From: Stentor roeselii
Taxonomy: Eukaryota; Ciliophora; Heterotrichea; Heterotrichida; Stentoridae
Length of the DNA stretch: 64,000 nt
Direction: 5' to 3'
NCBI GenBank assembly: GCA_006503475.1
Contig: RSEH01000171.1
Span: 1 to 64,000, forward strand
Part shown: positions 1 to 64,000 of the stretch, piece by piece
Numbering within the stretch: the stretch's first letter is position 1
Layout of the letters: every line of letters begins with the position of its first letter
Notes under the pieces: model-generated
Databases searched by the model: none
What the model was told of the DNA's origin: nothing
What the model saw: the letters and a program-made list of their open reading frames with translations, nothing else
Program-made: the position numbers and the translations under genes

Positions 1-363
1 TAGGATTATACTTGCATCATGATTGAGATACTGCAGCTTATAATTCAATTTTGCAAATTTAGCAAGGTATTTAGATAGATCTAGTGCTTTTTCAGTTGTT
101 TTATTGATATTGAATTGTTGAAGGTATTTACTAACAATGATTGGTAGTTGCTCCTCAATTTTAATTTTACTTAGATAATATTCATTATAGTAATCATAGA
201 TAATTGCAGCTACTTTTGCATCATTAAATAGTAATTTTAGATCTTTTCTTTTAATTATGCACCTTGATAGATTATCATTTATTATATATAACAATTTGTT
301 CCAAAAGCTTATCTTAAAAATACTATTCTTGTATACAACTAATAGATACTTTTCTTGATTCAT
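1..363 (-). CDS. Unknown protein, N-terminal part, cut by the window edge
   Basis: A frame of 121 codons opens at an ATG whose complement lies at 361-363 and runs without a stop to base 1, so the C-terminal part lies outside the window. The visible part is rich in Ile, Leu, Lys, Asn and Tyr, starts with MNQEKYLLVVYKNSIFKISF, and looks helical. The second half, around residues 85-120, has regularly spaced Leu, Tyr and Lys as in an alpha-helical repeat or coiled segment. I do not recognise a family. It lies 35 bases downstream of the end of the WD40-array gene on the same strand, so it could be a separate gene or the start of another member of that family. The long open frame and an ATG just after an AT-rich gap support a real gene; no function is proposed. 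Confidence 0.5.
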   Translation of the reverse strand, partial: MNQEKYLLVVYKNSIFKISFWNKLLYIINDNLSRCIIKRKDLKLLFNDAKVAAIIYDYYNEYYLSKIKIEEQLPIIVSKYLQQFNINKTTEKALDLSKYLAKFAKLNYKLQYLNHDASIIL

Positions 364-398
364 AAAAAAAATGCCTTTAAGTTCAGATTTATTATATC

Positions 399-2100
399 TT
401 AAACTAAATCTTCTTTACCATTCGTGCTACTACCGTTAAAGTTTCTATTATCTTTAGTTTTAATGGTAAATAATCCGTCTTTCGAACATATATTCACATT
501 TTTGTTAGTTGATAATATATTACTTTTTAAACAATTTATAGAGCTTGTGAAATGATTATCAAATCTTTCTGTAAAATATTTTGTTAAATTTAAAACTTCT
601 AATTTCTCTTTTATGTTCCAGATTTTGACTGTTTTGTCTTTTGATCCTGTTATCAGATAATTTCCATCAGGAGAGTAAGAGCAGCAAGATACCCAATCTG
701 AATGTACATTCAGTGTAAACTCTTCTCTTTGCTCTTTTATATTCCAGATTTTAACTGTTTTGTCTTTTGATCCAGTTGCCAGACAATTTCCATCTGGAGA
801 GTAAGAGCAACAAGATACCCAAGCTGAATGTCCATTCAGAGTAAACTCTTCTCTTTGCTCGTTTATATTCCAAATTTTAACTGTTTTGTCTCCTGATCCA
901 GTCGCCAGATAATTTCCATCAGGGGAGTAAGAACAGCAAGATACCGAAGCTGAATGTCCATTCAGTGTGAACCATTCTCTCTGCTCTTTTATATTCCAGA
1001 TTTTAACCTTTTGTCGTATGATCCAGCGGCCAGATAATTTCCATCTGGAGAGTAAGAGCAACAAGATACCCATGCTGAATGTCCATTCAGAGTAAACTCT
1101 TCTCTTTGCTCTTTTATATTCCAGATTTTAACTGTTTTGTCTTCTGATCCAGTTGCCAGATAATTTCCATCAGGAGAGTAACAACAGCAAGATACCCAAT
1201 CTGAATGTCCATTCAGAGTAAACTCTTCTCTTTGCTCTTTTATATTCCAGATTTTAACCGATTTATCTTCTGATCCTGTTCCAAGATAATTTCCATCAGG
1301 AGAGTAAGAACAGCAAGATACCCAATCTGAATGTCCATTCAGAGTAAACTCTTCTCTTTGCTCTCTTATATTCCAGATTTTAACCGATTTTTCTCCTGAT
1401 CCAGTTGCCAGATAATTACCATCAGGAGAATAAAAACAGCAAGATACCCAAGCTGAATGTCCGTTTAGAGTAAAATCTTCTCTTTGCTCTTTCATATTCC
1501 AGATTTTAACTGCTTTGTCTTCTGATCCAGTTGCCAGATAATTTCCATCAGGAGAGTAACAACAGCAAGATACCAAATCTGAATGTCCATTCAGAGTAAA
1601 CTCTTCTCTTTGTTCTTTGATATTCCAGATTTTGACTGTTTTGTCTCCTGATCCAGTTGCCAGATAATTTCCATCAGGAGAGTAACAACAGCAAAGTACC
1701 CAATCTAAATGTCCATTCAAAGTAAACTCTTCTCTTTGTTCTTTTATATTCCATATTCTAACTGTTTTGTCTTCTGATCCAGTTGCCAGATAATTTCCAT
1801 CAGGAGAGTAAGAACAGCAAGATACCGAAGCTGAATGTCGATTCAGAGTAAACTCTTCTCTTTGCTCTCTTATATTCCAGATTTAACCGATTTGTCTTTT
1901 GATCCAGTTGCCAGATAATTTCCATCAGGAGAGTAACAACAGCAAGATACCCAAGCTGAATGTCCGTTAAGAGTAAACCCTTCTTTTTGCTCTTTTAAAT
2001 TCCAGATTTTAACTGTTTTGTCTTTTGATCCAGTCGCCAGATAATTTCCATCAGGAGAGTAGGAACAGCATGATACCAAATCTGAATGTCCTCCTTTTTT
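399..2100 (-). repeat. Tandem 126-bp WD40-encoding repeat, about 12 copies
   Basis: The same 126-base unit recurs about 12 times, seen most easily by the plus-strand word AATTTCCATCAGGAGAGTA near positions 660, 786, 912, 1037, 1163, 1289, 1415, 1541, 1667, 1793, 1918 and 2044. Copies differ by only a few bases each. Two neighbouring pairs are 125 apart, marking single-base losses. Confidence 0.9.
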
Positions 2101-2265
2101 AAAGACATTCATCGGCCACGAATATGTTTTTTGTTTATATTTTGAATACCTTTTATAGTACTTATATAACTTCTTTTCAAGCTCAACTCCTTTACTATCA
2201 TAATTATCTCCAGAAATTTCGAGTATTTCTTCTCTCGCTAATCTGCTTAAACCAGATTCCACCAT
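399..2265 (-). pseudogene. WD40-repeat protein gene, 12 near-identical repeats, two frameshifts
   Basis: The frame starts at 2265 with about 60 non-repeat residues (MVESGLSRLAREEILEISG...), then carries 12 WD40 repeats of 42 residues (126 bp each) with the core SPDGNYLATGS-KDKTVKIWN, and ends with about 65 unique residues before a TAA at 399. Repeat starts are 126 bp apart except at two places where the spacing is 125: near 1880, where one T of a four-T run is missing, and near 1010, where one base is missing. Each shifts the frame, so the reading passes through all three minus frames. WD40 arrays form beta-propellers that scaffold protein complexes; 12 repeats could make two propellers. The near-identity of the repeats suggests recent expansion or gene conversion. 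The gaps may be real decay or assembly errors in a hard-to-assemble repeat. A 15-base GT-AG segment at 404-418 could be an intron; the stop is the same either way. Confidence 0.75.
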
Positions 2266-5003
2266 TTATAAACTTAGATTTTCAAGCCGAAATATACCCT
2301 GAATAGTTTATACTAAAATCTAATCAAAAGTTGTAATTATCTATCTTCTGTTGTAATAGTGATTAAATACACTGCTAAATTTAAAAAATAATACTTCAAG
2401 AATTATCCAAGGGTAGTCAAACAATTCAACATATATGGGAAGGATGCAAAACACTTAAATATCATTTCCCTTTTTAGTGCCTGACTTATTTATTCGATTA
2501 TTAGAAATAATTATTTTAAATTCTTACTAAACTAATTTCTAAGGACAACTGAAGATCCTATAAAGAAAAATTTAATTGTAGAGAAACTCATATTAATTAA
2601 ACTTAAGTCTATAAAACATTTTGAACTTTTTGCATTCAAGAAAATTCTAAAGTTTATATACAATAAAAATAATCTTCTATAATAGTTCAAAGGCCGGATT
2701 GGTAATACTCCTGATGATTCAGGTTAATTCATGTGAACTGAAATCAGAAAATGATAAATGAGAAGAAGAACTAAATTAATGATAAGTTTGAGAGTTTGCC
2801 AAACAAATATTAGTGAGAGAGACTTTATCTTAGCTAAGAGATATTATGTGTTAAATATTATCATCTAAAATATTATTATCTTTATAGTGATCAATCGAAT
2901 ATTTAAAAGAGTTAAAATAGTTGTCAACTATTATCGTAAGGACATTATTATCGCATTTACCTTTTAAAATAAAGGATTACTGTAGAGAACTCTTGGGAAA
3001 TATAATCAAGCATAAAAATATAGTTTAAGATGTCTTGAAATTCAAGAGCTGAACTATTTCTTTTGAATCATAATAATACATTTTTCTTCAAATAAAGACT
3101 ATTATATCCAAAAGTAAAATTTTTGGAATATAGGCGGATCTATCAGTTCAATAATCATAACTATAAAGTTGTAAACTATCATTTACATTCATGCTGGATT
3201 CAAGATTTCATTTCTATTATTTTAAAATGAACTTTGAGATTAAAATACTTTAGATTTACTTCCTTCAGTTTATTTATCAGAAGTTTGATGATAGTATCAA
3301 TATATTCAAAGAATTTCATTTAAGCTATACTAAAAAAGGAAACCCGACAGATGAGATCATAAGCGGAATGAGTTATCTTACTTCGAATAATTTGATTAAA
3401 TGGTTAATTGAATTTTTACTAAGATGCAAAAAAATCAAATAAGCTGATATGAGCAGACTAACTAGATCATGAAGACTCTGAAATATTTATTTGCTTCTGT
3501 ATATTTATAAAGAATTGATGCAGACTTGGACCTGCTCTGAATGAATGGTATTTAATAATAAAGGCGATTTGGAGTCTTTGAAGGATTTTCAGATTTCATT
3601 ATAGTATTTAAAGTACAATTAATCATCAGAATGAGGTCATTATTTGAGAAGACACTTTATATAATCTATTATTTATATTAATTGACTATTGTTCGATTGC
3701 ATTCTTTGTAAGGATTTCAAACAGGCACTACCAGTAAAGGGAAAAATCTTGTTGATATTTATAATAAAACTTAATTATAGGTATTTTTGCAATAGTTTAA
3801 ATCATTTCAGTAAAATATATGTAAGAATTTCGAAATTTACAAAATAAGACTGCGATTATTTTGAGATCACAAAAGAAGAACCATCAGCATCATCTTCATA
3901 TATTAATAATCAGTTTTAATTCTTAAAGACTATAAGCATAAAATTTGGTACTTAAATATGTAATACGAATTAACCTTTAATAAAATGATCGTTCTCATCT
4001 AATAGAATGATTCTTATGTCTAACGGATCGATATAATTAATCAACATATTTTCCAATGACTTTAAATTGATTAGTATATCATATCCATGACCGAATATCG
4101 ATCCCTGAGCATTGAAACTTCTACTCGATTGAATGCAAATAACTGTATTTATCAAACTACAGCCTAATCTTCATCCTTAATAATCAAAACTTAAAACTCG
4201 ACCTTTTTACTATTTACAAAAAACAATTAAAATCATTAAAAATTTAACTCAATGAATAAAGTAAGTTCGAAGTATTGTCCTTGTCTATAAATACCCATAA
4301 ATCCCTTTTCCAATTGTTTTGGATGAGTTTCAACAAATAATTGAATATTCTCATGGCTAAGAATTAGAAAATTTAATTTTATTTCTGGAACTTTTACTTT
4401 CTAAAGGACTGAACCTTGATTAATTAAGCCCTTTAGAATTTGTATTTTATAAATAAGATGATCTAGTAAGTGAGATTAGTTGGCACATTTGTTTGGGAAA
4501 AATAGGTAAATATTATACTTGAGCCATGGTTCATTTAATTATTCACTGGTTCGAACATATATCCTCTAAGTTTTTAGAAGGAAACATAAGAATATTTACA
4601 ATTAAGGATTAATAAAGTTACTACATAATTATTAGGATCTATTATATCTTAAAGAATGAGACTTCAATGAATCTCTAGAAATTCACTTTTCCTTCAGTTC
4701 ATCAAAATGGGAATTTTTTATTATTAATTTGGCCTAAAATGCTATATAAATCGGAAAGGTAATAGTAAAATTAATTTATGAGGTACTTAATCCAAAATAC
4801 TTACTTAAAATAATTATTAAAACTTTCAAAACTTTGAATATCAATTTTTCAAAGATTAAAAATAAGACGAGTTTTTGTAAAGTTTTAGATTATTTGATAA
4901 AATTTGTATGGCTGATTAGATCTGATGATTTAGTAATTAGTCCTTAGATAAAAAAATACAGAAATTCATATTGAATCTAATAAATCCTGTTGATAATAAA
5001 AAT
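2266..5003. other. Gene-poor stretch, 2.7 kb
   Basis: No gene can be supported here. The stretch is very AT-rich with stops in all frames. A few stop-free runs look slightly protein-like: plus strand 3254-3439 (62 codons, no ATG context) and about 3695-3850 in the same frame with many stops between them, and minus strand about 3970-4166 (about 66 codons ending at a TAA, no good ATG). They could be remains of decayed genes or chance. No tRNA, rRNA or clear repeat was seen. Confidence 0.6.
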
Positions 5004-5864
5004 ATGGAAAATTTTAAATTTGATTCCTGCAAAACGAATGAAAAATATACTTGCACTCTTTGTTATGAAGCTTCTTGTGAACTAGGCTCAGTCCCAAACT
5101 GCAATCATTTTATTTGCAAGAAATGTTTCAAAAATAATCTCAACGCAAAAGCTCTTGAATCAAAAACCCTATTTATCGGGTGTCCAGGCCATGGCTGCAC
5201 ATCCGTATTTCCTTCCAAAATGATTTCAAGTATTTTCCCTGAATTTTCAAAAACAGAAAAAAAAAGCATACCAAGCCAAAAAAATCCGAGCTCTGAAAAT
5301 TTCAAAATAACAAACTGCCCGAAATGTAAAATTTTGATTGAAAAACTTGATATAAACCGAAAAATATACTGTGTCAAATGCAATTTGGAGTTTTGCTCGA
5401 TTTGTGGAGAATCACAAAATCATAATTATTGGAGTTGCCTGAAACAGTCTAAGAATGACATGTATTACGTAGTCTTAGCTCTTTATGTGATGTTTTTTCC
5501 TGTCAGTTCTTTATTTTCTTTAACTTTTTGGTTTTACTTTGAAGGAGACAGTAAGAATTTATACAAAAATCGTAGGCAGGAAAAAAATAAATGTGTACAT
5601 ATTTTGATATTTGTTTCATTGACGATTGGATCAATTTTAATTTATCTGTTTTTGATTAGTATTGTTCCTTATTTCTTTCTGAGATTTGTTTTTGTGAATA
5701 TTATGGATCGAATCTTAAAATATAACAAAAATCTTGAGATCCTTTGTTTGATTCTATTTTTTATTTTATTTTTTCCTCTTCTTGCGATAGGAGCAGTGAT
5801 ATTTGTTTTGTTTTACATTTTTTCGCCACTTATTGGGATTGCTCTATTGATATTCAAGGTTTAA
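5004..5864 (+). CDS. RING/IBR-type zinc-finger membrane protein, probable E3 ubiquitin ligase
   Basis: The product has 286 residues from the ATG at 5004; a longer frame upstream has only a TTG. Residues about 15-60 carry a RING-like set (CTLCYEASCELG, then CNHFICKKCF, then CPGHGC). Residues about 95-140 carry a second Cys/His set (CPKCK, CVKCNLEFCSICGE, then His and Cys), resembling the IBR or RING2 part of RBR ligases. The C-terminal half has three or four hydrophobic segments (about 145-175, 195-230, 240-285), so it is an integral membrane protein with the zinc domains facing the cytosol or the lumen side of an organelle. Known RBR proteins with C-terminal membrane spans (RNF19 or RNF144 type) transfer ubiquitin. 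The domain set here is shortened compared with full RBR proteins, so the ligase activity is an inference. Confidence 0.65.
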   Translation: MENFKFDSCKTNEKYTCTLCYEASCELGSVPNCNHFICKKCFKNNLNAKALESKTLFIGCPGHGCTSVFPSKMISSIFPEFSKTEKKSIPSQKNPSSENFKITNCPKCKILIEKLDINRKIYCVKCNLEFCSICGESQNHNYWSCLKQSKNDMYYVVLALYVMFFPVSSLFSLTFWFYFEGDSKNLYKNRRQEKNKCVHILIFVSLTIGSILIYLFLISIVPYFFLRFVFVNIMDRILKYNKNLEILCLILFFILFFPLLAIGAVIFVLFYIFSPLIGIALLIFKV

Positions 5865-6092
5865 TATAAAATGAAGGTTGTTGATATAAAAATCCTTTTA
5901 TTAATTGTAATACATTTCAAATATCTTAACAACTTAATAGTTAGGATAATCATTAAAGTATTATACACTTAACCAGACGTTTTCCCAGAAATTGTATTTA
6001 AATTTGTCATTCGTTCCAAATTTATATAGGCCTTCTTTCAACTAAGGTATAAACATCCAAAATCCTAAATCCCAAATCTCAAAAACACTAAA

Positions 6093-7064
6093 ATGTCAGT
6101 CAAACTTTTCGAAGACCTGCTTCGAATAGTGATAAAAACGTTTTACGACGACCACACAGTAGTAGCAGTTGAGCACATCCTTCACTACAGCAGAAGAGAC
6201 GAGCATCTAAGCAACGAAGAGCACAAAATGTCAGAAGATCTGAACCTTCCATGCCCGACAATAAGAACAAAACTATACGAGTTAAAAAAGCACGGTATTC
6301 TCGTGTCAAAAGAAGGCAAAAAAGACACTCGTGGGGAAGAAAAGACAGGAAACATGTTCACGCGAGGCCCTGACCAGAAGAAAATGGTCTATTGGTCCTT
6401 CGACCCGGACCTGAAAAACGTGATTTTTTCACGAATCCTTCAGCTTATCTCCTCTCTCGACGAACTCGTCGACGAAGCCAACAGAACCGACTACATCTGC
6501 AACAGTTGCAAAAAGGTCTTCACTGTTGAAGAACAGCTCCTGTCCCGAGGGGTCTGCGACCGCTGTTACAACGTGCAACTCGTGAAAAAGGAGACAAACG
6601 TTGAAAAAGCAAAAGACAGGAAAAACAAGGGAATCCAGGCAATCAAACATATCGAGTCAAGAATGAAGGAATGTCTAGATGTCACTCTTCCACCTTTTTT
6701 CTTCGGAGCCATTGCTGATAACTCGAGAATTCATGAAAAAAACTCAGGGGCTCGTGTCGTGGTACCCACTGCTGGTGCTGGCTTCTATACTGTTGATGTC
6801 GTTCCGGTACCTGAAGAAAACACTGACAAGACTGGCGATGACAACCCACTCAGAGACCCAGAAGTCGTCAAGTTCTTTCAAAGACTGGAAAGGAAATCGA
6901 AAAAAAAAGATGAACCTGCACCTTTGCAGGGTTTTTCAGTTCAGGGGAAAATCGTTCCTGCCAATGAAATCACTGAAAATATGCAGATGCTTATGACGAG
7001 AGATGAGTTTCTAGCATTTTATAACTGGAAAGTCCCTAGGTATGATTATTTTAATTATAGTTAA
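6093..7064 (+). CDS. Transcription initiation factor IIE alpha-like subunit
   Basis: The protein has 323 residues. Residues 1-115 look like the winged-helix domain of TFIIE-alpha (helices, then LYELKKHGILVSKEGKK). A zinc ribbon follows at about 133-158 (CNSCKKVF...VCDRCYN, a CX2C pair on each side), then a helical segment with the family-like pattern of an acidic linker ending in DVTLPPF. The C-terminal third is charged and low in complexity. In eukaryotes TFIIE joins the RNA polymerase II preinitiation complex and recruits TFIIH; it acts in the nucleus. The order winged helix, zinc ribbon, helix matches the family and the length is somewhat short, as in other protists. The codon use has more C and G at third positions than the flanking unknown genes, as expected of a conserved, well-expressed gene. 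Only two bases separate its stop from the next ATG. Confidence 0.7.
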   Translation: MSVKLFEDLLRIVIKTFYDDHTVVAVEHILHYSRRDEHLSNEEHKMSEDLNLPCPTIRTKLYELKKHGILVSKEGKKDTRGEEKTGNMFTRGPDQKKMVYWSFDPDLKNVIFSRILQLISSLDELVDEANRTDYICNSCKKVFTVEEQLLSRGVCDRCYNVQLVKKETNVEKAKDRKNKGIQAIKHIESRMKECLDVTLPPFFFGAIADNSRIHEKNSGARVVVPTAGAGFYTVDVVPVPEENTDKTGDDNPLRDPEVVKFFQRLERKSKKKDEPAPLQGFSVQGKIVPANEITENMQMLMTRDEFLAFYNWKVPRYDYFNYS

Positions 7065-7066
7065 TT

Positions 7067-7411
7067 ATGGGGCACCTTGACAAGAACTTTCAAAGAGCTT
7101 TGAAAAAGATTGAGGAAAACTTGAAAGAAAGAGATGAATTTATCATGAAATTTGAAGAAATTTTTAACAATGTCAACAATTACTGGAGAAAATGCTCGAA
7201 GAATTCTGGAGTGCAGGAAAATTTGAAAGATGCTTCAGTTGGTACTGAAGAAGAAAAAATCAGTTTGTGCGTTTTTAAAGGAGTTGTGATTAAAGATAAG
7301 AAATTCTTGAAAAAACCTATTTTGAGGATAAATTTCTTTCAAAAATCAGAGACTTGCAGAAATATCCAGATCAGATCTAACTCCAAAACAATTAATTTTC
7401 CAGGTAACTAA
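7067..7411 (+). CDS. Small unknown charged protein
   Basis: A frame of 114 codons begins with ATG two bases after the TFIIE-alpha-like stop and ends in TAA at 7409-7411. Residues 1-60 form a likely coiled coil (KKIEENLKERDEFIMKFEEI), the rest is basic. I do not recognise it. Its stop overlaps by three bases the stop of the convergent nucleotidase gene on the other strand. It might be read from its own promoter inside the upstream gene, or be an extra reading frame of the same transcript; both the tight spacing and the small size make the gene call moderate. Confidence 0.45.
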   Translation: MGHLDKNFQRALKKIEENLKERDEFIMKFEEIFNNVNNYWRKCSKNSGVQENLKDASVGTEEEKISLCVFKGVVIKDKKFLKKPILRINFFQKSETCRNIQIRSNSKTINFPGN

Positions 7412-8337
7412 AATTTTAACTTATCCAAATATTCCAGCAAATTTTCAACTTTTTCTAGTCCTAAAATCGTTTTTAAGATTTTTTCAAGCACCAACAAGTT
7501 GCCATCGTAAAGTAATACCAAATCAAAAAAACTTTGAAATGTTTTCAGTTTCTTGTCATCGAATTTGTTGAGAAATCCGATTTTTATGGTTTCTTCAAAA
7601 TGCATATTTTCGACCACCCAGGAGTCCTAAATAAAATATACACTAGCCATATCTCCTAAAATGATAAAATTTTCTTTTCTGGTCTTTCCTACCAAAACAT
7701 TGTTTTTTTCTATTGAAACTATGATAGGTTCTGTTCTTCGCACCAATTTGCCTTGAGAATCTGGAAGTAAAAAGTTTGAAAAAATTTCAACTGAATCTCG
7801 AAATGATAGAATCTCAAAGAATTTACTGACTATGTTACCGAATCCGGCTGAAACTACTGTAAAATGTATTGAATTTGACTTACAAAGATCAAGGATTGCT
7901 TCTATACCGTGTCTCAGATAAACTTGAGAATTTAAGACTAAGTTCTCTATGTCTTGATCTTTTAGTTGGTCTGATATCAACATGCTTGACGATTTATACC
8001 ACCACTCTTTCATATATTTGGCTTTGAAAGATTTACTGATTAAAATTGAATGCTCTATTGGAGAATAGTATTGTATCAATTTCTCAACTTCTGCTTTTCT
8101 TTGATCAGTTTGGTTAACAACTTGAGCAATTGTGACAGAGGTCTTAGAAGGTACTCCATAAGTATTAAACCTTGTCAAAGTATAATCAAAATCACTTACA
8201 ATCTGCAAATTTCTTATCCCATCATTTTTAATCCTTCCAATTTTCCTACAAAGTGCTTCAACATCAGTAACCACGACTCTTTCCATCGGATTGAAAGGTG
8301 CAACGATTTTCAAATGTCTTAAAAGAGCATTCGACAT
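7408..8337 (-). CDS. Cytosolic 5'-nucleotidase III-like (pyrimidine 5'-nucleotidase), one 15-nt intron
   Basis: Exon 1 is 8337-7642 and exon 2 is 7626-7408, split by a 15-nt intron at 7627-7641; the spliced product has 304 residues. The HAD-fold nucleophile motif is seen as SDFDYTLTRF near residue 49, followed by a Tyr-Tyr-Pro-Ile-Glu helix and EWWYKSSSML, both typical of the UMPH-1/NT5C3 family. Exon 2 gives the family's C-terminal part: an ILGDMA motif before the intron, then IKIGFLNKFDD and FDLVLLYDGNLLVLEKIL. The family removes phosphate from pyrimidine (and some 7-methylguanosine) monophosphates in the cytosol. Without splicing the protein would lose the last quarter of the fold, so the intron is strongly supported. 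It starts only 18 bases from the ATG of the divergent gene at 8356. Confidence 0.85.
7627..7641 (-). other. 15-nt spliceosomal intron in the nucleotidase gene
   Basis: On the minus strand the intron reads GTATATTTTATTTAG. It falls between codons (phase 0), contains an in-frame stop, and its removal joins the ILGDMA segment to the missing C-terminal domain of the NT5C3 family. Confidence 0.85.
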
Positions 8338-8355
8338 ATTTTAAATATAAATTTC

Positions 8356-9048
8356 ATGGAAAAATTGAAGGAAAGGAAAAAATTTCCGTCCTTTTGGATC
8401 TCGCCAGAAGTTCACTGCTTCGACCCGAACCCGATTCCGCCAACTGAGAAGCCAAAGCACTGCAGAAGTAATTCAGGAAAACTGAGCCCGTATCAAGACC
8501 ATTCTTCCCTGTCTAAATTAAAATCAGCTCTAAAGTTCGTCACTCGGAAACAAAGTCCCAACAATTCGACGAAAATAAAGAAAAACCTCAAAAAAACTAT
8601 TTCTTTGAAGATTTCAAAGCCAGGTGTCTTGCTTCCTCCGAAAATCAAAACAAAAAAGCAAAAAAACACGAAAAAGCCAGCCAAGAAAAAGACAAACACG
8701 GGAAAACTGGTCGTTTTGGATAAACAAAACTGCAAAAAAGCTCCAAAAATTTATGAGAATCAGATTTTTTGCGATATTTACGATCGCCACGGAAATCATG
8801 ATCGTGTCATGGAAACCTTTGAAGTCTCTCAAAGTGTTGGCAAGGTCGAAGACGAATTCGTGACTATTGAGGCTAAGTTCGTCATTGCTAGTAATCTGGA
8901 AACTGAACAAGGAGAGTTCGAGAAGGTTGAGTTCAGACAGCCTGACAATAGTTTGTTGATTGAGACTGAAAAAGATATCAGGAAGAACCACTTCGAACTC
9001 TTTGCGAAGCTGAATGTTTTGGCGAAGGAACAAGAGGAGTTTGAATAG
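8356..9048 (+). CDS. Unknown basic protein
   Basis: A 230-codon frame starts with ATG at 8356 and ends in TAG. The first half is strongly basic and low in complexity (Lys-rich runs such as KKQKNTKKPAKKKTN near residue 105, Ser and Pro), suggesting disorder or nucleic-acid or microtubule binding. The second half (about 130-230) is acidic with alternating hydrophobic residues and a helical end (LFAKLNVLAKEQEEFE). No family is recognised. It is divergent from the nucleotidase gene, with 18 bases between the two ATGs, so the two probably share a promoter or have start sites overlapping the partner's coding region. The lysine-rich codons make spurious frames in the other strand. Confidence 0.7.
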   Translation: MEKLKERKKFPSFWISPEVHCFDPNPIPPTEKPKHCRSNSGKLSPYQDHSSLSKLKSALKFVTRKQSPNNSTKIKKNLKKTISLKISKPGVLLPPKIKTKKQKNTKKPAKKKTNTGKLVVLDKQNCKKAPKIYENQIFCDIYDRHGNHDRVMETFEVSQSVGKVEDEFVTIEAKFVIASNLETEQGEFEKVEFRQPDNSLLIETEKDIRKNHFELFAKLNVLAKEQEEFE

Positions 9049-9211
9049 ACTTAGTGTGTTAATATTGGTAGATAAATAAGGTTTAATAAGTTTTTTCATG
9101 ACGTGAAAGGTAGCAATTAATAAATCTTAAAGTTAATAAACAATGGCTCTAAACCAAAGAAATCTTAATCCTTCATTAAAATATAATCATAGTAATAACA
9201 ATTTCTAAGGA

Positions 9212-10054
9212 ATGGACACTCCGACAGAAATTGAAACAATTCACCACACAATCGAGAATATTTTGATTAGCACTCTTTCAAGTATGATTGCAGCTGGTAT
9301 CGTCATCTCGTTTTTCTACCCTCTTGAATGCATCGAGGCCAAAATGCAACTCGGACAAATTGAAAAGTCTTCTTTGTGGGTTGTTTTAAAGTCTACCCGG
9401 TTGTCGTCTCATTATCTTGGCTGTAGAGCGAGTGTGATTGGACATATTTTGGCTTGGGGGGTAATCATCTTTGTAAGTGACCTTGCGAAGCTTTTTCTAG
9501 AAGATATTCTTGAAACAGAGTTAATGTTTGTCGTATCTTGTAAAATTTAAACAGATTCTTTAGGAGCTTTCTTTTATACAAGTGTTTATACCCCGTTTTC
9601 TACCATCAAAATTCGCCTTATCACTGAACCGCAACATGAAAACTCTATCAAAGTATACCTGAGAAGTTTGAGAGAAGCCAGAAAGATTAGTGAACTTTAT
9701 TCTGGTTTTGCTATGAGCCTTTTTTATATTTTTGAAGGAGTTATTCAGTTAGGAATTTATGAAAAGCTTAAGAAGCAACAAGAGACTTACTTTCATTTTT
9801 TTCTGATCGGAGTATTGGCGAAGTTCATAGCTATTAGTGCCACTTACCCTTATCGAGTAATCGTTTCAATCCTTCAAAGTCGGCCGATAACCCTGAAACA
9901 AACTCTAAGGATGATTTTAAAGTCATCAGGTCTATTCGGATTCTACAAAGGCTACCTCGCTTGTTTAGCCCGGCAGCTTCCTCCTTCAGGTTTTTTGTTT
10001 ATGATCCTCGAGTTTTTACGTTATTTAATCAAGCTAATGGTTCACAGTAGTTAA
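9212..10054 (+). CDS. Mitochondrial carrier family (SLC25-like) protein, one 15-nt intron
   Basis: Exon 1 is 9212-9539 and exon 2 is 9555-10054; the spliced product has 275 residues, close to the usual 280-320. The three-fold carrier repeat is visible through degenerate signature motifs: FYPLECIEAKMQLG near residue 35, YTPFSTIKIRL near 120, and TYPYRVIVSILQ near 213, each at the end of an odd-numbered membrane helix. A GFYKGYLACLARQLP segment in the third repeat matches the loop before the last helix. Carriers of this family exchange metabolites across the inner mitochondrial membrane. The signature acidic and basic residues are partly replaced in all three repeats, so transport specificity cannot be inferred. 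The frame would stop 13 bases into the intron if unspliced. Confidence 0.8.
9540..9554 (+). other. 15-nt spliceosomal intron in the carrier gene
   Basis: The intron reads GTAAAATTTAAACAG and contains a TAA in frame. It interrupts a codon after its first base. Splicing joins two halves that together make a full three-repeat carrier. Confidence 0.85.
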
Positions 10055-10086
10055 CTAATGCCTCAGAATTTCAAAAAATTAACTTA

Positions 10087-10845
10087 ATGGACAAAAAGAT
10101 CTTCCTCGAGCTCTTTCAATACAACAGCACAAGTTCAGTCTCTCCCATGATCACTCCAATAAAGGCTGTAATCAATCACTCCTTAAACGGCACTCCTGTA
10201 AAAATCATCAAAAAGATTCGAATCCCCAACTTCAAAAGACCCAAGTCAGCCCAAATGACTTTCAACAAAACTGACACGAAAACTATTCGATTAAACAACT
10301 ATCAGCAAGTCCTAAAAGCTGAAGAAATAAGGCCTTGGAGCAAATCGACTTCTCCGTTTCACTCAAGACCAGCTTCTGGAGACCGGACCAAAAAGAAAAT
10401 TGAAATCGTTGAAACTCGAATTCCTACTGCGAGCAATGCGATTATTCAGGACACTAGCTCGAGTTTTATGACCGAGCAGCAGAATTTAATGACTGGATAT
10501 GAACTTGTGAACGGTGATTACATAATTCCTCAAATAACACCAACTCCTACTCCTAAAGAGACCCAAGTGTTTGCGACTGAGATTCCATCTTACCTTCACC
10601 AGATTTTCCCAAAACGAAAAATAAAAAGAGCAAGTTCCAAGCCGTCATCAACTCAAAAAAATTTTTCAGACTTTCCAACTGAAGGAACAGAATCAAAAAG
10701 TAAAATCCCATCAAAAGTCTGTTACTTCAACCTAAAGCGACGATACTACCCAGTAAAGTTCAAACTCAACTACATCCCTCGTCATTCCTCGCCCTTCCGT
10801 CCCTTCTTAAAGCGAAAGGCTGTGCCGTCAAAAATCCTCTGCTAA
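10087..10845 (+). CDS. Unknown basic, probably disordered protein
   Basis: A 252-codon frame starts at ATG 10087, 32 bases after the carrier gene, and ends in TAA. The sequence is rich in Ser, Thr, Pro, Lys and Arg (KIPSKVCYFNLKRRYYPVKF near the end) and has no recognised domain. A Thr-Pro-rich stretch lies near residue 155 (ITPTPTPKETQ). It may be a cytoskeletal or cilium-associated disordered protein, but nothing in the sequence proves this. The C-terminal 30 residues are the most ordered-looking and highly basic. It converges on the K+ channel gene, whose stop lies 114 bases downstream. Confidence 0.7.
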   Translation: MDKKIFLELFQYNSTSSVSPMITPIKAVINHSLNGTPVKIIKKIRIPNFKRPKSAQMTFNKTDTKTIRLNNYQQVLKAEEIRPWSKSTSPFHSRPASGDRTKKKIEIVETRIPTASNAIIQDTSSSFMTEQQNLMTGYELVNGDYIIPQITPTPTPKETQVFATEIPSYLHQIFPKRKIKRASSKPSSTQKNFSDFPTEGTESKSKIPSKVCYFNLKRRYYPVKFKLNYIPRHSSPFRPFLKRKAVPSKILC

Positions 10846-10861
10846 AAATAGTCTAATAAAA

Positions 10862-10918
10862 ATGTCGCCCTTTAGGCGTTCCGAAGGATCTCTGTCCACT
10901 CGGGTCACGAAAGGGTAA
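10862..10918 (+). other. GC-rich foldable element or 18-codon micro-ORF between convergent genes
   Basis: Between two convergent stops sits a GC-rich patch that can fold into one long imperfect hairpin: CCCTTT 10868-10873 with AAAGGG 10910-10915, CGT 10877-10879 with ACG 10907-10909, CCGA 10881-10884 with TCGG 10900-10903, and GGA 10886-10888 with TCC 10895-10897. The same patch is also an ATG-to-TAA frame of 18 codons (MSPFRRSEGSLSTRVTKG). It could be a small structured RNA or a micropeptide; I cannot decide which. Confidence 0.35.
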
Positions 10919-10958
10919 AGAATTGATTGAAGTAAGCGTGCTTATGACTCTCAAACAT

Positions 10959-12902
10959 CTAACTATTACTATGTGACTGGAAACTCGTCAGCTCTTCACT
11001 GAAGTTAGAATTCGACCTCATGTTCTTCCGAAAAGAACTTTGCGTGATGTGAGAAATTTCACTTTCGTATTGACGTGGCTCGTAAAAACCTTCGATTTTC
11101 TCCATCAAGTCGCTGGAGTACTTGAATTCTTTCATGTTGCTTCTTTCGCTGCCGATCACGTTCACGATTCCATATTTTCCTCGATTTGCTTTACGCTTTT
11201 TATTTGCACCATTTGCTCGGAATGAATGAGGGTTGATGTACCGGGTTTGGTTGCTTCTTCTTTTTACCCACTGCTGCTGAAGCTTCTCGTTGTTTATCTT
11301 TAGGTGGAACTTCTCGCATAAAGTTGCCACGTGGCCTAGCTCGCCGCAGAGATAGCAGTTTATGTCTAGAGCTGATAAGTTTCCGTCTTTGCATTTCTCT
11401 TTTAAATAGTCACAGTATCTTAGTGATTCTGGGTTTTTTTCTAGAAGTTCTTCGAATAACTTCTTCTCTAGTATTAGAGACTCGAGGAAATCCACACTTC
11501 GAGCTGAACAGCATCTGGGAGTCCCACAAATCAACGCAATTTCTCCACAATACTTATTAGTTTTCAGGACTTTAAGTAAAGTCCCAGTAGAATTTTGAAA
11601 CAACTCGATTTCTCCAGTCCTAATAAAAATCATGCTACAGGTCTTTTCCCCTTCCTCAAAGATAATATCAGAAGGTGCAAAAGTATAAACCTGCAGAAGT
11701 TTCGAGAGCTGAAGAGTGAAATGTTGAGGAAACTTCTCAAGCAAAGTGCAATATTTCAAAACAGTTCCTCTCGTATAAACATAAACCTCTTCCTTCAAAG
11801 GTTCCGACAAAAGTTCCAAAATTTCAATTTCCCCAATATTTTTAAGTTTAAACTGATCCCAGATATATTCAAGGTACCTTCTAGTGCGAAACCTAAGTTC
11901 CAAAGGTATTTTCTTGTGTTTCATAAACGAGTTGATAGCGACACACTTCGCTCGATACTTAGTCTCTTCTTCCGTGAACTTCGAAATAAGCACGCCGATG
12001 CTTCCAACAGTATAAGCGAACATAGCACAAGAAATAAGCAAAGCAATCAAAGCGAAAATCATTTCATTTTGAGTGATCGGGACAATGTCGCCATAGCCAA
12101 CAGTGGCCATGGTGGTGAATGCCCAGTACAAAGAAGTAACGTAAAGTTCAGCAGTGCTTCCTGTTTCGAAATAAGCCACACTGAGCCATGTTCTTGCATT
12201 AGTTTCTGACTCAATTGACGAGATGTAAAACCACATGCAAGCGATCCAGTGAGTGATGAAAAAAGCGAAGATGATAAGTCTCAGCACTGTCAACAAATTC
12301 GTGATCGCCTCGCTGTTGATATACTCCTCAATCTGCATCAGCACTTTACGCAGCTTGGCCAGACGAAGAAGGCGCAAAATTCTATAAAACCTTAAAATCC
12401 TCAACAGTTGAGGCGCGGAAACCGCTGTGTCTGACTGGATTCTCATCTCGTTGTAAATGAAATCATAAGGAAAAGTCGCTAACAAGTCAATCCAGAACCA
12501 GAACTTCAAGTAGTTTTTTATTATTTGCACACGAGAATTAATCAGTTCACCGTTCGAGTAAAAAGCGGTATTGAAGCAAAGAGTAATGTCAATAATAAAA
12601 TACATCATGAAACAGAAATCTACTGAAAAACTCTGCGAATAACTCACTGAAAACGCGATTGTGAAGGGAATCATCAGCGCTTGGAAGAGAATTATAAAAA
12701 AACCTATCAGGTCCCAGGTTAACTTCCAGGCACTTTCTGGGTTTATTACGAACCTGGTTCCTTTTTCTTGCTCGAAACTTGTGTCGGTGTTTGGGAAATA
12801 CTCGGATTTCTCTTCAAGCTGTGATGTGAAGTCTTTGCTTGCTCGGTGTGAAGAACTGATCTCGAGTAAGGATGTGGAACTCCAAAGTCTTCTATTATAC
12901 AT
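10959..12902 (-). CDS. Voltage-gated K+ channel of the EAG/HCN/CNG type with cyclic-nucleotide-binding domain and C-terminal zinc knuckle
   Basis: The protein has 647 residues. Six membrane helices lie at about 58-300; S4 (about 164-190) has Arg/Lys at every third or fourth place (LLRILRFYRILRLLRLAKLR), and the pore carries the K+ filter TVGYGD at 267-272. A C-linker and a cyclic-nucleotide-binding domain follow (about 305-495, with GEIALICGTPR and the phosphate-binding Arg). Unusually, a CCHC zinc knuckle lies at 516-529 (CYLCGELGHVATLC), then a basic tail and a Ser/Phe-rich end. Channels of this class sit in the plasma or ciliary membrane and repolarise or set the resting potential; ciliates have large families of them. 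The knuckle may bind RNA, DNA or protein. The gene is divergent from the RCK kinase, 248 bases away. Confidence 0.9.
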   Translation of the reverse strand: MYNRRLWSSTSLLEISSSHRASKDFTSQLEEKSEYFPNTDTSFEQEKGTRFVINPESAWKLTWDLIGFFIILFQALMIPFTIAFSVSYSQSFSVDFCFMMYFIIDITLCFNTAFYSNGELINSRVQIIKNYLKFWFWIDLLATFPYDFIYNEMRIQSDTAVSAPQLLRILRFYRILRLLRLAKLRKVLMQIEEYINSEAITNLLTVLRLIIFAFFITHWIACMWFYISSIESETNARTWLSVAYFETGSTAELYVTSLYWAFTTMATVGYGDIVPITQNEMIFALIALLISCAMFAYTVGSIGVLISKFTEEETKYRAKCVAINSFMKHKKIPLELRFRTRRYLEYIWDQFKLKNIGEIEILELLSEPLKEEVYVYTRGTVLKYCTLLEKFPQHFTLQLSKLLQVYTFAPSDIIFEEGEKTCSMIFIRTGEIELFQNSTGTLLKVLKTNKYCGEIALICGTPRCCSARSVDFLESLILEKKLFEELLEKNPESLRYCDYLKEKCKDGNLSALDINCYLCGELGHVATLCEKFHLKINNEKLQQQWVKRRSNQTRYINPHSFRANGANKKRKANRGKYGIVNVIGSERSNMKEFKYSSDLMEKIEGFYEPRQYESEISHITQSSFRKNMRSNSNFSEELTSFQSHSNS

Positions 12903-13052
12903 ATGATTATAATTAAGAAGATTTCTGCTTCACTTAAACTAAATCATTGAATTCTATGACTCTCATTAAATTCACTCTAAACACTTTGTGGATGTTAGAA
13001 GAAGTTTGCCCTAAGCTAAAGAACGTTCAGGGAGATAATCTTCTCAAATTTC

Positions 13053-13100
13053 CCTTTTCTTGACCCCGGCTCATCAAGGGTGGCCGGGAACACAAAAAGG
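13053..13100. other. GC-rich imperfect hairpin in a divergent promoter region
   Basis: In the 248-base gap between two divergent genes, CCTTTT at 13053-13058 pairs with AAAAGG at 13095-13100, and CCCGGC at 13065-13070 pairs with GCCGGG at 13083-13088 around a 12-base loop, with a symmetric internal loop between the two stems. The surrounding DNA is AT-rich, so the fold stands out. It could be a 5' leader structure, a small RNA or a regulatory site. Confidence 0.3.
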
Positions 13101-13150
13101 TTGCAATCATCATCCATTTATACAACCCAAAATCAAAAAAATTCGAATAA

Positions 13151-14443
13151 ATGGAAAGGTACAAAACCTTAAAAGTAGTCGGCGACGGTACTTTCGGAAC
13201 AGTATTCAAAGCAACAAACCGAGCAACAGGAGAAATATGTGCAATAAAAAAAATGAAGAAGCCATTCAGTTCCTGGGACGAGTGTTTAAATCTCCGAGAA
13301 GTGAAATCCCTTCGTAAATTTAACAGTCCCTTCATAGTGAAACTAAAAGAAGTCTTCCGTGTAAACGACGAGTTGCATTTAGTTTTCGAGTTCATGGAAG
13401 AAAACCTTTACGAGCTAATAAAAGACAGAGCACAAGGTCTTCCAGAGCCTCAAATAAAATCAATAATTTCTCAGATCTTGCAAGGACTTGTCTACATGCA
13501 CAAGCACGGCTTTTTCCACCGAGACCTGAAACCAGAGAACCTGATGATCACAGGGACTTCAGTCAAAATCACTGACTTCGGCCTAGCTCGCGAAATAAGA
13601 AGCAAGCCGCCTTTCACGGACTACGTCAGCACCCGTTGGTACCGAGCGCCTGAAATTCTGCTAAGGTCAACAGCGTACAACTCGCCTGTCGACTTATTCG
13701 CTCTGGGCTGCATCATGGCGGAGCTTTTCACGTTGAGGCCATTGGCTCCTGGAAATAATGAAACCGATCAAATTTTGAGGTTTTGCGCTATTTTAGGAAG
13801 CCCTTCTGTCAACTCCTGGCCTGATGGGTTCAAACTCGCCTCTGACATGGGGTTCAGGTTTCCTAATCATCAGCCTATCGGACTTGCCAACCTTGTTCCC
13901 AATGCAAGTCCTGAGGCACTTGAAGTCATGAGTGCTTTGCTGCAGTGGGACCCGCACAAAAGGCCCACTGCGGTGGAAGCTTTGAGATTCAGCTTTTTTG
14001 AAGTGAAAGAAGAGCCGAAGGGAGGGGAAGGCTCGCTGAGGACCAGCTCGAAATGGTCTCATGGAAGCTCCAGGATTACGGGGAATAGCTCGAAGGGCAA
14101 ATGGTCTTTTAAAGCCACTTTTAGCTCGAAAGACTTGATTTTGCCTCAGTTAAGGGAAAATCATGAGGCCAGGGCTGGAAGAGTCAAGGTTGATGTTGTT
14201 GAAAAAGAACAGAAGTTGCCTTCTTTGTATAGAAAAACACCGACTAGGAAGATTAGCAGAGAGAGGATGGCTTATAATAAGGCTGAAATTCTTAGTCCTC
14301 GAGGTTTGCAGCCTAAGTTTTTTACTAACCATCTGGTCAGTCCGAAGAACCCGATCAAACTTCCTCCTATTCCTTCTTTGAATCATACTGGAAATGTTTT
14401 AAGGAAGCAGGGAAGCCGAGGGCAGTTGTTAAATAATTATTAA
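13151..14443 (+). CDS. RCK-family (MAK/ICK/LF4-like) Ser/Thr protein kinase
   Basis: The protein has 430 residues. The kinase domain spans about 4-285: glycine loop GDGTFGTV at 11-18, AIKK lysine near 36, catalytic HRDLKPEN near 124-131, DFG at about 142-144, and a TDY activation motif followed by STRWYRAPE. The TDY motif, the RCK-like N-lobe and the missing MAPK insert place it in the MAK/ICK/MOK group rather than the CDK or ERK groups. Members such as Chlamydomonas LF4 and worm DYF-5 act in cilia, where they limit cilium length and regulate intraflagellar transport. The C-terminal tail (about 290-430) is basic, Ser-rich and variable, as in the family. A cilium role here is inferred from the family. 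Confidence 0.9.
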
Positions 14444-14908
14444 TTTAAAGGTTTTGATAGAGGTTAGACTATTTTAGGTTTTCTTGTTTGAAGTTTCTAT
14501 TTTTTTTATTAGGTTATTGAAGTTGCAAATAGGATTTCAGTAAATCATTGTTAACTAATGTGAAAAATTAGAGAGTCTTAATGCTCTATAAAAATATTCA
14601 TTAGAATAAATTAATCGAAACAATTGATTACTTAACAGAAAATTACTTGTTTAAATTAAATTGAAATCTTGATATAATAATACTTCGCTGAATTACTAAT
14701 CAAGCCAATTCTATTTCACCTAGTTAAATTTATCATCTCTGAAATTTCTATCTTAAATCAATAAATAACAGAAATACACAAAATTACTAAGATCCATATA
14801 ATTCTAGAATCACCTTATTTCACTTATCATTCTATCCAACTGCAAATATAAAAAATCTTGAAATCAACTCAAGATCATAACCCATGATTGCTACAAAATG
14901 ATACTCTA
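14444..14908. other. Intergenic stretch, 465 bp
   Basis: Very AT-rich with stops in all frames. I see no gene, repeat or structured element; it presumably holds the 3' end of the kinase gene and the promoter of the next gene. Confidence 0.6.
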
Positions 14909-15397
14909 ATGAATAATTTCTCTAATAATATGCTGCCTTCTAAAAGCCTTGAACATTTTGACGGCATGTTCAACCAGGCCAACACAAAGCATTTGCACGT
15001 AGTAGAAAGGATGATCTGCGATATAAACAGACGAATGCTTCGAGAAAAAACCATCTCTTTCTTACAGGGCAATCCTAAAACATCCCCCAAAAAGTCAAAC
15101 TTATCAAAAACTCTTACTCCAATGAGAAGATCTTCGTATTTAGGAGAGTTTTATGAAAGACTCGAGCAAGACTTAGAAAAAAGAAGAGTAAAAAGCCGCA
15201 TTAGACAGCAAATAAAGAAAATTATGGACAAGAGAAAGGGAGAAGAAGTTTATTTAAGGAAAAAGCATTTTCGACCCCACTTGCCGCATCGATTTGCTCC
15301 TGAAGAAGCGGAATTACAGAAATTATATGGAAAACCTGGACAGCCTATTGGGTACAGTGATGAAAGCTGGGTCACTAGTCTTTATGATTTTAAGTAA
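14909..15397 (+). CDS. Unknown basic protein
   Basis: The product has 162 residues from the ATG at 14909; the frame extends a little further up but only to a TTG. The middle is helical and basic (YERLEQDLEKRRVKSRIRQQ near residue 90), and the C-terminal 45 residues look ordered, with a conserved-looking pattern KKHFRPHLPHRFAPEEAELQ followed by a Gly/Pro turn and an aromatic end (WVTSLYDFK). No known domain is recognised. Neighbouring genes on the same strand are the RCK kinase and another small coiled-coil protein, which may hint at a cilium or cytoskeleton role but does not show it. Confidence 0.65.
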   Translation: MNNFSNNMLPSKSLEHFDGMFNQANTKHLHVVERMICDINRRMLREKTISFLQGNPKTSPKKSNLSKTLTPMRRSSYLGEFYERLEQDLEKRRVKSRIRQQIKKIMDKRKGEEVYLRKKHFRPHLPHRFAPEEAELQKLYGKPGQPIGYSDESWVTSLYDFK

Positions 15398-15705
15398 TGT
15401 TAAAGTAACGAGATTCACATTTGATGAACTTATTATTGTTGGATTAAATTTTTATTGAATTTTAGAATTGGTTAATAAAAAATATTGGTTATTGAAGTCA
15501 CTTTTAAAGTTGATAGAATCTCTGCTTGAACACACTTTTATTTCTGTTAATTTAATTTTTTCATGAAACCTCACTTGATTGATACTTAAGCATATTTATG
15601 AGAATGCATCTATTCAGCAAAAAAAAAAACCTTTCTGTTAAACCTTAAATAAACTTAAATTCAAAAAAAAATTCAATCCAAATCCACATTCTAATCTAAA
15701 ATCAA
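15398..15705. other. Intergenic stretch, 308 bp
   Basis: AT-rich spacer with poly-A and poly-T runs (for example at about 15619-15630 and 15661-15671). No gene or repeat is seen. Confidence 0.6.
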
Positions 15706-16362
15706 ATGACTTCCAAAAAAAGCAATCCAAGTGCTCAAGACTTCTATGCACTAAACTCACTTCTAACTCACTACAACAGTTCTCACAAGAAGTCATCATC
15801 AGAAGTCGACTTGCCAGAGCCAGAGCAATGTCCGAAGCCTCATTCAGTGAACAGCAACTCATCAGACTACCATTCTAAAAACTTGTTAAGCGTGCCTTCT
15901 TCAAATGCAAACGACATGAGTTTCCGTTCTCAGTCATCCAGAGCAGATTACTCAAAAAGATCAAACGACCCTTCTCGTCGATACGACTACAAAAGAAGCA
16001 TGGACTATAGCAAAAGAAGCAATTCGCCCTTTGCAAGTCCTCGAACGACGCCGCAGGAGATGGAAAGAATGCTGATCATTGAGCAGCAGATTAAAGTTGA
16101 GAAAGAAAAGTACAAAAAACTAGAAAAGAAGTATAAGGAACTTATGGCAACTCAAAGTTTGAATCAGGGAAAATTTGAAAATTTGGTCCAGGACCTGCAA
16201 AAGAAACTCGAAGAAAAACAGGGAAAAAGCGTCAATTTAGAAAGCATTAGTTTGGAAGTCAAGGATATCAAAGGCACTGTAAATGGGCTTTTGATGAGAC
16301 TTGATGGACTTTTAGATACACTTGATATGGAAGAGGTAACAAAAAAAAGTGATTTTAAGTAA
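15706..16362 (+). CDS. Unknown Ser-rich protein with C-terminal coiled coil
   Basis: The product has 218 residues. The first 110 are low-complexity and rich in Ser, Asn, Asp, Arg and Tyr, with a loose repeat of Tyr-Ser-Lys-Arg-Ser (DYSKRSNDPSRRYDYKRSMD at about 85-104). From about 115 to 205 a long amphipathic helix is likely to form a coiled coil (IEQQIKVEKEKYKKLEKKYK). The product is probably a structural or scaffold protein; no family is recognised. It converges on the gene at 16437, with 74 bases between the two stops. Confidence 0.65.
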   Translation: MTSKKSNPSAQDFYALNSLLTHYNSSHKKSSSEVDLPEPEQCPKPHSVNSNSSDYHSKNLLSVPSSNANDMSFRSQSSRADYSKRSNDPSRRYDYKRSMDYSKRSNSPFASPRTTPQEMERMLIIEQQIKVEKEKYKKLEKKYKELMATQSLNQGKFENLVQDLQKKLEEKQGKSVNLESISLEVKDIKGTVNGLLMRLDGLLDTLDMEEVTKKSDFK

Positions 16363-16436
16363 TAATTAGATTATCGATAGATTGATGAAATGAATAATTT
16401 CCGCATTAATGCATCTAAAATCATGACTAATCTAAC

Positions 16437-16886
16437 TTAATTCTTGATCAATTCACTGACCTTTTTGTGTACTCGCTTATTTAAACTGAGCTCATCGAAT
16501 AGATGAGTGATTCCCATCTCATAATAAGGCCGGGCACATTCAAAATACTTCTTCATCTCGTCTAGCCCTTCCTGCGACCTGATAACCCACTTGAACTCGT
16601 CTTTCGGCCTGAAGCTATAAGGAACCTTATCAAGACAATTCCTGTCTTTTTCCTCTCTCGACTTGATATTGAGTCTCTTCATAGCATTAAGCGCAATTAA
16701 ATGCCCATCAAGATGTGCAAGACAAGTATTATTTTTCTCTGCATAACATTTCATATCAATATTTTTCAACTCATTCTCTTTAATCCTAATTTCATTATTC
16801 AAGTTTATCAGCTGAGTCTTGATCTTCCACATTTCCGAGTAAATCGCTTCAGCTTCCTTGTCAAATTTTTTCGCTTGTTCAGCCAT
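16437..16886 (-). CDS. Unknown small protein with N-terminal coiled coil
   Basis: The product has 149 residues. Residues 1-50 are a probable coiled coil (KIKTQLINLNNEIRIKENEL); the rest is mixed, with Cys, Arg and aromatic residues (DEFKWVIRSQEGLDEMKKYF). The end (KRVHKKVSELIKN) is again helical. It lies only 12 bases downstream of the Piwi gene stop on the same strand, so the promoter must lie within the Piwi coding end or the two may be read together. I do not recognise a family. Confidence 0.65.
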   Translation of the reverse strand: MAEQAKKFDKEAEAIYSEMWKIKTQLINLNNEIRIKENELKNIDMKCYAEKNNTCLAHLDGHLIALNAMKRLNIKSREEKDRNCLDKVPYSFRPKDEFKWVIRSQEGLDEMKKYFECARPYYEMGITHLFDELSLNKRVHKKVSELIKN

Positions 16887-16898
16887 TTTATAACTTTA

Positions 16899-19193
16899 TT
16901 AATAAAACCAAGGCAAGAGTCTCAAGTTCTCATGATGTGTCTGATGAACGCTTTGACCCACTAAAAACGCGAGCTTGTGAGCCATCATCGTAGGAGCGGG
17001 GACCTTAATGCCTCCAGTCCAGTTGTAATACAAGTAACACAGTTTAAAAGCCAGTCTCGCAATCGTCATCAAGTCAACTTTTTTCTCATTTTCAATAATT
17101 CGATACAAGGTCGGCGAGGCCATCCCTGACTTGACAAAATGCGAAATCAGGTAAAAACTTTCATCTTCTGGAATAATCATCGAGTTAATCAACGTTCCTG
17201 GCCGAGGGTTTTGAAAGCCAGAAGGTGTTTCAATAAAAAGCTTCGCATTCGTTTTCTTATTCACAATCACATAAACCAGCTTTGGCGAGTAATTAGGAAA
17301 AGAGGCTGAAATGAGTGCTTTAATTGAACTAACTTCCGCGTCTTGGGCAGCCTGGATCTGACTGTTCGCGACTCCGTCGCGAAAAACAACGATCACCTCA
17401 GGCAAGAAGCGATTTTTGGTTGACTGGTGAAAAGCTTTCAGGGCTTCATGCATGCAGTCGCCCACGTGGCCTGCTATTTCCTGCCCGCTTCTTTCGTGGA
17501 TTCGAGTCGTGTTGTAGTAACTTGTGAAGTGTGGGTGAATTGACGCCACGAAGCCTAAAACGCTCTTGGCTCTTTGGACTGTGTCGTGAAACACGTCAAT
17601 TCCGACAACCATCGTCGCGATGGGCAGCCCTGGGATCGGCGAAGGGCAGGTCCAGGCGAAGGAACCCGTCTTGACTGCCATTTGAATTAGAAGCTTTGAC
17701 ATGATTGAGTCGAATTTCTTTGGGTTGTTCACGTTGTTCGCTTTTAGACATTGCGTAGGAATTCCGTATCGAAGCGCGCATAAGGATTTCGTGTCGTTAT
17801 AGACCTTTTTCTCCAGAGGACCTACCACGACTAGTACGAGCTGGATCGGCTTACTTGTTAGGATCTTTCCTAGGATTTGCTCGATGTCTCGTGGGTTGTA
17901 GTCGGCGCAGAGTGGAGCACTTAGTTTTAAACCGATCTGGCCAGCCTTGCCTAAGAGAGTTTTTATTAGCTTGTCTCGGTTGGAAGAGTCTTTTTCTGTC
18001 GTTAGAACCAGCCAGTTAGTGATTGTAACAGACTTCCACATGGAATTCCTCACAGAAAACATTCCATCCCGATTAAGCATAACCCTTTCATCATCAGTCT
18101 GAGCAGTTTTAATAAGTTCCTCATCAATTCTAAAACTATCCACAACAAGTGCCTTGGGTTTAATAATAATATTATATTCATCAGCAATCCTAGCACAATC
18201 CAAATCACTAGACAATTTGCAAGCTAACGAAATAGAAGTAGTGAGCCTCTGCTGAGGGTCAAGACGTGCATAGCTTGCAATATCATTCATAGCCTTATAA
18301 TCCTTTCGAATTTCATCAGAAAGTCCAGTCATAAAGCAAAGTTCCGGAATAAGTTTAATTTCTTTCGATCCTTTTTCAGTGAAGCTCTTAATGAGAGGTT
18401 GTTTCGGATGTTTGATGTCAATATTATACTTCCTTCTAAAATAATCCACATACGAAATCGGCCCTTCTTTCGTCATGAAGTCCATTGCAGGGTTTTCATT
18501 CAGAATGATTTCCTCAACTCGGTAACATTTGAAATTTCCATACCTTGCCATAACGATTTTTCCAGAAAGCTCAGAATTCAGCTTTGCCAACAAGCTGCCT
18601 TGAGTGAAGTTCTTTCTGATTTCTTCCATTGCCTGAAGAGCAGTCAGGTCTCTAATGATTTTGCTGGAAAAGTCAACATTCAGCAGCATATCACGGAGAT
18701 GATGAGAAAAACTAGCAGTGTACCCCCGCCAGATATCAAGTCGATGATGTTCAAGTCGCTGAGTTTGTTTCGTGTCGTAGTATTTCGGCATTTTCGTGAT
18801 TTGCTTCAGGTCTAAAGACTGCAGCATCTTCTTTAAAGCGGAATTCGCGTACATTCGGTATGAGTCTTTGTTGGCGCCTGTCACATGGCCGGAGTGAGTG
18901 ATGATTATCAGGTATTCTGACTCGTCTTGGGCAGTCACTGAGACTGAAAACGTGTTCTCGACGTGGTTCTTTGAGTACAGGGTGTTACCTGCTCGGATCC
19001 ATAGTCCTAGTCTTTCTTCTATCTTCGAACGCGCTTTGTTTAACAGTTGCATTCGAAGGGATCGGTTGTCTGATTCTATGTCTGGAGTGAAACTGTAAGA
19101 GTAAATTGAAACACTTTCTATTGGAGTTTGTTCTAGTTGGAAGAAATTGGTTGTTACTTGAATTCTTTTTAAACTGTCAGTTGAATCTACCAT
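16899..19193 (-). CDS. Piwi-clade Argonaute protein
   Basis: The product has 764 residues, uninterrupted. A PAZ domain lies at about 215-330 (VEEIILNENPAMDF, ISYVDYFRRKYNI), a MID domain at about 380-510, and the PIWI domain at about 525-764. The slicer tetrad is complete: Asp533 (VGIDVFHD), Glu572 (SGQEIAGH), Asp606 (FRDGVANSQ) and His739 (MMAHKLAFLVGQS). Piwi proteins bind small RNAs by their 5' and 3' ends and cut or mark matching targets. In ciliates related proteins carry scan RNAs that guide removal of germline DNA during new macronucleus formation; this job is inferred, as growth-stage Piwis exist too. The short N-terminus is typical of ciliate Piwis. The C-terminus ends in hydrophobic residues (LLPWFY), as expected for this fold. 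Confidence 0.95.
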   Translation of the reverse strand: MVDSTDSLKRIQVTTNFFQLEQTPIESVSIYSYSFTPDIESDNRSLRMQLLNKARSKIEERLGLWIRAGNTLYSKNHVENTFSVSVTAQDESEYLIIITHSGHVTGANKDSYRMYANSALKKMLQSLDLKQITKMPKYYDTKQTQRLEHHRLDIWRGYTASFSHHLRDMLLNVDFSSKIIRDLTALQAMEEIRKNFTQGSLLAKLNSELSGKIVMARYGNFKCYRVEEIILNENPAMDFMTKEGPISYVDYFRRKYNIDIKHPKQPLIKSFTEKGSKEIKLIPELCFMTGLSDEIRKDYKAMNDIASYARLDPQQRLTTSISLACKLSSDLDCARIADEYNIIIKPKALVVDSFRIDEELIKTAQTDDERVMLNRDGMFSVRNSMWKSVTITNWLVLTTEKDSSNRDKLIKTLLGKAGQIGLKLSAPLCADYNPRDIEQILGKILTSKPIQLVLVVVGPLEKKVYNDTKSLCALRYGIPTQCLKANNVNNPKKFDSIMSKLLIQMAVKTGSFAWTCPSPIPGLPIATMVVGIDVFHDTVQRAKSVLGFVASIHPHFTSYYNTTRIHERSGQEIAGHVGDCMHEALKAFHQSTKNRFLPEVIVVFRDGVANSQIQAAQDAEVSSIKALISASFPNYSPKLVYVIVNKKTNAKLFIETPSGFQNPRPGTLINSMIIPEDESFYLISHFVKSGMASPTLYRIIENEKKVDLMTIARLAFKLCYLYYNWTGGIKVPAPTMMAHKLAFLVGQSVHQTHHENLRLLPWFY

Positions 19194-19406
19194 TTAAATT
19201 ATTTCCGTTAAGTTTATATCGCGGATTTCAAGAAATGACAAGATTTTAGTATTAAGTATGAAAGTTGGCCATAGGTTATTTTTAATTATTGAGTATTAAG
19301 AAACTCTATTTCAGGTAATTTACTCTTATCAACCAGAAATACATTCATAAACTTCCAATCAAGAACCAAACAAAATTAATCCCTCATCATCCAGGCCTTA
19401 TTACAA

Positions 19407-20736
19407 ATGGAAGACTTCCGCAAAGAACTAGATGAACTGCTGGGCAAAGACCGGAACTTGCCCAAGTCAGAACGAATGAAAAAACGTGAATTCTTCGACG
19501 ACAACGACGTATGCAAATACTACCTGGTCGCCTTTTGTCCCCACGAGTTGTTCATCAACACGCGTAATGACATCGGCCGATGCAAAAAGCGCCACGATAC
19601 ATTTTTCAAGCAGCAGTACCTGAGCGACGCGAACAAGATGTACTACCAAAAGAAATACGAGCTTTCCCTTCTCGGTAAGTTTAAACCTAGCACTCTTGGA
19701 ACAGCTGGTCAGCACAGTCGATGCGCGCATTCGCAGAAGTCTTGCAAGAATCGAGGCTCCCATGCCTGACATTGAGACAAGCATGGAGAACCGTGACAAG
19801 AAAAACGCTTTAAACGCTCTTATTGATCGCAGGATGAAAGAAGCTGAACAACTTGCGGAAGCTGGAAGAGTCAATGAAAGTGAACAGCTGATCAAGGAAA
19901 TCGAGCAGCTCAAGGAACAGAAGGACGACCAGGATAATATGATCTGTGAGATCTGTGGAGCCATGCAGAGTGCAACTGATACGGAAAGAAGGACTATTAG
20001 TCATTTGGAGGGAAAACAACATAAAGGCTTCGCTGCTATTAGGAAGTGCATAGAGGACTTGAAGAGTCACCGTGATATGTATCGTCATGTTGATGTCACG
20101 AAGGCTCCTGGAAAAGGTGAAGTTTTTAGGGAGGATGAGCGCAGAATTCCTCAGGTTTACCCTTATGGAAGTGATCCTGTCAATGGAAGGAATGAAAGAA
20201 ATGAGAGGAATGAAAGAAATGAGAGGAATGAAAGGGCTGGTGATAGAGGTGGTGACAGGGCTGGTGATAGAGGTGACAGGGCTGGTGATAGAGGTGTTGA
20301 CAGAGGTCCTGACAGAGGTGATAGAGGTGTTGATAGAGGCGAAAGAGGTGACAGGCCCGACAGAGGTGACAGAGCCGATAGAGCCGACAGGCCTGACAGA
20401 GGTGACAGGGGCGAAAGGCCTAGGACTGACAGAAACGACAGAAACGACAGGAACGACAGGAACGACAGAGACCGAAGCGATCGCAACGAGAGGGACCAGA
20501 GAGAAGCCAGACCTTACACGAACGATAGAAACGACAGGAACCCTCGCAACGGCTACGAACGAGGCGAGCGAAACGAAAGATACCCTGAAAGAAACGATCG
20601 CCCCATCAACCGAAGCGATCGCCCAGAACGACCTGCAGAAAGAAACGACCGAAGCCGTTCAGACCGAGACAAATCCCGCAACGGCGACACTCGAAGACGT
20701 CGCAGTCGTTCTCCATACCAAAGTAGATACCACTAG
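19407..20736 (+). CDS. LUC7-like U1 snRNP-associated splicing protein, one 16-nt intron
   Basis: Exon 1 is 19407-19674 and exon 2 is 19691-20736; the spliced product has 437 residues. The LUC7 family's two zinc fingers are present: a CCCH-type one (CKYYLVAFCPHEL...RCKKRHD, about residues 33-60) and a C2H2-type one (CEICGAMQS...HLEGKQHKGF, about 178-205), with the helical linker between them. The last 180 residues are an Arg/Asp/Asn/Glu-rich tail in short repeats (NERNERNER, then GDRGGDRAGDRGDR), like the RS/RE tails of metazoan members, ending in RRRSRSPYQSRYH. LUC7 helps the U1 snRNP choose 5' splice sites. In a genome with 15-16 nt introns this protein is of special interest because the 5' site must be recognised without room for the usual spacing. 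Confidence 0.9.
19675..19690 (+). other. 16-nt spliceosomal intron in the LUC7 gene
   Basis: The intron reads GTAAGTTTAAACCTAG. It interrupts a codon after its first base. Splicing joins the first zinc-finger exon to the helical linker in frame and matches the LUC7 family. Confidence 0.9.
20190..20640 (+). repeat. Purine-biased short repeats encoding the Arg/Asp/Glu tail of LUC7
   Basis: Imperfect units of 12 to 21 bases such as AATGAAAGAAATGAGAGG and GGTGATAGAGGTGACAGG repeat many times on the plus strand. The opposite strand and other frames are therefore open over long stretches but are not genes. Confidence 0.7.
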
Positions 20737-20756
20737 TTAAACCTTATGATAACTGG

Positions 20757-23606
20757 TTAATAATCATCAATCGTTTCCTTGAAATCCTCAATGTTCCACG
20801 CAGACCCGGCATACATCGATCCTTTAACAGCACTATTCGCAGGCCTTTCTCCAGGAGTGACGACTCTATTAAATTCAAACTGCCTGTCATTCGGAGTGAC
20901 CACTCGCTTCAAGTCCACAGACTGGTCCTTATTCGAAGTAGGAGGCCGAGACATGTCTGCTTTGATTATCTTTCCAAGACAGCTCCTGCAGCGATCGAAT
21001 TGATTTTTACTTGTTCGGAAGTTTACGACTGTATCGACGAATATATCAATTATCATGCTTTCATTCAGCCAGGACTCTCGCAGAGCTTCCACCAGGAACT
21101 CTTTGATATCAGCGTAGATGTTGAAGTACTCTCCTCGCATTTTTTCCCGGATCATGAACTCAGTGAAAGGAATTTTCGACCTGGCGAGTTCTGAGGGCAA
21201 GAAACAATCAGGCAAGGTTTTCGCCAGGTTCAAGATAAAGCCGAGGAGTTCTTCATTGTGTTTGAATTTTGTCTGATTTTTACTCATTAAGTAGTTTTCA
21301 TAGAGTTTTTCAACTCTTTGCATTTTCAACTCGTCTTGAAAGTTCTTCATGGAAAAACCAGTGCCTTTCAAACGGTCGCGAAGAAGGTTGAACAAGTCTT
21401 TAATCGACATTCTTCTCTGCTGGATTTGGATGGAGTTTAGGACTTTGTTAGTTGCCATCATCTTGATTTCGAACATGGCAGTGTTTGAAGAGACTGCACT
21501 TGGTGACAGAGGCTCTCCTGTAGTGCTTCCGAAGTGCTTGGTTGAACTGTCTTTCCTTAGAACAGGCTCCTCTTTCAACGATGTCTTGCTTGAAAGCTCT
21601 CTTTTTAACATCGGCTCCTCCTTCGCCTTGTTAGAACTCGAGTCTATTTTACTTGAAGTCTTACTTTGGCTAGTCCTGTCCATGAAGCCTTTCAAGTAAT
21701 CATTGTCCAACTGGCTGCTGTCTTCAAGACTTTCTTCAATATTCACTTCAGGCACTTTCAAATTCTTTGAATTATTCACAGTCTTGATTTCGAACTCGTC
21801 GTCTATTTCAATCACTTTCGAAACAAGTTTTTTTGTCTCGATTTTTAGGTTTTCAGGTTTTTTTCCTGAATCTGGACGTTTCGGGGTTTCTGACTTTTTT
21901 GTTAAGACTTTTGAACTTTCTTCGTCGATTGATCGCCGCTCGTTTAGTTTGGGCGGAGGACCTTTGATTATCTGGATTCCTGTGTCGAAGTCTTCTTCGA
22001 AACTCATCAGGCCTGGCTTTATTGGGTTCACCGGGTTTCCGAATGTCACGGGGCGCGGAAATTCTGATTGCTTTAGGATTTTTGGATTTACTGAGTTGTC
22101 AGGAAGCTCGATTAACTGGCTTTCGAACTCGTTGCTCTCGGAATTTGAGTTCTCTGGAAGTTCGGGGATTTTAGAGGATACTGAAACGTATGCGTGAGAT
22201 GGAACTCGAAGTGATGATGGAGTGTCTTCGTCGCTTGTTTCGATTATTTTACTGATTAGCTTAACTTGCGATATCTTTTCTTCTTGCACCGGAACCCGCT
22301 GATCATTTTTTTGTGGTTTCGGATCATTCACCACCAAAGGTTTTGATTGATTTAAATTCTGCAAAGACTGTCCATTCTTCAAATCTTTATTCTTATATAT
22401 CTGAAGCGAAGGAATTTCAGGTTGAGAAAACTCAACTTTCGACGATTTATCCACAAAAAAATCATTTTTACTAGATTCAACTTTCAAAACCTTCTGCTCC
22501 TTCTGAGTTTTACTATCAACATGTCCTCTATACTCAAAATTCTCAACAGGTGCTTTAACTTCAAGGACATCATTAATTTTATTCTTAATTCCCTGAAAAC
22601 TCTCAGCCCCGAAGCTGAAATTTTCAGGTCTATTAATAATCCCAGGACTTTCAATACTTTCACTTTTTTTCACTTTTTTCTCTTCAACAAAAACATTTTT
22701 TTCTTTTCTTACCTGCGGATAAATCTGCAAATGACTGTTGCTGACGTCAAGTTTCGGAGACTTCTTCGGTGTCGAGCTGGTCCTCTTCCTTTCCACTCCA
22801 ACTGAAGAGGGCCTGTCAATAACAAACCTCTGCACGTCTGGGAAGGACCCAGCATAATGCTCGGGCACGTAAGGCCGCTCTTGCTTCGGCCTGTTCAAGT
22901 GAAACACGTTGGGAATGTGAGTGTTTGGAGTGGAAATACGGAAATGCTCTGAAAAGACTTCGCTGCTCAGGTCTTTCATCATTTCTTCGTGCTTTGAGAT
23001 ATCTTGAGCCCGCGCTAACTCGTGCTGTGATCGCAAGAGAAGCCTTTCTTGCTCGATCTTTATTTCGTTTTCTTTTAAACTCTTTTCTCGTAGTTTTGAT
23101 AGTTCTTCTTCGTGCAGGAAACCTGAACGAAGCTGCTCTGATGTCAGCATTCGTAGCTTTTGACTTTCAAGTTTTTTTTTGTGATCTTCTTCGTTTTTTT
23201 CTTGTAATTGGCGGAGTTTTAGTAGTCCTTCTTCGAGCTTGCGTGTTTGGAATGACTCGGGGTCTTTTATTACTTCTTCCCAGTCAGGGTAGCGTGCAAT
23301 TACAACTTCATAGTATTGAAATTTCGCGTTTTTAAGACGATTCTTCGACTGTATCAAAGAGTTTTTGCTAATTTTTTCATTCAAATCATTCACTTTAACC
23401 AAAGACTCAGTTAAAATTTTCTCGTTGCGGGATTGCGCGACTTCTTTTTGACGTTCAATAATTCTCAGCTCGTTTTCAAGTGTTTTACTATGAAGAACAT
23501 TATTTTGTATATCTTGAGCTTCTTTGATCTTCATTTTCCGTTCAAGTTTGAGTCTTTCTTGATGAATTTTTTGGTACCTCATATCGAGTTCTCTAAGCTT
23601 ATCCAT
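20757..23606 (-). CDS. Long unknown protein with N-terminal coiled coil
   Basis: The product has 949 residues. About 1-215 is a coiled coil rich in Glu, Lys, Gln and Leu (KIHQERLKLERKMKIKEAQD). About 220-690 is low in complexity, with Ser, Lys, Pro and Glu and is probably disordered. About 700-890 is an ordered helical region with hydrophobic pattern (LFNLLRDRLKGTGFSMKNFQ, then LLGFILNLAKTLPDCFLPSE), and a Cys pair (RCRSC) lies near 885. The end is Ser/Pro/Arg-rich. The layout resembles centrosome, basal-body or cortical scaffold proteins, but no family is recognised. It converges on LUC7: 20 bases separate the two stops. Confidence 0.8.
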   Translation of the reverse strand: MDKLRELDMRYQKIHQERLKLERKMKIKEAQDIQNNVLHSKTLENELRIIERQKEVAQSRNEKILTESLVKVNDLNEKISKNSLIQSKNRLKNAKFQYYEVVIARYPDWEEVIKDPESFQTRKLEEGLLKLRQLQEKNEEDHKKKLESQKLRMLTSEQLRSGFLHEEELSKLREKSLKENEIKIEQERLLLRSQHELARAQDISKHEEMMKDLSSEVFSEHFRISTPNTHIPNVFHLNRPKQERPYVPEHYAGSFPDVQRFVIDRPSSVGVERKRTSSTPKKSPKLDVSNSHLQIYPQVRKEKNVFVEEKKVKKSESIESPGIINRPENFSFGAESFQGIKNKINDVLEVKAPVENFEYRGHVDSKTQKEQKVLKVESSKNDFFVDKSSKVEFSQPEIPSLQIYKNKDLKNGQSLQNLNQSKPLVVNDPKPQKNDQRVPVQEEKISQVKLISKIIETSDEDTPSSLRVPSHAYVSVSSKIPELPENSNSESNEFESQLIELPDNSVNPKILKQSEFPRPVTFGNPVNPIKPGLMSFEEDFDTGIQIIKGPPPKLNERRSIDEESSKVLTKKSETPKRPDSGKKPENLKIETKKLVSKVIEIDDEFEIKTVNNSKNLKVPEVNIEESLEDSSQLDNDYLKGFMDRTSQSKTSSKIDSSSNKAKEEPMLKRELSSKTSLKEEPVLRKDSSTKHFGSTTGEPLSPSAVSSNTAMFEIKMMATNKVLNSIQIQQRRMSIKDLFNLLRDRLKGTGFSMKNFQDELKMQRVEKLYENYLMSKNQTKFKHNEELLGFILNLAKTLPDCFLPSELARSKIPFTEFMIREKMRGEYFNIYADIKEFLVEALRESWLNESMIIDIFVDTVVNFRTSKNQFDRCRSCLGKIIKADMSRPPTSNKDQSVDLKRVVTPNDRQFEFNRVVTPGERPANSAVKGSMYAGSAWNIEDFKETIDDY

Positions 23607-23695
23607 TTATTTAAAAGAGCAACCCGCAGAAGTCAATAAAGTAAAAGTTTCGACTTTAACCTAAAGTATTTCTTTATATTTGATTGAAGTCTACA

Positions 23696-23711
23696 GGGTG
23701 TTAGGGTGTTA
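23696..23711. repeat. Interstitial telomere-type repeat, two GGGTGTTA units
   Basis: The plus strand reads GGGTGTTAGGGTGTTA, two exact units of an 8-mer that is a rotation of TGTTAGGG. The published telomere repeat of heterotrichs (Stentor, Blepharisma) is, as I recall, CCCTAACA, the complement. The block lies 11 bases downstream of the stop of the minus-strand gene at 23723 and upstream of the gene starting at 23606. Confidence 0.7.
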
Positions 23712-23722
23712 AAATTACTTAT

Positions 23723-26700
23723 TTATATATCTTCTTCGATGATTGGAGTTTCTGCTCTTGGGGGTGTCAAAAAATCTTCTTGTTTTTTCACTACAGGCTG
23801 TGGCTTAATATCTCTGACAGCATAAGCCTGTGTGAATCGATGTGATTCAAGTGCTTTCAAAAGGTGCTCCTTGATTTTTTCAGGGGTTTCTGCTTTTGGG
23901 TTTAGACCTCCGACCCATTTGGCCATGAACTTTTTCATATGAGGACTGGCATCAATCACCCGGTTGTCAAATTTATCAAGTTCAGTCCCCGTGTAACTCT
24001 CGAGAAAAACTTCAATTGGAAGAAAACCTCCTCCGACCTTAACTATAACTTTTCCTCGTTCTATGCTGACCATGATTTTTTTAGAACCATAGACATAAAC
24101 TCCATAACTCTCTCTTACAAAAGGTACAATCAATACTTCGTCTCTAGAATTGAAATAATCTGCAACCGCCAGATCAATCGGGTCATCTAATACCGGAAAA
24201 TAAACCGGATTGCTATTCTTAAGTTCAAAAACAGCAGTTCTCATAGCTTCAACCTCCATTTCCTTTTCCATAACAATATTTTTCACCTTCTCAAAAATCC
24301 TCTTCTGCTGCAAAAATGTCTGACTAAGCGAAAACACGAAATCAGAAAAATAAGAAATTTCATTCATAAGCTGATCCTTAGTCTCCTGATTATGTTTCGT
24401 CCTCGAGTAAATATTTTCAAAAGAAGCTTCCACATTTTGCTTCTTATTAAAAGCTTCCTCAATATGATGAAATTCTCCTCTAATCTTCTTAAACTCTTCC
24501 CGAAACTTAGAAATCGTTTCAGAGTTCGACTCAATTTCACGATTCCAGCTCGCCTGAGAATTTTTCACTCTTTTCGTCTCAGCTTCAATCTTTTGCTGAA
24601 GTGACAAAGCCTCTGAGGCGAGGTCTTCTTTCTGAGAACGGAGAAGAGTAAGTTGAGTACGGATTGAGTCCAAGTTGGAAAAGTGACTTCTGGAGCCTGT
24701 TTGATATGAAAGAAGCATTCGATGTAACTCGTCGTCGACGTATATGAAACCTGCGTGGCCTTGCATTTCTGAACGAATTTTATGGTTTTCTCTTTCGATG
24801 TTTTCTAAAGAGGAACAAAGTAATTTGATGTCTCCTAACATGCTTGATTTTTCTTCGATGAACTTTGATTGAAGAGCTGCTGAAGTCTCGAAGAGGTTTT
24901 TGTGAGAAGAGACTAGTGAACTTAACTTTTCTTCTATTTCTACTCGTGACTTGTCTAGCTGTTCTACTGCTTTTCGCATTTGTTTTATCTCGTCGAAGTT
25001 GACGTTTCCGCTGAATTTTTTTGTGATGTCTTTTTTATCGCTTTGAAGTTTTTTTAAGGTTTTTTCGTAGTTTGACCTGTCATGATTCAGTAACTGAGTT
25101 TTTTTGCGAATAGCTTCTAAATTCTGAGAAGTATTTGTAATATCACTTCTAACCCTCTTAATAAGTGTATCATAATTTTCCTGTTCCTGAGAAAATTCAG
25201 TAGAAGTTGCTTTAATCGAGTCAATAATCATATTCTTCGACTTATCCTGCTGATTAATCGCAACTTTATTCGGTTCAATTTCATTAAACTGAGCAAGAGC
25301 CGAAGTATTTTTCGCCAACAATCCACAACAGCAAGTCGCTAAAATATCAACATTTTTGATAGAAAGTCTATCAAGAAAAACATCAACATTTCCCTGAACT
25401 TCCACAATATTTTCCTCTTCCACCCTAAAAGCAGACAAAACACTAGCATTAAGTGACCTTTGCGACACAAGAGGAGTCCTCAAGCCAGACGCTCCAATTT
25501 TTCTCGAAGGGCTGCGAGTGGGACTAAGTGAGTCTCTTCTCGTTGACTCTTCAATTAACTTCAAAAAAGCGCCTCCCATGTCTTCCTTGAGTTTCGCCAG
25601 GATGCCCATCATTGTGTTGAGGTGCCACTCGGTCTTCCCGATGTTGTTGTAGTAGTTGCATGATGACGTCACTGAATCAGCCGTCAGGTGCATCCGGTTT
25701 GGACGGCGTCGAGCCTCAGGGGGCTCGAAAGGCTCTTCTTTTTCGTTGTCTGAACTTAGGACTGAAGAGCCTAAACTTACGTCGTCGCGTTTGTCGTCTT
25801 CGACTTGCACTCGGGTTGGTAATTGTGGAAGGGATTCTAAGTTTGGTGATTGTTTCAAATGGGAAGAGACAGGGCAAGGGTCGAAGGAAATTGGAGATAA
25901 TGGACGGTTTTTAATGGCTTCTAAATCTTTTGAATGGATTTTTAGGTCTTCTTCTTTGGGCGACTTGCAGGGTGATCTTGGAGATTTTTGTGAAGAAGGC
26001 TCGAATGTGACAGGGGACTTTAAAGGGTTTTCAGCTGATGGGACTTCTAAGGACCTGGGGCTTTTTATCTGAAGTCCTTTCTTGTCCTCCAGTCCTTTTT
26101 TCAAATTTTTCACATTTTTCTTTTCTTTACTTTTATTTTTTTTTCCTTTCCACTTCTCTGGCGAAGGCGACTTAGAACCTTGGCGAGGACTTAAAGCAGG
26201 ACTTTTAAGTGGTGACTGAGGCTGAGGACTTTTCGCTCTTGCCAAGTTCGGCTTATTCTGCGGTTCTTGTTCAAGACTATCAACTTCACTTGGGAACTTG
26301 CGATGAAATGCGATTTTTTCTTCTTCAATATCTTCAACTTTGATATGAAAAGACCGAGGACTTTTCGCCGGGCTTTTCAGTTGACTTGTCTGCAGGTCGC
26401 TTTTGAGGACTTTGCCAGTGAGAAGAAGTTTCAAAGATTTCGAAGTGATTTCGCTCGCAGGCTTCTTGGTGATGAGCATGATGCTCTCGAGCGGGACCTC
26501 AATGTTGATCCAGTCAGAAAGGTCTTCCTTGAGACTAGAGCCGAACATCCATTCGAGAGTGACTGTCAGGGAGCCAAGAACGATGTTGTCTTCTTGGATC
26601 AAAATGTGGACCTGGTCTGAAGAGGATGGACTTGGAAGTTCGAACTGAAGAGCTTTTTTATACTTTATCACTTGAATTGTGCTTTTAGAGGATATCCGGC

Positions 26701-26776
26701 AGTTGATTTGACTCGCGTCTGACAGCCAGGAAGACTGCACTTCGGATAACTCGATTGAAATTGTTTGAACAGACAT
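23723..26776 (-). CDS. Long protein with N-terminal C2-like domain and central coiled coil
   Basis: The product has 1017 residues. Residues 1-125 show alternating beta-strand pattern (ISIELSEVQSSWL, then SLTVTLEWMF, LKLLLTGKVL), as in C2 or C2-like domains of cilium base proteins. About 130-340 is disordered with many Ser-Pro and Lys-Ser-Pro sites (KSPALSPRQGSKSPSPEKW), likely phosphorylated by proline-directed kinases. About 480-830 is a long coiled coil. The last 150 residues are ordered (DPIDLAVADYFNSRDEVLIV, ... GGGFLPIEVFLESYTGTELD). The combination is found in cilium and basal-body proteins; no exact family is claimed. Its promoter lies in a 147-base gap shared with the DHHC gene. Confidence 0.8.
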   Translation of the reverse strand: MSVQTISIELSEVQSSWLSDASQINCRISSKSTIQVIKYKKALQFELPSPSSSDQVHILIQEDNIVLGSLTVTLEWMFGSSLKEDLSDWINIEVPLESIMLITKKPASEITSKSLKLLLTGKVLKSDLQTSQLKSPAKSPRSFHIKVEDIEEEKIAFHRKFPSEVDSLEQEPQNKPNLARAKSPQPQSPLKSPALSPRQGSKSPSPEKWKGKKNKSKEKKNVKNLKKGLEDKKGLQIKSPRSLEVPSAENPLKSPVTFEPSSQKSPRSPCKSPKEEDLKIHSKDLEAIKNRPLSPISFDPCPVSSHLKQSPNLESLPQLPTRVQVEDDKRDDVSLGSSVLSSDNEKEEPFEPPEARRRPNRMHLTADSVTSSCNYYNNIGKTEWHLNTMMGILAKLKEDMGGAFLKLIEESTRRDSLSPTRSPSRKIGASGLRTPLVSQRSLNASVLSAFRVEEENIVEVQGNVDVFLDRLSIKNVDILATCCCGLLAKNTSALAQFNEIEPNKVAINQQDKSKNMIIDSIKATSTEFSQEQENYDTLIKRVRSDITNTSQNLEAIRKKTQLLNHDRSNYEKTLKKLQSDKKDITKKFSGNVNFDEIKQMRKAVEQLDKSRVEIEEKLSSLVSSHKNLFETSAALQSKFIEEKSSMLGDIKLLCSSLENIERENHKIRSEMQGHAGFIYVDDELHRMLLSYQTGSRSHFSNLDSIRTQLTLLRSQKEDLASEALSLQQKIEAETKRVKNSQASWNREIESNSETISKFREEFKKIRGEFHHIEEAFNKKQNVEASFENIYSRTKHNQETKDQLMNEISYFSDFVFSLSQTFLQQKRIFEKVKNIVMEKEMEVEAMRTAVFELKNSNPVYFPVLDDPIDLAVADYFNSRDEVLIVPFVRESYGVYVYGSKKIMVSIERGKVIVKVGGGFLPIEVFLESYTGTELDKFDNRVIDASPHMKKFMAKWVGGLNPKAETPEKIKEHLLKALESHRFTQAYAVRDIKPQPVVKKQEDFLTPPRAETPIIEEDI

Positions 26777-26923
26777 TTTTAACTGATTTGCTGTTAGAAG
26801 AAAAGATGATGTTGGAGAGGATATTGTTGAAGAGGATTTAATTTGGAAATTGATGAGATTTTTTTTTTGATTTTTTTAGGTTTTTTATTTGTTAGAAGAT
26901 TTTTGGATAATGAGCGAATAAAT

Positions 26924-28339
26924 ATGAACACTATTCTTGATTTTATCTTAAAGTCAAGTCCTGGATCTTTACAAGAGTTTATTTCTCATGAATCACTTGA
27001 TATCTGCTCGATGCGTGATTTGAACAACTTGACTCTCTTGCATATCTGTGTTGCCAGCAATAAAGATGAACATATGCGAGTCATTCTGCATAGTGTCCAA
27101 GGTGCTCCGAAAAATGTTTATGAGGAATGGATAAATCATCAGTCGAAAGAAGGATTTACTGCTTTACTTTTGGCTGTTTCTAAAGGCTTTTATCAATGCA
27201 CTGAACTTTTAGTTCAATTTGGAGCTGATCAATATGCGAAAACAGGATTGGGACTTGATGTGATTCATCTTTGCGCGCAAAATAATAATGCTTTGATTCT
27301 TTCTTTTTTTCTTGAACGTGGGCTTTTCATACATTCTAAAGATAATAAAGGAGGCAGTGCTTTACACTGGGCGGCCTACATGGGAAGTCTTTCAGTTCTA
27401 AGTATCTTACTAACTCTAAACATGAGCAGTAACTCTCAAGACCAAGAAGGTCGAACGCCTCTGCACCTTTCAATCCTCTCCGCAAATGAAAAAGCCGCTC
27501 GAAAGTTATTAATTTACGGTGCAAACCCAAACATTCTCGACAAGCGAGGCCGTTCGCCATTCGACTGCGCGATGGAGTCAAACGCGGTCGGAATAGTTGA
27601 AATGTTGCGTCCTTTAACCCTCTGCGAGAAAGTCTCCTGCAAGACTCAGTTGCGTGAGCCTCCCCGTAGTTTAAAGCACGTTGTATCTTTAGTCATTTTC
27701 CTTACTTTCAGCTTTGCCTTCGTGATGAGCTTCTGCACTAGAAGTAAGAAGTAAATAGAAAAAGACCCGATGAGCTATGTTTTCATTGTTTTGTTCTGCG
27801 GAATTTTAGCTGACCTTTTTTATCTCATCACTAAAGACCCTGGGTATGTGAAGGACGGAAAAGGGACGAGTTTTAAAGACCTTTACTTGAAGGGTAATGA
27901 TGAAGTCTGCACTGAATGCAGGATTTTAAGACCTCCTCGGTCACGACATTGTTATTACTGCGGAAAATGTGTTTATCGGTATGACCATCACTGTCAGTGG
28001 GTGAATAATTGCATCGGTCTTTATAATAACAACTTTTTTTTCGCATTTCTGGCGATGCTTGTTTTGCTTATTCTTGTTGTTGATTATATCGCGATCACTG
28101 ATTTTATCTACCCGCATGATGAAGGTTTAGTAAGTGAAAATACAGCTCAGCCCCCTGCAGCTATTGTGATGGTCATATCGACTCTCGCCTTGTACCCAGT
28201 TTCACTGTTGTTTTGGGTGCAGGTCAAAAATTACTCAGCGGATCTCACGTCCAGTGAACGTCTTTCAAAGAACAGAAAGAAAAGAAACACGAGTTGTTTT
28301 TTAAAGAACTGCTTGAAAATGTGTTTAAATAAAGTATAA
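26924..28339 (+). CDS. Ankyrin-repeat DHHC palmitoyltransferase, one 15-nt intron
   Basis: Exon 1 is 26924-27743 and exon 2 is 27759-28339; the spliced product has 466 residues. The start is the first ATG; the frame extends up 27 codons but without an ATG. Ankyrin repeats fill about 30-235 (for example GFTALLLAVSKGFYQCTELL, GGSALHWAAYMGSLSVLSIL, GRTPLHLSILSANEKAARKL). Then come four membrane segments with a DHHC-type zinc domain between the second and third (CTECRILRPPRSRHCYYCGK, YDHHCQWVNNCIG). The Cys of DHHC carries the acyl group before transfer to substrate Cys. This layout matches ZDHHC17/13 and yeast Akr1, which act at Golgi or endosomal membranes and use the ankyrin part to bind substrates. 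The protein is shorter than human ZDHHC17 (632 residues). Confidence 0.95.
27744..27758 (+). other. 15-nt spliceosomal intron in the ankyrin-DHHC gene
   Basis: The intron reads GTAAGAAGTAAATAG and interrupts a codon after its first base. It lies between the first and second membrane segments, and splicing is needed to join the ankyrin half to the DHHC half. Confidence 0.9.
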
Positions 28340-28364
28340 CTGTTTATCTTCACTCAATATTTAA

Positions 28365-29057
28365 ATGGAGTTCAATGAGTTGACTGAAAATCTGTTCTCC
28401 TCAGTTCTTTCTGAAATCAACTCAAGTGACCTGGAGTCGCTTTCTAAGTAAATGTTATTCAGCGAGATGCTTGAAGACCTGCTGAGACTTGCCAAGACTC
28501 AACAACATCTCTACGAAGAGGTTTCTGAGACTTTTTCAGTTGAAATTTACAAAAACAAACAAGAAATTTCTAGTCTCACTCAACATATCGCTTTAGTCGC
28601 CTCTGAATGTGAAAAGCTGAAGTTAGAGCCGCAAGGCCCAGGAAACCTTTACAGTGACTTACTGAAACAAAGAGACCAAATGGAAAACAGCCTGGTTTCC
28701 ATCAAAAGTTCTCACGCAAAGTGCCTGGAAGAACAAGAAAACCTTCAAATCAACCTGGAAACTCGTCGCAAGGAAAATGAAGAAAAAGAAAAAGAACTGA
28801 AATTTTTACTAGAAGAGCTGAAAAATCTCAGCGAAACTGGAATTCGCCCTACGAAGCCCTTGGAAACTCCAAAAAAGAAGGAAATTCCGAAAATGGAGAT
28901 CAAAAGTTTCCCAGCTAGTTCTTACAGCTTTAACTTTGGAATGCGACAGAACTCGAGTAAGGACCGAATCGTGTTGAATAGAAGTTTTAACAATGGAGAG
29001 AAAAGCTCGAGAAGTAGCAACGTTTCGAATAACACGTCGATGGTGATTGAGTCATGA
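28365..29057 (+). CDS. Unknown coiled-coil protein, one 15-nt intron, TGA stop
   Basis: Exon 1 is 28365-28447 (ATG at 28365) and exon 2 is 28463-29057; the product has 225 residues. A helical start (MEFNELTENLFSSVLSEI) leads into a coiled coil at about 35-150 (Glu, Lys, Gln, Leu heptads), followed by a Lys/Pro and then Ser/Asn-rich tail. The layout recalls small kinetochore or centrosome proteins such as Spc24, but there is no specific motif, so I leave it unnamed. It is one of two genes in the window that end in TGA. It lies 25 bases after the DHHC gene, and 30 bases separate its stop from the convergent gene at 29088. Confidence 0.7.
28448..28462 (+). other. 15-nt spliceosomal intron in the coiled-coil gene
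   Basis: The intron reads GTAAATGTTATTCAG and interrupts a codon after its second base. It extends the reading frame upstream to a better ATG at 28365 placed 25 bases after the previous gene. Confidence 0.75.
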
Positions 29058-29087
29058 TTTTTTAAATTAAGTAAAGATGAGAGTAAG

Positions 29088-29633
29088 TTATTTGAGATGA
29101 GGTTGATATCTGTTGAGGGGAATGTTTGAGGTTGCATTGAAGCCGAGATTTCTCATCATGTTTAGAGGAATGGGCATCACGGAGCCGTTATTTGGAACTC
29201 GGCCTAATGGAATTAGATTGTTTGATACACCTGGAAGTGGAATTCGGTTCATTGGAATTGGGTTTATTGTTCCTGGAACCTGGTTCATTCCAACTGGCCT
29301 TAGGGAGGCCTGGACGAGACTCGCCATTGGTGGAGGGTTAATCGCCATTGGAGCTCTGATGGCTGGTCCGTTTAATGTCCCTGGACTCATCATAAATGTT
29401 CCTGGGGCTCTAATGTTGTTCATTTGAGCTTGGCTTATTATTCCAAGAGTGGTACTATTTAGGTTGTTGTTACCTTGATTTGGATTCGATGAGGTTATCT
29501 GGAATTCGTATTTTTCGCTGTTTTCTTGCATATATTGCAAAATCGCTTCGAAGTTTCCTTGACTTAATAGACCGTTTAGTTGGTTTTGGATTAACTCGTC
29601 GTTTTGGTCGAGAGGCTCGTAGTCTTCAGACAT
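29088..29633 (-). CDS. Unknown Pro/Asn/Met-rich protein
   Basis: The product has 181 residues. The first 45 are helical and acidic (LIQNQLNGLLSQGNFEAILQ). The rest is a low-complexity run rich in Pro, Asn, Met, Ile and Gly with a loose repeat such as PGTxNxxxxxPxPxN (VPGTINPIPMNRIPLPGV). It resembles prion-like or RNA-granule tails, or transcription co-activator tails. No domain is recognised. It lies 52 bases downstream of the copine gene on the same strand. Confidence 0.65.
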   Translation of the reverse strand: MSEDYEPLDQNDELIQNQLNGLLSQGNFEAILQYMQENSEKYEFQITSSNPNQGNNNLNSTTLGIISQAQMNNIRAPGTFMMSPGTLNGPAIRAPMAINPPPMASLVQASLRPVGMNQVPGTINPIPMNRIPLPGVSNNLIPLGRVPNNGSVMPIPLNMMRNLGFNATSNIPLNRYQPHLK

Positions 29634-29685
29634 CTAATTATTATAGACATTATCAAACATCATATATTGACTTAAGTTAACTTGC

Positions 29686-31314
29686 CTATACCAGGTCTTC
29701 AACATTGCTTTTGAAAGAAATAACTGGAGCCTCTAAAGGAGGATTAGGTTTGATTCCCTTCATTTTAAAAAAATTGACAATTTCTCTAGGAATTTCATCT
29801 AAAACAGCTTCTACAAGACTGGCAGGCGAGTTATTAACTTCCCTGAAAGGAACGAACTGAACAATATCCCTCGCCATTTTCTTTCCTTCAGTATCGACTA
29901 AAGGAAGGTCATCCGCATCCAAAATTCTCATTTTTTCAAAGTTTTCATTACCAATGCCAACAATCACGATAGACAAAGGACATCTTGATCCCCTGACAAT
30001 CCAGTTGATAGTCTCTTGCATGTCATCAATTTCGCCATCAGTCAAAATTAACAGAAATTTGTACCTCTGCTGAAACTGTTGCACTAACTCACTTTCAAGG
30101 CCAGTGACAACAGTTTTCAACACCTCTGAGAAGCGAGTAGGGCCACTGAGACCAACAAATCCGAGAGCTTCTTTATATATGTCCATGATTCCGTCTACTC
30201 CATACACATAAGGGTCATTAGCGTTTTGATTGAGAGGGAAACAATGAGAAATCACGTTATTTATCTTCCCTCCAAATCCATAAACAGCGACTTTTTTATC
30301 CTCGTTATACTGAAGCAAAATTTCACAGACCCCTTTAAGTGCTTGTTGATAATGATTCAGCCCCTGTCCCTCCCTGTCAATATAATGCAAGGAGTTAACA
30401 GAAGAAGGGTGCTTGTTAGATCCCGTGAAATCAATAGCAATATCTAAATGTATGTGACATCCTCCTTTAATATAATCCAAAAACGAGTAAACCGTAGTGA
30501 TCTTCACAGAATTAAACAAAATAAATCCTGAATTGACATAATCCGCACTTCTAGCTTTCTTTTTCTCATTAATTAATTCAAATTTCGATACTTTTTCAAT
30601 AAGCAGCTGGTTCAAAGTGAACTGAGTGGAAGCAATATACTCATGTTCTCCTAAAGTCTTATGATCAAACAAATCCAACTGAATCTTCGCTTCATAATCA
30701 CCTCGACACAAGTCCTGAACACTTTTTTCAAAAGGTTTCCAAGTCACATTTTTTCCATTTTCATATTCCGAAGTGTGAAAAAGTTCTTTTTTCCCATCTC
30801 TAAAATTCCTGAAAAGGCAAAAAAAAGGTTCAAAAGGCACGAAAAGTCCAGAAATATCTTCAAGTTTTTTTCCGTTTATTTGAAAGCTGACTTTTTCATT
30901 CCCTTCCACGACTTGTTCAGCTTTGAGTACAAGATGACCTAAACTTGACCCTTCTTCATTTTTTAACAGATGATGCAAAGTCTGCCCGTGAGCTGCGACA
31001 AGACTTCCGATTGAAAATTCGAAAGAACTGCGGATTTTTGACTCGCCTTCATTTGAAGGGTCTTCTTCGTGAAGGTCGCACTTTACTCGCTGGTTTTCTT
31101 GGAAGTAGTAGTTGAAACAAAGGGGGGAAGTGAACGTCGGGTCTTTGTTTTCTTTTATTGACTCTGTTCGACCTCTTGCGTTCCAGCCTTCATCATTCAC
31201 TTGCTCGTAGAATGATATAAAGCACGACGGTAGAGGATTGGAATGGGAAAGATTTAGTTTAGAACATTTTGCAAAGATCTGAAGACGTGTGCAACGCTTT
31301 ACCCTTTCTACCAT
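29686..31314 (-). CDS. Copine
   Basis: The product has 542 residues, close to the usual 520-580. Two C2 domains fill about 1-270 (LQIFAKCSKLNLSHSNPLPS, then VQDLCRGDYEAKIQLDLFDH). The copine/von Willebrand A domain fills about 280-510, with the MIDAS-like DFTGSN motif (LDIAIDFTGSNKHPSS), HCFPLNQNAND, VYGVDGIMDIY and LILTDGEIDDM, all typical of copines. Copines bind acidic phospholipids when Ca2+ rises and bring partners to membranes through the A domain. The C-terminal 30 residues are Pro-rich. The C2A domain is divergent and several Ca2+-binding Asp residues are not obvious, so Ca2+ dependence is uncertain. Three bases separate its ATG from the stop of the next upstream gene on the same strand. 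Confidence 0.92.
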   Translation of the reverse strand: MVERVKRCTRLQIFAKCSKLNLSHSNPLPSCFISFYEQVNDEGWNARGRTESIKENKDPTFTSPLCFNYYFQENQRVKCDLHEEDPSNEGESKIRSSFEFSIGSLVAAHGQTLHHLLKNEEGSSLGHLVLKAEQVVEGNEKVSFQINGKKLEDISGLFVPFEPFFCLFRNFRDGKKELFHTSEYENGKNVTWKPFEKSVQDLCRGDYEAKIQLDLFDHKTLGEHEYIASTQFTLNQLLIEKVSKFELINEKKKARSADYVNSGFILFNSVKITTVYSFLDYIKGGCHIHLDIAIDFTGSNKHPSSVNSLHYIDREGQGLNHYQQALKGVCEILLQYNEDKKVAVYGFGGKINNVISHCFPLNQNANDPYVYGVDGIMDIYKEALGFVGLSGPTRFSEVLKTVVTGLESELVQQFQQRYKFLLILTDGEIDDMQETINWIVRGSRCPLSIVIVGIGNENFEKMRILDADDLPLVDTEGKKMARDIVQFVPFREVNNSPASLVEAVLDEIPREIVNFFKMKGIKPNPPLEAPVISFKSNVEDLV

Positions 31315-31317
31315 TTA

Positions 31318-31878
31318 TTAATTTGAGAAAAGTGGGAAAGGGTTTTCAGGTTGCTTTGAAAGGATTGACTTGGCCTCAAACAAATCATTGAGACACCTAT
31401 CACAAATCAAGCAAGGCCTAGAATACCCAAGTAAATCCAAGTCAGTCCTTAGGGCCAAATGTGACTTACAGCACTTATTCCCACAATAAAAGCAGTTCTT
31501 TTCTCCAGCTTTCGAGCAGCTAAGGCATTGATGAGGAGTCTGAATAATTCTCGGTCTCATCGAAATCTGTATTTTTTTCCGAAATTCAAGTAAAGCATTC
31601 AACGATTCATGATGCAGTCTCCAAACCTCGTTATTCGAAAAGCGAAGAAAAAGATGCTGAGATGTTGGGTCAATTTCAACAAGTTGCAGAAATCCTTTCG
31701 GCTTCGTGATCGGAATTTCAAATTCTTGAAGTTTAAGCATTCCTTGATGAAGGCCTATAAGTCCTTCAAGATTCAATTTTTGCTTACCTGAAGTGATTTG
31801 AATTGAAAAATTTTCAGAAAATTTTGATGATTTTATTTTGTTTGTTTTTTTAGCGTCTTTTGAAGATGAGGCTCCCAT
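31318..31878 (-). CDS. Small FYVE-like zinc-finger protein with probable N-myristoylation
   Basis: The product has 186 residues. It starts MGASSSKDAKK, a good N-myristoylation signal. Residues about 25-110 look like a PH-like beta-domain ending in a helix (NEVWRLHHESLNALLEF). Residues about 120-170 form a Cys-rich zinc finger (CLSCSKAGEKNCFYCGNKCC, then CLICDRC) that resembles a FYVE domain with altered basic patch: the usual RRHHCR motif is missing. FYVE domains bind PI3P on endosomes; whether this one does is doubtful. It has the same layout as the gene at 42445-43080, suggesting a small gene family. It lies directly upstream of copine on the same strand, suggesting linked membrane roles. 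Confidence 0.7.
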   Translation of the reverse strand: MGASSSKDAKKTNKIKSSKFSENFSIQITSGKQKLNLEGLIGLHQGMLKLQEFEIPITKPKGFLQLVEIDPTSQHLFLRFSNNEVWRLHHESLNALLEFRKKIQISMRPRIIQTPHQCLSCSKAGEKNCFYCGNKCCKSHLALRTDLDLLGYSRPCLICDRCLNDLFEAKSILSKQPENPFPLFSN

Positions 31879-31907
31879 TTAATGGTGAATTATTGAAGTT
31901 AACTAGG

Positions 31908-34900
31908 CTAAATGAATATCTGCCAGAAGTTTAAAAGGACAAGAAGGGCGAAAGACACTTGAGGCTCGACCCATTTGAGTTCATAAACGACTAGTTCTGA
32001 GTCGCATTGGGGAATGACTGGATAATTATTGCAATAACAGCAGCTGAGGGTGTAATCATCGTAATCATTGTCCCCTTTGAAATCCCATTTAAACATGAAG
32101 GAACTTTTATTATTTTCAGTGACATCTTTGCATTGACTTCTAAAGGCGGGCTTTCGATCACGTCCATACCCGAAGAAAATATCGTAAGTTTTAGGGACTT
32201 GATTGATATTTGGATTTTTCTCAATTATACAACAAGCTTTTCCAGAGTTATTTGCACTTAAATAAAGACGGAGGGTTGTATCTTTGTATATTGAAAGTCT
32301 GTGGTCGTTGTTGAATGATGTCATGTTTTTATTTCTTTCTAGGCTCTCGCTTGAGATTTTTATTTCAGATGAATTGTTATTTTTTATATCATTTAAAATC
32401 CTTTTGCTGTCAAAACCGAACCTAGGACTAGAAAAAGCATAAAAGCTTTGACTGGTTTTAAGTCGCCTTAATTTAGTTTCATTAGCAGTTTTGAATCGAT
32501 AACTGGGAAATCCTGAACTTTTCACAAGTAAATTAACAAAATCATCAGAGTTGTCTAAATCCGTAATAATCTCAATACCTGGAATCTCTGTATTGTTAAA
32601 AATTATAGTTTTATTCGAATCTCCCTGCTGATTATAAACAATCAGGATATACTCAACTCCAGGAATCAATATATTATAAGTCCCGATTTCAACACTGTAA
32701 TTTCCTAAAACTTCAGCTCCATAAAATGCTTTTTTTTCAGCATATTCAACTAGTTTAAATGTAAATTCTTCATAATCTTCATAAAGGCTAAGAAGTCGGT
32801 TTATATACTTGTTAAAGCTTTCAGCTTGTTTCTGAATAATCCGCCCTGCTGATGAATTATAAACGCTAGGATCATAAGTATTCTCTTTCACAGAAGAAAT
32901 GTTGAAATGCTCAGGATACGAGTCATAATATCTTTTACTGCCTAAGACCCAGTAAACAACATCTGGCTTGTTTATTTGTAAATGAAAGGCAAAATCATTC
33001 ATTCCTTTCGAAATCCTTTCCACTTTAAAAGAATTATCAGAACTGACTTCTTTGTTTCTATTCGCTATCAAATTAATTTTCTGATTAATATTGAAAGAAC
33101 TCTTATCAGTTCCAGATATTTTTATATTCAGTTCAATTGTAGAGGAGTCATTACTTATAGTAAAATTGAAGAATTTAAAAAAACTTCCTTGTTTAAACAC
33201 GAGTTCATCTGGTATGCATTCCTTGCAATCAACTATTAACATTGTGATATTCGATTCAGGTGAAGAGTCTCCTAAATCAATCTTTATCGGTAAACTTGGT
33301 TTACCATTACTAATAAGATAATCAAATGACTCATTTATATAAACCTTCACAGCGTAGTCTAATGAAAGATAAACTGGAATCTTTGTAGGAATCCCATATC
33401 GATACACTTGATTAATCAAAGGGTATTCTTCAACATCAATTGAAATATAAAACATTCCTAAAGTTTTCGGATTAGTCGGTATTTTCATTCGAAAATAAGT
33501 AAAAGGCTGCTCAAATGTCAAGACATATTCACTCTTGTCAAATAAAATAAGATTGTAATACTCAGAAAGCTTTAAAGTTAAATTCTGAGCAAGTAACTTG
33601 TCATCTTTCACTGAAATTTTAACTGGAGGTGATAACAACCCAGGGCAACCATCAAGTGCGTAAAAAATAGACCCGGGGCCATAGTCGTTTATTAAGAATT
33701 CTTCGAATTCTCTTTTGTTAAAACCTGCATAAGCTGCATTTCTGTTCATGTAACTTTTGTAGTCGTAGCCTGTTGCTGTTGAGGCGTCGACTAAAATCGA
33801 GTAGACCTCAAATTTCTGTGTCCAAAAATAAAAGTCTTGCTTTTTAAAGTCGGGAAATGAGGAAGTTGGTCTATTCCAGGCGTAGAATGGGTTCATTATG
33901 TTTTTTAGGATGAAGATCACTTTGCCGAAAAGCTCGATGACACTAGTGAACTTGTAGGTTATGAATTTTCCCTCTACTGAGCAATTTGTTTGATTTGAGG
34001 TGATATATCCACCGTTGTAGATCGCTGAACAGTTTACTTTATCGGGGTTATCTCTTTCAAGGTGGTATTGAATGGGGAATAGGAACATCACTACGGAGCC
34101 ATTGACATACTTACCATTAAAGCTTACAGTAAAAACATAATCCGATAAATAATTATCAGGATATTCAACTGAAACACTGATTAAATCCAAGTTATCTCCA
34201 GGTATAGACGTAAAACCATTATCTAAATTTCCATTAGTAATCGCATGAATAACATTCAAATCATCTTTATCAACAATATAAATAAAAAAGTCTTCAGACT
34301 TAGTCCTAGGCGGGGTATACCCTCTTAAAGAAATATCAATGCTAGATCCCGCTTGAATGACTTCAAACCCAGTGCAAATAACAATCCAATGATCAATAGA
34401 GCATTTAATTTTGGCCAAAGAACTCTTACTTCTCAAATAATAAGCCTCAGGTTCTTTATCAGGGAAATCAACAGTCGCATTTCCAAAGTGAGCATCATAA
34501 GATCCTGGAATATCAATCACATAAGCCCAGTCGCTTTTAGTGTCATTTTTCAATCTAAAGCTGAAAGTGTAGTACTCTAGTTCGCCTTGATTATACCTCG
34601 AGGCAGAGATGCTTAAAGAGCTGAAGTTGACACTTATGTTATCAAGGTACTTAATTCTTCTGCCATCAGTTTTTTCACTATCGTAAATAATCAGAATGTC
34701 TTGATAAGTCACGTTAAACAAGAAGTACCCTGTATGAGTCACTGATAAATTAGTTGTTATATTAAAAGCCACGTCTTTTCGAAGCTCAAAAATCGAGTCT
34801 TTTGGAATGGTTCTCAGGTTGGTTATTGAAAGATACCCTTCTGATGTGAAGACCACTGCTGAAGCGATATGTGAACACCAGGTATTCGCTCGGGCGTTTT

Positions 34901-37900
34901 CGTCGATGTGGAACTTATGACCGATTAAAGTTATGTTAGAACCTGCTGGGATGTCAAGTGAAAAATTCACTTTTATTGAGAAGTAAACAGATCCTCCTAG
35001 GTTTAAAGTGTCTCGTTGATTTGGGAAGATTTTTAATTTGTTTATTTTTGAAACGCCTATTTTTTTGTTTTCTGTTATATTGCATGTTAATTCATCGAAT
35101 ATTTTAGCGATTGTGTTTGTTTTGTAGAAGATTGAGAACTCTTTTATTATCGAAGTTTTGGAAACTGAACCTGAGGGACTTGTCATGTTGATTAAGGATA
35201 AGGAAATTGTTGAGTTTTTATTTATCTGTTTTAAAGGTGAATCAAGTTTAATCGAGTTCACATAAGATATTAAACCTTCGAAAAGTACCTCGTTAATTAA
35301 GATCGAGTAAAAACCTGAATCAAGCTGAAGATTTTCATTTATTTTAAAGGACATAGATGTTTGATTATCTTGGTCAATTGTTATGTCTGAGGATACAGTA
35401 AAGTCAAAGGTTATATTGATTAATTGGCTTGAAGGACCTAATCCTACAGCTTCACAGTTGTCTTCGATTGAGAGATCAGCAGAAACGACTGACAAACTCA
35501 GATATTTTTTAATGAAAGATGGACTTTCAGATGAAAATGAGTTGCTTATTGAATCTTCTCCTATGTAAAGATTGATCTTGAAGTCTCCTGAGTACCAAGG
35601 AATAATTAAGTTGTAAAAAATTACATTAACAGTTGTTTCTGTTGATGAAAAATCAGAATAACCAAATAAATATTGATTATTTTGATCTGTGCTTATATTG
35701 AAATTTTTAAATTCAATCTTGGTATCACCGAAACTCATGGAATCACATCGAAAATTACTTGGAAAAGACACTGCAAAGCTTCCTGTTTTTTCTGGATTTG
35801 ATGAAGATAAATCAACTGAAATTGTCAATTCTGATAAAGTTTCATTAAATGATATGTTTTCTTTACTTGAAATTTCATCTGAACTTTTTACGTCATCATA
35901 TTTTAAAGTCACTGTGCTTGACTTAAATAAAGTTATGATCCTTGTAGAGGAAAGTTTCACCTTGGCATAAGCAACAAATTCATAAGAAATTTCACTCTCT
36001 AATCCAAGAAAGGGAATAACAAACTTTTCAGAGTTTTCAGTAAAATTATCGAATGTCACTCTTAAAGTACTTAAAAAATAATTCGAATTATAAATAATTG
36101 AAACCTTTCCTTCTAATCCTTTCGAAGGAAAAATAAAATTACTTTTTATTCCACTTCCTAAGTCCTTTTTAAAGGAGTTAGTCGTGGACGTTATTTCAAT
36201 ATCAACAAATTTATCATGGTTATCTATAAATTCAAGAGGAAATGTCATTTGGATTTGAATGGGAATGCCATCGAGTTCTGCTGATTTAAATAATGGAGAA
36301 ACCTTCAGATCCATGTTATTAGCAACAAAATAAATAGGGTTGAATGTTATGTTTGTTGCTTGGTTTACTGTACCTTCCTTATAGATGTATTCAATCATCG
36401 CTTCATATTTCGTTAAAGTGTCTGATGGAATATAAGGAAGAATGAATGTTTCACTAGAAGTTAGAGTGATGGTTACACTTTCATCTTTAATTATATTGAA
36501 AGGTAAAGTTATGTCCAATTTGTTATCATCATAAACAGTGGCTGTTACTGATCCACTCTGATCATTTGAAGTTGATTTTAAAGTATAGCTAATATCATAA
36601 TATTGAATATATTCAAGTTTACCAGAATCTTTAGTAAGAGGAAGAGCAATAGTTATCTTTTCTCCTTTTGCAATATTAACAGGACCATTAAACTCTATCA
36701 ATATCTTCGACACATCACTTCCAATCTTACTAGTTACTATCGAGTCTTCATCTTCAAAATAAACCCTAAACCCATCAATACTTCCAGCCTCAAAGAAATT
36801 AGGCTTACTATTAAGTTCAGTCGTAAGACTCGCAATACTCAAAGAATTATCAGGTTGGTTTTCAAAAAAAACAATTTTCTGAAGATTTGCATTTTTACTC
36901 AAAATCTTAAAAATCCCTCTATAAGTAACAGAGCTTTGATTACTAAACAAAACAATAGCAACTAAAAGTGACCCATTAGTAGTACACATGACATAACTAT
37001 CATCACTAACATTAGAAATAACTCCACAATATCCTTGATCAGTGTTCAAAGAAAAATCGCTTTGATCTTCACTTGTTGCAGCAAAGCTCTTAGTCGAAAT
37101 ATCAACTCCTTCAAAAAAAACTTGACATCCAAGCAATATATAGTTTTTTACGTTAAAATTGAAATTAAAGTCCATGTACAACGTGCTGCCAACAGCGACT
37201 TTCTCAGCCCCATTCGAAGCCTTCCAAGAGGTAATCACGACACTCGGATAGACTAAAGGTTCAGCAGGTCCAGTGCCGTTAAACCACTGTTTGATAGTGC
37301 GAGTTCCAAACCTGTAAAAGCATAAAGTCCAATAATAAACCTTCATTCCATCCATCAAAGGATTTTTGAAGCCATTGATGGTGATGTTGATAGAATCTCC
37401 TTTTTCTAAAACCAATCCTTCCAAATATACATTGATAAGATTTCCATTTTCTTCTTTATAATAATCGATTTCCTGGTTATTTCTTTGGATAGTTAAAGTA
37501 AAATTCTCTTCTAAAGCATATCCATCAGAAATATCAAGTTCTAAGTAATCATCATCTGCAGTCTCTTGTGTGAGTTTCACTGAAAACTCCAGTTGTGTCC
37601 TTTGCAAAATCATGAAATTTACATCAGAATGAATCACTTTTAAACTACCTGGACTAGGTCGAGAAGGCGCGATTGAAATAGACCCATAACTGACACAACT
37701 TGCAATGATTTGGCCTTGTTTTGATGAATAAATTATTAATCTTAAAGGACCGTATGTCTTGGCTGTAGGGAAAATGATGTTGTAGAAGGTCAAGTTGTTG
37801 TCATCAATGGCGGATTGGTCTTCTTCGAGAGTAGTCTCGAAGGGAGTGTCATAACCGATGGCCAGAGTTGCGAAGTAACCTTTTATCAAAGGAACCTGCG

Positions 37901-38072
37901 TGTAAAAGTAAAGAGTTATGTTTATCTTGTCGCCCGCGTGGTTACTTGTCAGGAAGGTTGGAGTCGCACTCCAACTCAGTGTCGGGTAGAAAATGTCTCC
38001 TGGGTTTAGATACTCGTCGAAACTTTTGAACATCTCTCCAAGAGTGAGTTGGACAAGTAAGAAAAGAAACAT
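31908..38072 (-). CDS. Very large surface-type protein with signal peptide and GPI-like C-terminus
   Basis: The product has 2054 residues in one open exon. It starts with a signal peptide (MFLFLLVQLTLG) and ends with a hydrophobic run (SFALLVLLNFWQIFI), as in GPI-anchored proteins or a single-pass protein with a very short tail. The body is rich in Ser, Thr, Asn, Ile, Tyr and Asp, has many N-glycosylation sequons (NxS/T), few Cys, and repeated beta-rich blocks of about 100-150 residues with similar patterns such as GDSINITINGF and KGEKITIALPL. The blocks look like Ig- or cadherin-like folds, but I could not name a family. It is likely a secreted or outer-surface protein, perhaps for adhesion, a cyst or lorica matrix, or mating. 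No similar gene is seen elsewhere in the window. Confidence 0.85.
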   Translation of the reverse strand: MFLFLLVQLTLGEMFKSFDEYLNPGDIFYPTLSWSATPTFLTSNHAGDKINITLYFYTQVPLIKGYFATLAIGYDTPFETTLEEDQSAIDDNNLTFYNIIFPTAKTYGPLRLIIYSSKQGQIIASCVSYGSISIAPSRPSPGSLKVIHSDVNFMILQRTQLEFSVKLTQETADDDYLELDISDGYALEENFTLTIQRNNQEIDYYKEENGNLINVYLEGLVLEKGDSINITINGFKNPLMDGMKVYYWTLCFYRFGTRTIKQWFNGTGPAEPLVYPSVVITSWKASNGAEKVAVGSTLYMDFNFNFNVKNYILLGCQVFFEGVDISTKSFAATSEDQSDFSLNTDQGYCGVISNVSDDSYVMCTTNGSLLVAIVLFSNQSSVTYRGIFKILSKNANLQKIVFFENQPDNSLSIASLTTELNSKPNFFEAGSIDGFRVYFEDEDSIVTSKIGSDVSKILIEFNGPVNIAKGEKITIALPLTKDSGKLEYIQYYDISYTLKSTSNDQSGSVTATVYDDNKLDITLPFNIIKDESVTITLTSSETFILPYIPSDTLTKYEAMIEYIYKEGTVNQATNITFNPIYFVANNMDLKVSPLFKSAELDGIPIQIQMTFPLEFIDNHDKFVDIEITSTTNSFKKDLGSGIKSNFIFPSKGLEGKVSIIYNSNYFLSTLRVTFDNFTENSEKFVIPFLGLESEISYEFVAYAKVKLSSTRIITLFKSSTVTLKYDDVKSSDEISSKENISFNETLSELTISVDLSSSNPEKTGSFAVSFPSNFRCDSMSFGDTKIEFKNFNISTDQNNQYLFGYSDFSSTETTVNVIFYNLIIPWYSGDFKINLYIGEDSISNSFSSESPSFIKKYLSLSVVSADLSIEDNCEAVGLGPSSQLINITFDFTVSSDITIDQDNQTSMSFKINENLQLDSGFYSILINEVLFEGLISYVNSIKLDSPLKQINKNSTISLSLINMTSPSGSVSKTSIIKEFSIFYKTNTIAKIFDELTCNITENKKIGVSKINKLKIFPNQRDTLNLGGSVYFSIKVNFSLDIPAGSNITLIGHKFHIDENARANTWCSHIASAVVFTSEGYLSITNLRTIPKDSIFELRKDVAFNITTNLSVTHTGYFLFNVTYQDILIIYDSEKTDGRRIKYLDNISVNFSSLSISASRYNQGELEYYTFSFRLKNDTKSDWAYVIDIPGSYDAHFGNATVDFPDKEPEAYYLRSKSSLAKIKCSIDHWIVICTGFEVIQAGSSIDISLRGYTPPRTKSEDFFIYIVDKDDLNVIHAITNGNLDNGFTSIPGDNLDLISVSVEYPDNYLSDYVFTVSFNGKYVNGSVVMFLFPIQYHLERDNPDKVNCSAIYNGGYITSNQTNCSVEGKFITYKFTSVIELFGKVIFILKNIMNPFYAWNRPTSSFPDFKKQDFYFWTQKFEVYSILVDASTATGYDYKSYMNRNAAYAGFNKREFEEFLINDYGPGSIFYALDGCPGLLSPPVKISVKDDKLLAQNLTLKLSEYYNLILFDKSEYVLTFEQPFTYFRMKIPTNPKTLGMFYISIDVEEYPLINQVYRYGIPTKIPVYLSLDYAVKVYINESFDYLISNGKPSLPIKIDLGDSSPESNITMLIVDCKECIPDELVFKQGSFFKFFNFTISNDSSTIELNIKISGTDKSSFNINQKINLIANRNKEVSSDNSFKVERISKGMNDFAFHLQINKPDVVYWVLGSKRYYDSYPEHFNISSVKENTYDPSVYNSSAGRIIQKQAESFNKYINRLLSLYEDYEEFTFKLVEYAEKKAFYGAEVLGNYSVEIGTYNILIPGVEYILIVYNQQGDSNKTIIFNNTEIPGIEIITDLDNSDDFVNLLVKSSGFPSYRFKTANETKLRRLKTSQSFYAFSSPRFGFDSKRILNDIKNNNSSEIKISSESLERNKNMTSFNNDHRLSIYKDTTLRLYLSANNSGKACCIIEKNPNINQVPKTYDIFFGYGRDRKPAFRSQCKDVTENNKSSFMFKWDFKGDNDYDDYTLSCCYCNNYPVIPQCDSELVVYELKWVEPQVSFALLVLLNFWQIFI

Positions 38073-38150
38073 TTATAAGAGTGGATTTAATGGAATGTTT
38101 GTTTTACAAAAAGGTTATTTTTGGTTTACAGGTTGATTATCTTGATTATT

Positions 38151-38460
38151 TAAGTATCTCTTGATGTATGCAGAAGTTTATTAATCTATCAAAATTCTTT
38201 AAACTATCTCTTGATGTATACAGAATTTTATTAAATCTATCAAAATTCTTAAAATTATCTCTTGATGTATGCAGAAGTTTATTAATCTATCAAAATTCTT
38301 AAAATTATCTCTTGATGTATGCAGAAGTTTATTAATCTATCAAAATTCTTTAAATTATCTCTTGATGTATACAGAGTTTTATTAAATCTATCAAAATTCT
38401 TTAAACTATCTCTTGATATATCTAGAATTTTATTAAATCTATCAATATTCACTAAACAAC
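38151..38460. repeat. Minisatellite, about six copies of a 50-51 bp unit
   Basis: The words TCTCTTGATGTAT and ATCTATCAAAATTCTT recur about every 50 or 51 bases, beginning near 38157, 38207, 38258, 38308, 38358 and 38409. Copies differ by a few bases; two sub-types alternate (GCAGAAGTTTATTAATC and ACAGAATTTTATTAAATC). It fills the gap between the giant gene's start and the stop of the next gene, so it could influence the giant gene's promoter. Confidence 0.85.
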
Positions 38461-38466
38461 TAATCA

Positions 38467-39126
38467 CTAAGGATAAGAAAATTCGTCTCCATACTTCGAA
38501 GTCCTCAAAAAGGGTTTTTCCTGTAAATACTCTTCCTTCAAGTCCTTCTTGAAAAAGTAATAAGGATCAGTAGGTGGTACACTAAAGAAGTCTCCATAAG
38601 TTTTATTGCATTCCCACCGAGGTCCAAACTCAACAACTTTAATCTTCATTTCTTCAACTCTTCTTTTTTCCACTTCCTTGTCAAATTTTTTGATATTGTC
38701 CTGAATGATTTTTTTTCCACTTTGACTGAGCATGTTCAAGTCCGCTTTTCCAAACATATCTCCTTGATTTTTAGTCAATTTAAAAGCCTTTTCAGGGTAT
38801 TCGTACGTCCGCGGCACTAGGTGAGTCGCTCTGAATAGTTCAGTTGCGTGAAGGTCTCCAACTGGAAGGTAACTTTGATTTTTTTCAGAGAAATCTTTAC
38901 CTGCATGTCTTTCTCCGAGTTTCCAATTGGGTCGAGATTTTGGGTCGATGTCGAATTTGTGCTCTTTTTGCTTTTTTAAGAACTTTTCTTTCTTTTTCTG
39001 AGCTTTTTGAGCTTTTTTAGACTCGATTTTAGCCTGCTCGTGTTTTTCTCGAGATTCTTGCATTTGGGAGAGGTAGAGTTTTAGTCTTTCTTCTGGAGGT
39101 AGTTCTAAGATTTCTTCGTCGTTCAT
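38467..39126 (-). CDS. Unknown charged protein
   Basis: The product has 219 residues. Residues 1-60 are a basic coiled coil (KHEQAKIESKKAQKAQKKKE); the remainder is ordered, with aromatic and Pro-rich turns (RATHLVPRTYEYPEKAFKLT, FGPRWECNKTYGDFFSVPPT). It ends in an aromatic tail after a Tyr-Gly-Asp pattern. The layout resembles small microtubule- or axoneme-associated proteins, but this is a guess from composition. It is divergent from 14-3-3, with 45 bases between the two ATGs. Confidence 0.7.
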   Translation of the reverse strand: MNDEEILELPPEERLKLYLSQMQESREKHEQAKIESKKAQKAQKKKEKFLKKQKEHKFDIDPKSRPNWKLGERHAGKDFSEKNQSYLPVGDLHATELFRATHLVPRTYEYPEKAFKLTKNQGDMFGKADLNMLSQSGKKIIQDNIKKFDKEVEKRRVEEMKIKVVEFGPRWECNKTYGDFFSVPPTDPYYFFKKDLKEEYLQEKPFLRTSKYGDEFSYP

Positions 39127-39171
39127 TAGTATTAGAAATTTGGATTTGAATAAATGATTGAATGAGGAAAA

Positions 39172-39867
39172 ATGATCAAAGATAGCTACGAGTTTATATT
39201 CAACCTTTACGAAGACTCAGAGCGTTACGAAGAAATTCGCCAACATTCCAAATACTCCCTCTCAAAAGAGTTCTCAATTCTAGAACGACAGTCATTTTAC
39301 AACTGCTACAAAAAAGTGATTCAATCACGAAGAAATGTCTGGCATCCAGTTTACGTCCTAGAAAAAAAAGAGTTCAGCCGTCAACATGTAATTTCCTGGT
39401 ACCGTAAAAAACTAGAAGCTGAAATGGAAGAAATCTGCAAAGAAGTGACTTTAATTTCTGATTTCCAAATAAAATCCTCTAAAAGTCTCGAACACAAGGC
39501 TTTTTTCTACAAGATGAAAGGCGACTACTGCCGATACCAAGCCGAATATCAAACAATTTCTGAGAATTCTGAGATTTTTGGAGTCTCTGCAGTGCAAAAC
39601 GCTTTTTTCGCTTATGAACAGGCCTCAGAGATTGTTCTTACTGAGTTTCCGCCTTCAAATCTACTTAGGCTTAGCCTTGCTCTGAACTTTTCAGTGTTTT
39701 TTTATGAAATTATCAGGTCTGCTGATAGGGCTTTGTTGTTGGCGAGAATGGCTTATCAAGATGGAAGCAGTGACTTGAACTCTGTTGATGGGCAGATGAG
39801 GAAAGATGTGGAAAAGTTACTTGCTATGATTAATGAAAATATTGTGCTTTGGTCGAGTGAGGGGTAG
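39172..39867 (+). CDS. Divergent 14-3-3 protein
   Basis: The product has 231 residues, near the usual 245. Family marks include the central FYKMKGDYCRYQAE and the LRLSLALNFSVFFYEII helix followed by the final DVEKLLAMINENIVLW pattern. The fold is nine helices that dimerise and clamp phospho-Ser/Thr peptides. Several normally fixed residues are changed (for example the N-terminal AEQAERYDDM-type helix is replaced), and the acidic tail is absent. 14-3-3 proteins bind phosphorylated partners in the cytosol. This copy may be a fast-evolving paralogue; altered residues in the groove would be informative. Confidence 0.88.
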   Translation: MIKDSYEFIFNLYEDSERYEEIRQHSKYSLSKEFSILERQSFYNCYKKVIQSRRNVWHPVYVLEKKEFSRQHVISWYRKKLEAEMEEICKEVTLISDFQIKSSKSLEHKAFFYKMKGDYCRYQAEYQTISENSEIFGVSAVQNAFFAYEQASEIVLTEFPPSNLLRLSLALNFSVFFYEIIRSADRALLLARMAYQDGSSDLNSVDGQMRKDVEKLLAMINENIVLWSSEG

Positions 39868-41348
39868 TTGATTTATAGTTAATTTTTTTTTTGGTTTGGA
39901 ATGGGGGATATTTTTTGGTCAGGAAGTGGAAAATGAGAGGAGAGGAGTTTTTGGAAAAATGAATATCTTGTTGAATTTAATTTTTAGGGAATTGGTGGAA
40001 ATATTGAGGATATTTTAGGAGGATGATTGAAATTTGAGTGTTTTATTTTAAATTGTTAGAAAAGGTTGGTTTCTAGATTTTTATTAAAGTTTTTTTATTG
40101 AAATTTCAAGTGTCTTATAGTAAAGTAAAATCATGATTATATGTTTTAATTTGAGGAGATCTTAATGAATTAGCTCAGAATATACTCTCAGAATGGATCA
40201 AACACTGCGGCAAATCACCAGAGGTAAGTTCGATAAAAATTCATTTTAGACTAAATCGAACCAGTTAATCCTAGTATTAGCCTACTCGCTAGGTAAGCAA
40301 GGAACACTAATTTTTTTAATTTAGAGACGAAGGCTTAATCAAAGACGAGACAATTCTGAAAAATATGAAATTATCTACTACCGTATAGGTGACCATGCAA
40401 TCATAGTAAGAAGGCGAACGGTAGCCGTAATACCTAAAAATAAATGGTAGACATCTTAGAATTGCTAGTAATATTCGTAATGGTCGTTAATAGAGACAAG
40501 GAAACAATGAACGAGTGACTCGGATGATTCTTTATGGTTACTGACTAAGACACTAATACGGTTTATATATAAAGGTATAGCGAATTTGAATGAAAAAGTC
40601 TATATTTTACTTTGGGATTGAAAAAATATAGCTAGGAGAACCCTCATATGTAAAAAATATAGTCTGGAGGACCTTTTTCAGTCAAAATAATATAAAGGAT
40701 AATATGTCTAAAATTTTTATAATATATCTAAGATTTTTTATGGTCTATAAGATCTATTTACAAATAACAACATATAATCTCACAATATATATATTATTAT
40801 TATAATACGTATTGAATTGTTGCGTGTTTTATTCCGAATATTTCCATCTCTACTACTAAATATTCCAGAGATCTATTTAATTTTTTTCTATCAAATTAAT
40901 CCTTAACAGTAATAGTATAAGCTTTCCAATGATATCGTATATTAAATCTTATTCAATTGCATCGGTATCTCTATAATCAAAATAGCATCTCTATAAAAAA
41001 TACTTGAATCATTTGTCGATGGATACATAATAATTAATCCAATAATACAATTATATGATTATTAGTTCATCTAATGTTTTTCTGACTCCATCTATCATAA
41101 TATAGTTCCTTCTCTACGAAATCTTTCATTAACATTACACATTTATCATAAAATCACTTAACCTAGATTAATTTCATATCTATCTACTCCCAGAAAATGA
41201 AAAATCTAAATATCAATCACTCGATCTCTACTCATCTGCACATCTACTTATAATAATTATTCAAAAATGAAAAAAAACTCTAAAAGCAAAACCAAACCTC
41301 ATCATTCCCCAACTGAGACTCAACATCAAAGAACTAATTGATTAACAT
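39868..41348. other. Intergenic stretch, 1.5 kb, with an odd higher-GC island
   Basis: The outer parts are very AT-rich (40560-41340) with no gene. From about 40190 to 40550 the sequence is higher in GC. It holds a 7-bp stem (CTACCGT at about 40378 with ACGGTAG at about 40420) and two GTAAG...TTTAG segments of 26 bases (40224-40249) and 32 bases (40293-40324) that look like introns of a size not used elsewhere here. No standard-code gene fits. See findings. Confidence 0.5.
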
Positions 41349-42302
41349 TTATTCAACTTCCCTTACTTTGGTTGCTTTTATATACGCTCCTCCAAACTTA
41401 CACGGTACTTCACAGACCCACTTTTCAAATTCAGTTTCTCCAAACTCAGCACAAGTGAGTGGATAAGCGAGTTGAGCCTCTTCAAGCGTCATTCCAAGCT
41501 GATGATAAAGTCTACAACTGATATGAATTCCAGCGATATACCTTGTATCCCACAAGGCCTGTCCATACTCCTGAATGATTTTTTCCTTATCCCTCAAAAA
41601 TCGTTCGGCCCTTTCAAAGAGGTACCTAGACCACTCAGTAGTGCGATAAACATATTCATCAACTCTAAACCCAGCTTCTTCCAACAGCTGAGAATATCGA
41701 GTCCTAGTCAGTCTACTAATAAACTGAAACTTTTTCGCTATTTCTTCTTCCTGATCATTCAAAGGAATATCATTTTCAAGTACATGATCTTCAATGTAAA
41801 GTCTTGCTCCAAGTTTAAGTATTTTATTGCAATTATGAAAAAGTGCTTTTTTATTCTCAATATAATAAAAACTCTGCAAACTATAAACCACGTCCGCCTC
41901 TCCCTGAAGTCCTAATCCCTGAAGGTCCAGCTTTGTAGCGTCGCCTTGAACAATCGAGTATTGAAAACCGCAGAGTTCATTCATCTGTCGATGCAAATCG
42001 TTGAAGGCGGGTAAAAAATCAATGGCGGTTAAATTCGGGTTGAATCTTTCCGCGATAAACCTTGAAGTTGACCCGTTCCCAGCACAGAGCTCGACGCATT
42101 TTGAATGAGTTCCAATTGCGATGTGCTCGAAGAACTCTTCGATGTAGTTGTGCCCACAGTAATGAAGACTGTCGAAATGACTGAAGTCTGAAGCTTTGAA
42201 ACCACCTTCAGGCTTGGAAAGTTTTACTTTGTTGACTTCGTTCCTCAGTCTGTTCATGTAAGGGTCAGCGTAGAGGTCGTAGCTTGCAAAGTTATCACTC
42301 AT
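41349..42302 (-). CDS. SAM-dependent methyltransferase (class I)
   Basis: The product has 317 residues. The class I methyltransferase core spans about 70-230: motif I VELCAGNGST, the acidic residue after strand 2 (LTAIDFLP), a GDATKLDLQ segment, and motif IV ADVVYSLQSFYYIENKKALF. The core matches the small-molecule group (type 11 domain), with an additional C-terminal helical region of 100 residues. This group methylates small amines, sterols or quinones, but the substrate cannot be read from sequence. The upstream region carries the TGACGTA repeat described separately, the most striking promoter in the window. Confidence 0.88.
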   Translation of the reverse strand: MSDNFASYDLYADPYMNRLRNEVNKVKLSKPEGGFKASDFSHFDSLHYCGHNYIEEFFEHIAIGTHSKCVELCAGNGSTSRFIAERFNPNLTAIDFLPAFNDLHRQMNELCGFQYSIVQGDATKLDLQGLGLQGEADVVYSLQSFYYIENKKALFHNCNKILKLGARLYIEDHVLENDIPLNDQEEEIAKKFQFISRLTRTRYSQLLEEAGFRVDEYVYRTTEWSRYLFERAERFLRDKEKIIQEYGQALWDTRYIAGIHISCRLYHQLGMTLEEAQLAYPLTCAEFGETEFEKWVCEVPCKFGGAYIKATKVREVE

Positions 42303-42312
42303 GTTTATATTT

Positions 42313-42439
42313 TCTGACGTAGGAAATGAATTTAAGGACTTTTCTGACGTAGGAAATCATTTAAGGACTTTCTGACGTAGGAATGAGTTAAGGAATTGCT
42401 GACGTAGGAAATGGATTTAGAGTTTCTGACGTAGGAAAT
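42313..42439. promoter_or_regulatory. Five tandem TCTGACGTAGGAAAT units upstream of the methyltransferase gene
   Basis: The 15-base core TCTGACGTAGGAAAT, or close variants, starts at 42313, 42343, 42371, 42398 and 42425 with spacers of 12 to 15 bases. TGACGTA is half of a CRE/bZIP site (read on the other strand as TACGTCA). The array ends 10 bases from the methyltransferase ATG (42302) and starts right after the stop of the next gene, so it occupies the whole promoter. Confidence 0.6.
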
Positions 42440-42444
42440 AGGAA

Positions 42445-43080
42445 TTATTTGGAGATTTCTATTAATGACTGGTTGTAGCCCAGGTTGTAGAGGTTCTCGT
42501 GTACGGAACTGTTGAAGTTAGTTCGACGTAGGTCGCTGATTGTCTCGACTTGACTTGAGGAACGTGAGATACAGTCTTCGCAAACTCGCTGAAGGGTGAT
42601 GTACCCATATATATCCAGCCGACAGTATGAAGAACAATCGTTGCAAATGCTCTTTCCACACCCTCGACAATGATGACAACGACGGAAAAGCGAAAAATCT
42701 TTAAAACACTCTTGACAGGAGGTAGAAAAAGTCCATTTCGGTCTTTTCGACAGAAATAAGTGACTAGTTATCTCCTGAAAAACCGAAACCGAGTCAAATT
42801 TCAAAATATGCAAAGTCCTCGAAAAGCTTTCCAAAATCGTCAATTCAAGCATAGGCTGACTTCTGCAAATCACTAAAAATGAGTCATCAAGTGTCAAAGA
42901 CTGCGATTCAGATGAAAGGAGACCTTCATGTATTCTAAACTCAACCATTTTGAACTGTGACTTAAATATCAGCTCTTGAGAGTCTTCCAAAGGGCCTGAC
43001 TTATGAAGAGCTTTGAAATTGATCAACTTTTCTTTAATCTTTTCACTAAACGACTGTTCTTTCGGCACTTTTCCTCCCAT
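42445..43080 (-). CDS. FYVE-type zinc-finger protein with probable N-myristoylation
   Basis: The product has 211 residues from the ATG at 43080 (the frame extends four codons to a TTG). It starts MGGKVPKE, a possible N-myristoylation site. A PH-like beta-domain (about 45-130) precedes a FYVE-like finger (about 135-190): CQECFKDFSLFRRCHHCRGC, then CNDCSSYCRLD and RVCEDC. The RRCHHCRGCG patch is the FYVE signature basic motif, so PI3P binding on endosomes is likely. The C-terminus is polar. Layout is shared with the gene at 31318-31878. It is divergent from the WD40 gene, 53 bases away. Confidence 0.82.
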   Translation of the reverse strand: MGGKVPKEQSFSEKIKEKLINFKALHKSGPLEDSQELIFKSQFKMVEFRIHEGLLSSESQSLTLDDSFLVICRSQPMLELTILESFSRTLHILKFDSVSVFQEITSHLFLSKRPKWTFSTSCQECFKDFSLFRRCHHCRGCGKSICNDCSSYCRLDIYGYITLQRVCEDCISRSSSQVETISDLRRTNFNSSVHENLYNLGYNQSLIEISK

Positions 43081-43133
43081 ATCAAAATTCAATCAATAAT
43101 AATGAAATTTTATTACTTATAAATTTTAATTAA

Positions 43134-44294
43134 ATGGAAGAGCTGAAAAAAAGTCGAGATTTAAAAGAATCTTTAAAGATCTTAGAGAAAAATCATAAGG
43201 TGCTAGTTTCAGGACATACCGACGCAGTTTCTTGTATCGACTGCTCAGAAGATCTTTTCTATATCGTCACGGGCAGCAATGATTCTTCAGTGCGAGTCTG
43301 GAACTTCAAGACTTTCGCACAAATAAACAAGCATCACTTTCATTTAGGTTCAATAACTTGCATCAACATCAGTAAAGACAACCAGTTCATCGCATCAGGT
43401 TCAGATGATAAAAGTATTGCAATTTTTTCATTAAAAACCTGGTCATTACTGCGCACTTTTCAAGGTCACAGCAGAAAAATCAGATGTATCAAGTTCACTT
43501 CAGATTTTAAATACCTGGTCGCTTCAGCTGCTGATCGAATGGTTCAAGTTTTTGAGTTGTCAACTTTAGAACCATTGAAAAAAATTAAAGATCATTTAGG
43601 AGATGTCTCCGCACTTGATACTTTTGAAGATCTTATCGTGACTGGCGATTCTCGAGGGACTGTTCATTTTAGGAGACTTGGTGAATTTATTAGTTTTAAA
43701 TCGGTTTTTCTTCAGAAAAGAATTACTTTGTTAAAGCTTGAAGGAAAATCTCAACTTTTCGCAGTTATCTTGAATCGAGTTATTTCTTTGATTGATGTTG
43801 ATTCAACAGCTGTTTTGAAGACTGTTGAAATTTCTCAGAATGTTTTTTGTTTAAGTTTGAAACAAGATACTGCAAAATTTTTCACAGAAAATGAAATTTT
43901 TTTTTGGAATTTAAATGATGGGGAAGTCTCTGTGAGGAAGTTTGAAGAATATCATCAGGTAAGCTGTATTTGTGTTAAACAAGATTTTTTTGTTGCTGGA
44001 TTTGTTGATAGGACTGTCAAGTTGTTTCATTCTTCTGGAGATTGCAAGGGTATCATGCAAGGACATCTCGGTTATGTTGAAATTGTTAAAGTTTCTCCTG
44101 ATGATGTGAAAGTTGTAACATCTGGAGATGATTTTACTATCAGATTCTGGAATATTTTTGAAAAAATTCAAGAAAAAAATGTTCTTTTGCATCAAGAGCA
44201 GGTTAAAAGTTTCGCCTTTACTAAAAACGGCAAGTTTCTGTTATCGATTCTTAAAAATACTGCCGTAATTGTCTGGAAAAATGAAAATAATTAA
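43134..44294 (+). CDS. WD40-repeat protein
   Basis: The product has 386 residues, with about seven WD40 repeats giving one propeller (SCIDCSEDLFYIVTGSNDSS, SGSDDKSIAIFSLKTW, TSGDDFTIRFWNIF). A 30-residue helical start precedes the first repeat. Repeats are divergent, unlike the homogenised array at 399-2265, so this is an old single-copy scaffold gene. WD40 propellers mediate protein complexes; no specific family is evident. It lies 38 bases upstream of the lipid kinase gene on the same strand. Confidence 0.85.
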   Translation: MEELKKSRDLKESLKILEKNHKVLVSGHTDAVSCIDCSEDLFYIVTGSNDSSVRVWNFKTFAQINKHHFHLGSITCINISKDNQFIASGSDDKSIAIFSLKTWSLLRTFQGHSRKIRCIKFTSDFKYLVASAADRMVQVFELSTLEPLKKIKDHLGDVSALDTFEDLIVTGDSRGTVHFRRLGEFISFKSVFLQKRITLLKLEGKSQLFAVILNRVISLIDVDSTAVLKTVEISQNVFCLSLKQDTAKFFTENEIFFWNLNDGEVSVRKFEEYHQVSCICVKQDFFVAGFVDRTVKLFHSSGDCKGIMQGHLGYVEIVKVSPDDVKVVTSGDDFTIRFWNIFEKIQEKNVLLHQEQVKSFAFTKNGKFLLSILKNTAVIVWKNENN

Positions 44295-44332
44295 GTGTAA
44301 TTAAACATGAGCATTTTCTTTATTATTAACTC

Positions 44333-45496
44333 ATGGAAATCGATGTGGTCTTCAAGAAGACTTTTCATTGCCGGTTAATTGCAACTGAACTTTACCTTTA
44401 CTGGGAAAAATCCTCTAAAACCTTCATTTTTCCCTTCGAAGACATCATCGGCAGTAAACAAAAACTCGATAAACTCCATCTGATGGTCTTCAACCGGGTG
44501 AAAGACAAACTAAAGATCTACAAAATTCATCCAATCTTCCCAGAAGACTTAATTTCACTTTCACTCTTCATCAATTCCCACATCTTCATCAACGAAAAAT
44601 CCTTTGCATTATTCCTAAATCCAATAAGCGGTAAAAAGCAAGGTCCTTCAATATTCAACAAAATCTTATCAAAAATTTTAGATTTTTCTCGTATTCCTTT
44701 CAAAGTCTTCGAAATAACCTCAGCTTCTTTTTTTTCAGATTTTAACACAGAACAACTTTCATCATTTTCACATATCTTGGTCTTAGGAGGTGATGGAACA
44801 ATGCAAGAACTTTTAACAGAACTTTATAAAAAAGACAATCTTCAAAATTTTATCTTTGGAATAATTCCTGTAGGATCTCAAAATGCCTTATCTTGTGAAC
44901 TGACAGGAAAATCAATGAATAGTGCTTTATTATCAGTTGTACATGGAAAAGTCAAGAAATTCGATTTGATGAAAGTGGTTCTTGATGGAAGGCTTTTTGT
45001 TTGCACTACTGCTGTTTCTTGGGGACTTGTCAGTGATATTTCAGAAAGGGCTCAAAAATACAGGATTTTAGGACCTTTTAGATATGTCTTGACTAGTGTC
45101 TTAAGGCTTTGTGCACCTTGGAGGTCTTTTGATTGTGAATTTTTTACTGGAAATCAGAGGAATGCTGGACAGTTTTTAACTGTTACTATCGGAAATCATC
45201 GAGCGCAGAATTTTTATGGAAATGAAATCGTTTTTCCTCATGGGAAGTTCGATGATGGATTTATTGATATTCAGATTGTGAAGTTTGTTGGGAAAATTGA
45301 AACTGCTAGGCTCATGGCAGCCATGAGTCGTTTTGGCTCGCATGTTTCGAGAGAGTGTGTTTCTTATCAAAAGGGGAAGAAATTTGAGATGAAAACTAGA
45401 AATCATGAGGTTTTTAACTTGGATGGAGAAATTAGGTATGGGAAGGAAGTCACTGTTGAAATTCTTCCGTCTTATATTAAATTCTTAACGATTTAA
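44333..45496 (+). CDS. Diacylglycerol/sphingosine-kinase-type lipid kinase
   Basis: The product has 387 residues. The lipid-kinase catalytic domain begins near residue 90 (FALFLNPISGKKQG), carries the nucleotide loop GGDGT at 152-156 and IPVGSQNALS near 178-187, and continues through the sphingosine-kinase-like GPFRYVLTSVLRL segment. The C-terminal part (MKTRNHEVFNLDGEIRYGKE) matches the second half of the DAGK fold including the last DGE motif. Enzymes of this type phosphorylate sphingosine, ceramide or diacylglycerol at membranes. The N-terminal 80 residues resemble a PH-like or family-specific region. Sphingosine or ceramide kinase is most likely; the substrate is not proven. Confidence 0.88.
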   Translation: MEIDVVFKKTFHCRLIATELYLYWEKSSKTFIFPFEDIIGSKQKLDKLHLMVFNRVKDKLKIYKIHPIFPEDLISLSLFINSHIFINEKSFALFLNPISGKKQGPSIFNKILSKILDFSRIPFKVFEITSASFFSDFNTEQLSSFSHILVLGGDGTMQELLTELYKKDNLQNFIFGIIPVGSQNALSCELTGKSMNSALLSVVHGKVKKFDLMKVVLDGRLFVCTTAVSWGLVSDISERAQKYRILGPFRYVLTSVLRLCAPWRSFDCEFFTGNQRNAGQFLTVTIGNHRAQNFYGNEIVFPHGKFDDGFIDIQIVKFVGKIETARLMAAMSRFGSHVSRECVSYQKGKKFEMKTRNHEVFNLDGEIRYGKEVTVEILPSYIKFLTI

Positions 45497-45995
45497 ATAA
45501 TGTAGGTTTATGGATACTTGATTGATTAGAGTTTAATGATTAGTAAATGGATTACAGTTTGATTTCTAGGACTTGATAAATGGGTTTGAAAGAAATTCGG
45601 ATTTATTTGATATGAATGGATATTTACATTTGAAATCCTTGTCTGTTGCTAATATTTAAAAATTTCCAGAATAGAATCTCAATATTCAAAAACTTGAAAC
45701 ATATTTATCAGCTTCAAATAGGTAAAAATAAATATTCTGTTAATTTAAAATCTGATGATCAATCTTCTAAACAAAACTGAAGAATCAATGAAAGTCTAAT
45801 CAAATCAAAGTATAAGAAACTAACAACATCCATAAGATGCAATTTACTATCATTACTAATCCTAACAACAACAATTAAATCTTATTCAAACTATACAAAT
45901 CCTAACAATAACAATTAAATCTTATTCAAACTACATCCTAAACAACAAAGCAACAATAAAATCTTATTCAAACTACATACCTTAACTTCTTCCAA
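45497..45995. other. Intergenic stretch, about 500 bp, with a short repeat
   Basis: AT-rich spacer between convergent genes. Near its end, three diverged copies of a unit of about 40 bases (core CAATTAAATCTTATTCAAAC) lie at about 45861-45980. No gene is seen. Confidence 0.6.
45861..45980. repeat. Three copies of an AT-rich unit of about 40 bp
   Basis: The words CCTAACAAYAACAATTAAAT and CTTATTCAAACTA recur at 45861 and 45901, with a looser third copy from about 45937. The gene at 45996 ends just after it. Confidence 0.7.
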
Positions 45996-46781
45996 TTATC
46001 TCTCTAGTTTATTAATTAACATATGCACAACTTGTGATCCCAAGGTCAACCCACTGACATTAACCTCAGCAGCTCCAGCTAAAATAATCCCCTTCAAAAC
46101 TTCAAACTGTTTAACGAACTCTTTCACCCCATCGATCCACCTATCAACACCTTCACAAAACTCTTTTCCAAACTTAATACCTTTCCTAGCATACCAGCTA
46201 CTTTTAAAATCATTGACAAGAAAAAATTCCTGAAATTTTGATTCAAATCCTCTAATTTTTTCAATGATTTTTTTTCGATTGACAAGAGCTAAAAAATCAT
46301 TCATTTCTTTCCAAGCTTTAAACAAAGGAATCTTTTCCAAATCTTTAGGAAAGTCGACGAAAGGAAGAGACCTGCTGAAGTTCAAAGAACTGAGACCTGA
46401 CCTTGAGACTGCCAAGACTGACAAAACGATTAGTCCTTCTTTGATTGAATAATTTTTGATGCAAACTGAATGAACTTGCTTTTCGAAATTATTTTGAAAC
46501 GCTGTCAAAAAAATCCAGAATTTTCGTACTTTTAGAGTCATCAGTGAAAGTTGGTCTGAGAAGTGAAGGTCGTCAACTATGAACTTACTGAAGGGCTTCT
46601 CTAGTTTAAACTTCAAGCAAGGTTTCAGATAGTTTGTGTTTGGCTTCAAGGAAGGATTGAGAGATAGAATATTTGTGGAACTCATTGTATTTTGTGTTTC
46701 GGTTTTCAGGATGTCTGATGACTGTGACTTGGGAACTATAGAAATGATGATTTGAGTCTTTGAAAATTGATTGCAACCCAT
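45996..46781 (-). CDS. Unknown protein with probable N-terminal myristoylation and palmitoylation
   Basis: The product has 261 residues and starts MGCNQFSK, a classic Gly2-Cys3 double acylation signal that would anchor it to membranes. The first 65 residues are otherwise Ser/Asn-rich; the rest is helical with a hydrophobic centre (LIVLSVLAVSRSGLSSLNFS) and a C-terminal amphipathic part. No family is recognised. It is divergent from the gene at 47032 across a 250-base gap. Confidence 0.7.
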   Translation of the reverse strand: MGCNQFSKTQIIISIVPKSQSSDILKTETQNTMSSTNILSLNPSLKPNTNYLKPCLKFKLEKPFSKFIVDDLHFSDQLSLMTLKVRKFWIFLTAFQNNFEKQVHSVCIKNYSIKEGLIVLSVLAVSRSGLSSLNFSRSLPFVDFPKDLEKIPLFKAWKEMNDFLALVNRKKIIEKIRGFESKFQEFFLVNDFKSSWYARKGIKFGKEFCEGVDRWIDGVKEFVKQFEVLKGIILAGAAEVNVSGLTLGSQVVHMLINKLER

Positions 46782-47031
46782 ATTTATTACCTTTTTTGAT
46801 AAATTTTATTTTGAATGGAAATGAGTGACTACCAAAACAAAGTCACCAGAAAATTCAATCTTAAAAACTCAGAAATAAAAAAATTTTCAGTTAATCAATT
46901 GTAAAAATCAAGAATATTAAAATTCCAGAGATTTTATATAAATTCACTTTTCTATATAAACTAGGTCTAAATGCAACCTACCCACTCTAAACCTTTTATT
47001 CTCATCAAAATCCTAAAGCAGCCCATTAAAA

Positions 47032-47649
47032 ATGTTAAGACTTGGAACATTTTTAAAGCGATTTTACTTCCGTCCTCGCGACCTTCCAATATACAAGCAT
47101 GACATGATGGTTAGCATGGTGCCAAACTTCATAAATTGCCAACAAAGCCTCGAGTTTCTGCAAGTGAACGAAGGACAGATTCCCCCAAAAGTAATTGGAG
47201 ACGTACTTCTAACAATCTGCTCTCTTCAATTGCCCCTCGACGAGCATTGGCCTGAGATTTGCAAACATGTGAAGACCATTATCGCTGAGTATAACAGACA
47301 CGTGATTACTGATCTATTTCGAGTTACAAGGTATATGGCTGAAATAGGAGAAACTAATCAAGAATTCTGGGACTTGATTGAAAAAAAACTCATGGGCGAA
47401 GGACTTGTCAGGTACTTAAGTGAAAAAGAAGCCGCACAGCTATTGTGGGGACTTTGCAGAGTTAACCAGGGAAGTGAACAACTGTGGAAAAGACTGGAAA
47501 ATGAAGTAGCTCGACATCATTTCTCACTTGATTATGATGATGTCAGGGAAGCGATATATGGACTTGAAGTGTCTGGAAAGGGTAGCAAAGAAGTGATAGC
47601 TACTTTGAAAGGACATCTTAAAGAGCACGAGCTTTCTCTTCTAGTTTAG
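47032..47649 (+). CDS. Unknown alpha-helical protein, possibly mitochondrial
   Basis: The product has 205 residues. It starts with a basic, Arg-rich helix (MLRLGTFLKRFYFRPRD), which could be a mitochondrial targeting signal. The rest is made of helix pairs with Leu and Trp at repeating spots (EAAQLLWGLCRVNQGSEQLW), as in RAP/FASTK-like or other helical-repeat organellar RNA proteins. The RAP domain itself is absent. The mitochondrial location and RNA role are inferences. A telomere-type repeat lies 42 bases after its stop. Confidence 0.7.
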   Translation: MLRLGTFLKRFYFRPRDLPIYKHDMMVSMVPNFINCQQSLEFLQVNEGQIPPKVIGDVLLTICSLQLPLDEHWPEICKHVKTIIAEYNRHVITDLFRVTRYMAEIGETNQEFWDLIEKKLMGEGLVRYLSEKEAAQLLWGLCRVNQGSEQLWKRLENEVARHHFSLDYDDVREAIYGLEVSGKGSKEVIATLKGHLKEHELSLLV

Positions 47650-47691
47650 ATTCTAGATAGTTAAGCATGAAATAAAATGAAGGGCTTTAGT

Positions 47692-47723
47692 TAACACCTT
47701 AACACCCTAACACCCTAACACCC
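47692..47723. repeat. Interstitial telomere-type repeat, four TAACACCC units
   Basis: The plus strand reads three exact TAACACCC units preceded by one unit with its last base changed (TAACACCT), 32 bases in all. TAACACCC is a rotation of CCCTAACA, the heterotrich telomere C-strand repeat. The block lies in the 90-base gap between two genes, 16 bases before the ATG of the PX-START gene. Confidence 0.85.
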
Positions 47724-47739
47724 AGTCTTATGCTAATAA

Positions 47740-49356
47740 ATGGAAGGCATAAAAAGTGAAATCAAAATCCCAAAAACACAAATCAAGAAATCAGACTCTT
47801 TCTTCGGGTCCACCTTTACAGTACCTCCTAAATAGCTTTACGAGATCCACACGAATATTCCAGGAGTTTGTGAAATGATTACTTTAAAGCGCTATTCAGA
47901 ACTTCGAGAATTATCAGAAAAAGTAACTAAAAATCAGCTAAAACCTCTTTGCGAGACTCTTGATATCTACCTTCCCAACTTTCCAGGAAAAAAACTAATG
48001 AAAAACCGAGACTCTTTAACTGAAAAGCGACGTGAAAAGATAGAACGTTGGCTTCAACTTGCTGTGAAACATTCGAGCTTATCTAAAAAAATTATGGATT
48101 TCTTGAACTTAAGTGAAGAAACTATTCAAAACGAGTTATCGGCCTCGGCGAAACCTGATGAAAACTACGTCTTAGACTTCATTGAAAAGCTTTCAGGATG
48201 CAAGAACAACAAACTGAACCAAATCGATAAATTTTGTTTCATGTTTTTCTCAAGAAAAAGAACAGTCTCTGATGCTGTTTTAAAAAAACTTCTTGAAGCA
48301 TTGTTGCCTTTATGTGGATCAGATTTATGTGGAGGTAAAGTAGTTGACGTTCTAAGTAAATTAACTTCAAGTGACTATTTCAAGGACTTTGCCTGTGTTT
48401 GTAAGGTATTTGCAAACATCGATATTTACCTTCTAAGAGAAATGAACCTAAATGATTACTTGACAAAGAAAAAATTTGTAGACAGTCAATTACAAGTGTA
48501 TAAATTATGCAAGATATACGAAGAGAACTGCAGATCACCAGTTCTCAACGAACTAGTAAAACCTAAACAGCTCTTAAACGACAAAGACGCCATTTTTGTA
48601 TATAGAAACTGGGGAATGCAAACAAAGCAACCAGACCAGCAATTATCACTCGAAATCTTATCATGGCGCCCACTGATCTCCACTGAAAACATGAGTGTAA
48701 AGTTCAGGTTCATTGAAAGACAACTAGAAATCTCTGGAGAGATCATCGTTGAATCCTCTGTACAAAAAATAATCAATATCTTAACAGTTCCTTCAGAACG
48801 TAAAAAGTGGGACATTCTTCTCATCGACATGAAACCTGTCGGTTCAAACGGTTTCATCTTCACCTATTCAAGCGAGAAGACCGTTTATGAATTCCATACT
48901 TTAATCTCAATTGCAAAAGCTTCAGAATCAGAACAAATTCCAGCAACTGTTGAATTCGTTACAACTTGCTATGAAAAACTAGATCCTATTTCAAAGATAG
49001 GAAAAATTAACTCAAGTTACTCAATAGAGAAAATGGATGAACATGTTTCTAGCACTAAAGAAAGCCAAGATATGATTCTTTGTGGGTTGGCCAGCGACTT
49101 CGTCGCTGGCAGGGTAAAAGTGCAGTGGTCGTCGAGTTACTGTCAAACAAGCTTCTCATTAGTAAGAGGAGACGTGTTTCAAGAGGCTGATGTTCTCAAG
49201 AAAAGCTTGGATAGGCTTATTTGTGTTGCTGAAGGGCGAGAGGAACAAATGGAATCCTTAGAAAATCCGAAAAATCCACTTATTGATGCTTTTGAAAGGA
49301 AAAGACTTGACAGGGCTTTTACTTTTTGTAGTTCAAACCAGTTTCAGAGTGAATAG
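47740..49356 (+). CDS. PX-domain and START-like lipid-binding protein, one 15-nt intron
   Basis: Exon 1 is 47740-47820 and exon 2 is 47836-49356; the product has 533 residues. The intron removes an in-frame TAG and restores the N-terminus of a PX domain (about 28-105), including KRYSELRELSEK, the Pro loop YLPNFPGKK and REKIERWLQL, typical of PI3P-binding PX domains. A helical linker follows. About 295-480 fits a START-like lipid-transfer domain (FRFIERQLEISGEIIVES, SERKKWDILLIDMKPVG). PX domains bring proteins to endosomes; START domains carry sterols or other lipids between membranes. The pairing suggests a contact-site lipid carrier, which is an inference. The telomere-type repeat just upstream makes its promoter unusual. 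Confidence 0.85.
47821..47835 (+). other. 15-nt spliceosomal intron in the PX-START gene
   Basis: The intron reads GTACCTCCTAAATAG, lies between codons, and contains an in-frame TAG. Splicing joins a 27-codon first exon to the PX domain. Confidence 0.85.
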
Positions 49357-49394
49357 TATAAATAGATAATAATTGTTAATTAGTTATAAATTAA

Positions 49395-50945
49395 ATGAGA
49401 AATTTTCAAGAATATCTCTTTGATTTAATTGGATTTGTTTCAGGATCTGCTTCAGATTTGATGAAAATTTCAAAAAAATTTGAAGAAAAGAAAGAATTTT
49501 CAAGGTTGGCTGTCATTTCTGCGAATATTCTTATTGAGTACTGTAAAATGATTGAAAATTGTAAACCACTTGCTTTAGAACTTGATTCAAGTTTTGTTAA
49601 ATGTCAGGAAAATTTAGAGTTTTTTAGTGAAGAAGCTAGAGAGTTCTGCTTGGAACTTTCTGGGTTTGTTGAAAAGGAAGTTTTGGATGTGGAAGGAATA
49701 GTGAAGGACTTTGCATTTACGACTGATACTGAATTATCTGAGTTTTTATGGGTTGAAGATGAATCCTGTGATCGAGATGAAGGAATTTTAAGGTTTTCGA
49801 ATATGAATTACTTGGATTCGGATAATTTTTACCTGGATTCTGATTGTTTACAAGGAAAATGCAGAGAATTTCAACATTTTTCAAGGATTTTAAATTGCTA
49901 TGCGAAAATCTTGGCTAAATGTAAACAGGTCATCAAGATCTTTACTATTTTTCAAGTTTCAGCAGAAAAACACTTTAAAGTACTTGAAAATATCGTTTCT
50001 TTAATCTGTCAAAGCTCAAGAACCGATCAAAAACATGAAAAAATAGAAAAAAAACTCCAAGTTTTAAGCAATTTCGATGTAAAAATTCGAAAAAGTTTTA
50101 ATAAAATCTGGGAATTTAGTAAAAATTTTCTAAATTCTCTTGAAAAACTTCCAAAAGTTCGTTGTTTCAATTTAAACATTTCAATAATCAAGATATTTTT
50201 AGGAGAAAGACTGAAAAATGTTCTTAATTCCTTCAAAAGTTGGACTGATAAACTCGAAGCTTTTCATAAAACTGAATCTTTTTCACCTCGAAAGCTTTCA
50301 ATAGACTCTCAGTCCTCATCAGTGATTTCATCTAGATCAATCTTCAACTATTTCAACCTAAAGTCACAAATAGATTCAAAAATTGCGAAAGAATCTTTGA
50401 TAAAATACTTAAACATTTTAATTAACGCAATTTCTTCAAATTTTCCAGAAAACAATCAAAAAAATCTTGAAATTCTAAAAAATTTGATTAATTTTTTTAG
50501 TCTTTATCAAGATTCAGGAGCTGATTTCTTGAAAAGTATTGAATTTAAGACAAGAGAAAGGAAGATTTTAATGAGAAATTTTAGCAGAAAATACGAATTT
50601 ACTATTAAATTGATGAAACCTTCTGTTGATAAATTTGAAAAATATCAGAAAACTCTTTGGAGAACACGAAGTAATCAGAGAGGATTAATTGAATCTCGGC
50701 AAGAAATGATAGAACGTCCAGAAAATGATAAGATTTTAAAGAAAAGCAGGGAATCAATCAGTCTTATGAGGAATTCTCAGTCAAGTATTGTTAAAAATGA
50801 GAAAAATTTCACTCATGGAAAAGTTTTAAATAGAATCAGTTCATATACTCAAAATCTCACTTCAAGATTAACTGGGAAGTTTTTAAGATCAAGTCATGTA
50901 AAAAAGATGCAGAAAAAGGAGGTTTATATGATGTCTTTTCGTTAA
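49395..50945 (+). CDS. Unknown helical protein
   Basis: The product has 516 residues starting 38 bases after the PX-START gene. It is mostly alpha-helical with Lys, Glu, Phe, Ser and Leu, including likely coiled-coil parts (about 75-190 and 220-270). A Ser-rich stretch at about 300-325 (RKLSIDSQSSSVISSRS) and a basic Ser/Thr-rich C-terminal tail follow. No domain is recognised. A membrane-tether or vesicle-trafficking role would fit the neighbourhood but is not shown. Confidence 0.75.
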   Translation: MRNFQEYLFDLIGFVSGSASDLMKISKKFEEKKEFSRLAVISANILIEYCKMIENCKPLALELDSSFVKCQENLEFFSEEAREFCLELSGFVEKEVLDVEGIVKDFAFTTDTELSEFLWVEDESCDRDEGILRFSNMNYLDSDNFYLDSDCLQGKCREFQHFSRILNCYAKILAKCKQVIKIFTIFQVSAEKHFKVLENIVSLICQSSRTDQKHEKIEKKLQVLSNFDVKIRKSFNKIWEFSKNFLNSLEKLPKVRCFNLNISIIKIFLGERLKNVLNSFKSWTDKLEAFHKTESFSPRKLSIDSQSSSVISSRSIFNYFNLKSQIDSKIAKESLIKYLNILINAISSNFPENNQKNLEILKNLINFFSLYQDSGADFLKSIEFKTRERKILMRNFSRKYEFTIKLMKPSVDKFEKYQKTLWRTRSNQRGLIESRQEMIERPENDKILKKSRESISLMRNSQSSIVKNEKNFTHGKVLNRISSYTQNLTSRLTGKFLRSSHVKKMQKKEVYMMSFR

Positions 50946-51018
50946 TATCCTGTAAAATATTACTTTTATCTATAACTAGTGATAACTTGATGTTAATTCC
51001 TTTAAATTATCTTAAAAC

Positions 51019-52290
51019 TCAATAATCAAAACAAGTCTCATTCGCTTCCGACTGATTGCGTTTCCGATACTTATTCCTCAAACACGGAGAAGGTGTCCTA
51101 AGGGAAAACTGCGCAGGTCTATTCAAAACAATAAACATTCTATCAGCCGACTTTCCAAAAGCCCTTTCCCTGATTCCCCGAATATCTTTTTCAGTTAATT
51201 CCAGCTGTTTAGTTTTCCCCTTTTTCTTTAAATCACTATACAAAACTTTCCTCCTAACCTTCAAATCATCTCTAATCCTTTCAGCGAAATCAATACACTG
51301 ACTATCAAACTTCAAGTCTAAAATTCGTTGAAAGTCTTTATCTTTAACTTCTCTCATAATCCTCTTCTGCATCTGATTGCTATTAATGATCCCAATAGAC
51401 TCATCAGTTCTAACTTTCAACAAAAAGTCTTTTGCCGTAATAGCAAGAAGTTCGCCATTCGTAGAATAACACCTACAAGTCATTTCTCTATTCCTTCCCA
51501 ACAAAATATCATCCTCTCCAAACATCTCACCTCTAGTCAAAATCGCGACTTTTAAGTTAAACCTTCCTTTTTTCCCCGTGATTTTCACTTTTTTACTCAA
51601 TTCAAACTCTCCAGCCTTGACAATAAAACAATGACTCGCCTGTTCATTCGGTGCAAAGACGATATTATTTCGACTGAATTTCAAATTTTTAAAAAAATGA
51701 TACAAATTATCAATATTTCTTCTTCCCCAAGACTTAAAAACTGGTATTTCACGAAGCAAGTCAACAAAAAGGTTAATTTTTTGAACTTCTATTTTTCCTA
51801 AGATTCTCAGATAGTCAGATTTGTTGAGTACTGCAAAGTGACAGTCAGTTAAACAAGAAATTGTCGCGTTTCTTGGAGCGTCTTTCAAAAGAGCCAAGTC
51901 GCCGAAGGACTTCCCGTCGGACAAGATTGCGACTTGAATCATTTGATTTGGACTGATAGGGATCAGGACTTCCACCTTCCCGTTGATGATGATGAAGAAC
52001 TTCAGCCCGACTTCTCCGAAGTTGAAGACTATCTGAGTGGGTCTTACTTGTTTGTTTGCGCAGAATTCGTACTTCATTGACTGACATGACTCGAAATGGA
52101 TCAGGTCTGAATTTTCAGACTGGTCTTTGAAAAATTTTACATCTCGTGTTAGGAGTCTTAACATGTTTATGTCTTTCACTCGACGACTTGATGGAGGAAT
52201 TTGGAGCAGATTTAATGTCACTTCTAATGGAATTGATTCAGTTGATTCAAGGGTTTCTAGAAAGGATTGATGGTGCTTGAATGGAATCAT
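51019..52290 (-). CDS. Protein with two cyclic-nucleotide-binding domains, not a channel
   Basis: The product has 423 residues. CNB domain 1 (about 85-190) carries the phosphate-binding cassette FGDLALLKDAPRNATI, with the binding Arg and the usual Glu replaced by Asp. CNB domain 2 (about 200-300) has FGEDDILLGRNREMTC, with a weaker cassette lacking the standard Arg-Ala pair. There is no membrane segment, no PKA inhibitor motif and no kinase or GEF domain, only a basic C-terminal region. It may be a cAMP/cGMP sensor; in related families (such as cilium-linked CNB proteins) two CNB domains occur with regulatory roles. It ends in TGA, one of two such stops in the window. Confidence 0.85.
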   Translation of the reverse strand: MIPFKHHQSFLETLESTESIPLEVTLNLLQIPPSSRRVKDINMLRLLTRDVKFFKDQSENSDLIHFESCQSMKYEFCANKQVRPTQIVFNFGEVGLKFFIIINGKVEVLIPISPNQMIQVAILSDGKSFGDLALLKDAPRNATISCLTDCHFAVLNKSDYLRILGKIEVQKINLFVDLLREIPVFKSWGRRNIDNLYHFFKNLKFSRNNIVFAPNEQASHCFIVKAGEFELSKKVKITGKKGRFNLKVAILTRGEMFGEDDILLGRNREMTCRCYSTNGELLAITAKDFLLKVRTDESIGIINSNQMQKRIMREVKDKDFQRILDLKFDSQCIDFAERIRDDLKVRRKVLYSDLKKKGKTKQLELTEKDIRGIRERAFGKSADRMFIVLNRPAQFSLRTPSPCLRNKYRKRNQSEANETCFDY

Positions 52291-52926
52291 TGATTAGAAT
52301 TATAGTATTTTTTTTGGGTTAATATGGAATATAGTTTATTGGAGGAGTTTTATGCAGTTTTAGAAAAGGGATTGGAAAGTTTGAAGGAGATTGAATCAGG
52401 CTTGGCTTATCTGTGAAAAAAGACTGGAAATTGAAAAGGTTGAAAATAATTGATTTTTTTAGTGGGTTGTTTGGCTTATCTGAAGAGTTCACCTTTCTTA
52501 GTCGCCTAGGGATTGAAAACACTAGAAAGATGTAGATGATAAGGATTATAAAAATTATCTTCTTATCCAAGTCCTGTCAACATGCATCTGCCTCTTCATT
52601 CTTTTACTTATCTTATGTGTTAATCATGAATGTCTCAAAGTCCTTTCTCCAAGTACCGAGTCTTGCTAAGGTCAATTAATGTAAGATGATTTTAAAGTTA
52701 TTCTTAACAAGAAGCAAATTAAAAAAAAAATTTGAAAATTTTCAGCTTGGACTTAAAGTTTTCGAGATGATTGAGAAGATTTTCATTTTTCGGGTCTTTG
52801 ATTTGCTTTTTTGATAATTTCATCATCTGACACTTGGTGCATCTTGTTAGGGTTGAAGTCTCTTTCTTGCTGTTATTTCTGTTCTTGGATTTTTACTTTA
52901 ATATTGAAAAAAAAAATTTGGATTTA

Positions 52927-53064
52927 ATGATCGCGTTTAAATCATTCAAAATTAGACAAAAGAAACAAAATTTTAAAGTATATGATGGGATTGCTTTTTT
53001 AAGGAAGATTAAAGAAATTGATAAAAATAAATTTATTCTACATCAGCTGGCACAGATTTATTAG
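52927..53064 (+). CDS. Possible small protein of 45 residues
   Basis: From ATG 52927 the frame gives MIAFKSFKIRQKKQNFKVYD and ends in TAG at 53064 after 45 residues. The frame is open 31 further codons upstream with a hydrophobic run (FLLLFLFLDFYF) but no ATG. Lys-rich and Ile-rich composition resembles neighbouring AT-rich DNA, so it may be chance; a hairpin begins 11 bases after its stop. Low confidence. Confidence 0.2.
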   Translation: MIAFKSFKIRQKKQNFKVYDGIAFLRKIKEIDKNKFILHQLAQIY

Positions 53065-53075
53065 TTTAGAACTTT

Positions 53076-53095
53076 AGAGCATTTGGGAATGCTCT
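53076..53095. other. Perfect 8-bp hairpin with TGGG loop
   Basis: AGAGCATT, loop TGGG, AATGCTCT: a perfect inverted repeat in an otherwise structureless region, 11 bases after the stop of the weak ORF at 52927-53064. It could be a 3' stem-loop or chance. Confidence 0.35.
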
Positions 53096-54460
53096 GTGAA
53101 TTTCATCACGGTTTTCAGATTTTGATTTATTTGAAAGAGATGATAAATATACTGAAATGTACTTGATGATTATTATTACATATAACCTCTCCGGTAATTA
53201 TCACAAAATTATTAGGATTTTTCAATACTTTCAGTAAAAGTGGTGAAAATTGTTGAGCAAGTCTTACTGCTTCTATATTTTCTTGAAAAATTTATTTGAG
53301 TACTGAGGTTAAATGAAAATGATTAATTGATTTGACTTCATCATTGAAATGAATATCTTTTAACTAAAAATATTTTCTCTGAAAATAACTCGACTTTTTT
53401 TATGAAAATATTGGATCTGGAAAAGTTTCTTAGGTTTAGGAAAACTTAAGGGTTGTAAATTTGAGTTTTTGGTGCCAGACTATTATAAAAAATTCTGAAA
53501 AATATCTCATTCATTATCAATCCATTATACAAATTTGGATTATATAAAGAGGAGTTCTAGAATGTCTATCATCATTAACACACTTTATATTAATTGGCAG
53601 CTCCATGCAAAGGAATAATTCTGATTGTAACAAAGATTTTTTTCAAAGGGGTTCACAAATAAAAAGTAATTTTTCTAAATTCTTTATTATTTTCGAGGTC
53701 TCTAAAAAAAATCTTGACTTAAAACAATTATTGAAATCCAGTCTTGATACAATCAACAAAAGGTAGATTCTGTAAAATATTTAAAAATATCAGTCTCAAC
53801 AAAGAAATAAATAAATTTCTTTACTTACTTCAGGGTAAAAGAACTAATTTGTATTGCAAAAGGTATTCTACCATAAAATTTTAGCTGTTTAGATAGTTAA
53901 ATCCAATTAGGTTTTTAAACTGATGAATTTATTCAGGAAATAGTAAAAAGAATTTGGAAAGTAGCATTTGTTATCATCGCCGATAGAAAATATACTGAAG
54001 CTAACTCTTATATAATAATTCTTGTTGATAATTAAAATGCGCTGAAATAAGCATGGTTTAAACTTTATTCTAAAAATCACTTTTAACAAATTCCAATTTC
54101 AGTCTTCCAAAAAATCTATTCAAAATTATAAACTTGATAATCAAAGAATTCCTATCACTACTCTAAAAATTAAACCCATACAAATTCACCAAATAATAAA
54201 GTTCTCAAAACTAAACCCAGATTAAATCTAAAAACTAAACTCAAAGACATTACTCAAAGTATCTAAAAATACCAATTTTCTAATCCAATAATTTATAACC
54301 CTGATAAGTTTCATTCATCAAAAAGGTCTAAAAACAAATAATCCCTAAATCTAAAACCCTTGAATAAAATTCCTCACAATAATTAAATCCCAATTCAAAT
54401 CCAAAATAATACTAAACCATTTTTCCCTAATCCTCTTGTCAATCAATTCCAATCATAAAA

Positions 54461-55738
54461 ATGAGTCTAATTTGTTCTTATGGGTCATGCAGTGACATTC
54501 CAGAATTCTACTGCAAATGTAAAAAACTCGACTTTTTCTGCAAATTTCACGCAGATCTTCACTCCTCAGAAGATGAATCAACACACGACCTAGAATCAGC
54601 ATTTCTCTTCATTCCAACAAGTGAAAAAGGCAAGTCAATCACTCTTCTTCAAGATTTAATCCAAGAAAGTGACGATTTCCTTTCGGAAATCAAAGTCCTT
54701 ACCCAAAAAATCATGAAAATGAGTGAAGACTCGATAAAAAAACTATCAGGTTACAAAAAACTACTGAAATGGAACTTAAAAGAACTGATTCAGAATAATC
54801 GAGTTTTTTCAGCACCTGAAACAGAAAAACTTGCAACAGAAGAAAAGGTTTACGAAACTTTGATGCAGTTGAAGACTCAGTTTTTTAGAAATGAAAATTT
54901 GAGAGCTTTTGGAACGAAGCTTAAAGGAAACTTGAAATATTTTCAGGAAATTTATAATTATTACTCGAAAGACAATCATGAGAGATTTGTTAATAGAAAC
55001 CTTTGCTTTTTTGTTAGAAATTCGAATAAAATCGTACATTTTGATGCTTTTAAACAGAGTTTTAAATCGTTTGAAGTAGAATCGATTCAAACTCAGGGAT
55101 GTTTGGCTTCGATTTGCTTTGTTAATAGTAAATCGGTTTTTTGCTATGGAGGGCATTCGATTAATGATAAAAGTGAAGCGTTTTTGATTAATGTGGAAAA
55201 TCGATGTGTCAAGATTTTACCGAAGGGGGTTCCTAGGTCTTGTGCTTCTGCACAGTACTGGAATAACCGAGTATATGTTTTTGGAGGGTACAGCACAAGT
55301 ATCATGAAAAGATCTCATTATTTTGATTTGATCAATGAATCTTGGGTTCCTATTGCGGGTTTACCTAGCTTTCAGCAAGATACTAGCACAGTCAGCGTTT
55401 CAGGAAAGATTGTTATTTCAGGATATACTGACTTTTTATATGCTTATGACATAAAGGAAAATAATTACTTGAAATGCTGTGATCATGTAAAAACTTCATA
55501 TAGCAATATTCTGATACCTTACTTAAATAATATTATTTTACTGATGAACAGATTAATTTATATTGCTGGAAAATCTGATCTTTTTAATTGGACAGTTCAT
55601 AGTTGTTTATGCTCTTTTGAACAGACAACAAGTAAACCCGCGGTTCGAGGGAAATATGCTTATTTCTATACCATGACAAATGATATTTATCGATTTGATT
55701 GCGAGTCCTTTTGCTTAATTAGGTTTAATCATGAATAA
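54461..55738 (+). CDS. B-box-like and kelch-repeat protein
   Basis: The product has 425 residues. Residues 1-50 hold a Cys/His cluster like a B-box zinc finger (CSYGSCSDIPEFYCKCKKLD, FFCKFHADLH). About 60-165 is helical, a likely coiled coil. From about 205 to 420, kelch-type repeats with Gly-Gly pairs make a propeller (VFCYGGHSINDKSEAFLINV, VYVFGGYSTSIMKRSHYFDL). Similar proteins are common in ciliates and act as adaptors; TRIM-like and kelch adaptors often link to ubiquitin ligases, but no RING is present here. It is preceded by the 2.2-kb gene-poor region and converges on the Ca2+ channel gene. Confidence 0.82.
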   Translation: MSLICSYGSCSDIPEFYCKCKKLDFFCKFHADLHSSEDESTHDLESAFLFIPTSEKGKSITLLQDLIQESDDFLSEIKVLTQKIMKMSEDSIKKLSGYKKLLKWNLKELIQNNRVFSAPETEKLATEEKVYETLMQLKTQFFRNENLRAFGTKLKGNLKYFQEIYNYYSKDNHERFVNRNLCFFVRNSNKIVHFDAFKQSFKSFEVESIQTQGCLASICFVNSKSVFCYGGHSINDKSEAFLINVENRCVKILPKGVPRSCASAQYWNNRVYVFGGYSTSIMKRSHYFDLINESWVPIAGLPSFQQDTSTVSVSGKIVISGYTDFLYAYDIKENNYLKCCDHVKTSYSNILIPYLNNIILLMNRLIYIAGKSDLFNWTVHSCLCSFEQTTSKPAVRGKYAYFYTMTNDIYRFDCESFCLIRFNHE

Positions 55739-55848
55739 TTCATTATTTTTTAGGTTTAAGTAAGTCTAATACTTTATATTATTATACCATGCAAATACTT
55801 AAATATATTCAATCCCTCATTAATTTCCTTTAAATACTATTAAAACTA

Positions 55849-58800
55849 TCATAATCTTTCTTCAAACACAGTATTATCTCCAGGAAAATCCTCATCAGGG
55901 TCTCTAGGAGTGATACTAAACTGGGTATAACCTAACTTTCTACTTTCTACAACTCCTCTTACATAATTTCTCCACCCTTTCAAAATACTTTTAAGCAAAA
56001 TTTTTTCTAAGAAGAAATTTGTAGAAGTTTCTTTATGATCTTCTAAAATCTTCTGCTTCCAATATTTTTTCTGCTGTTTTTTTGTTAGTTTCGAGATGAT
56101 TGACTTTGTTTTTTTTTCTTCATTTCCAACAATTTTGCGAAAATAAGTATTTGAGTCTTTTTTCAAGAACTTTTTTTTTAATATTGCGAAAAGAAACTGG
56201 TTATAATAAATAAATCCTTCTTTATCAGTTTCTATTTGAAGAGCTTTAAGAAATCTCATTATTTTTAAGTGGTCTGTGTTGAAATTTATCCCGAATTCAT
56301 TTAAGTTTTTCATTATTTCAGGAAGGTCACTGATTTGAACTCGTATTCCTTTTTGATCCTTTGAGAAGAGGTTCCAGATGGTTTTGATGGGATAGACTGC
56401 CTGCTCAAATATAAAAGCTACAGTTTGCGGGTTTTTATCATATTCTTCATAAGACTGTATAATAACCATGATAAACAAGTTAAGCATGACAAAAACAACA
56501 AGAATCATGAAACTCAGAAAGTAAGTTTCAGCAAGTACCATTCCCTGAGCCTTGCCACATTCAAACATGATTTTATACCAGTCCTCGCCAGTTGTACATC
56601 TGAACAAAGTAAGCATGGCAAGTCCAAAACTAGCGAACCTCGCAGAATTCAAGGTTCCAAAAAAATGGTAGCCTAAAATCGCATATATGTAGAAAATCAG
56701 CACAAGCAATGCCATCACATTTCCAAAAGCAGGTAATGAGTAAAAAATTATATCTAGTAGCTTTTTTAATGGTTTGAGTATTTTAAACAAACGTATAAAC
56801 TTCGATATTCGAAAAACCTTTATCGACCTAATTAGCTGAGGCCCTTTTCTCAATAAGATGATACTAGATCCAAGAATAAACGTCAAAAAGATATCCACAA
56901 ACGAAATAATAACCACACCAAAATCAAAAACATTAGAAAAGCTCGAAAAGTATCTCCTCAACCCTAATCCAACGACCTTAAAAATCGCTTCTACCAAGAA
57001 AAAAAACGTAAAAATCAAATTACAAGTATCAAGAGCATACAAATAGTCCTTTCCCGCGTCTTCATACACAATTGCCATAGAAATCATATTACAGATGATA
57101 ACAAAAACCACAACCACTTCAAAATAACTACTTTCAATAACCCCAAAGCAAAACTTCCTAATTTTCCCAGAAGGTGTCTGACAATTTCCACCAGCAGAAG
57201 AAGCTTTAATAATAAGTTTCTGCATTTCAATCCAAGTCATCTGCTCCTTAGTTAAAATAGACGCTGCAAGTGAGGACTCATGTTTTCTAGCTTCATTAAA
57301 CTTCTCATAAACGACTCCAACAAACAGGTTCATGAAGAAAAAAGAAGAAATCGTGATAAAAATCACGAAATAATAAGAAACGTTTGGGTTGAAGTCCTTT
57401 ACAGGCGCTTTGTCCACATCAGTGGCGTCAATCGCGGAGTACATGATTTCCGGCCACCCTTCTTCTGAACTAAGAATCATCAAAGTAATAAAAGTATTCC
57501 ACACATTATCGAAATTCGGCCAAAGAACCTGCCAAGAAAATCCAGATTTTTCGCATAAATTTCTATCAAAACTTTGATTTTCCTTACAAATGTAAAGTTT
57601 TCCTGCAAATAACGAAACTCCTAAAATAGCGAACATCAAAACAACGATAGCTTGGACTATTATCACGTTTAAAATAGCGACAATAGATTGAAGTAATGAA
57701 ATAACTACGATTTTCATAGAGTTGTTATAGTTTATGTACCGGAAAGGTCGAAGAGTTCTTAGAAGTCTCACGACTTTTATGTGGGAAATTTGAATGTTGG
57801 CAAAAGCGAAGTCGAATATTGAAGAAAGGACGACGACTAGGTCGATGTAGTTCCATTTGTCTTTCATGTAAGAAGAGTCGCCGAAGATAAACCCACGACT
57901 GATGATTTTTATCAGAAACTCAAGGAAAAATATCACAGAAAATATCTTGTCAATCACGTCAAGTTTACTAATCATCTCATCTGACAAATAAGTGTCAACT
58001 GCCAGTTTTACACTACTCACTAAAATAATCATCAAAATAAAATACTCAAAAATCTGAGAAAACGACAAAAAAATGCAGAACTTTCTAAATTTATTCTCAA
58101 TTGAAAATAAAAAAAGACTCTTTCCAGGATTTGCTAAAATCGTATTTTTCACTGATTGAGAATGATTTAAATTCTGTTCATCTTCACTATCACTATTCAT
58201 TTCATCAATCATTCTCAAATTTCTCTGTAGTCTTTTCGACATCCTAATAGAATGACCTTCAAAGATCCTTTCCTTCCTTTCCTTAACATCATCTTCAACG
58301 TTATTTTCCGAGAAATTTTCAAGTAAAATCGCTAGAAACAAGTTCAAAATAATATAATTTCCCAAAACAATCCAAGAAATAAAATACAAACAACTGACAT
58401 ACCCAGCGTCAGAATTCATCGCTGCATAAAAAATGCTCTGCCAGTTCTCAACTGACAAGACTTGAAAAGTGCTGAGAAGACTTGCGTGAAAAGAGTCAAA
58501 ATTCGCTCTTGTTGATGATTTGAACTTGCCACTGAAGATTTGCATTCCTAGAATAGTGTAGACCATTATCAGGATAAATAAGAGAAGGCCGATGTACATG
58601 TAACGAGTGACTGACTTGCTGATAACTGCGATGATATGAGCCATTGAGTGCAGGTAACGAAAAAGCTTGGCAACTCGTAAGATTCTTAAGACTTTAAACA
58701 AGCGAAAGACCCGAGCCGTTCGAAAAGCACTTAAGACTGACTTGGTGCCTGATGTGAATGACAACTCGACGATACTTAGAACAACTATCGACCCATCAAA

Positions 58801-61053
58801 AAGATTCATCAGGTCTTTACAGTACCCTTGCAACCCAAGCGCCAGTACTTTCAAAAACATCTCAAAAATAAAAATATAAGTAAAGCCTAGATTGATGTTT
58901 AACAGAACTGTTTGCATCTCTTCAGTGATCCCGTAATGATCGATACTTAAAACCAAGGTATTCGCCAATACACTGAAAATCAGTAAAATGTTAAAAGTTC
59001 TAGATTCAATAAAAACTCGTAAAGGAAATCGACACTTTTCAAAAATTCCCCAAATGTTCTTGTTCCAAATACGAAATTTCATGTTGTTTAAACTAGTCAT
59101 CACTTGAACACTGCTTATCTCTGAAACTTCTCTTCCTGACCAGATCCCTTCAATATACCTTGTTTCTTCTTCGATTTTTTCTAGTTTTTTACAGAAAAAA
59201 GAAACTTTCTGATTAATCAGTTCAAAAGCAGCTTCTTCATTGTACTTTAAAGTCAACTTGCTGAATATTTTAAAGTCAGAAACAGGTCCTGCAAAGCTTT
59301 CATTCAGAACTTCTCGGGTCAAGTTGTGGTCCCAGGTCCTGATAGGATTTTCCATAACTTCTTCAGGCAACTTATGTAAAAAGGTCCTGCTGGGCACCCT
59401 GGCGAAGTTGTCAAGAGTTAAACTTCTGTTTATTGGTTTGATGTCTAAACTTGAGCTATTCCAAAGTAAAAATTCCTTTAAAATGACTTTAGTTTTAAAG
59501 AGCTGGTCACCTTGAGTCACTTGGTCCAGAGCTACTTTAGAGATGGGAAGTTTTGAATTCATTCTTTGAAATAAACTCTCGACTTTTACAGAATTTGAAT
59601 TGAGAAGTGATTGAAATTTTTCGGAAAAATCGATTTGTAAGTCACTTGGCTTTTTACTGTTTAAGTCGCAGGTGATTCGTTCTACTCCGTCGTTTTGATG
59701 ATCGATTCGCAGTTCGGAATATTGAGGGTTAGGGATATCGCTTCTAAAGGGTGAAAAGTCTTGATTTTCACCGTTTTCAGCAAGTTTTGATGAAAGTTGT
59801 CTTGAATCGATCCAGTTATTTGAGGATTTCTTTGAATTCTGACCTTTTATTATTGTTTTTGTTAAAGCTGACTTGATTATCACCATGAAAAGGTTCAGGA
59901 AGACTAAGGAACCGATGAAGACGAGAGGAAGGAAGTAAAGGATTGTTAGATTGCTGAAGGTTTTTTCAGTTATTTTTAAAATTTCTACCCAACCTTCTAA
60001 AGTTATGCACTGGTAAACTATTAGTGATGCAAAAAATATGTTGTCGAAGTTCACGATTCCTGAACCTGGGTTGGTTAAACTTCGAACGCATTCTTCAGAT
60101 GGCGGGCAGATTAAATTACCGCAGCTGGATGAACGGATCACTCCTGAATTTAGGTCCATGCATTTGTAGTAAAAGAGACCTGACCATAACTGCATACCTC
60201 CAATTGCAAAAATCAAAATAAAAAGCAAGAACAAACTCATAGCAGCCGACAAAGGCCTAATAGAAGTCCCAATCGAAACAATAATAATCCTTAAAGCCTT
60301 CAAACTACTGATGCTTTTTAAAGGCCTCAAAATCCTTAACACCCTAAGAACCTGAAGATTAAAGCTAGAATTCAAAGAATAGTCCAGCCAAAACGTAAGC
60401 AGCAAAGAAAAGTCCAAAACATTCCACTTCTTCTTAAAATAATTTTTTTTTCCTCCGAACACCCCAAGACTAAAAATTTTGACAAAAAACTCAAAAGTAA
60501 AAACCGCTAAAAAAAACTCTTCTAAAGCCTTGCCACTCGAACTAGACATCGAAGGACTATCCAAGGCCAAAGTCAAGGTATTCGCAATAATAACTAAAAA
60601 AATAACTACTCGAAAAGTGAAAGTTTTCATAATTTTCATGCAAACTTCACTTACCCCAGCAGCGATTCTACGAAAAGCGTTTTTAAAATCTTGAAAATTT
60701 GAGAAATTTTGTGAATTTTCAATGATTTCATAGCTATTTTTTTCAATTATTTGCAAACATTCTGAGTAGTTAATTTTTTCATCTATTTTAAGGTCGTGAT
60801 CTTTGAAGACTTTGAATGCGCTTAGTTCTGAAATTTCGAAGTCGTACATTGGAGAGATTTCTGAGTTTTTTGTGTTGGATCTGATCAGGTTCACAAAGGT
60901 CGGACCTCGAAGTAAGCCCAGGAGTAAAGGCGATCGAATCTGGGCGGAACTGGGAGGGTTCGAGTCTAAAGATTCTGAAAAGGAATCTGGGTCTTTCACT
61001 GTGATTATGTTTAGGTGAAGAGCCTTTCTTGGGCTTTTATGCATTCTTTCCAT
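55849..61053 (-). CDS. Four-domain voltage-gated Ca2+ channel alpha-1 subunit
   Basis: The product has 1734 residues in one open exon, near the usual 1700-2000. Four six-helix repeats lie at about 138-400, 685-920, 995-1250 and 1300-1540, each with a charged S4 (for example FNLQVLRVLRILRPLKSI, RVFRLFKVLRILRVAKLF, IKVVRLLRTLRPFRY, IKVFRISKFIRLFKILKPL). The selectivity filters give Glu353, Glu869, Glu1198 and Glu1490 (TLEGW, SVENW, SEEGW, TGEDW), the EEEE ring of Ca2+ channels. Ciliates use such channels in the ciliary membrane for reversal of beating; Stentor also contracts by Ca2+ release. A C-terminal EF-hand-like segment is not obvious. It is the largest single-exon conserved gene in the window. 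Confidence 0.97.
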   Translation of the reverse strand: MERMHKSPRKALHLNIITVKDPDSFSESLDSNPPSSAQIRSPLLLGLLRGPTFVNLIRSNTKNSEISPMYDFEISELSAFKVFKDHDLKIDEKINYSECLQIIEKNSYEIIENSQNFSNFQDFKNAFRRIAAGVSEVCMKIMKTFTFRVVIFLVIIANTLTLALDSPSMSSSSGKALEEFFLAVFTFEFFVKIFSLGVFGGKKNYFKKKWNVLDFSLLLTFWLDYSLNSSFNLQVLRVLRILRPLKSISSLKALRIIIVSIGTSIRPLSAAMSLFLLFILIFAIGGMQLWSGLFYYKCMDLNSGVIRSSSCGNLICPPSEECVRSLTNPGSGIVNFDNIFFASLIVYQCITLEGWVEILKITEKTFSNLTILYFLPLVFIGSLVFLNLFMVIIKSALTKTIIKGQNSKKSSNNWIDSRQLSSKLAENGENQDFSPFRSDIPNPQYSELRIDHQNDGVERITCDLNSKKPSDLQIDFSEKFQSLLNSNSVKVESLFQRMNSKLPISKVALDQVTQGDQLFKTKVILKEFLLWNSSSLDIKPINRSLTLDNFARVPSRTFLHKLPEEVMENPIRTWDHNLTREVLNESFAGPVSDFKIFSKLTLKYNEEAAFELINQKVSFFCKKLEKIEEETRYIEGIWSGREVSEISSVQVMTSLNNMKFRIWNKNIWGIFEKCRFPLRVFIESRTFNILLIFSVLANTLVLSIDHYGITEEMQTVLLNINLGFTYIFIFEMFLKVLALGLQGYCKDLMNLFDGSIVVLSIVELSFTSGTKSVLSAFRTARVFRLFKVLRILRVAKLFRYLHSMAHIIAVISKSVTRYMYIGLLLFILIMVYTILGMQIFSGKFKSSTRANFDSFHASLLSTFQVLSVENWQSIFYAAMNSDAGYVSCLYFISWIVLGNYIILNLFLAILLENFSENNVEDDVKERKERIFEGHSIRMSKRLQRNLRMIDEMNSDSEDEQNLNHSQSVKNTILANPGKSLFLFSIENKFRKFCIFLSFSQIFEYFILMIILVSSVKLAVDTYLSDEMISKLDVIDKIFSVIFFLEFLIKIISRGFIFGDSSYMKDKWNYIDLVVVLSSIFDFAFANIQISHIKVVRLLRTLRPFRYINYNNSMKIVVISLLQSIVAILNVIIVQAIVVLMFAILGVSLFAGKLYICKENQSFDRNLCEKSGFSWQVLWPNFDNVWNTFITLMILSSEEGWPEIMYSAIDATDVDKAPVKDFNPNVSYYFVIFITISSFFFMNLFVGVVYEKFNEARKHESSLAASILTKEQMTWIEMQKLIIKASSAGGNCQTPSGKIRKFCFGVIESSYFEVVVVFVIICNMISMAIVYEDAGKDYLYALDTCNLIFTFFFLVEAIFKVVGLGLRRYFSSFSNVFDFGVVIISFVDIFLTFILGSSIILLRKGPQLIRSIKVFRISKFIRLFKILKPLKKLLDIIFYSLPAFGNVMALLVLIFYIYAILGYHFFGTLNSARFASFGLAMLTLFRCTTGEDWYKIMFECGKAQGMVLAETYFLSFMILVVFVMLNLFIMVIIQSYEEYDKNPQTVAFIFEQAVYPIKTIWNLFSKDQKGIRVQISDLPEIMKNLNEFGINFNTDHLKIMRFLKALQIETDKEGFIYYNQFLFAILKKKFLKKDSNTYFRKIVGNEEKKTKSIISKLTKKQQKKYWKQKILEDHKETSTNFFLEKILLKSILKGWRNYVRGVVESRKLGYTQFSITPRDPDEDFPGDNTVFEERL

Positions 61054-61397
61054 TAGATTATTTCTAAAATGCTGTGGAGATTACAGTTATTTGGTATTGG
61101 AAAATTTATTATGGTAAATGGAGGAAATTAGGTCTGTGGCTTGAGATGGGTGGAATTTTTGAGATTTTTTAGAGGATATCTGTGATTGGGTTTTAGGTGA
61201 AATTGAGAAAGAGGAATTTTTTTGATTAATTTTATTTTATTGAAATTGGCTTTTTTGTGGCATGGTTAGAAGGTTGAATAGGTTTAATCATTCGAGAGAT
61301 ATTTTAAGTTTTAATAAATTTAATTTTTAAGATTGAAATGGGTAAAAAGTTAAGTTATTATTAATTATAATTTTGGTTTAATTGAAGTTTATTCTGT
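61054..61397. other. Intergenic stretch, 344 bp
   Basis: AT-rich spacer between the Ca2+ channel start and the end of the next minus-strand gene. No gene or repeat is seen; it should hold the channel promoter. Confidence 0.6.
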
Positions 61398-61745
61398 CTA
61401 AAATTTTGGTATTGTTGGATAAATTGAATGCAAAACAGAAACATTATAAAATTTGTAAGGAATCACTGGAGGACTGTCAACACTAATCGCTCTACAATGT
61501 TTCGTCACAATTTTCTCAGGAAATTTACAAATATTATAACTTCCAGGTCCGATTCCCTGAGTTTTCCTAGCATCATCCAAATACTGAGAAAATCTTTTAC
61601 CCTTAGCAAAGTTTCTTTTCCTTTCAACCCAATCAAATCCACTAAAATTTCCAACACCTTTAACCTCAGGTAAAAAAAACTCAGAATTATTTTCCTTCGG
61701 AGACCTAAACTGCATATAAGTAGCTCTCATAATAATGACCACCAT
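61398..61745 (-). CDS. Small sperm-tail PG-rich-repeat-like (SHIPPO) protein
   Basis: The product has 115 residues from the ATG at 61745; an alternative start is the ATG five codons further in. A GPGSYN motif (TQGIGPGSYNICKFPEKIVT, near residue 65-84) matches the STPG/SHIPPO repeat, a short motif of proteins bound to axonemal microtubules; the preceding FSGFDWVERKRNFAKG is also seen in such repeats. Only one clear repeat is present, so the family call is moderate. It is divergent from the coiled-coil gene at 61800. Confidence 0.55.
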   Translation of the reverse strand: MVVIIMRATYMQFRSPKENNSEFFLPEVKGVGNFSGFDWVERKRNFAKGKRFSQYLDDARKTQGIGPGSYNICKFPEKIVTKHCRAISVDSPPVIPYKFYNVSVLHSIYPTIPKF

Positions 61746-61799
61746 TTCCCCAAAAAAAATCAAGTCTTTCCCCTAACTGTTCCATTGTCTAATAAAATA

Positions 61800-64000
61800 A
61801 TGAAATCTTCAGCTCTAGAAGAACTTTCAAACCCTTCAACAAACAACATCAGCCTCTCACATCACAAGCCAAGCATTTCAATCATGACTCAAACAATTCC
61901 AAAGAGACACGAAAGCATTCAACTCAACTACGAAGAAGCCAAATCAACTCTCGATTCATTAAAAAGAGAAAAAATGCTGACCAGGTCCGAATACCAAAAA
62001 AACTTGTTAGAAATCGACGACAAGATAAAAAAAAATCGAGAAAGTATTTCAAAAATCGACAAAAAACTTGAAAGACTCGAAACTTCGAATATAAAGTTAC
62101 AGAGAAGTATCTCAAATGAAAAAATCGTCAGAATTGAAGAGTTTAAAACAGCTCTTCAGCCTTTGCAGGCCTCGGCAGACGTGATCGAAACAACGAAAAC
62201 GAAAATAGCAGAAAAAATTGAACAATTGAAAAATGAACTGGAAGTATTGAACTTTAAGAAAGACCTGCAACAAGAGAACCTTGAGGAGAAAATATTGGAA
62301 CTGAACAAAGTTCAGTTCGAGTTTCAAGTCTGTAAAAGAAAAATCGAGGAAATCTCGAAAGAACATGCCTGGGACCATATGCAAGTTTTTCAAGAAACAA
62401 AAGCGAGGTCTAATGTGGCGAGGATTAAACAAGAAAAGAAGAAAATTAAAGAAGAATTATCATCTATTGACTTTGAAATCGCAAATTTAAACAATTCAGT
62501 CGAATCAGAAAGTAAAAAAATGGAAGAATTCGAACGTCCTGAAGATTTTCATGCTAAAATTAACGACTTGGAGGTAGAAATTCGTCAACTTGAAGAATTT
62601 TTAAATCTTTCTAGTGTGAAACACAACTGCAAAGGCCTTTGGGAGGTCCTTACAGACCTTTCACAGAAGCAAAACTACTCAATTCTAGACAGTATCGGCA
62701 AAGAGCAGGTCAACTGCATGAAAATGAAAAAACTCTCCATGATCGACGAGGACAAGCAATCTGAATGGACTTATGAAAACCAGTTCTTAGAACTAAATGC
62801 AGAAATCAGGCAACTCGAAGTCCAGTACTTCGAAAACGTAAAAAGTGAAAAAAAAAATCTTGCTTTAGAAAAAGTCATGAACAGCAAAAAGAAAAACTTC
62901 ACAAAACTCAATGAAAACTACGAAGTCCTTAAAAAAAGAAACTCTGTAAAACTCTCAACTATCAATAAATGGCTTGAAGTTAATAGAAAACTTCTTGCAA
63001 CTAATGAAAACCTCGAATTTCCAAATGATGAGGAAGTTGTTCAAGAGTTTCTTCTTGAATTTTCAATGAAAAATGTAGAAAAAAATGAAATTGAAGCTAT
63101 TCAAAATGTGGTCAGAAGGTATCTTGAAATGGTCAATGAACGAAATATTCTTTTTTTTCGCATTAATGAGTCAGGTGAGAATGAAAAAAAGATTTTGGAT
63201 GAACGTGCAGCGCTACTTGCTCAGGTTAAAGCTGAGATTAAAAGTAAAGATATTGAAAGAGAAAAAATTTATGCACAGGTCGGTGTTTTGCAAGAGCAGG
63301 AAAAGGTTTTGCTGAAACAGTTGGAAGGATTTAAACTGGAAATTGACTCTGGAAGGAGAAAGGAAATTGCGGAATTGGTGAACCAGGCGAAAAGTGGTAA
63401 AGGTGGAAAGTCTCAGGTGAATGTGGAAGAAATTAAAGAAAAGTACTCACGGACTACCTCTTCTAATGTTCAAGTGCTTAGAGTGCTCTGTGAGGCCAAA
63501 GCAGGGCTGAAGGCCTCAAAGTTAGAACTCTCATCCCTCGTCCGAGACGAACTCCAACCAAAACTCACATCTCAAATCCGAGAAGTCCAAGAAAAGACCT
63601 GCGAAATAAAAAGCCTAGAAGAAGACCTAATAGTTCTAGAAAACTCAAAAGAAGAGCTCTTAACAAAGCTCGGATATCTCGCAGACAAAAAGCGAGAAGA
63701 ACTCTACAGCAAGGTCAAAGATCTCAGCAAAAAACACGGAAGTTCCCAATTCAACTCAATAGAAAAACTTTACATTTTACGTTCCTCAAAAGAATCTGAA
63801 ATCGTTGAACTCGAACTAGAAAGCATTCGACAACAGAAGCTTCTTTCTGAAAAAGAATTAAAAAACAGTCTCGAAATCGTCAAAGTTTCCACAAGGGCAG
63901 AAGTCCTCGAACGTGAGTTACGGTCTTTAAAGCGAAAACAAAACAAAAGGTTCGTCCATCAAAGCTGCATCGACATCGGCGCTAGTTTTTTAAATGAAAA
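61800..64000 (+). CDS. Long coiled-coil protein, N-terminal part, cut by the window edge
   Basis: A frame opens at ATG 61800 and runs without a stop for 733 codons to the window end. After about 45 Ser/Thr-rich residues it is an almost continuous coiled coil of Glu, Lys, Leu, Ile and Asn heptads (YEEAKSTLDSLKREKMLTR). It resembles axonemal, SMC-like or CCDC proteins (for example CCDC39/40-like rods), but no ATPase head or other domain is visible in this part. Together with the PG-repeat-like gene next door it suggests an axoneme or basal-body cluster, an inference only. Confidence 0.8.
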   Translation, partial: MKSSALEELSNPSTNNISLSHHKPSISIMTQTIPKRHESIQLNYEEAKSTLDSLKREKMLTRSEYQKNLLEIDDKIKKNRESISKIDKKLERLETSNIKLQRSISNEKIVRIEEFKTALQPLQASADVIETTKTKIAEKIEQLKNELEVLNFKKDLQQENLEEKILELNKVQFEFQVCKRKIEEISKEHAWDHMQVFQETKARSNVARIKQEKKKIKEELSSIDFEIANLNNSVESESKKMEEFERPEDFHAKINDLEVEIRQLEEFLNLSSVKHNCKGLWEVLTDLSQKQNYSILDSIGKEQVNCMKMKKLSMIDEDKQSEWTYENQFLELNAEIRQLEVQYFENVKSEKKNLALEKVMNSKKKNFTKLNENYEVLKKRNSVKLSTINKWLEVNRKLLATNENLEFPNDEEVVQEFLLEFSMKNVEKNEIEAIQNVVRRYLEMVNERNILFFRINESGENEKKILDERAALLAQVKAEIKSKDIEREKIYAQVGVLQEQEKVLLKQLEGFKLEIDSGRRKEIAELVNQAKSGKGGKSQVNVEEIKEKYSRTTSSNVQVLRVLCEAKAGLKASKLELSSLVRDELQPKLTSQIREVQEKTCEIKSLEEDLIVLENSKEELLTKLGYLADKKREELYSKVKDLSKKHGSSQFNSIEKLYILRSSKESEIVELELESIRQQKLLSEKELKNSLEIVKVSTRAEVLERELRSLKRKQNKRFVHQSCIDIGASFLNE

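Follow-up and report, generated by a model that had tools for sequence, protein, structure and literature searches.

Telomere repeats at interior chromosomal positions are commonly taken for scars left by breakage or fusion, or else for promoter boxes. The short interstitial telomeric sequences of animals consist of a few telomere units at interior sites. In bacteria, DNA uptake and Chi words provide examples in which one short word is over-represented genome-wide, in both coding and non-coding DNA; we know of no machinery for such a word in the eukaryote studied here.

The telo boxes of plants (AAACCCTA) are described as concentrated in 5′ flanks and linked to ribosome-biogenesis genes (Gaspin et al., 2010; PMC3022908). 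Among ciliates, the chromosome breakage sequence of Tetrahymena is described as confined to the germline, where it lies between two new telomeres (PMC5182062).

We have analyzed a stretch of 64,000 nucleotides from the ciliate Stentor roeselii (hereafter the window), in which a tandem array of four telomere-like units lies just ahead of a gene, together with related sequences throughout the genome. Like the animal sequences, the array comprises few telomere units at an interior site; unlike them, it belongs to a set with fixed register and flanks, with a variant unit not found at contig ends, and with a word that is found in genes without insertion. Like the bacterial words, one short word is in excess genome-wide in coding and non-coding DNA, but in a eukaryote and far more sparsely, at about one copy of TTAACACCC in every 28 kb. 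The resemblance to plant telo boxes is that of a short word equal to the telomere unit, chromosome-internal and near gene starts; unlike the telo boxes as described (PMC3022908), the ciliate single words follow the genome into coding sequence, and the ten downstream proteins looked at did not point to any one class of gene. As with the Tetrahymena sequence, a short conserved word is tied to ciliate telomere biology, but the present word is retained within the assembled chromosome and occurs much more often than the breakage sequence as it is described (PMC5182062). The heterotrich-type repeat (CCCTAACA) is shared with the alternative telomere addition sites of Blepharisma; those sites are reported as reads carrying telomeres, whereas here the repeat lies in the assembled chromosome with flanks unlike telomere junctions (PMC9942806). 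A literature text search for the letters of these words gave, by title among the matches listed, no ciliate papers on them, and a search on ciliate interstitial telomeres gave, again by title among the matches listed, none on telomere repeats in ciliate promoters.

Results

A Four-Unit Array of the Telomere Repeat between Two Genes

The array consists of one TAACACCT unit followed by three TAACACCC units (Table 1). It lies inside a 90-base gap separating two same-strand genes, 42 bases after the stop codon of the first and 16 bases before the ATG of the second. Direct reading bears out the composition, coordinates and spacing given in a first-pass annotation of this DNA. The same annotation had named the downstream gene PX-START. 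Its PX part is confirmed by a Pfam match (PF00787, E = 1e-8); for the START part no domain reached E = 0.001. A second array in the window, placed likewise between a stop and an ATG, had been overlooked, and single copies are found within genes.

Table 1. Positions of the arrays, neighboring genes and related repeats. Positions are those of the window except in the last line, which gives genome loci
Feature	Position	Strand	Basis
Four-unit array, TAACACCT then three TAACACCC	47692..47723	+	Direct reading; TRF period 8, 4.0 copies
Array with flanks (T before, AG after), fitting the extended word (T/A)TAACACC(C/T)(A/T)G	47691..47725	+	Direct reading, flank tallies
Downstream gene, PX domain, 15-base intron at 47821-47835	47740..49356	+	Direct reading, gene finder, Pfam
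Upstream gene, ending 42 bases before the array, without Pfam match	47032..47649	+	Gene finder, Pfam
Second array, two TAACACCC units, T before, TG after; 11 bases after stop, 89 before ATG	23696..23711	-	
Single TTAACACCC, antisense within gene 55849-61053 (-)	60336..60344	+	
Single TAACACCC within gene 16437-19193 (-)	18980..18987	-	
Word-bearing minisatellites	C250:39266, C91:150077, C64:67803, C179:72153, C93:68386; L009, L022, L057, L072, L075		

TGA is read as a stop codon here, since none occurs in frame within the longest open frames (2,054, 1,050 and 949 codons). In Blepharisma, UGA is reported to encode tryptophan (PMC9942806); the code used here makes Blepharisma an unlikely source and agrees with a Stentor-like heterotrich. 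The window also contains two spacer minisatellites that lack the word, at 38155-38457 (period about 50 bases) and 45862-45987 (period about 40 bases).

The telomeric contig ends that were read are nearly pure TAACACCC, typically about nine units. The array is therefore built of the telomere unit of this genome, as had been supposed, and lying inside a contig of 105,860 bases it is an interstitial telomeric sequence in the descriptive sense of tandem telomere units away from chromosome ends. Allowing up to three mismatches, TAACACCCTAACACCC has five matches in the window, three of them overlapping inside the block, against 0.07 expected from 100 dinucleotide shuffles. A chance origin is ruled out by these shuffles, by genome counts set against the reversed pattern, and by an order-3 Markov model. 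An assembly joint was also considered as the source, and is thought unlikely because the pattern is common to 70 loci and both neighbors of the array are open reading frames.

Interior Arrays Have a Fixed Register and Common Flanks

The exact two-unit 16-mer has 740 matches in the 44.4 Mb genome and its reversed pattern has none. Contig ends account for 90 of the first 100 matches listed. Telomere arrays can be excluded by requiring that the first unit be preceded by a base other than C, and 89 matches then remain. The variant TAACACCTTAACACCC has 32 matches genome-wide, with none of the 32 at a contig end. Combining the two genome searches, and dropping the contig-end arrays L076 and L098 before counting, we obtained 70 loci at which 2-7 units lie away from telomeric contig ends; the second array of the window is one of them. 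As the searches either exclude C before the first unit or fix T.C, arrays with other starts may be missed. The first-pass annotation had held that its reading would be undermined by similar blocks across the genome and by a lack of reads with extra telomere repeats ending here. On the first of these points, similar blocks are indeed present, at the 70 loci.

The register of the arrays is fixed over the 70 loci. Flanks were tallied first on 70 non-coding contexts (several per locus), and then once per locus. T precedes the array at 52 of the 70 loci (one array per locus), a tally that is biased by the exclusion of C in one of the searches; the right-flank tally is unaffected. On that side the array is followed by A or T at 70/70 loci and by WG at 36/70, and the last unit ends in C in all 70. 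In the spacers of the window, A or T follows 66 of 80 CCC words. Among 39 singly substituted units, 34 carry a C to T change at position 8, which is the only change admitted by the array finder inside arrays, the other five coming from the edges. The block at 47692-47723 fits the whole pattern, with T before it, units ending in T, C, C and C, and AG after it.

Interior Arrays Differ from Telomeres at Contig Ends

Junctions at 15 of the 18 contig ends read were clean; L102 (junction out of view) and L113 and L115 (slip inside the telomere) were omitted. Five of the junctions lie at CCCTAA and two extend past it by one or two bases; four fall after CCC and four elsewhere. The four that fall after CCC continue AT, AG, GT and AA. 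CCC followed by WG is thus found at 1 of 15 clean contig-end junctions, compared with 36 of 70 interior arrays (Fisher p = 0.001).

A healed break, one of three explanations offered by the first-pass annotation, is disfavored by the fixed register, by the flanks common to 70 loci, by the presence of TAACACCT units, and by the lack of insertion at six coding sites (see below). A captured or newly added telomere was set aside as the leading idea in view of the register, flanks and variant units; judged from sequence, these same features would speak against the arrays having begun as telomeric DNA that fusion or the repair of a break put in place. Nor does the word resemble a chromosome breakage sequence, being kept inside an assembled contig and missing from 14 of the 15 clean junctions.

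A related possibility is a repair event in the germline, in which telomerase would have acted on a broken 3′ end by copying one or more units of its template; the end would then have been rejoined, leaving a short interstitial telomere sequence. The units equal the telomere repeat, and the fixed register could result from a fixed template start and stop, in a manner like the model proposed for plant telo boxes (PMC3022908). Such an origin sits poorly, however, with TAACACCT units, for which 0/32 matches are at contig ends, with array flanks unlike those of contig-end junctions, and with the presence of the word at six coding sites without insertion. We consider it unlikely for the block; for the intergenic arrays, on the present analysis, a telomerase origin is possible.

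The first-pass annotation had also suggested that the block might mark an alternative telomere addition site in the macronuclear genome. Such a site would be active in some of the macronuclear copies, telomerase being primed by the interior unit. Telomerase is naturally primed by a 3′ end in GGGTGTTA. In Blepharisma 46,705 potential sites are reported, most of them with one read (PMC9942806). Yet 14 of our 15 clean contig-end junctions do not read CCC followed by WG, and most of the sampled single sites lie inside genes, so that we find this explanation hardly credible.

Arrays Lie Mostly between Genes

Genes were called using a crude finder of our own; the intron penalty was relaxed in a later run, and short calls were filtered for the classification of arrays. 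By this measure 61 of 70 arrays are non-coding (intergenic) and 9 are coding. Seven of the nine, all two-unit words, lie in long open frames (L034, L055, L069, L070, L088, L089 and L096). Even these few are unexplained by a codon model, which expects about 0.001 copies of the exact 16-mer in all coding DNA, and duplication does not explain the seven, because growth by 8 bases would shift the frame.

In tandem spacers the C strand is sense at 18 arrays and antisense at 7 (p = 0.04), and in divergent spacers 17 of 22 arrays are nearer the sense start (p = 0.02; combined p = 0.001). The distance from array to sense start is 8-272 bases. The non-coding location of 61 arrays and both of these orientation biases favor a promoter element that resembles a telo box and is under selection for the downstream gene's expression, and a regulatory telobox is the closest of the three options in the first-pass annotation. 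However, in the 120 bases that precede start codons in the window the sense strand is itself C-rich (534 C versus 313 G). This alone favors the observed orientation, and we therefore do not take the lean as proof of a promoter role; it may reflect composition only. Downstream of stops in the window the sense strand has 374 C and 464 G.

No shared class was seen among ten downstream proteins examined (the PX protein, two methyltransferases, a GST, a mitochondrial pyruvate carrier, a TCP-1 chaperonin, a ribosomal S13/S15 protein, a thioredoxin-domain protein, a kinase and a patatin). As regards the concentration in 5′ flanks described for telo boxes, 61 of 70 arrays are non-coding, with a sense lean that may be compositional; among single words 30 of 40 lie in called genes, and single sites follow the genome rather than promoters (see below). 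A promoter-only motif, our first hypothesis, is weakened by the mostly coding location of the sampled single sites and by the C-rich upstream regions. From the sequence evidence, selection as a promoter element is a distinctly unlikely explanation of the block.

The Single Word Is in Excess throughout the Genome

TTAACACCC has 1,560 matches in the genome, compared with 159 expected from an order-3 Markov model with the motif masked, or 166 from a codon plus intergenic Markov model. It is thus about ten times over-represented. The codon and intergenic model was trained on one 64 kb window, and the Markov models on 240 kb that were partly motif-selected. Under the order-3 model the reversed word gave 147 observed versus 194 expected, and other controls gave 926 versus 883 and 240 versus 265. 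The codon model over-predicts the reversed control (147 versus about 310) and the order-1 Markov model over-predicts all the controls (147/336, 926/1506 and 240/324, observed/expected) while giving 1560/201 for TTAACACCC; the excess is therefore not created by these models.

Related words were also counted. RTAACACCC has 920 matches against 195 expected. Of the first 100 TTAACACCD matches listed, 84 have T as their last base, 11 have A and 5 have G (hand tally); scaled to 1,218 matches, this amounts for TTAACACCT to about three times the 313 expected, and for TTAACACCA to fewer than the 207 expected. The single word has the same preference for C over T at its last base as the arrays. A or T comes next at 53 of 60 single sites and WG at 36 of 60, compared with WG at 125 of 629 CCC in the window. 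WG follows 9 of 21 RTAACACCC; it follows only 5 of 20 TTAACACCT sites, showing that the right flank is not common to the T variant. The arrays and the sampled single sites have in common the WG on the right and the choice of C or T at the last base. No equally enriched 9-mer was found, other than overlaps of the motif, in 240 kb that were largely motif-selected. The next 9-mer in these partly motif-selected 240 kb, CTAATGAAA (TTTCATTAG), occurs at 22 loci, with 5.5 expected.

The location of the word was studied in 60 of the 1,560 single sites, taken nearly in contig order, with array sites and a few close neighbors skipped. Of 40 sites read in contig order 30 lie in called genes, 16 in the sense and 14 in the antisense direction. 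When 20 short pieces are included, 50 of 60 sites look coding by a rough open-frame score, in several frames. Since the window itself is 81% coding by the same gene finder, the single sites follow the genome and not promoters. Their spacing showed no regularity and was Poisson-like over 61 gaps in 17 contigs (the clustered C12 and C13, and C20 and C21, the last listed, were left out), and homology among the 40 loci was limited to one weak match of 44 bases.

At six coding sites the encoded proteins were aligned with solved proteins. The six were picked from ten for their likeness to known families, and represent five single sites and one two-unit array (L088). They comprise a KIF2-type kinesin, a kinesin-8-like motor, an RNA methyltransferase, a ubiquitin hydrolase, a voltage-gated channel (L088) and a dynein heavy chain. 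None of the six best printed alignments shows a gap at the motif residues; that of the dynein heavy chain has a two-residue gap about ten residues past the motif. On the evidence of these alignments, the word at the six sites occupies protein positions that already existed, having arisen through codon choice and substitution and not by insertion.

The Word Occurs in Direct Pairs and in Minisatellites

There are 63 direct pairs of TTAACACCC within 30 bases, in about 24 clusters (hand tally), and none for the reversed control. Facing pairs within 30 bases are absent genome-wide. Some of the clusters are the arrays themselves, and others are minisatellites of differing period. The clustering points to growth by duplication. 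Ends of the MITE or piggyBac type (TTAA target) were sought as well; there were no facing pairs within 30 bases, and at no array locus did the 0.8-3 kb retrieved contain arrays on both strands. The minisatellites listed in Table 1, with periods from about 14 to 127 bases, each include TTAACACCC or a two-unit array within the repeated unit.

It could be argued that the block is a neutral minisatellite, in which a TTAACACC word that arose by chance has grown by replication slippage and has no function. The occurrence of direct but not facing pairs, the presence of the word in minisatellites of several periods, and the tolerance of 8-base steps between genes are all in keeping with this. It leaves unexplained the ten-fold excess of the single word and its excess in coding DNA, and we give it little credence.

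Discussion

Two things that were joined in the first-pass annotation are now separated, namely a scar derived from a telomere and a genomic word that equals the telomere unit. The block more likely belongs to the second class. We propose, with moderate confidence, that a dispersed telomere-like word, probably a protein-binding site, has here expanded locally in steps of 8 bases, and that the block is not a telomere added to or caught in a break.

The word may be written as approximately (T/A)TAACACC(C>T)(A/T)G, with C preferred to T; its core is one telomere unit, and it would be scattered thousands of times through this macronuclear-type genome. We infer that it is recognized by a putative sequence-specific DNA-binding protein, which could plausibly belong to the Myb type and be related to a telomere binder. 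Our guess is that such a protein, perhaps also binding telomeres, is the simplest account of the commonness of the word. The Myb DNA-binding domain is that of a large family, with at least 150 matches in the genome. Sites would accumulate by DNA-level selection or biased gene conversion, spreading through coding DNA, and arrays would grow by duplication mainly between genes, where a shift of 8 bases is tolerated. The four-unit array in the gap before the PX gene would then be a strong putative site near the start of transcription.

An excess that extends over coding and non-coding DNA, either strand and several frames would imply a force acting at the level of DNA. We suggest, tentatively and with rather less assurance than we attach to our reading of the block, that a ciliate macronuclear-type genome keeps thousands of copies of WTAACACCYWG, the core TTAACACCC being present at about ten times expectation, through a force of this kind. 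If this is true, the force might be selection for binding by a putative telomere-type protein, or gene conversion biased to protected sites. The word would then be a eukaryotic counterpart of the uptake or Chi words, and the arrays would be places where it has grown. What makes this of interest is that one telomere unit is over-represented about ten-fold, mostly within genes in our sample, and without insertion at the coding sites compared. If upheld in an annotated assembly, it would point to a genome-wide role for a telomere-like word in an organism of a type that builds and caps its somatic chromosomes anew.
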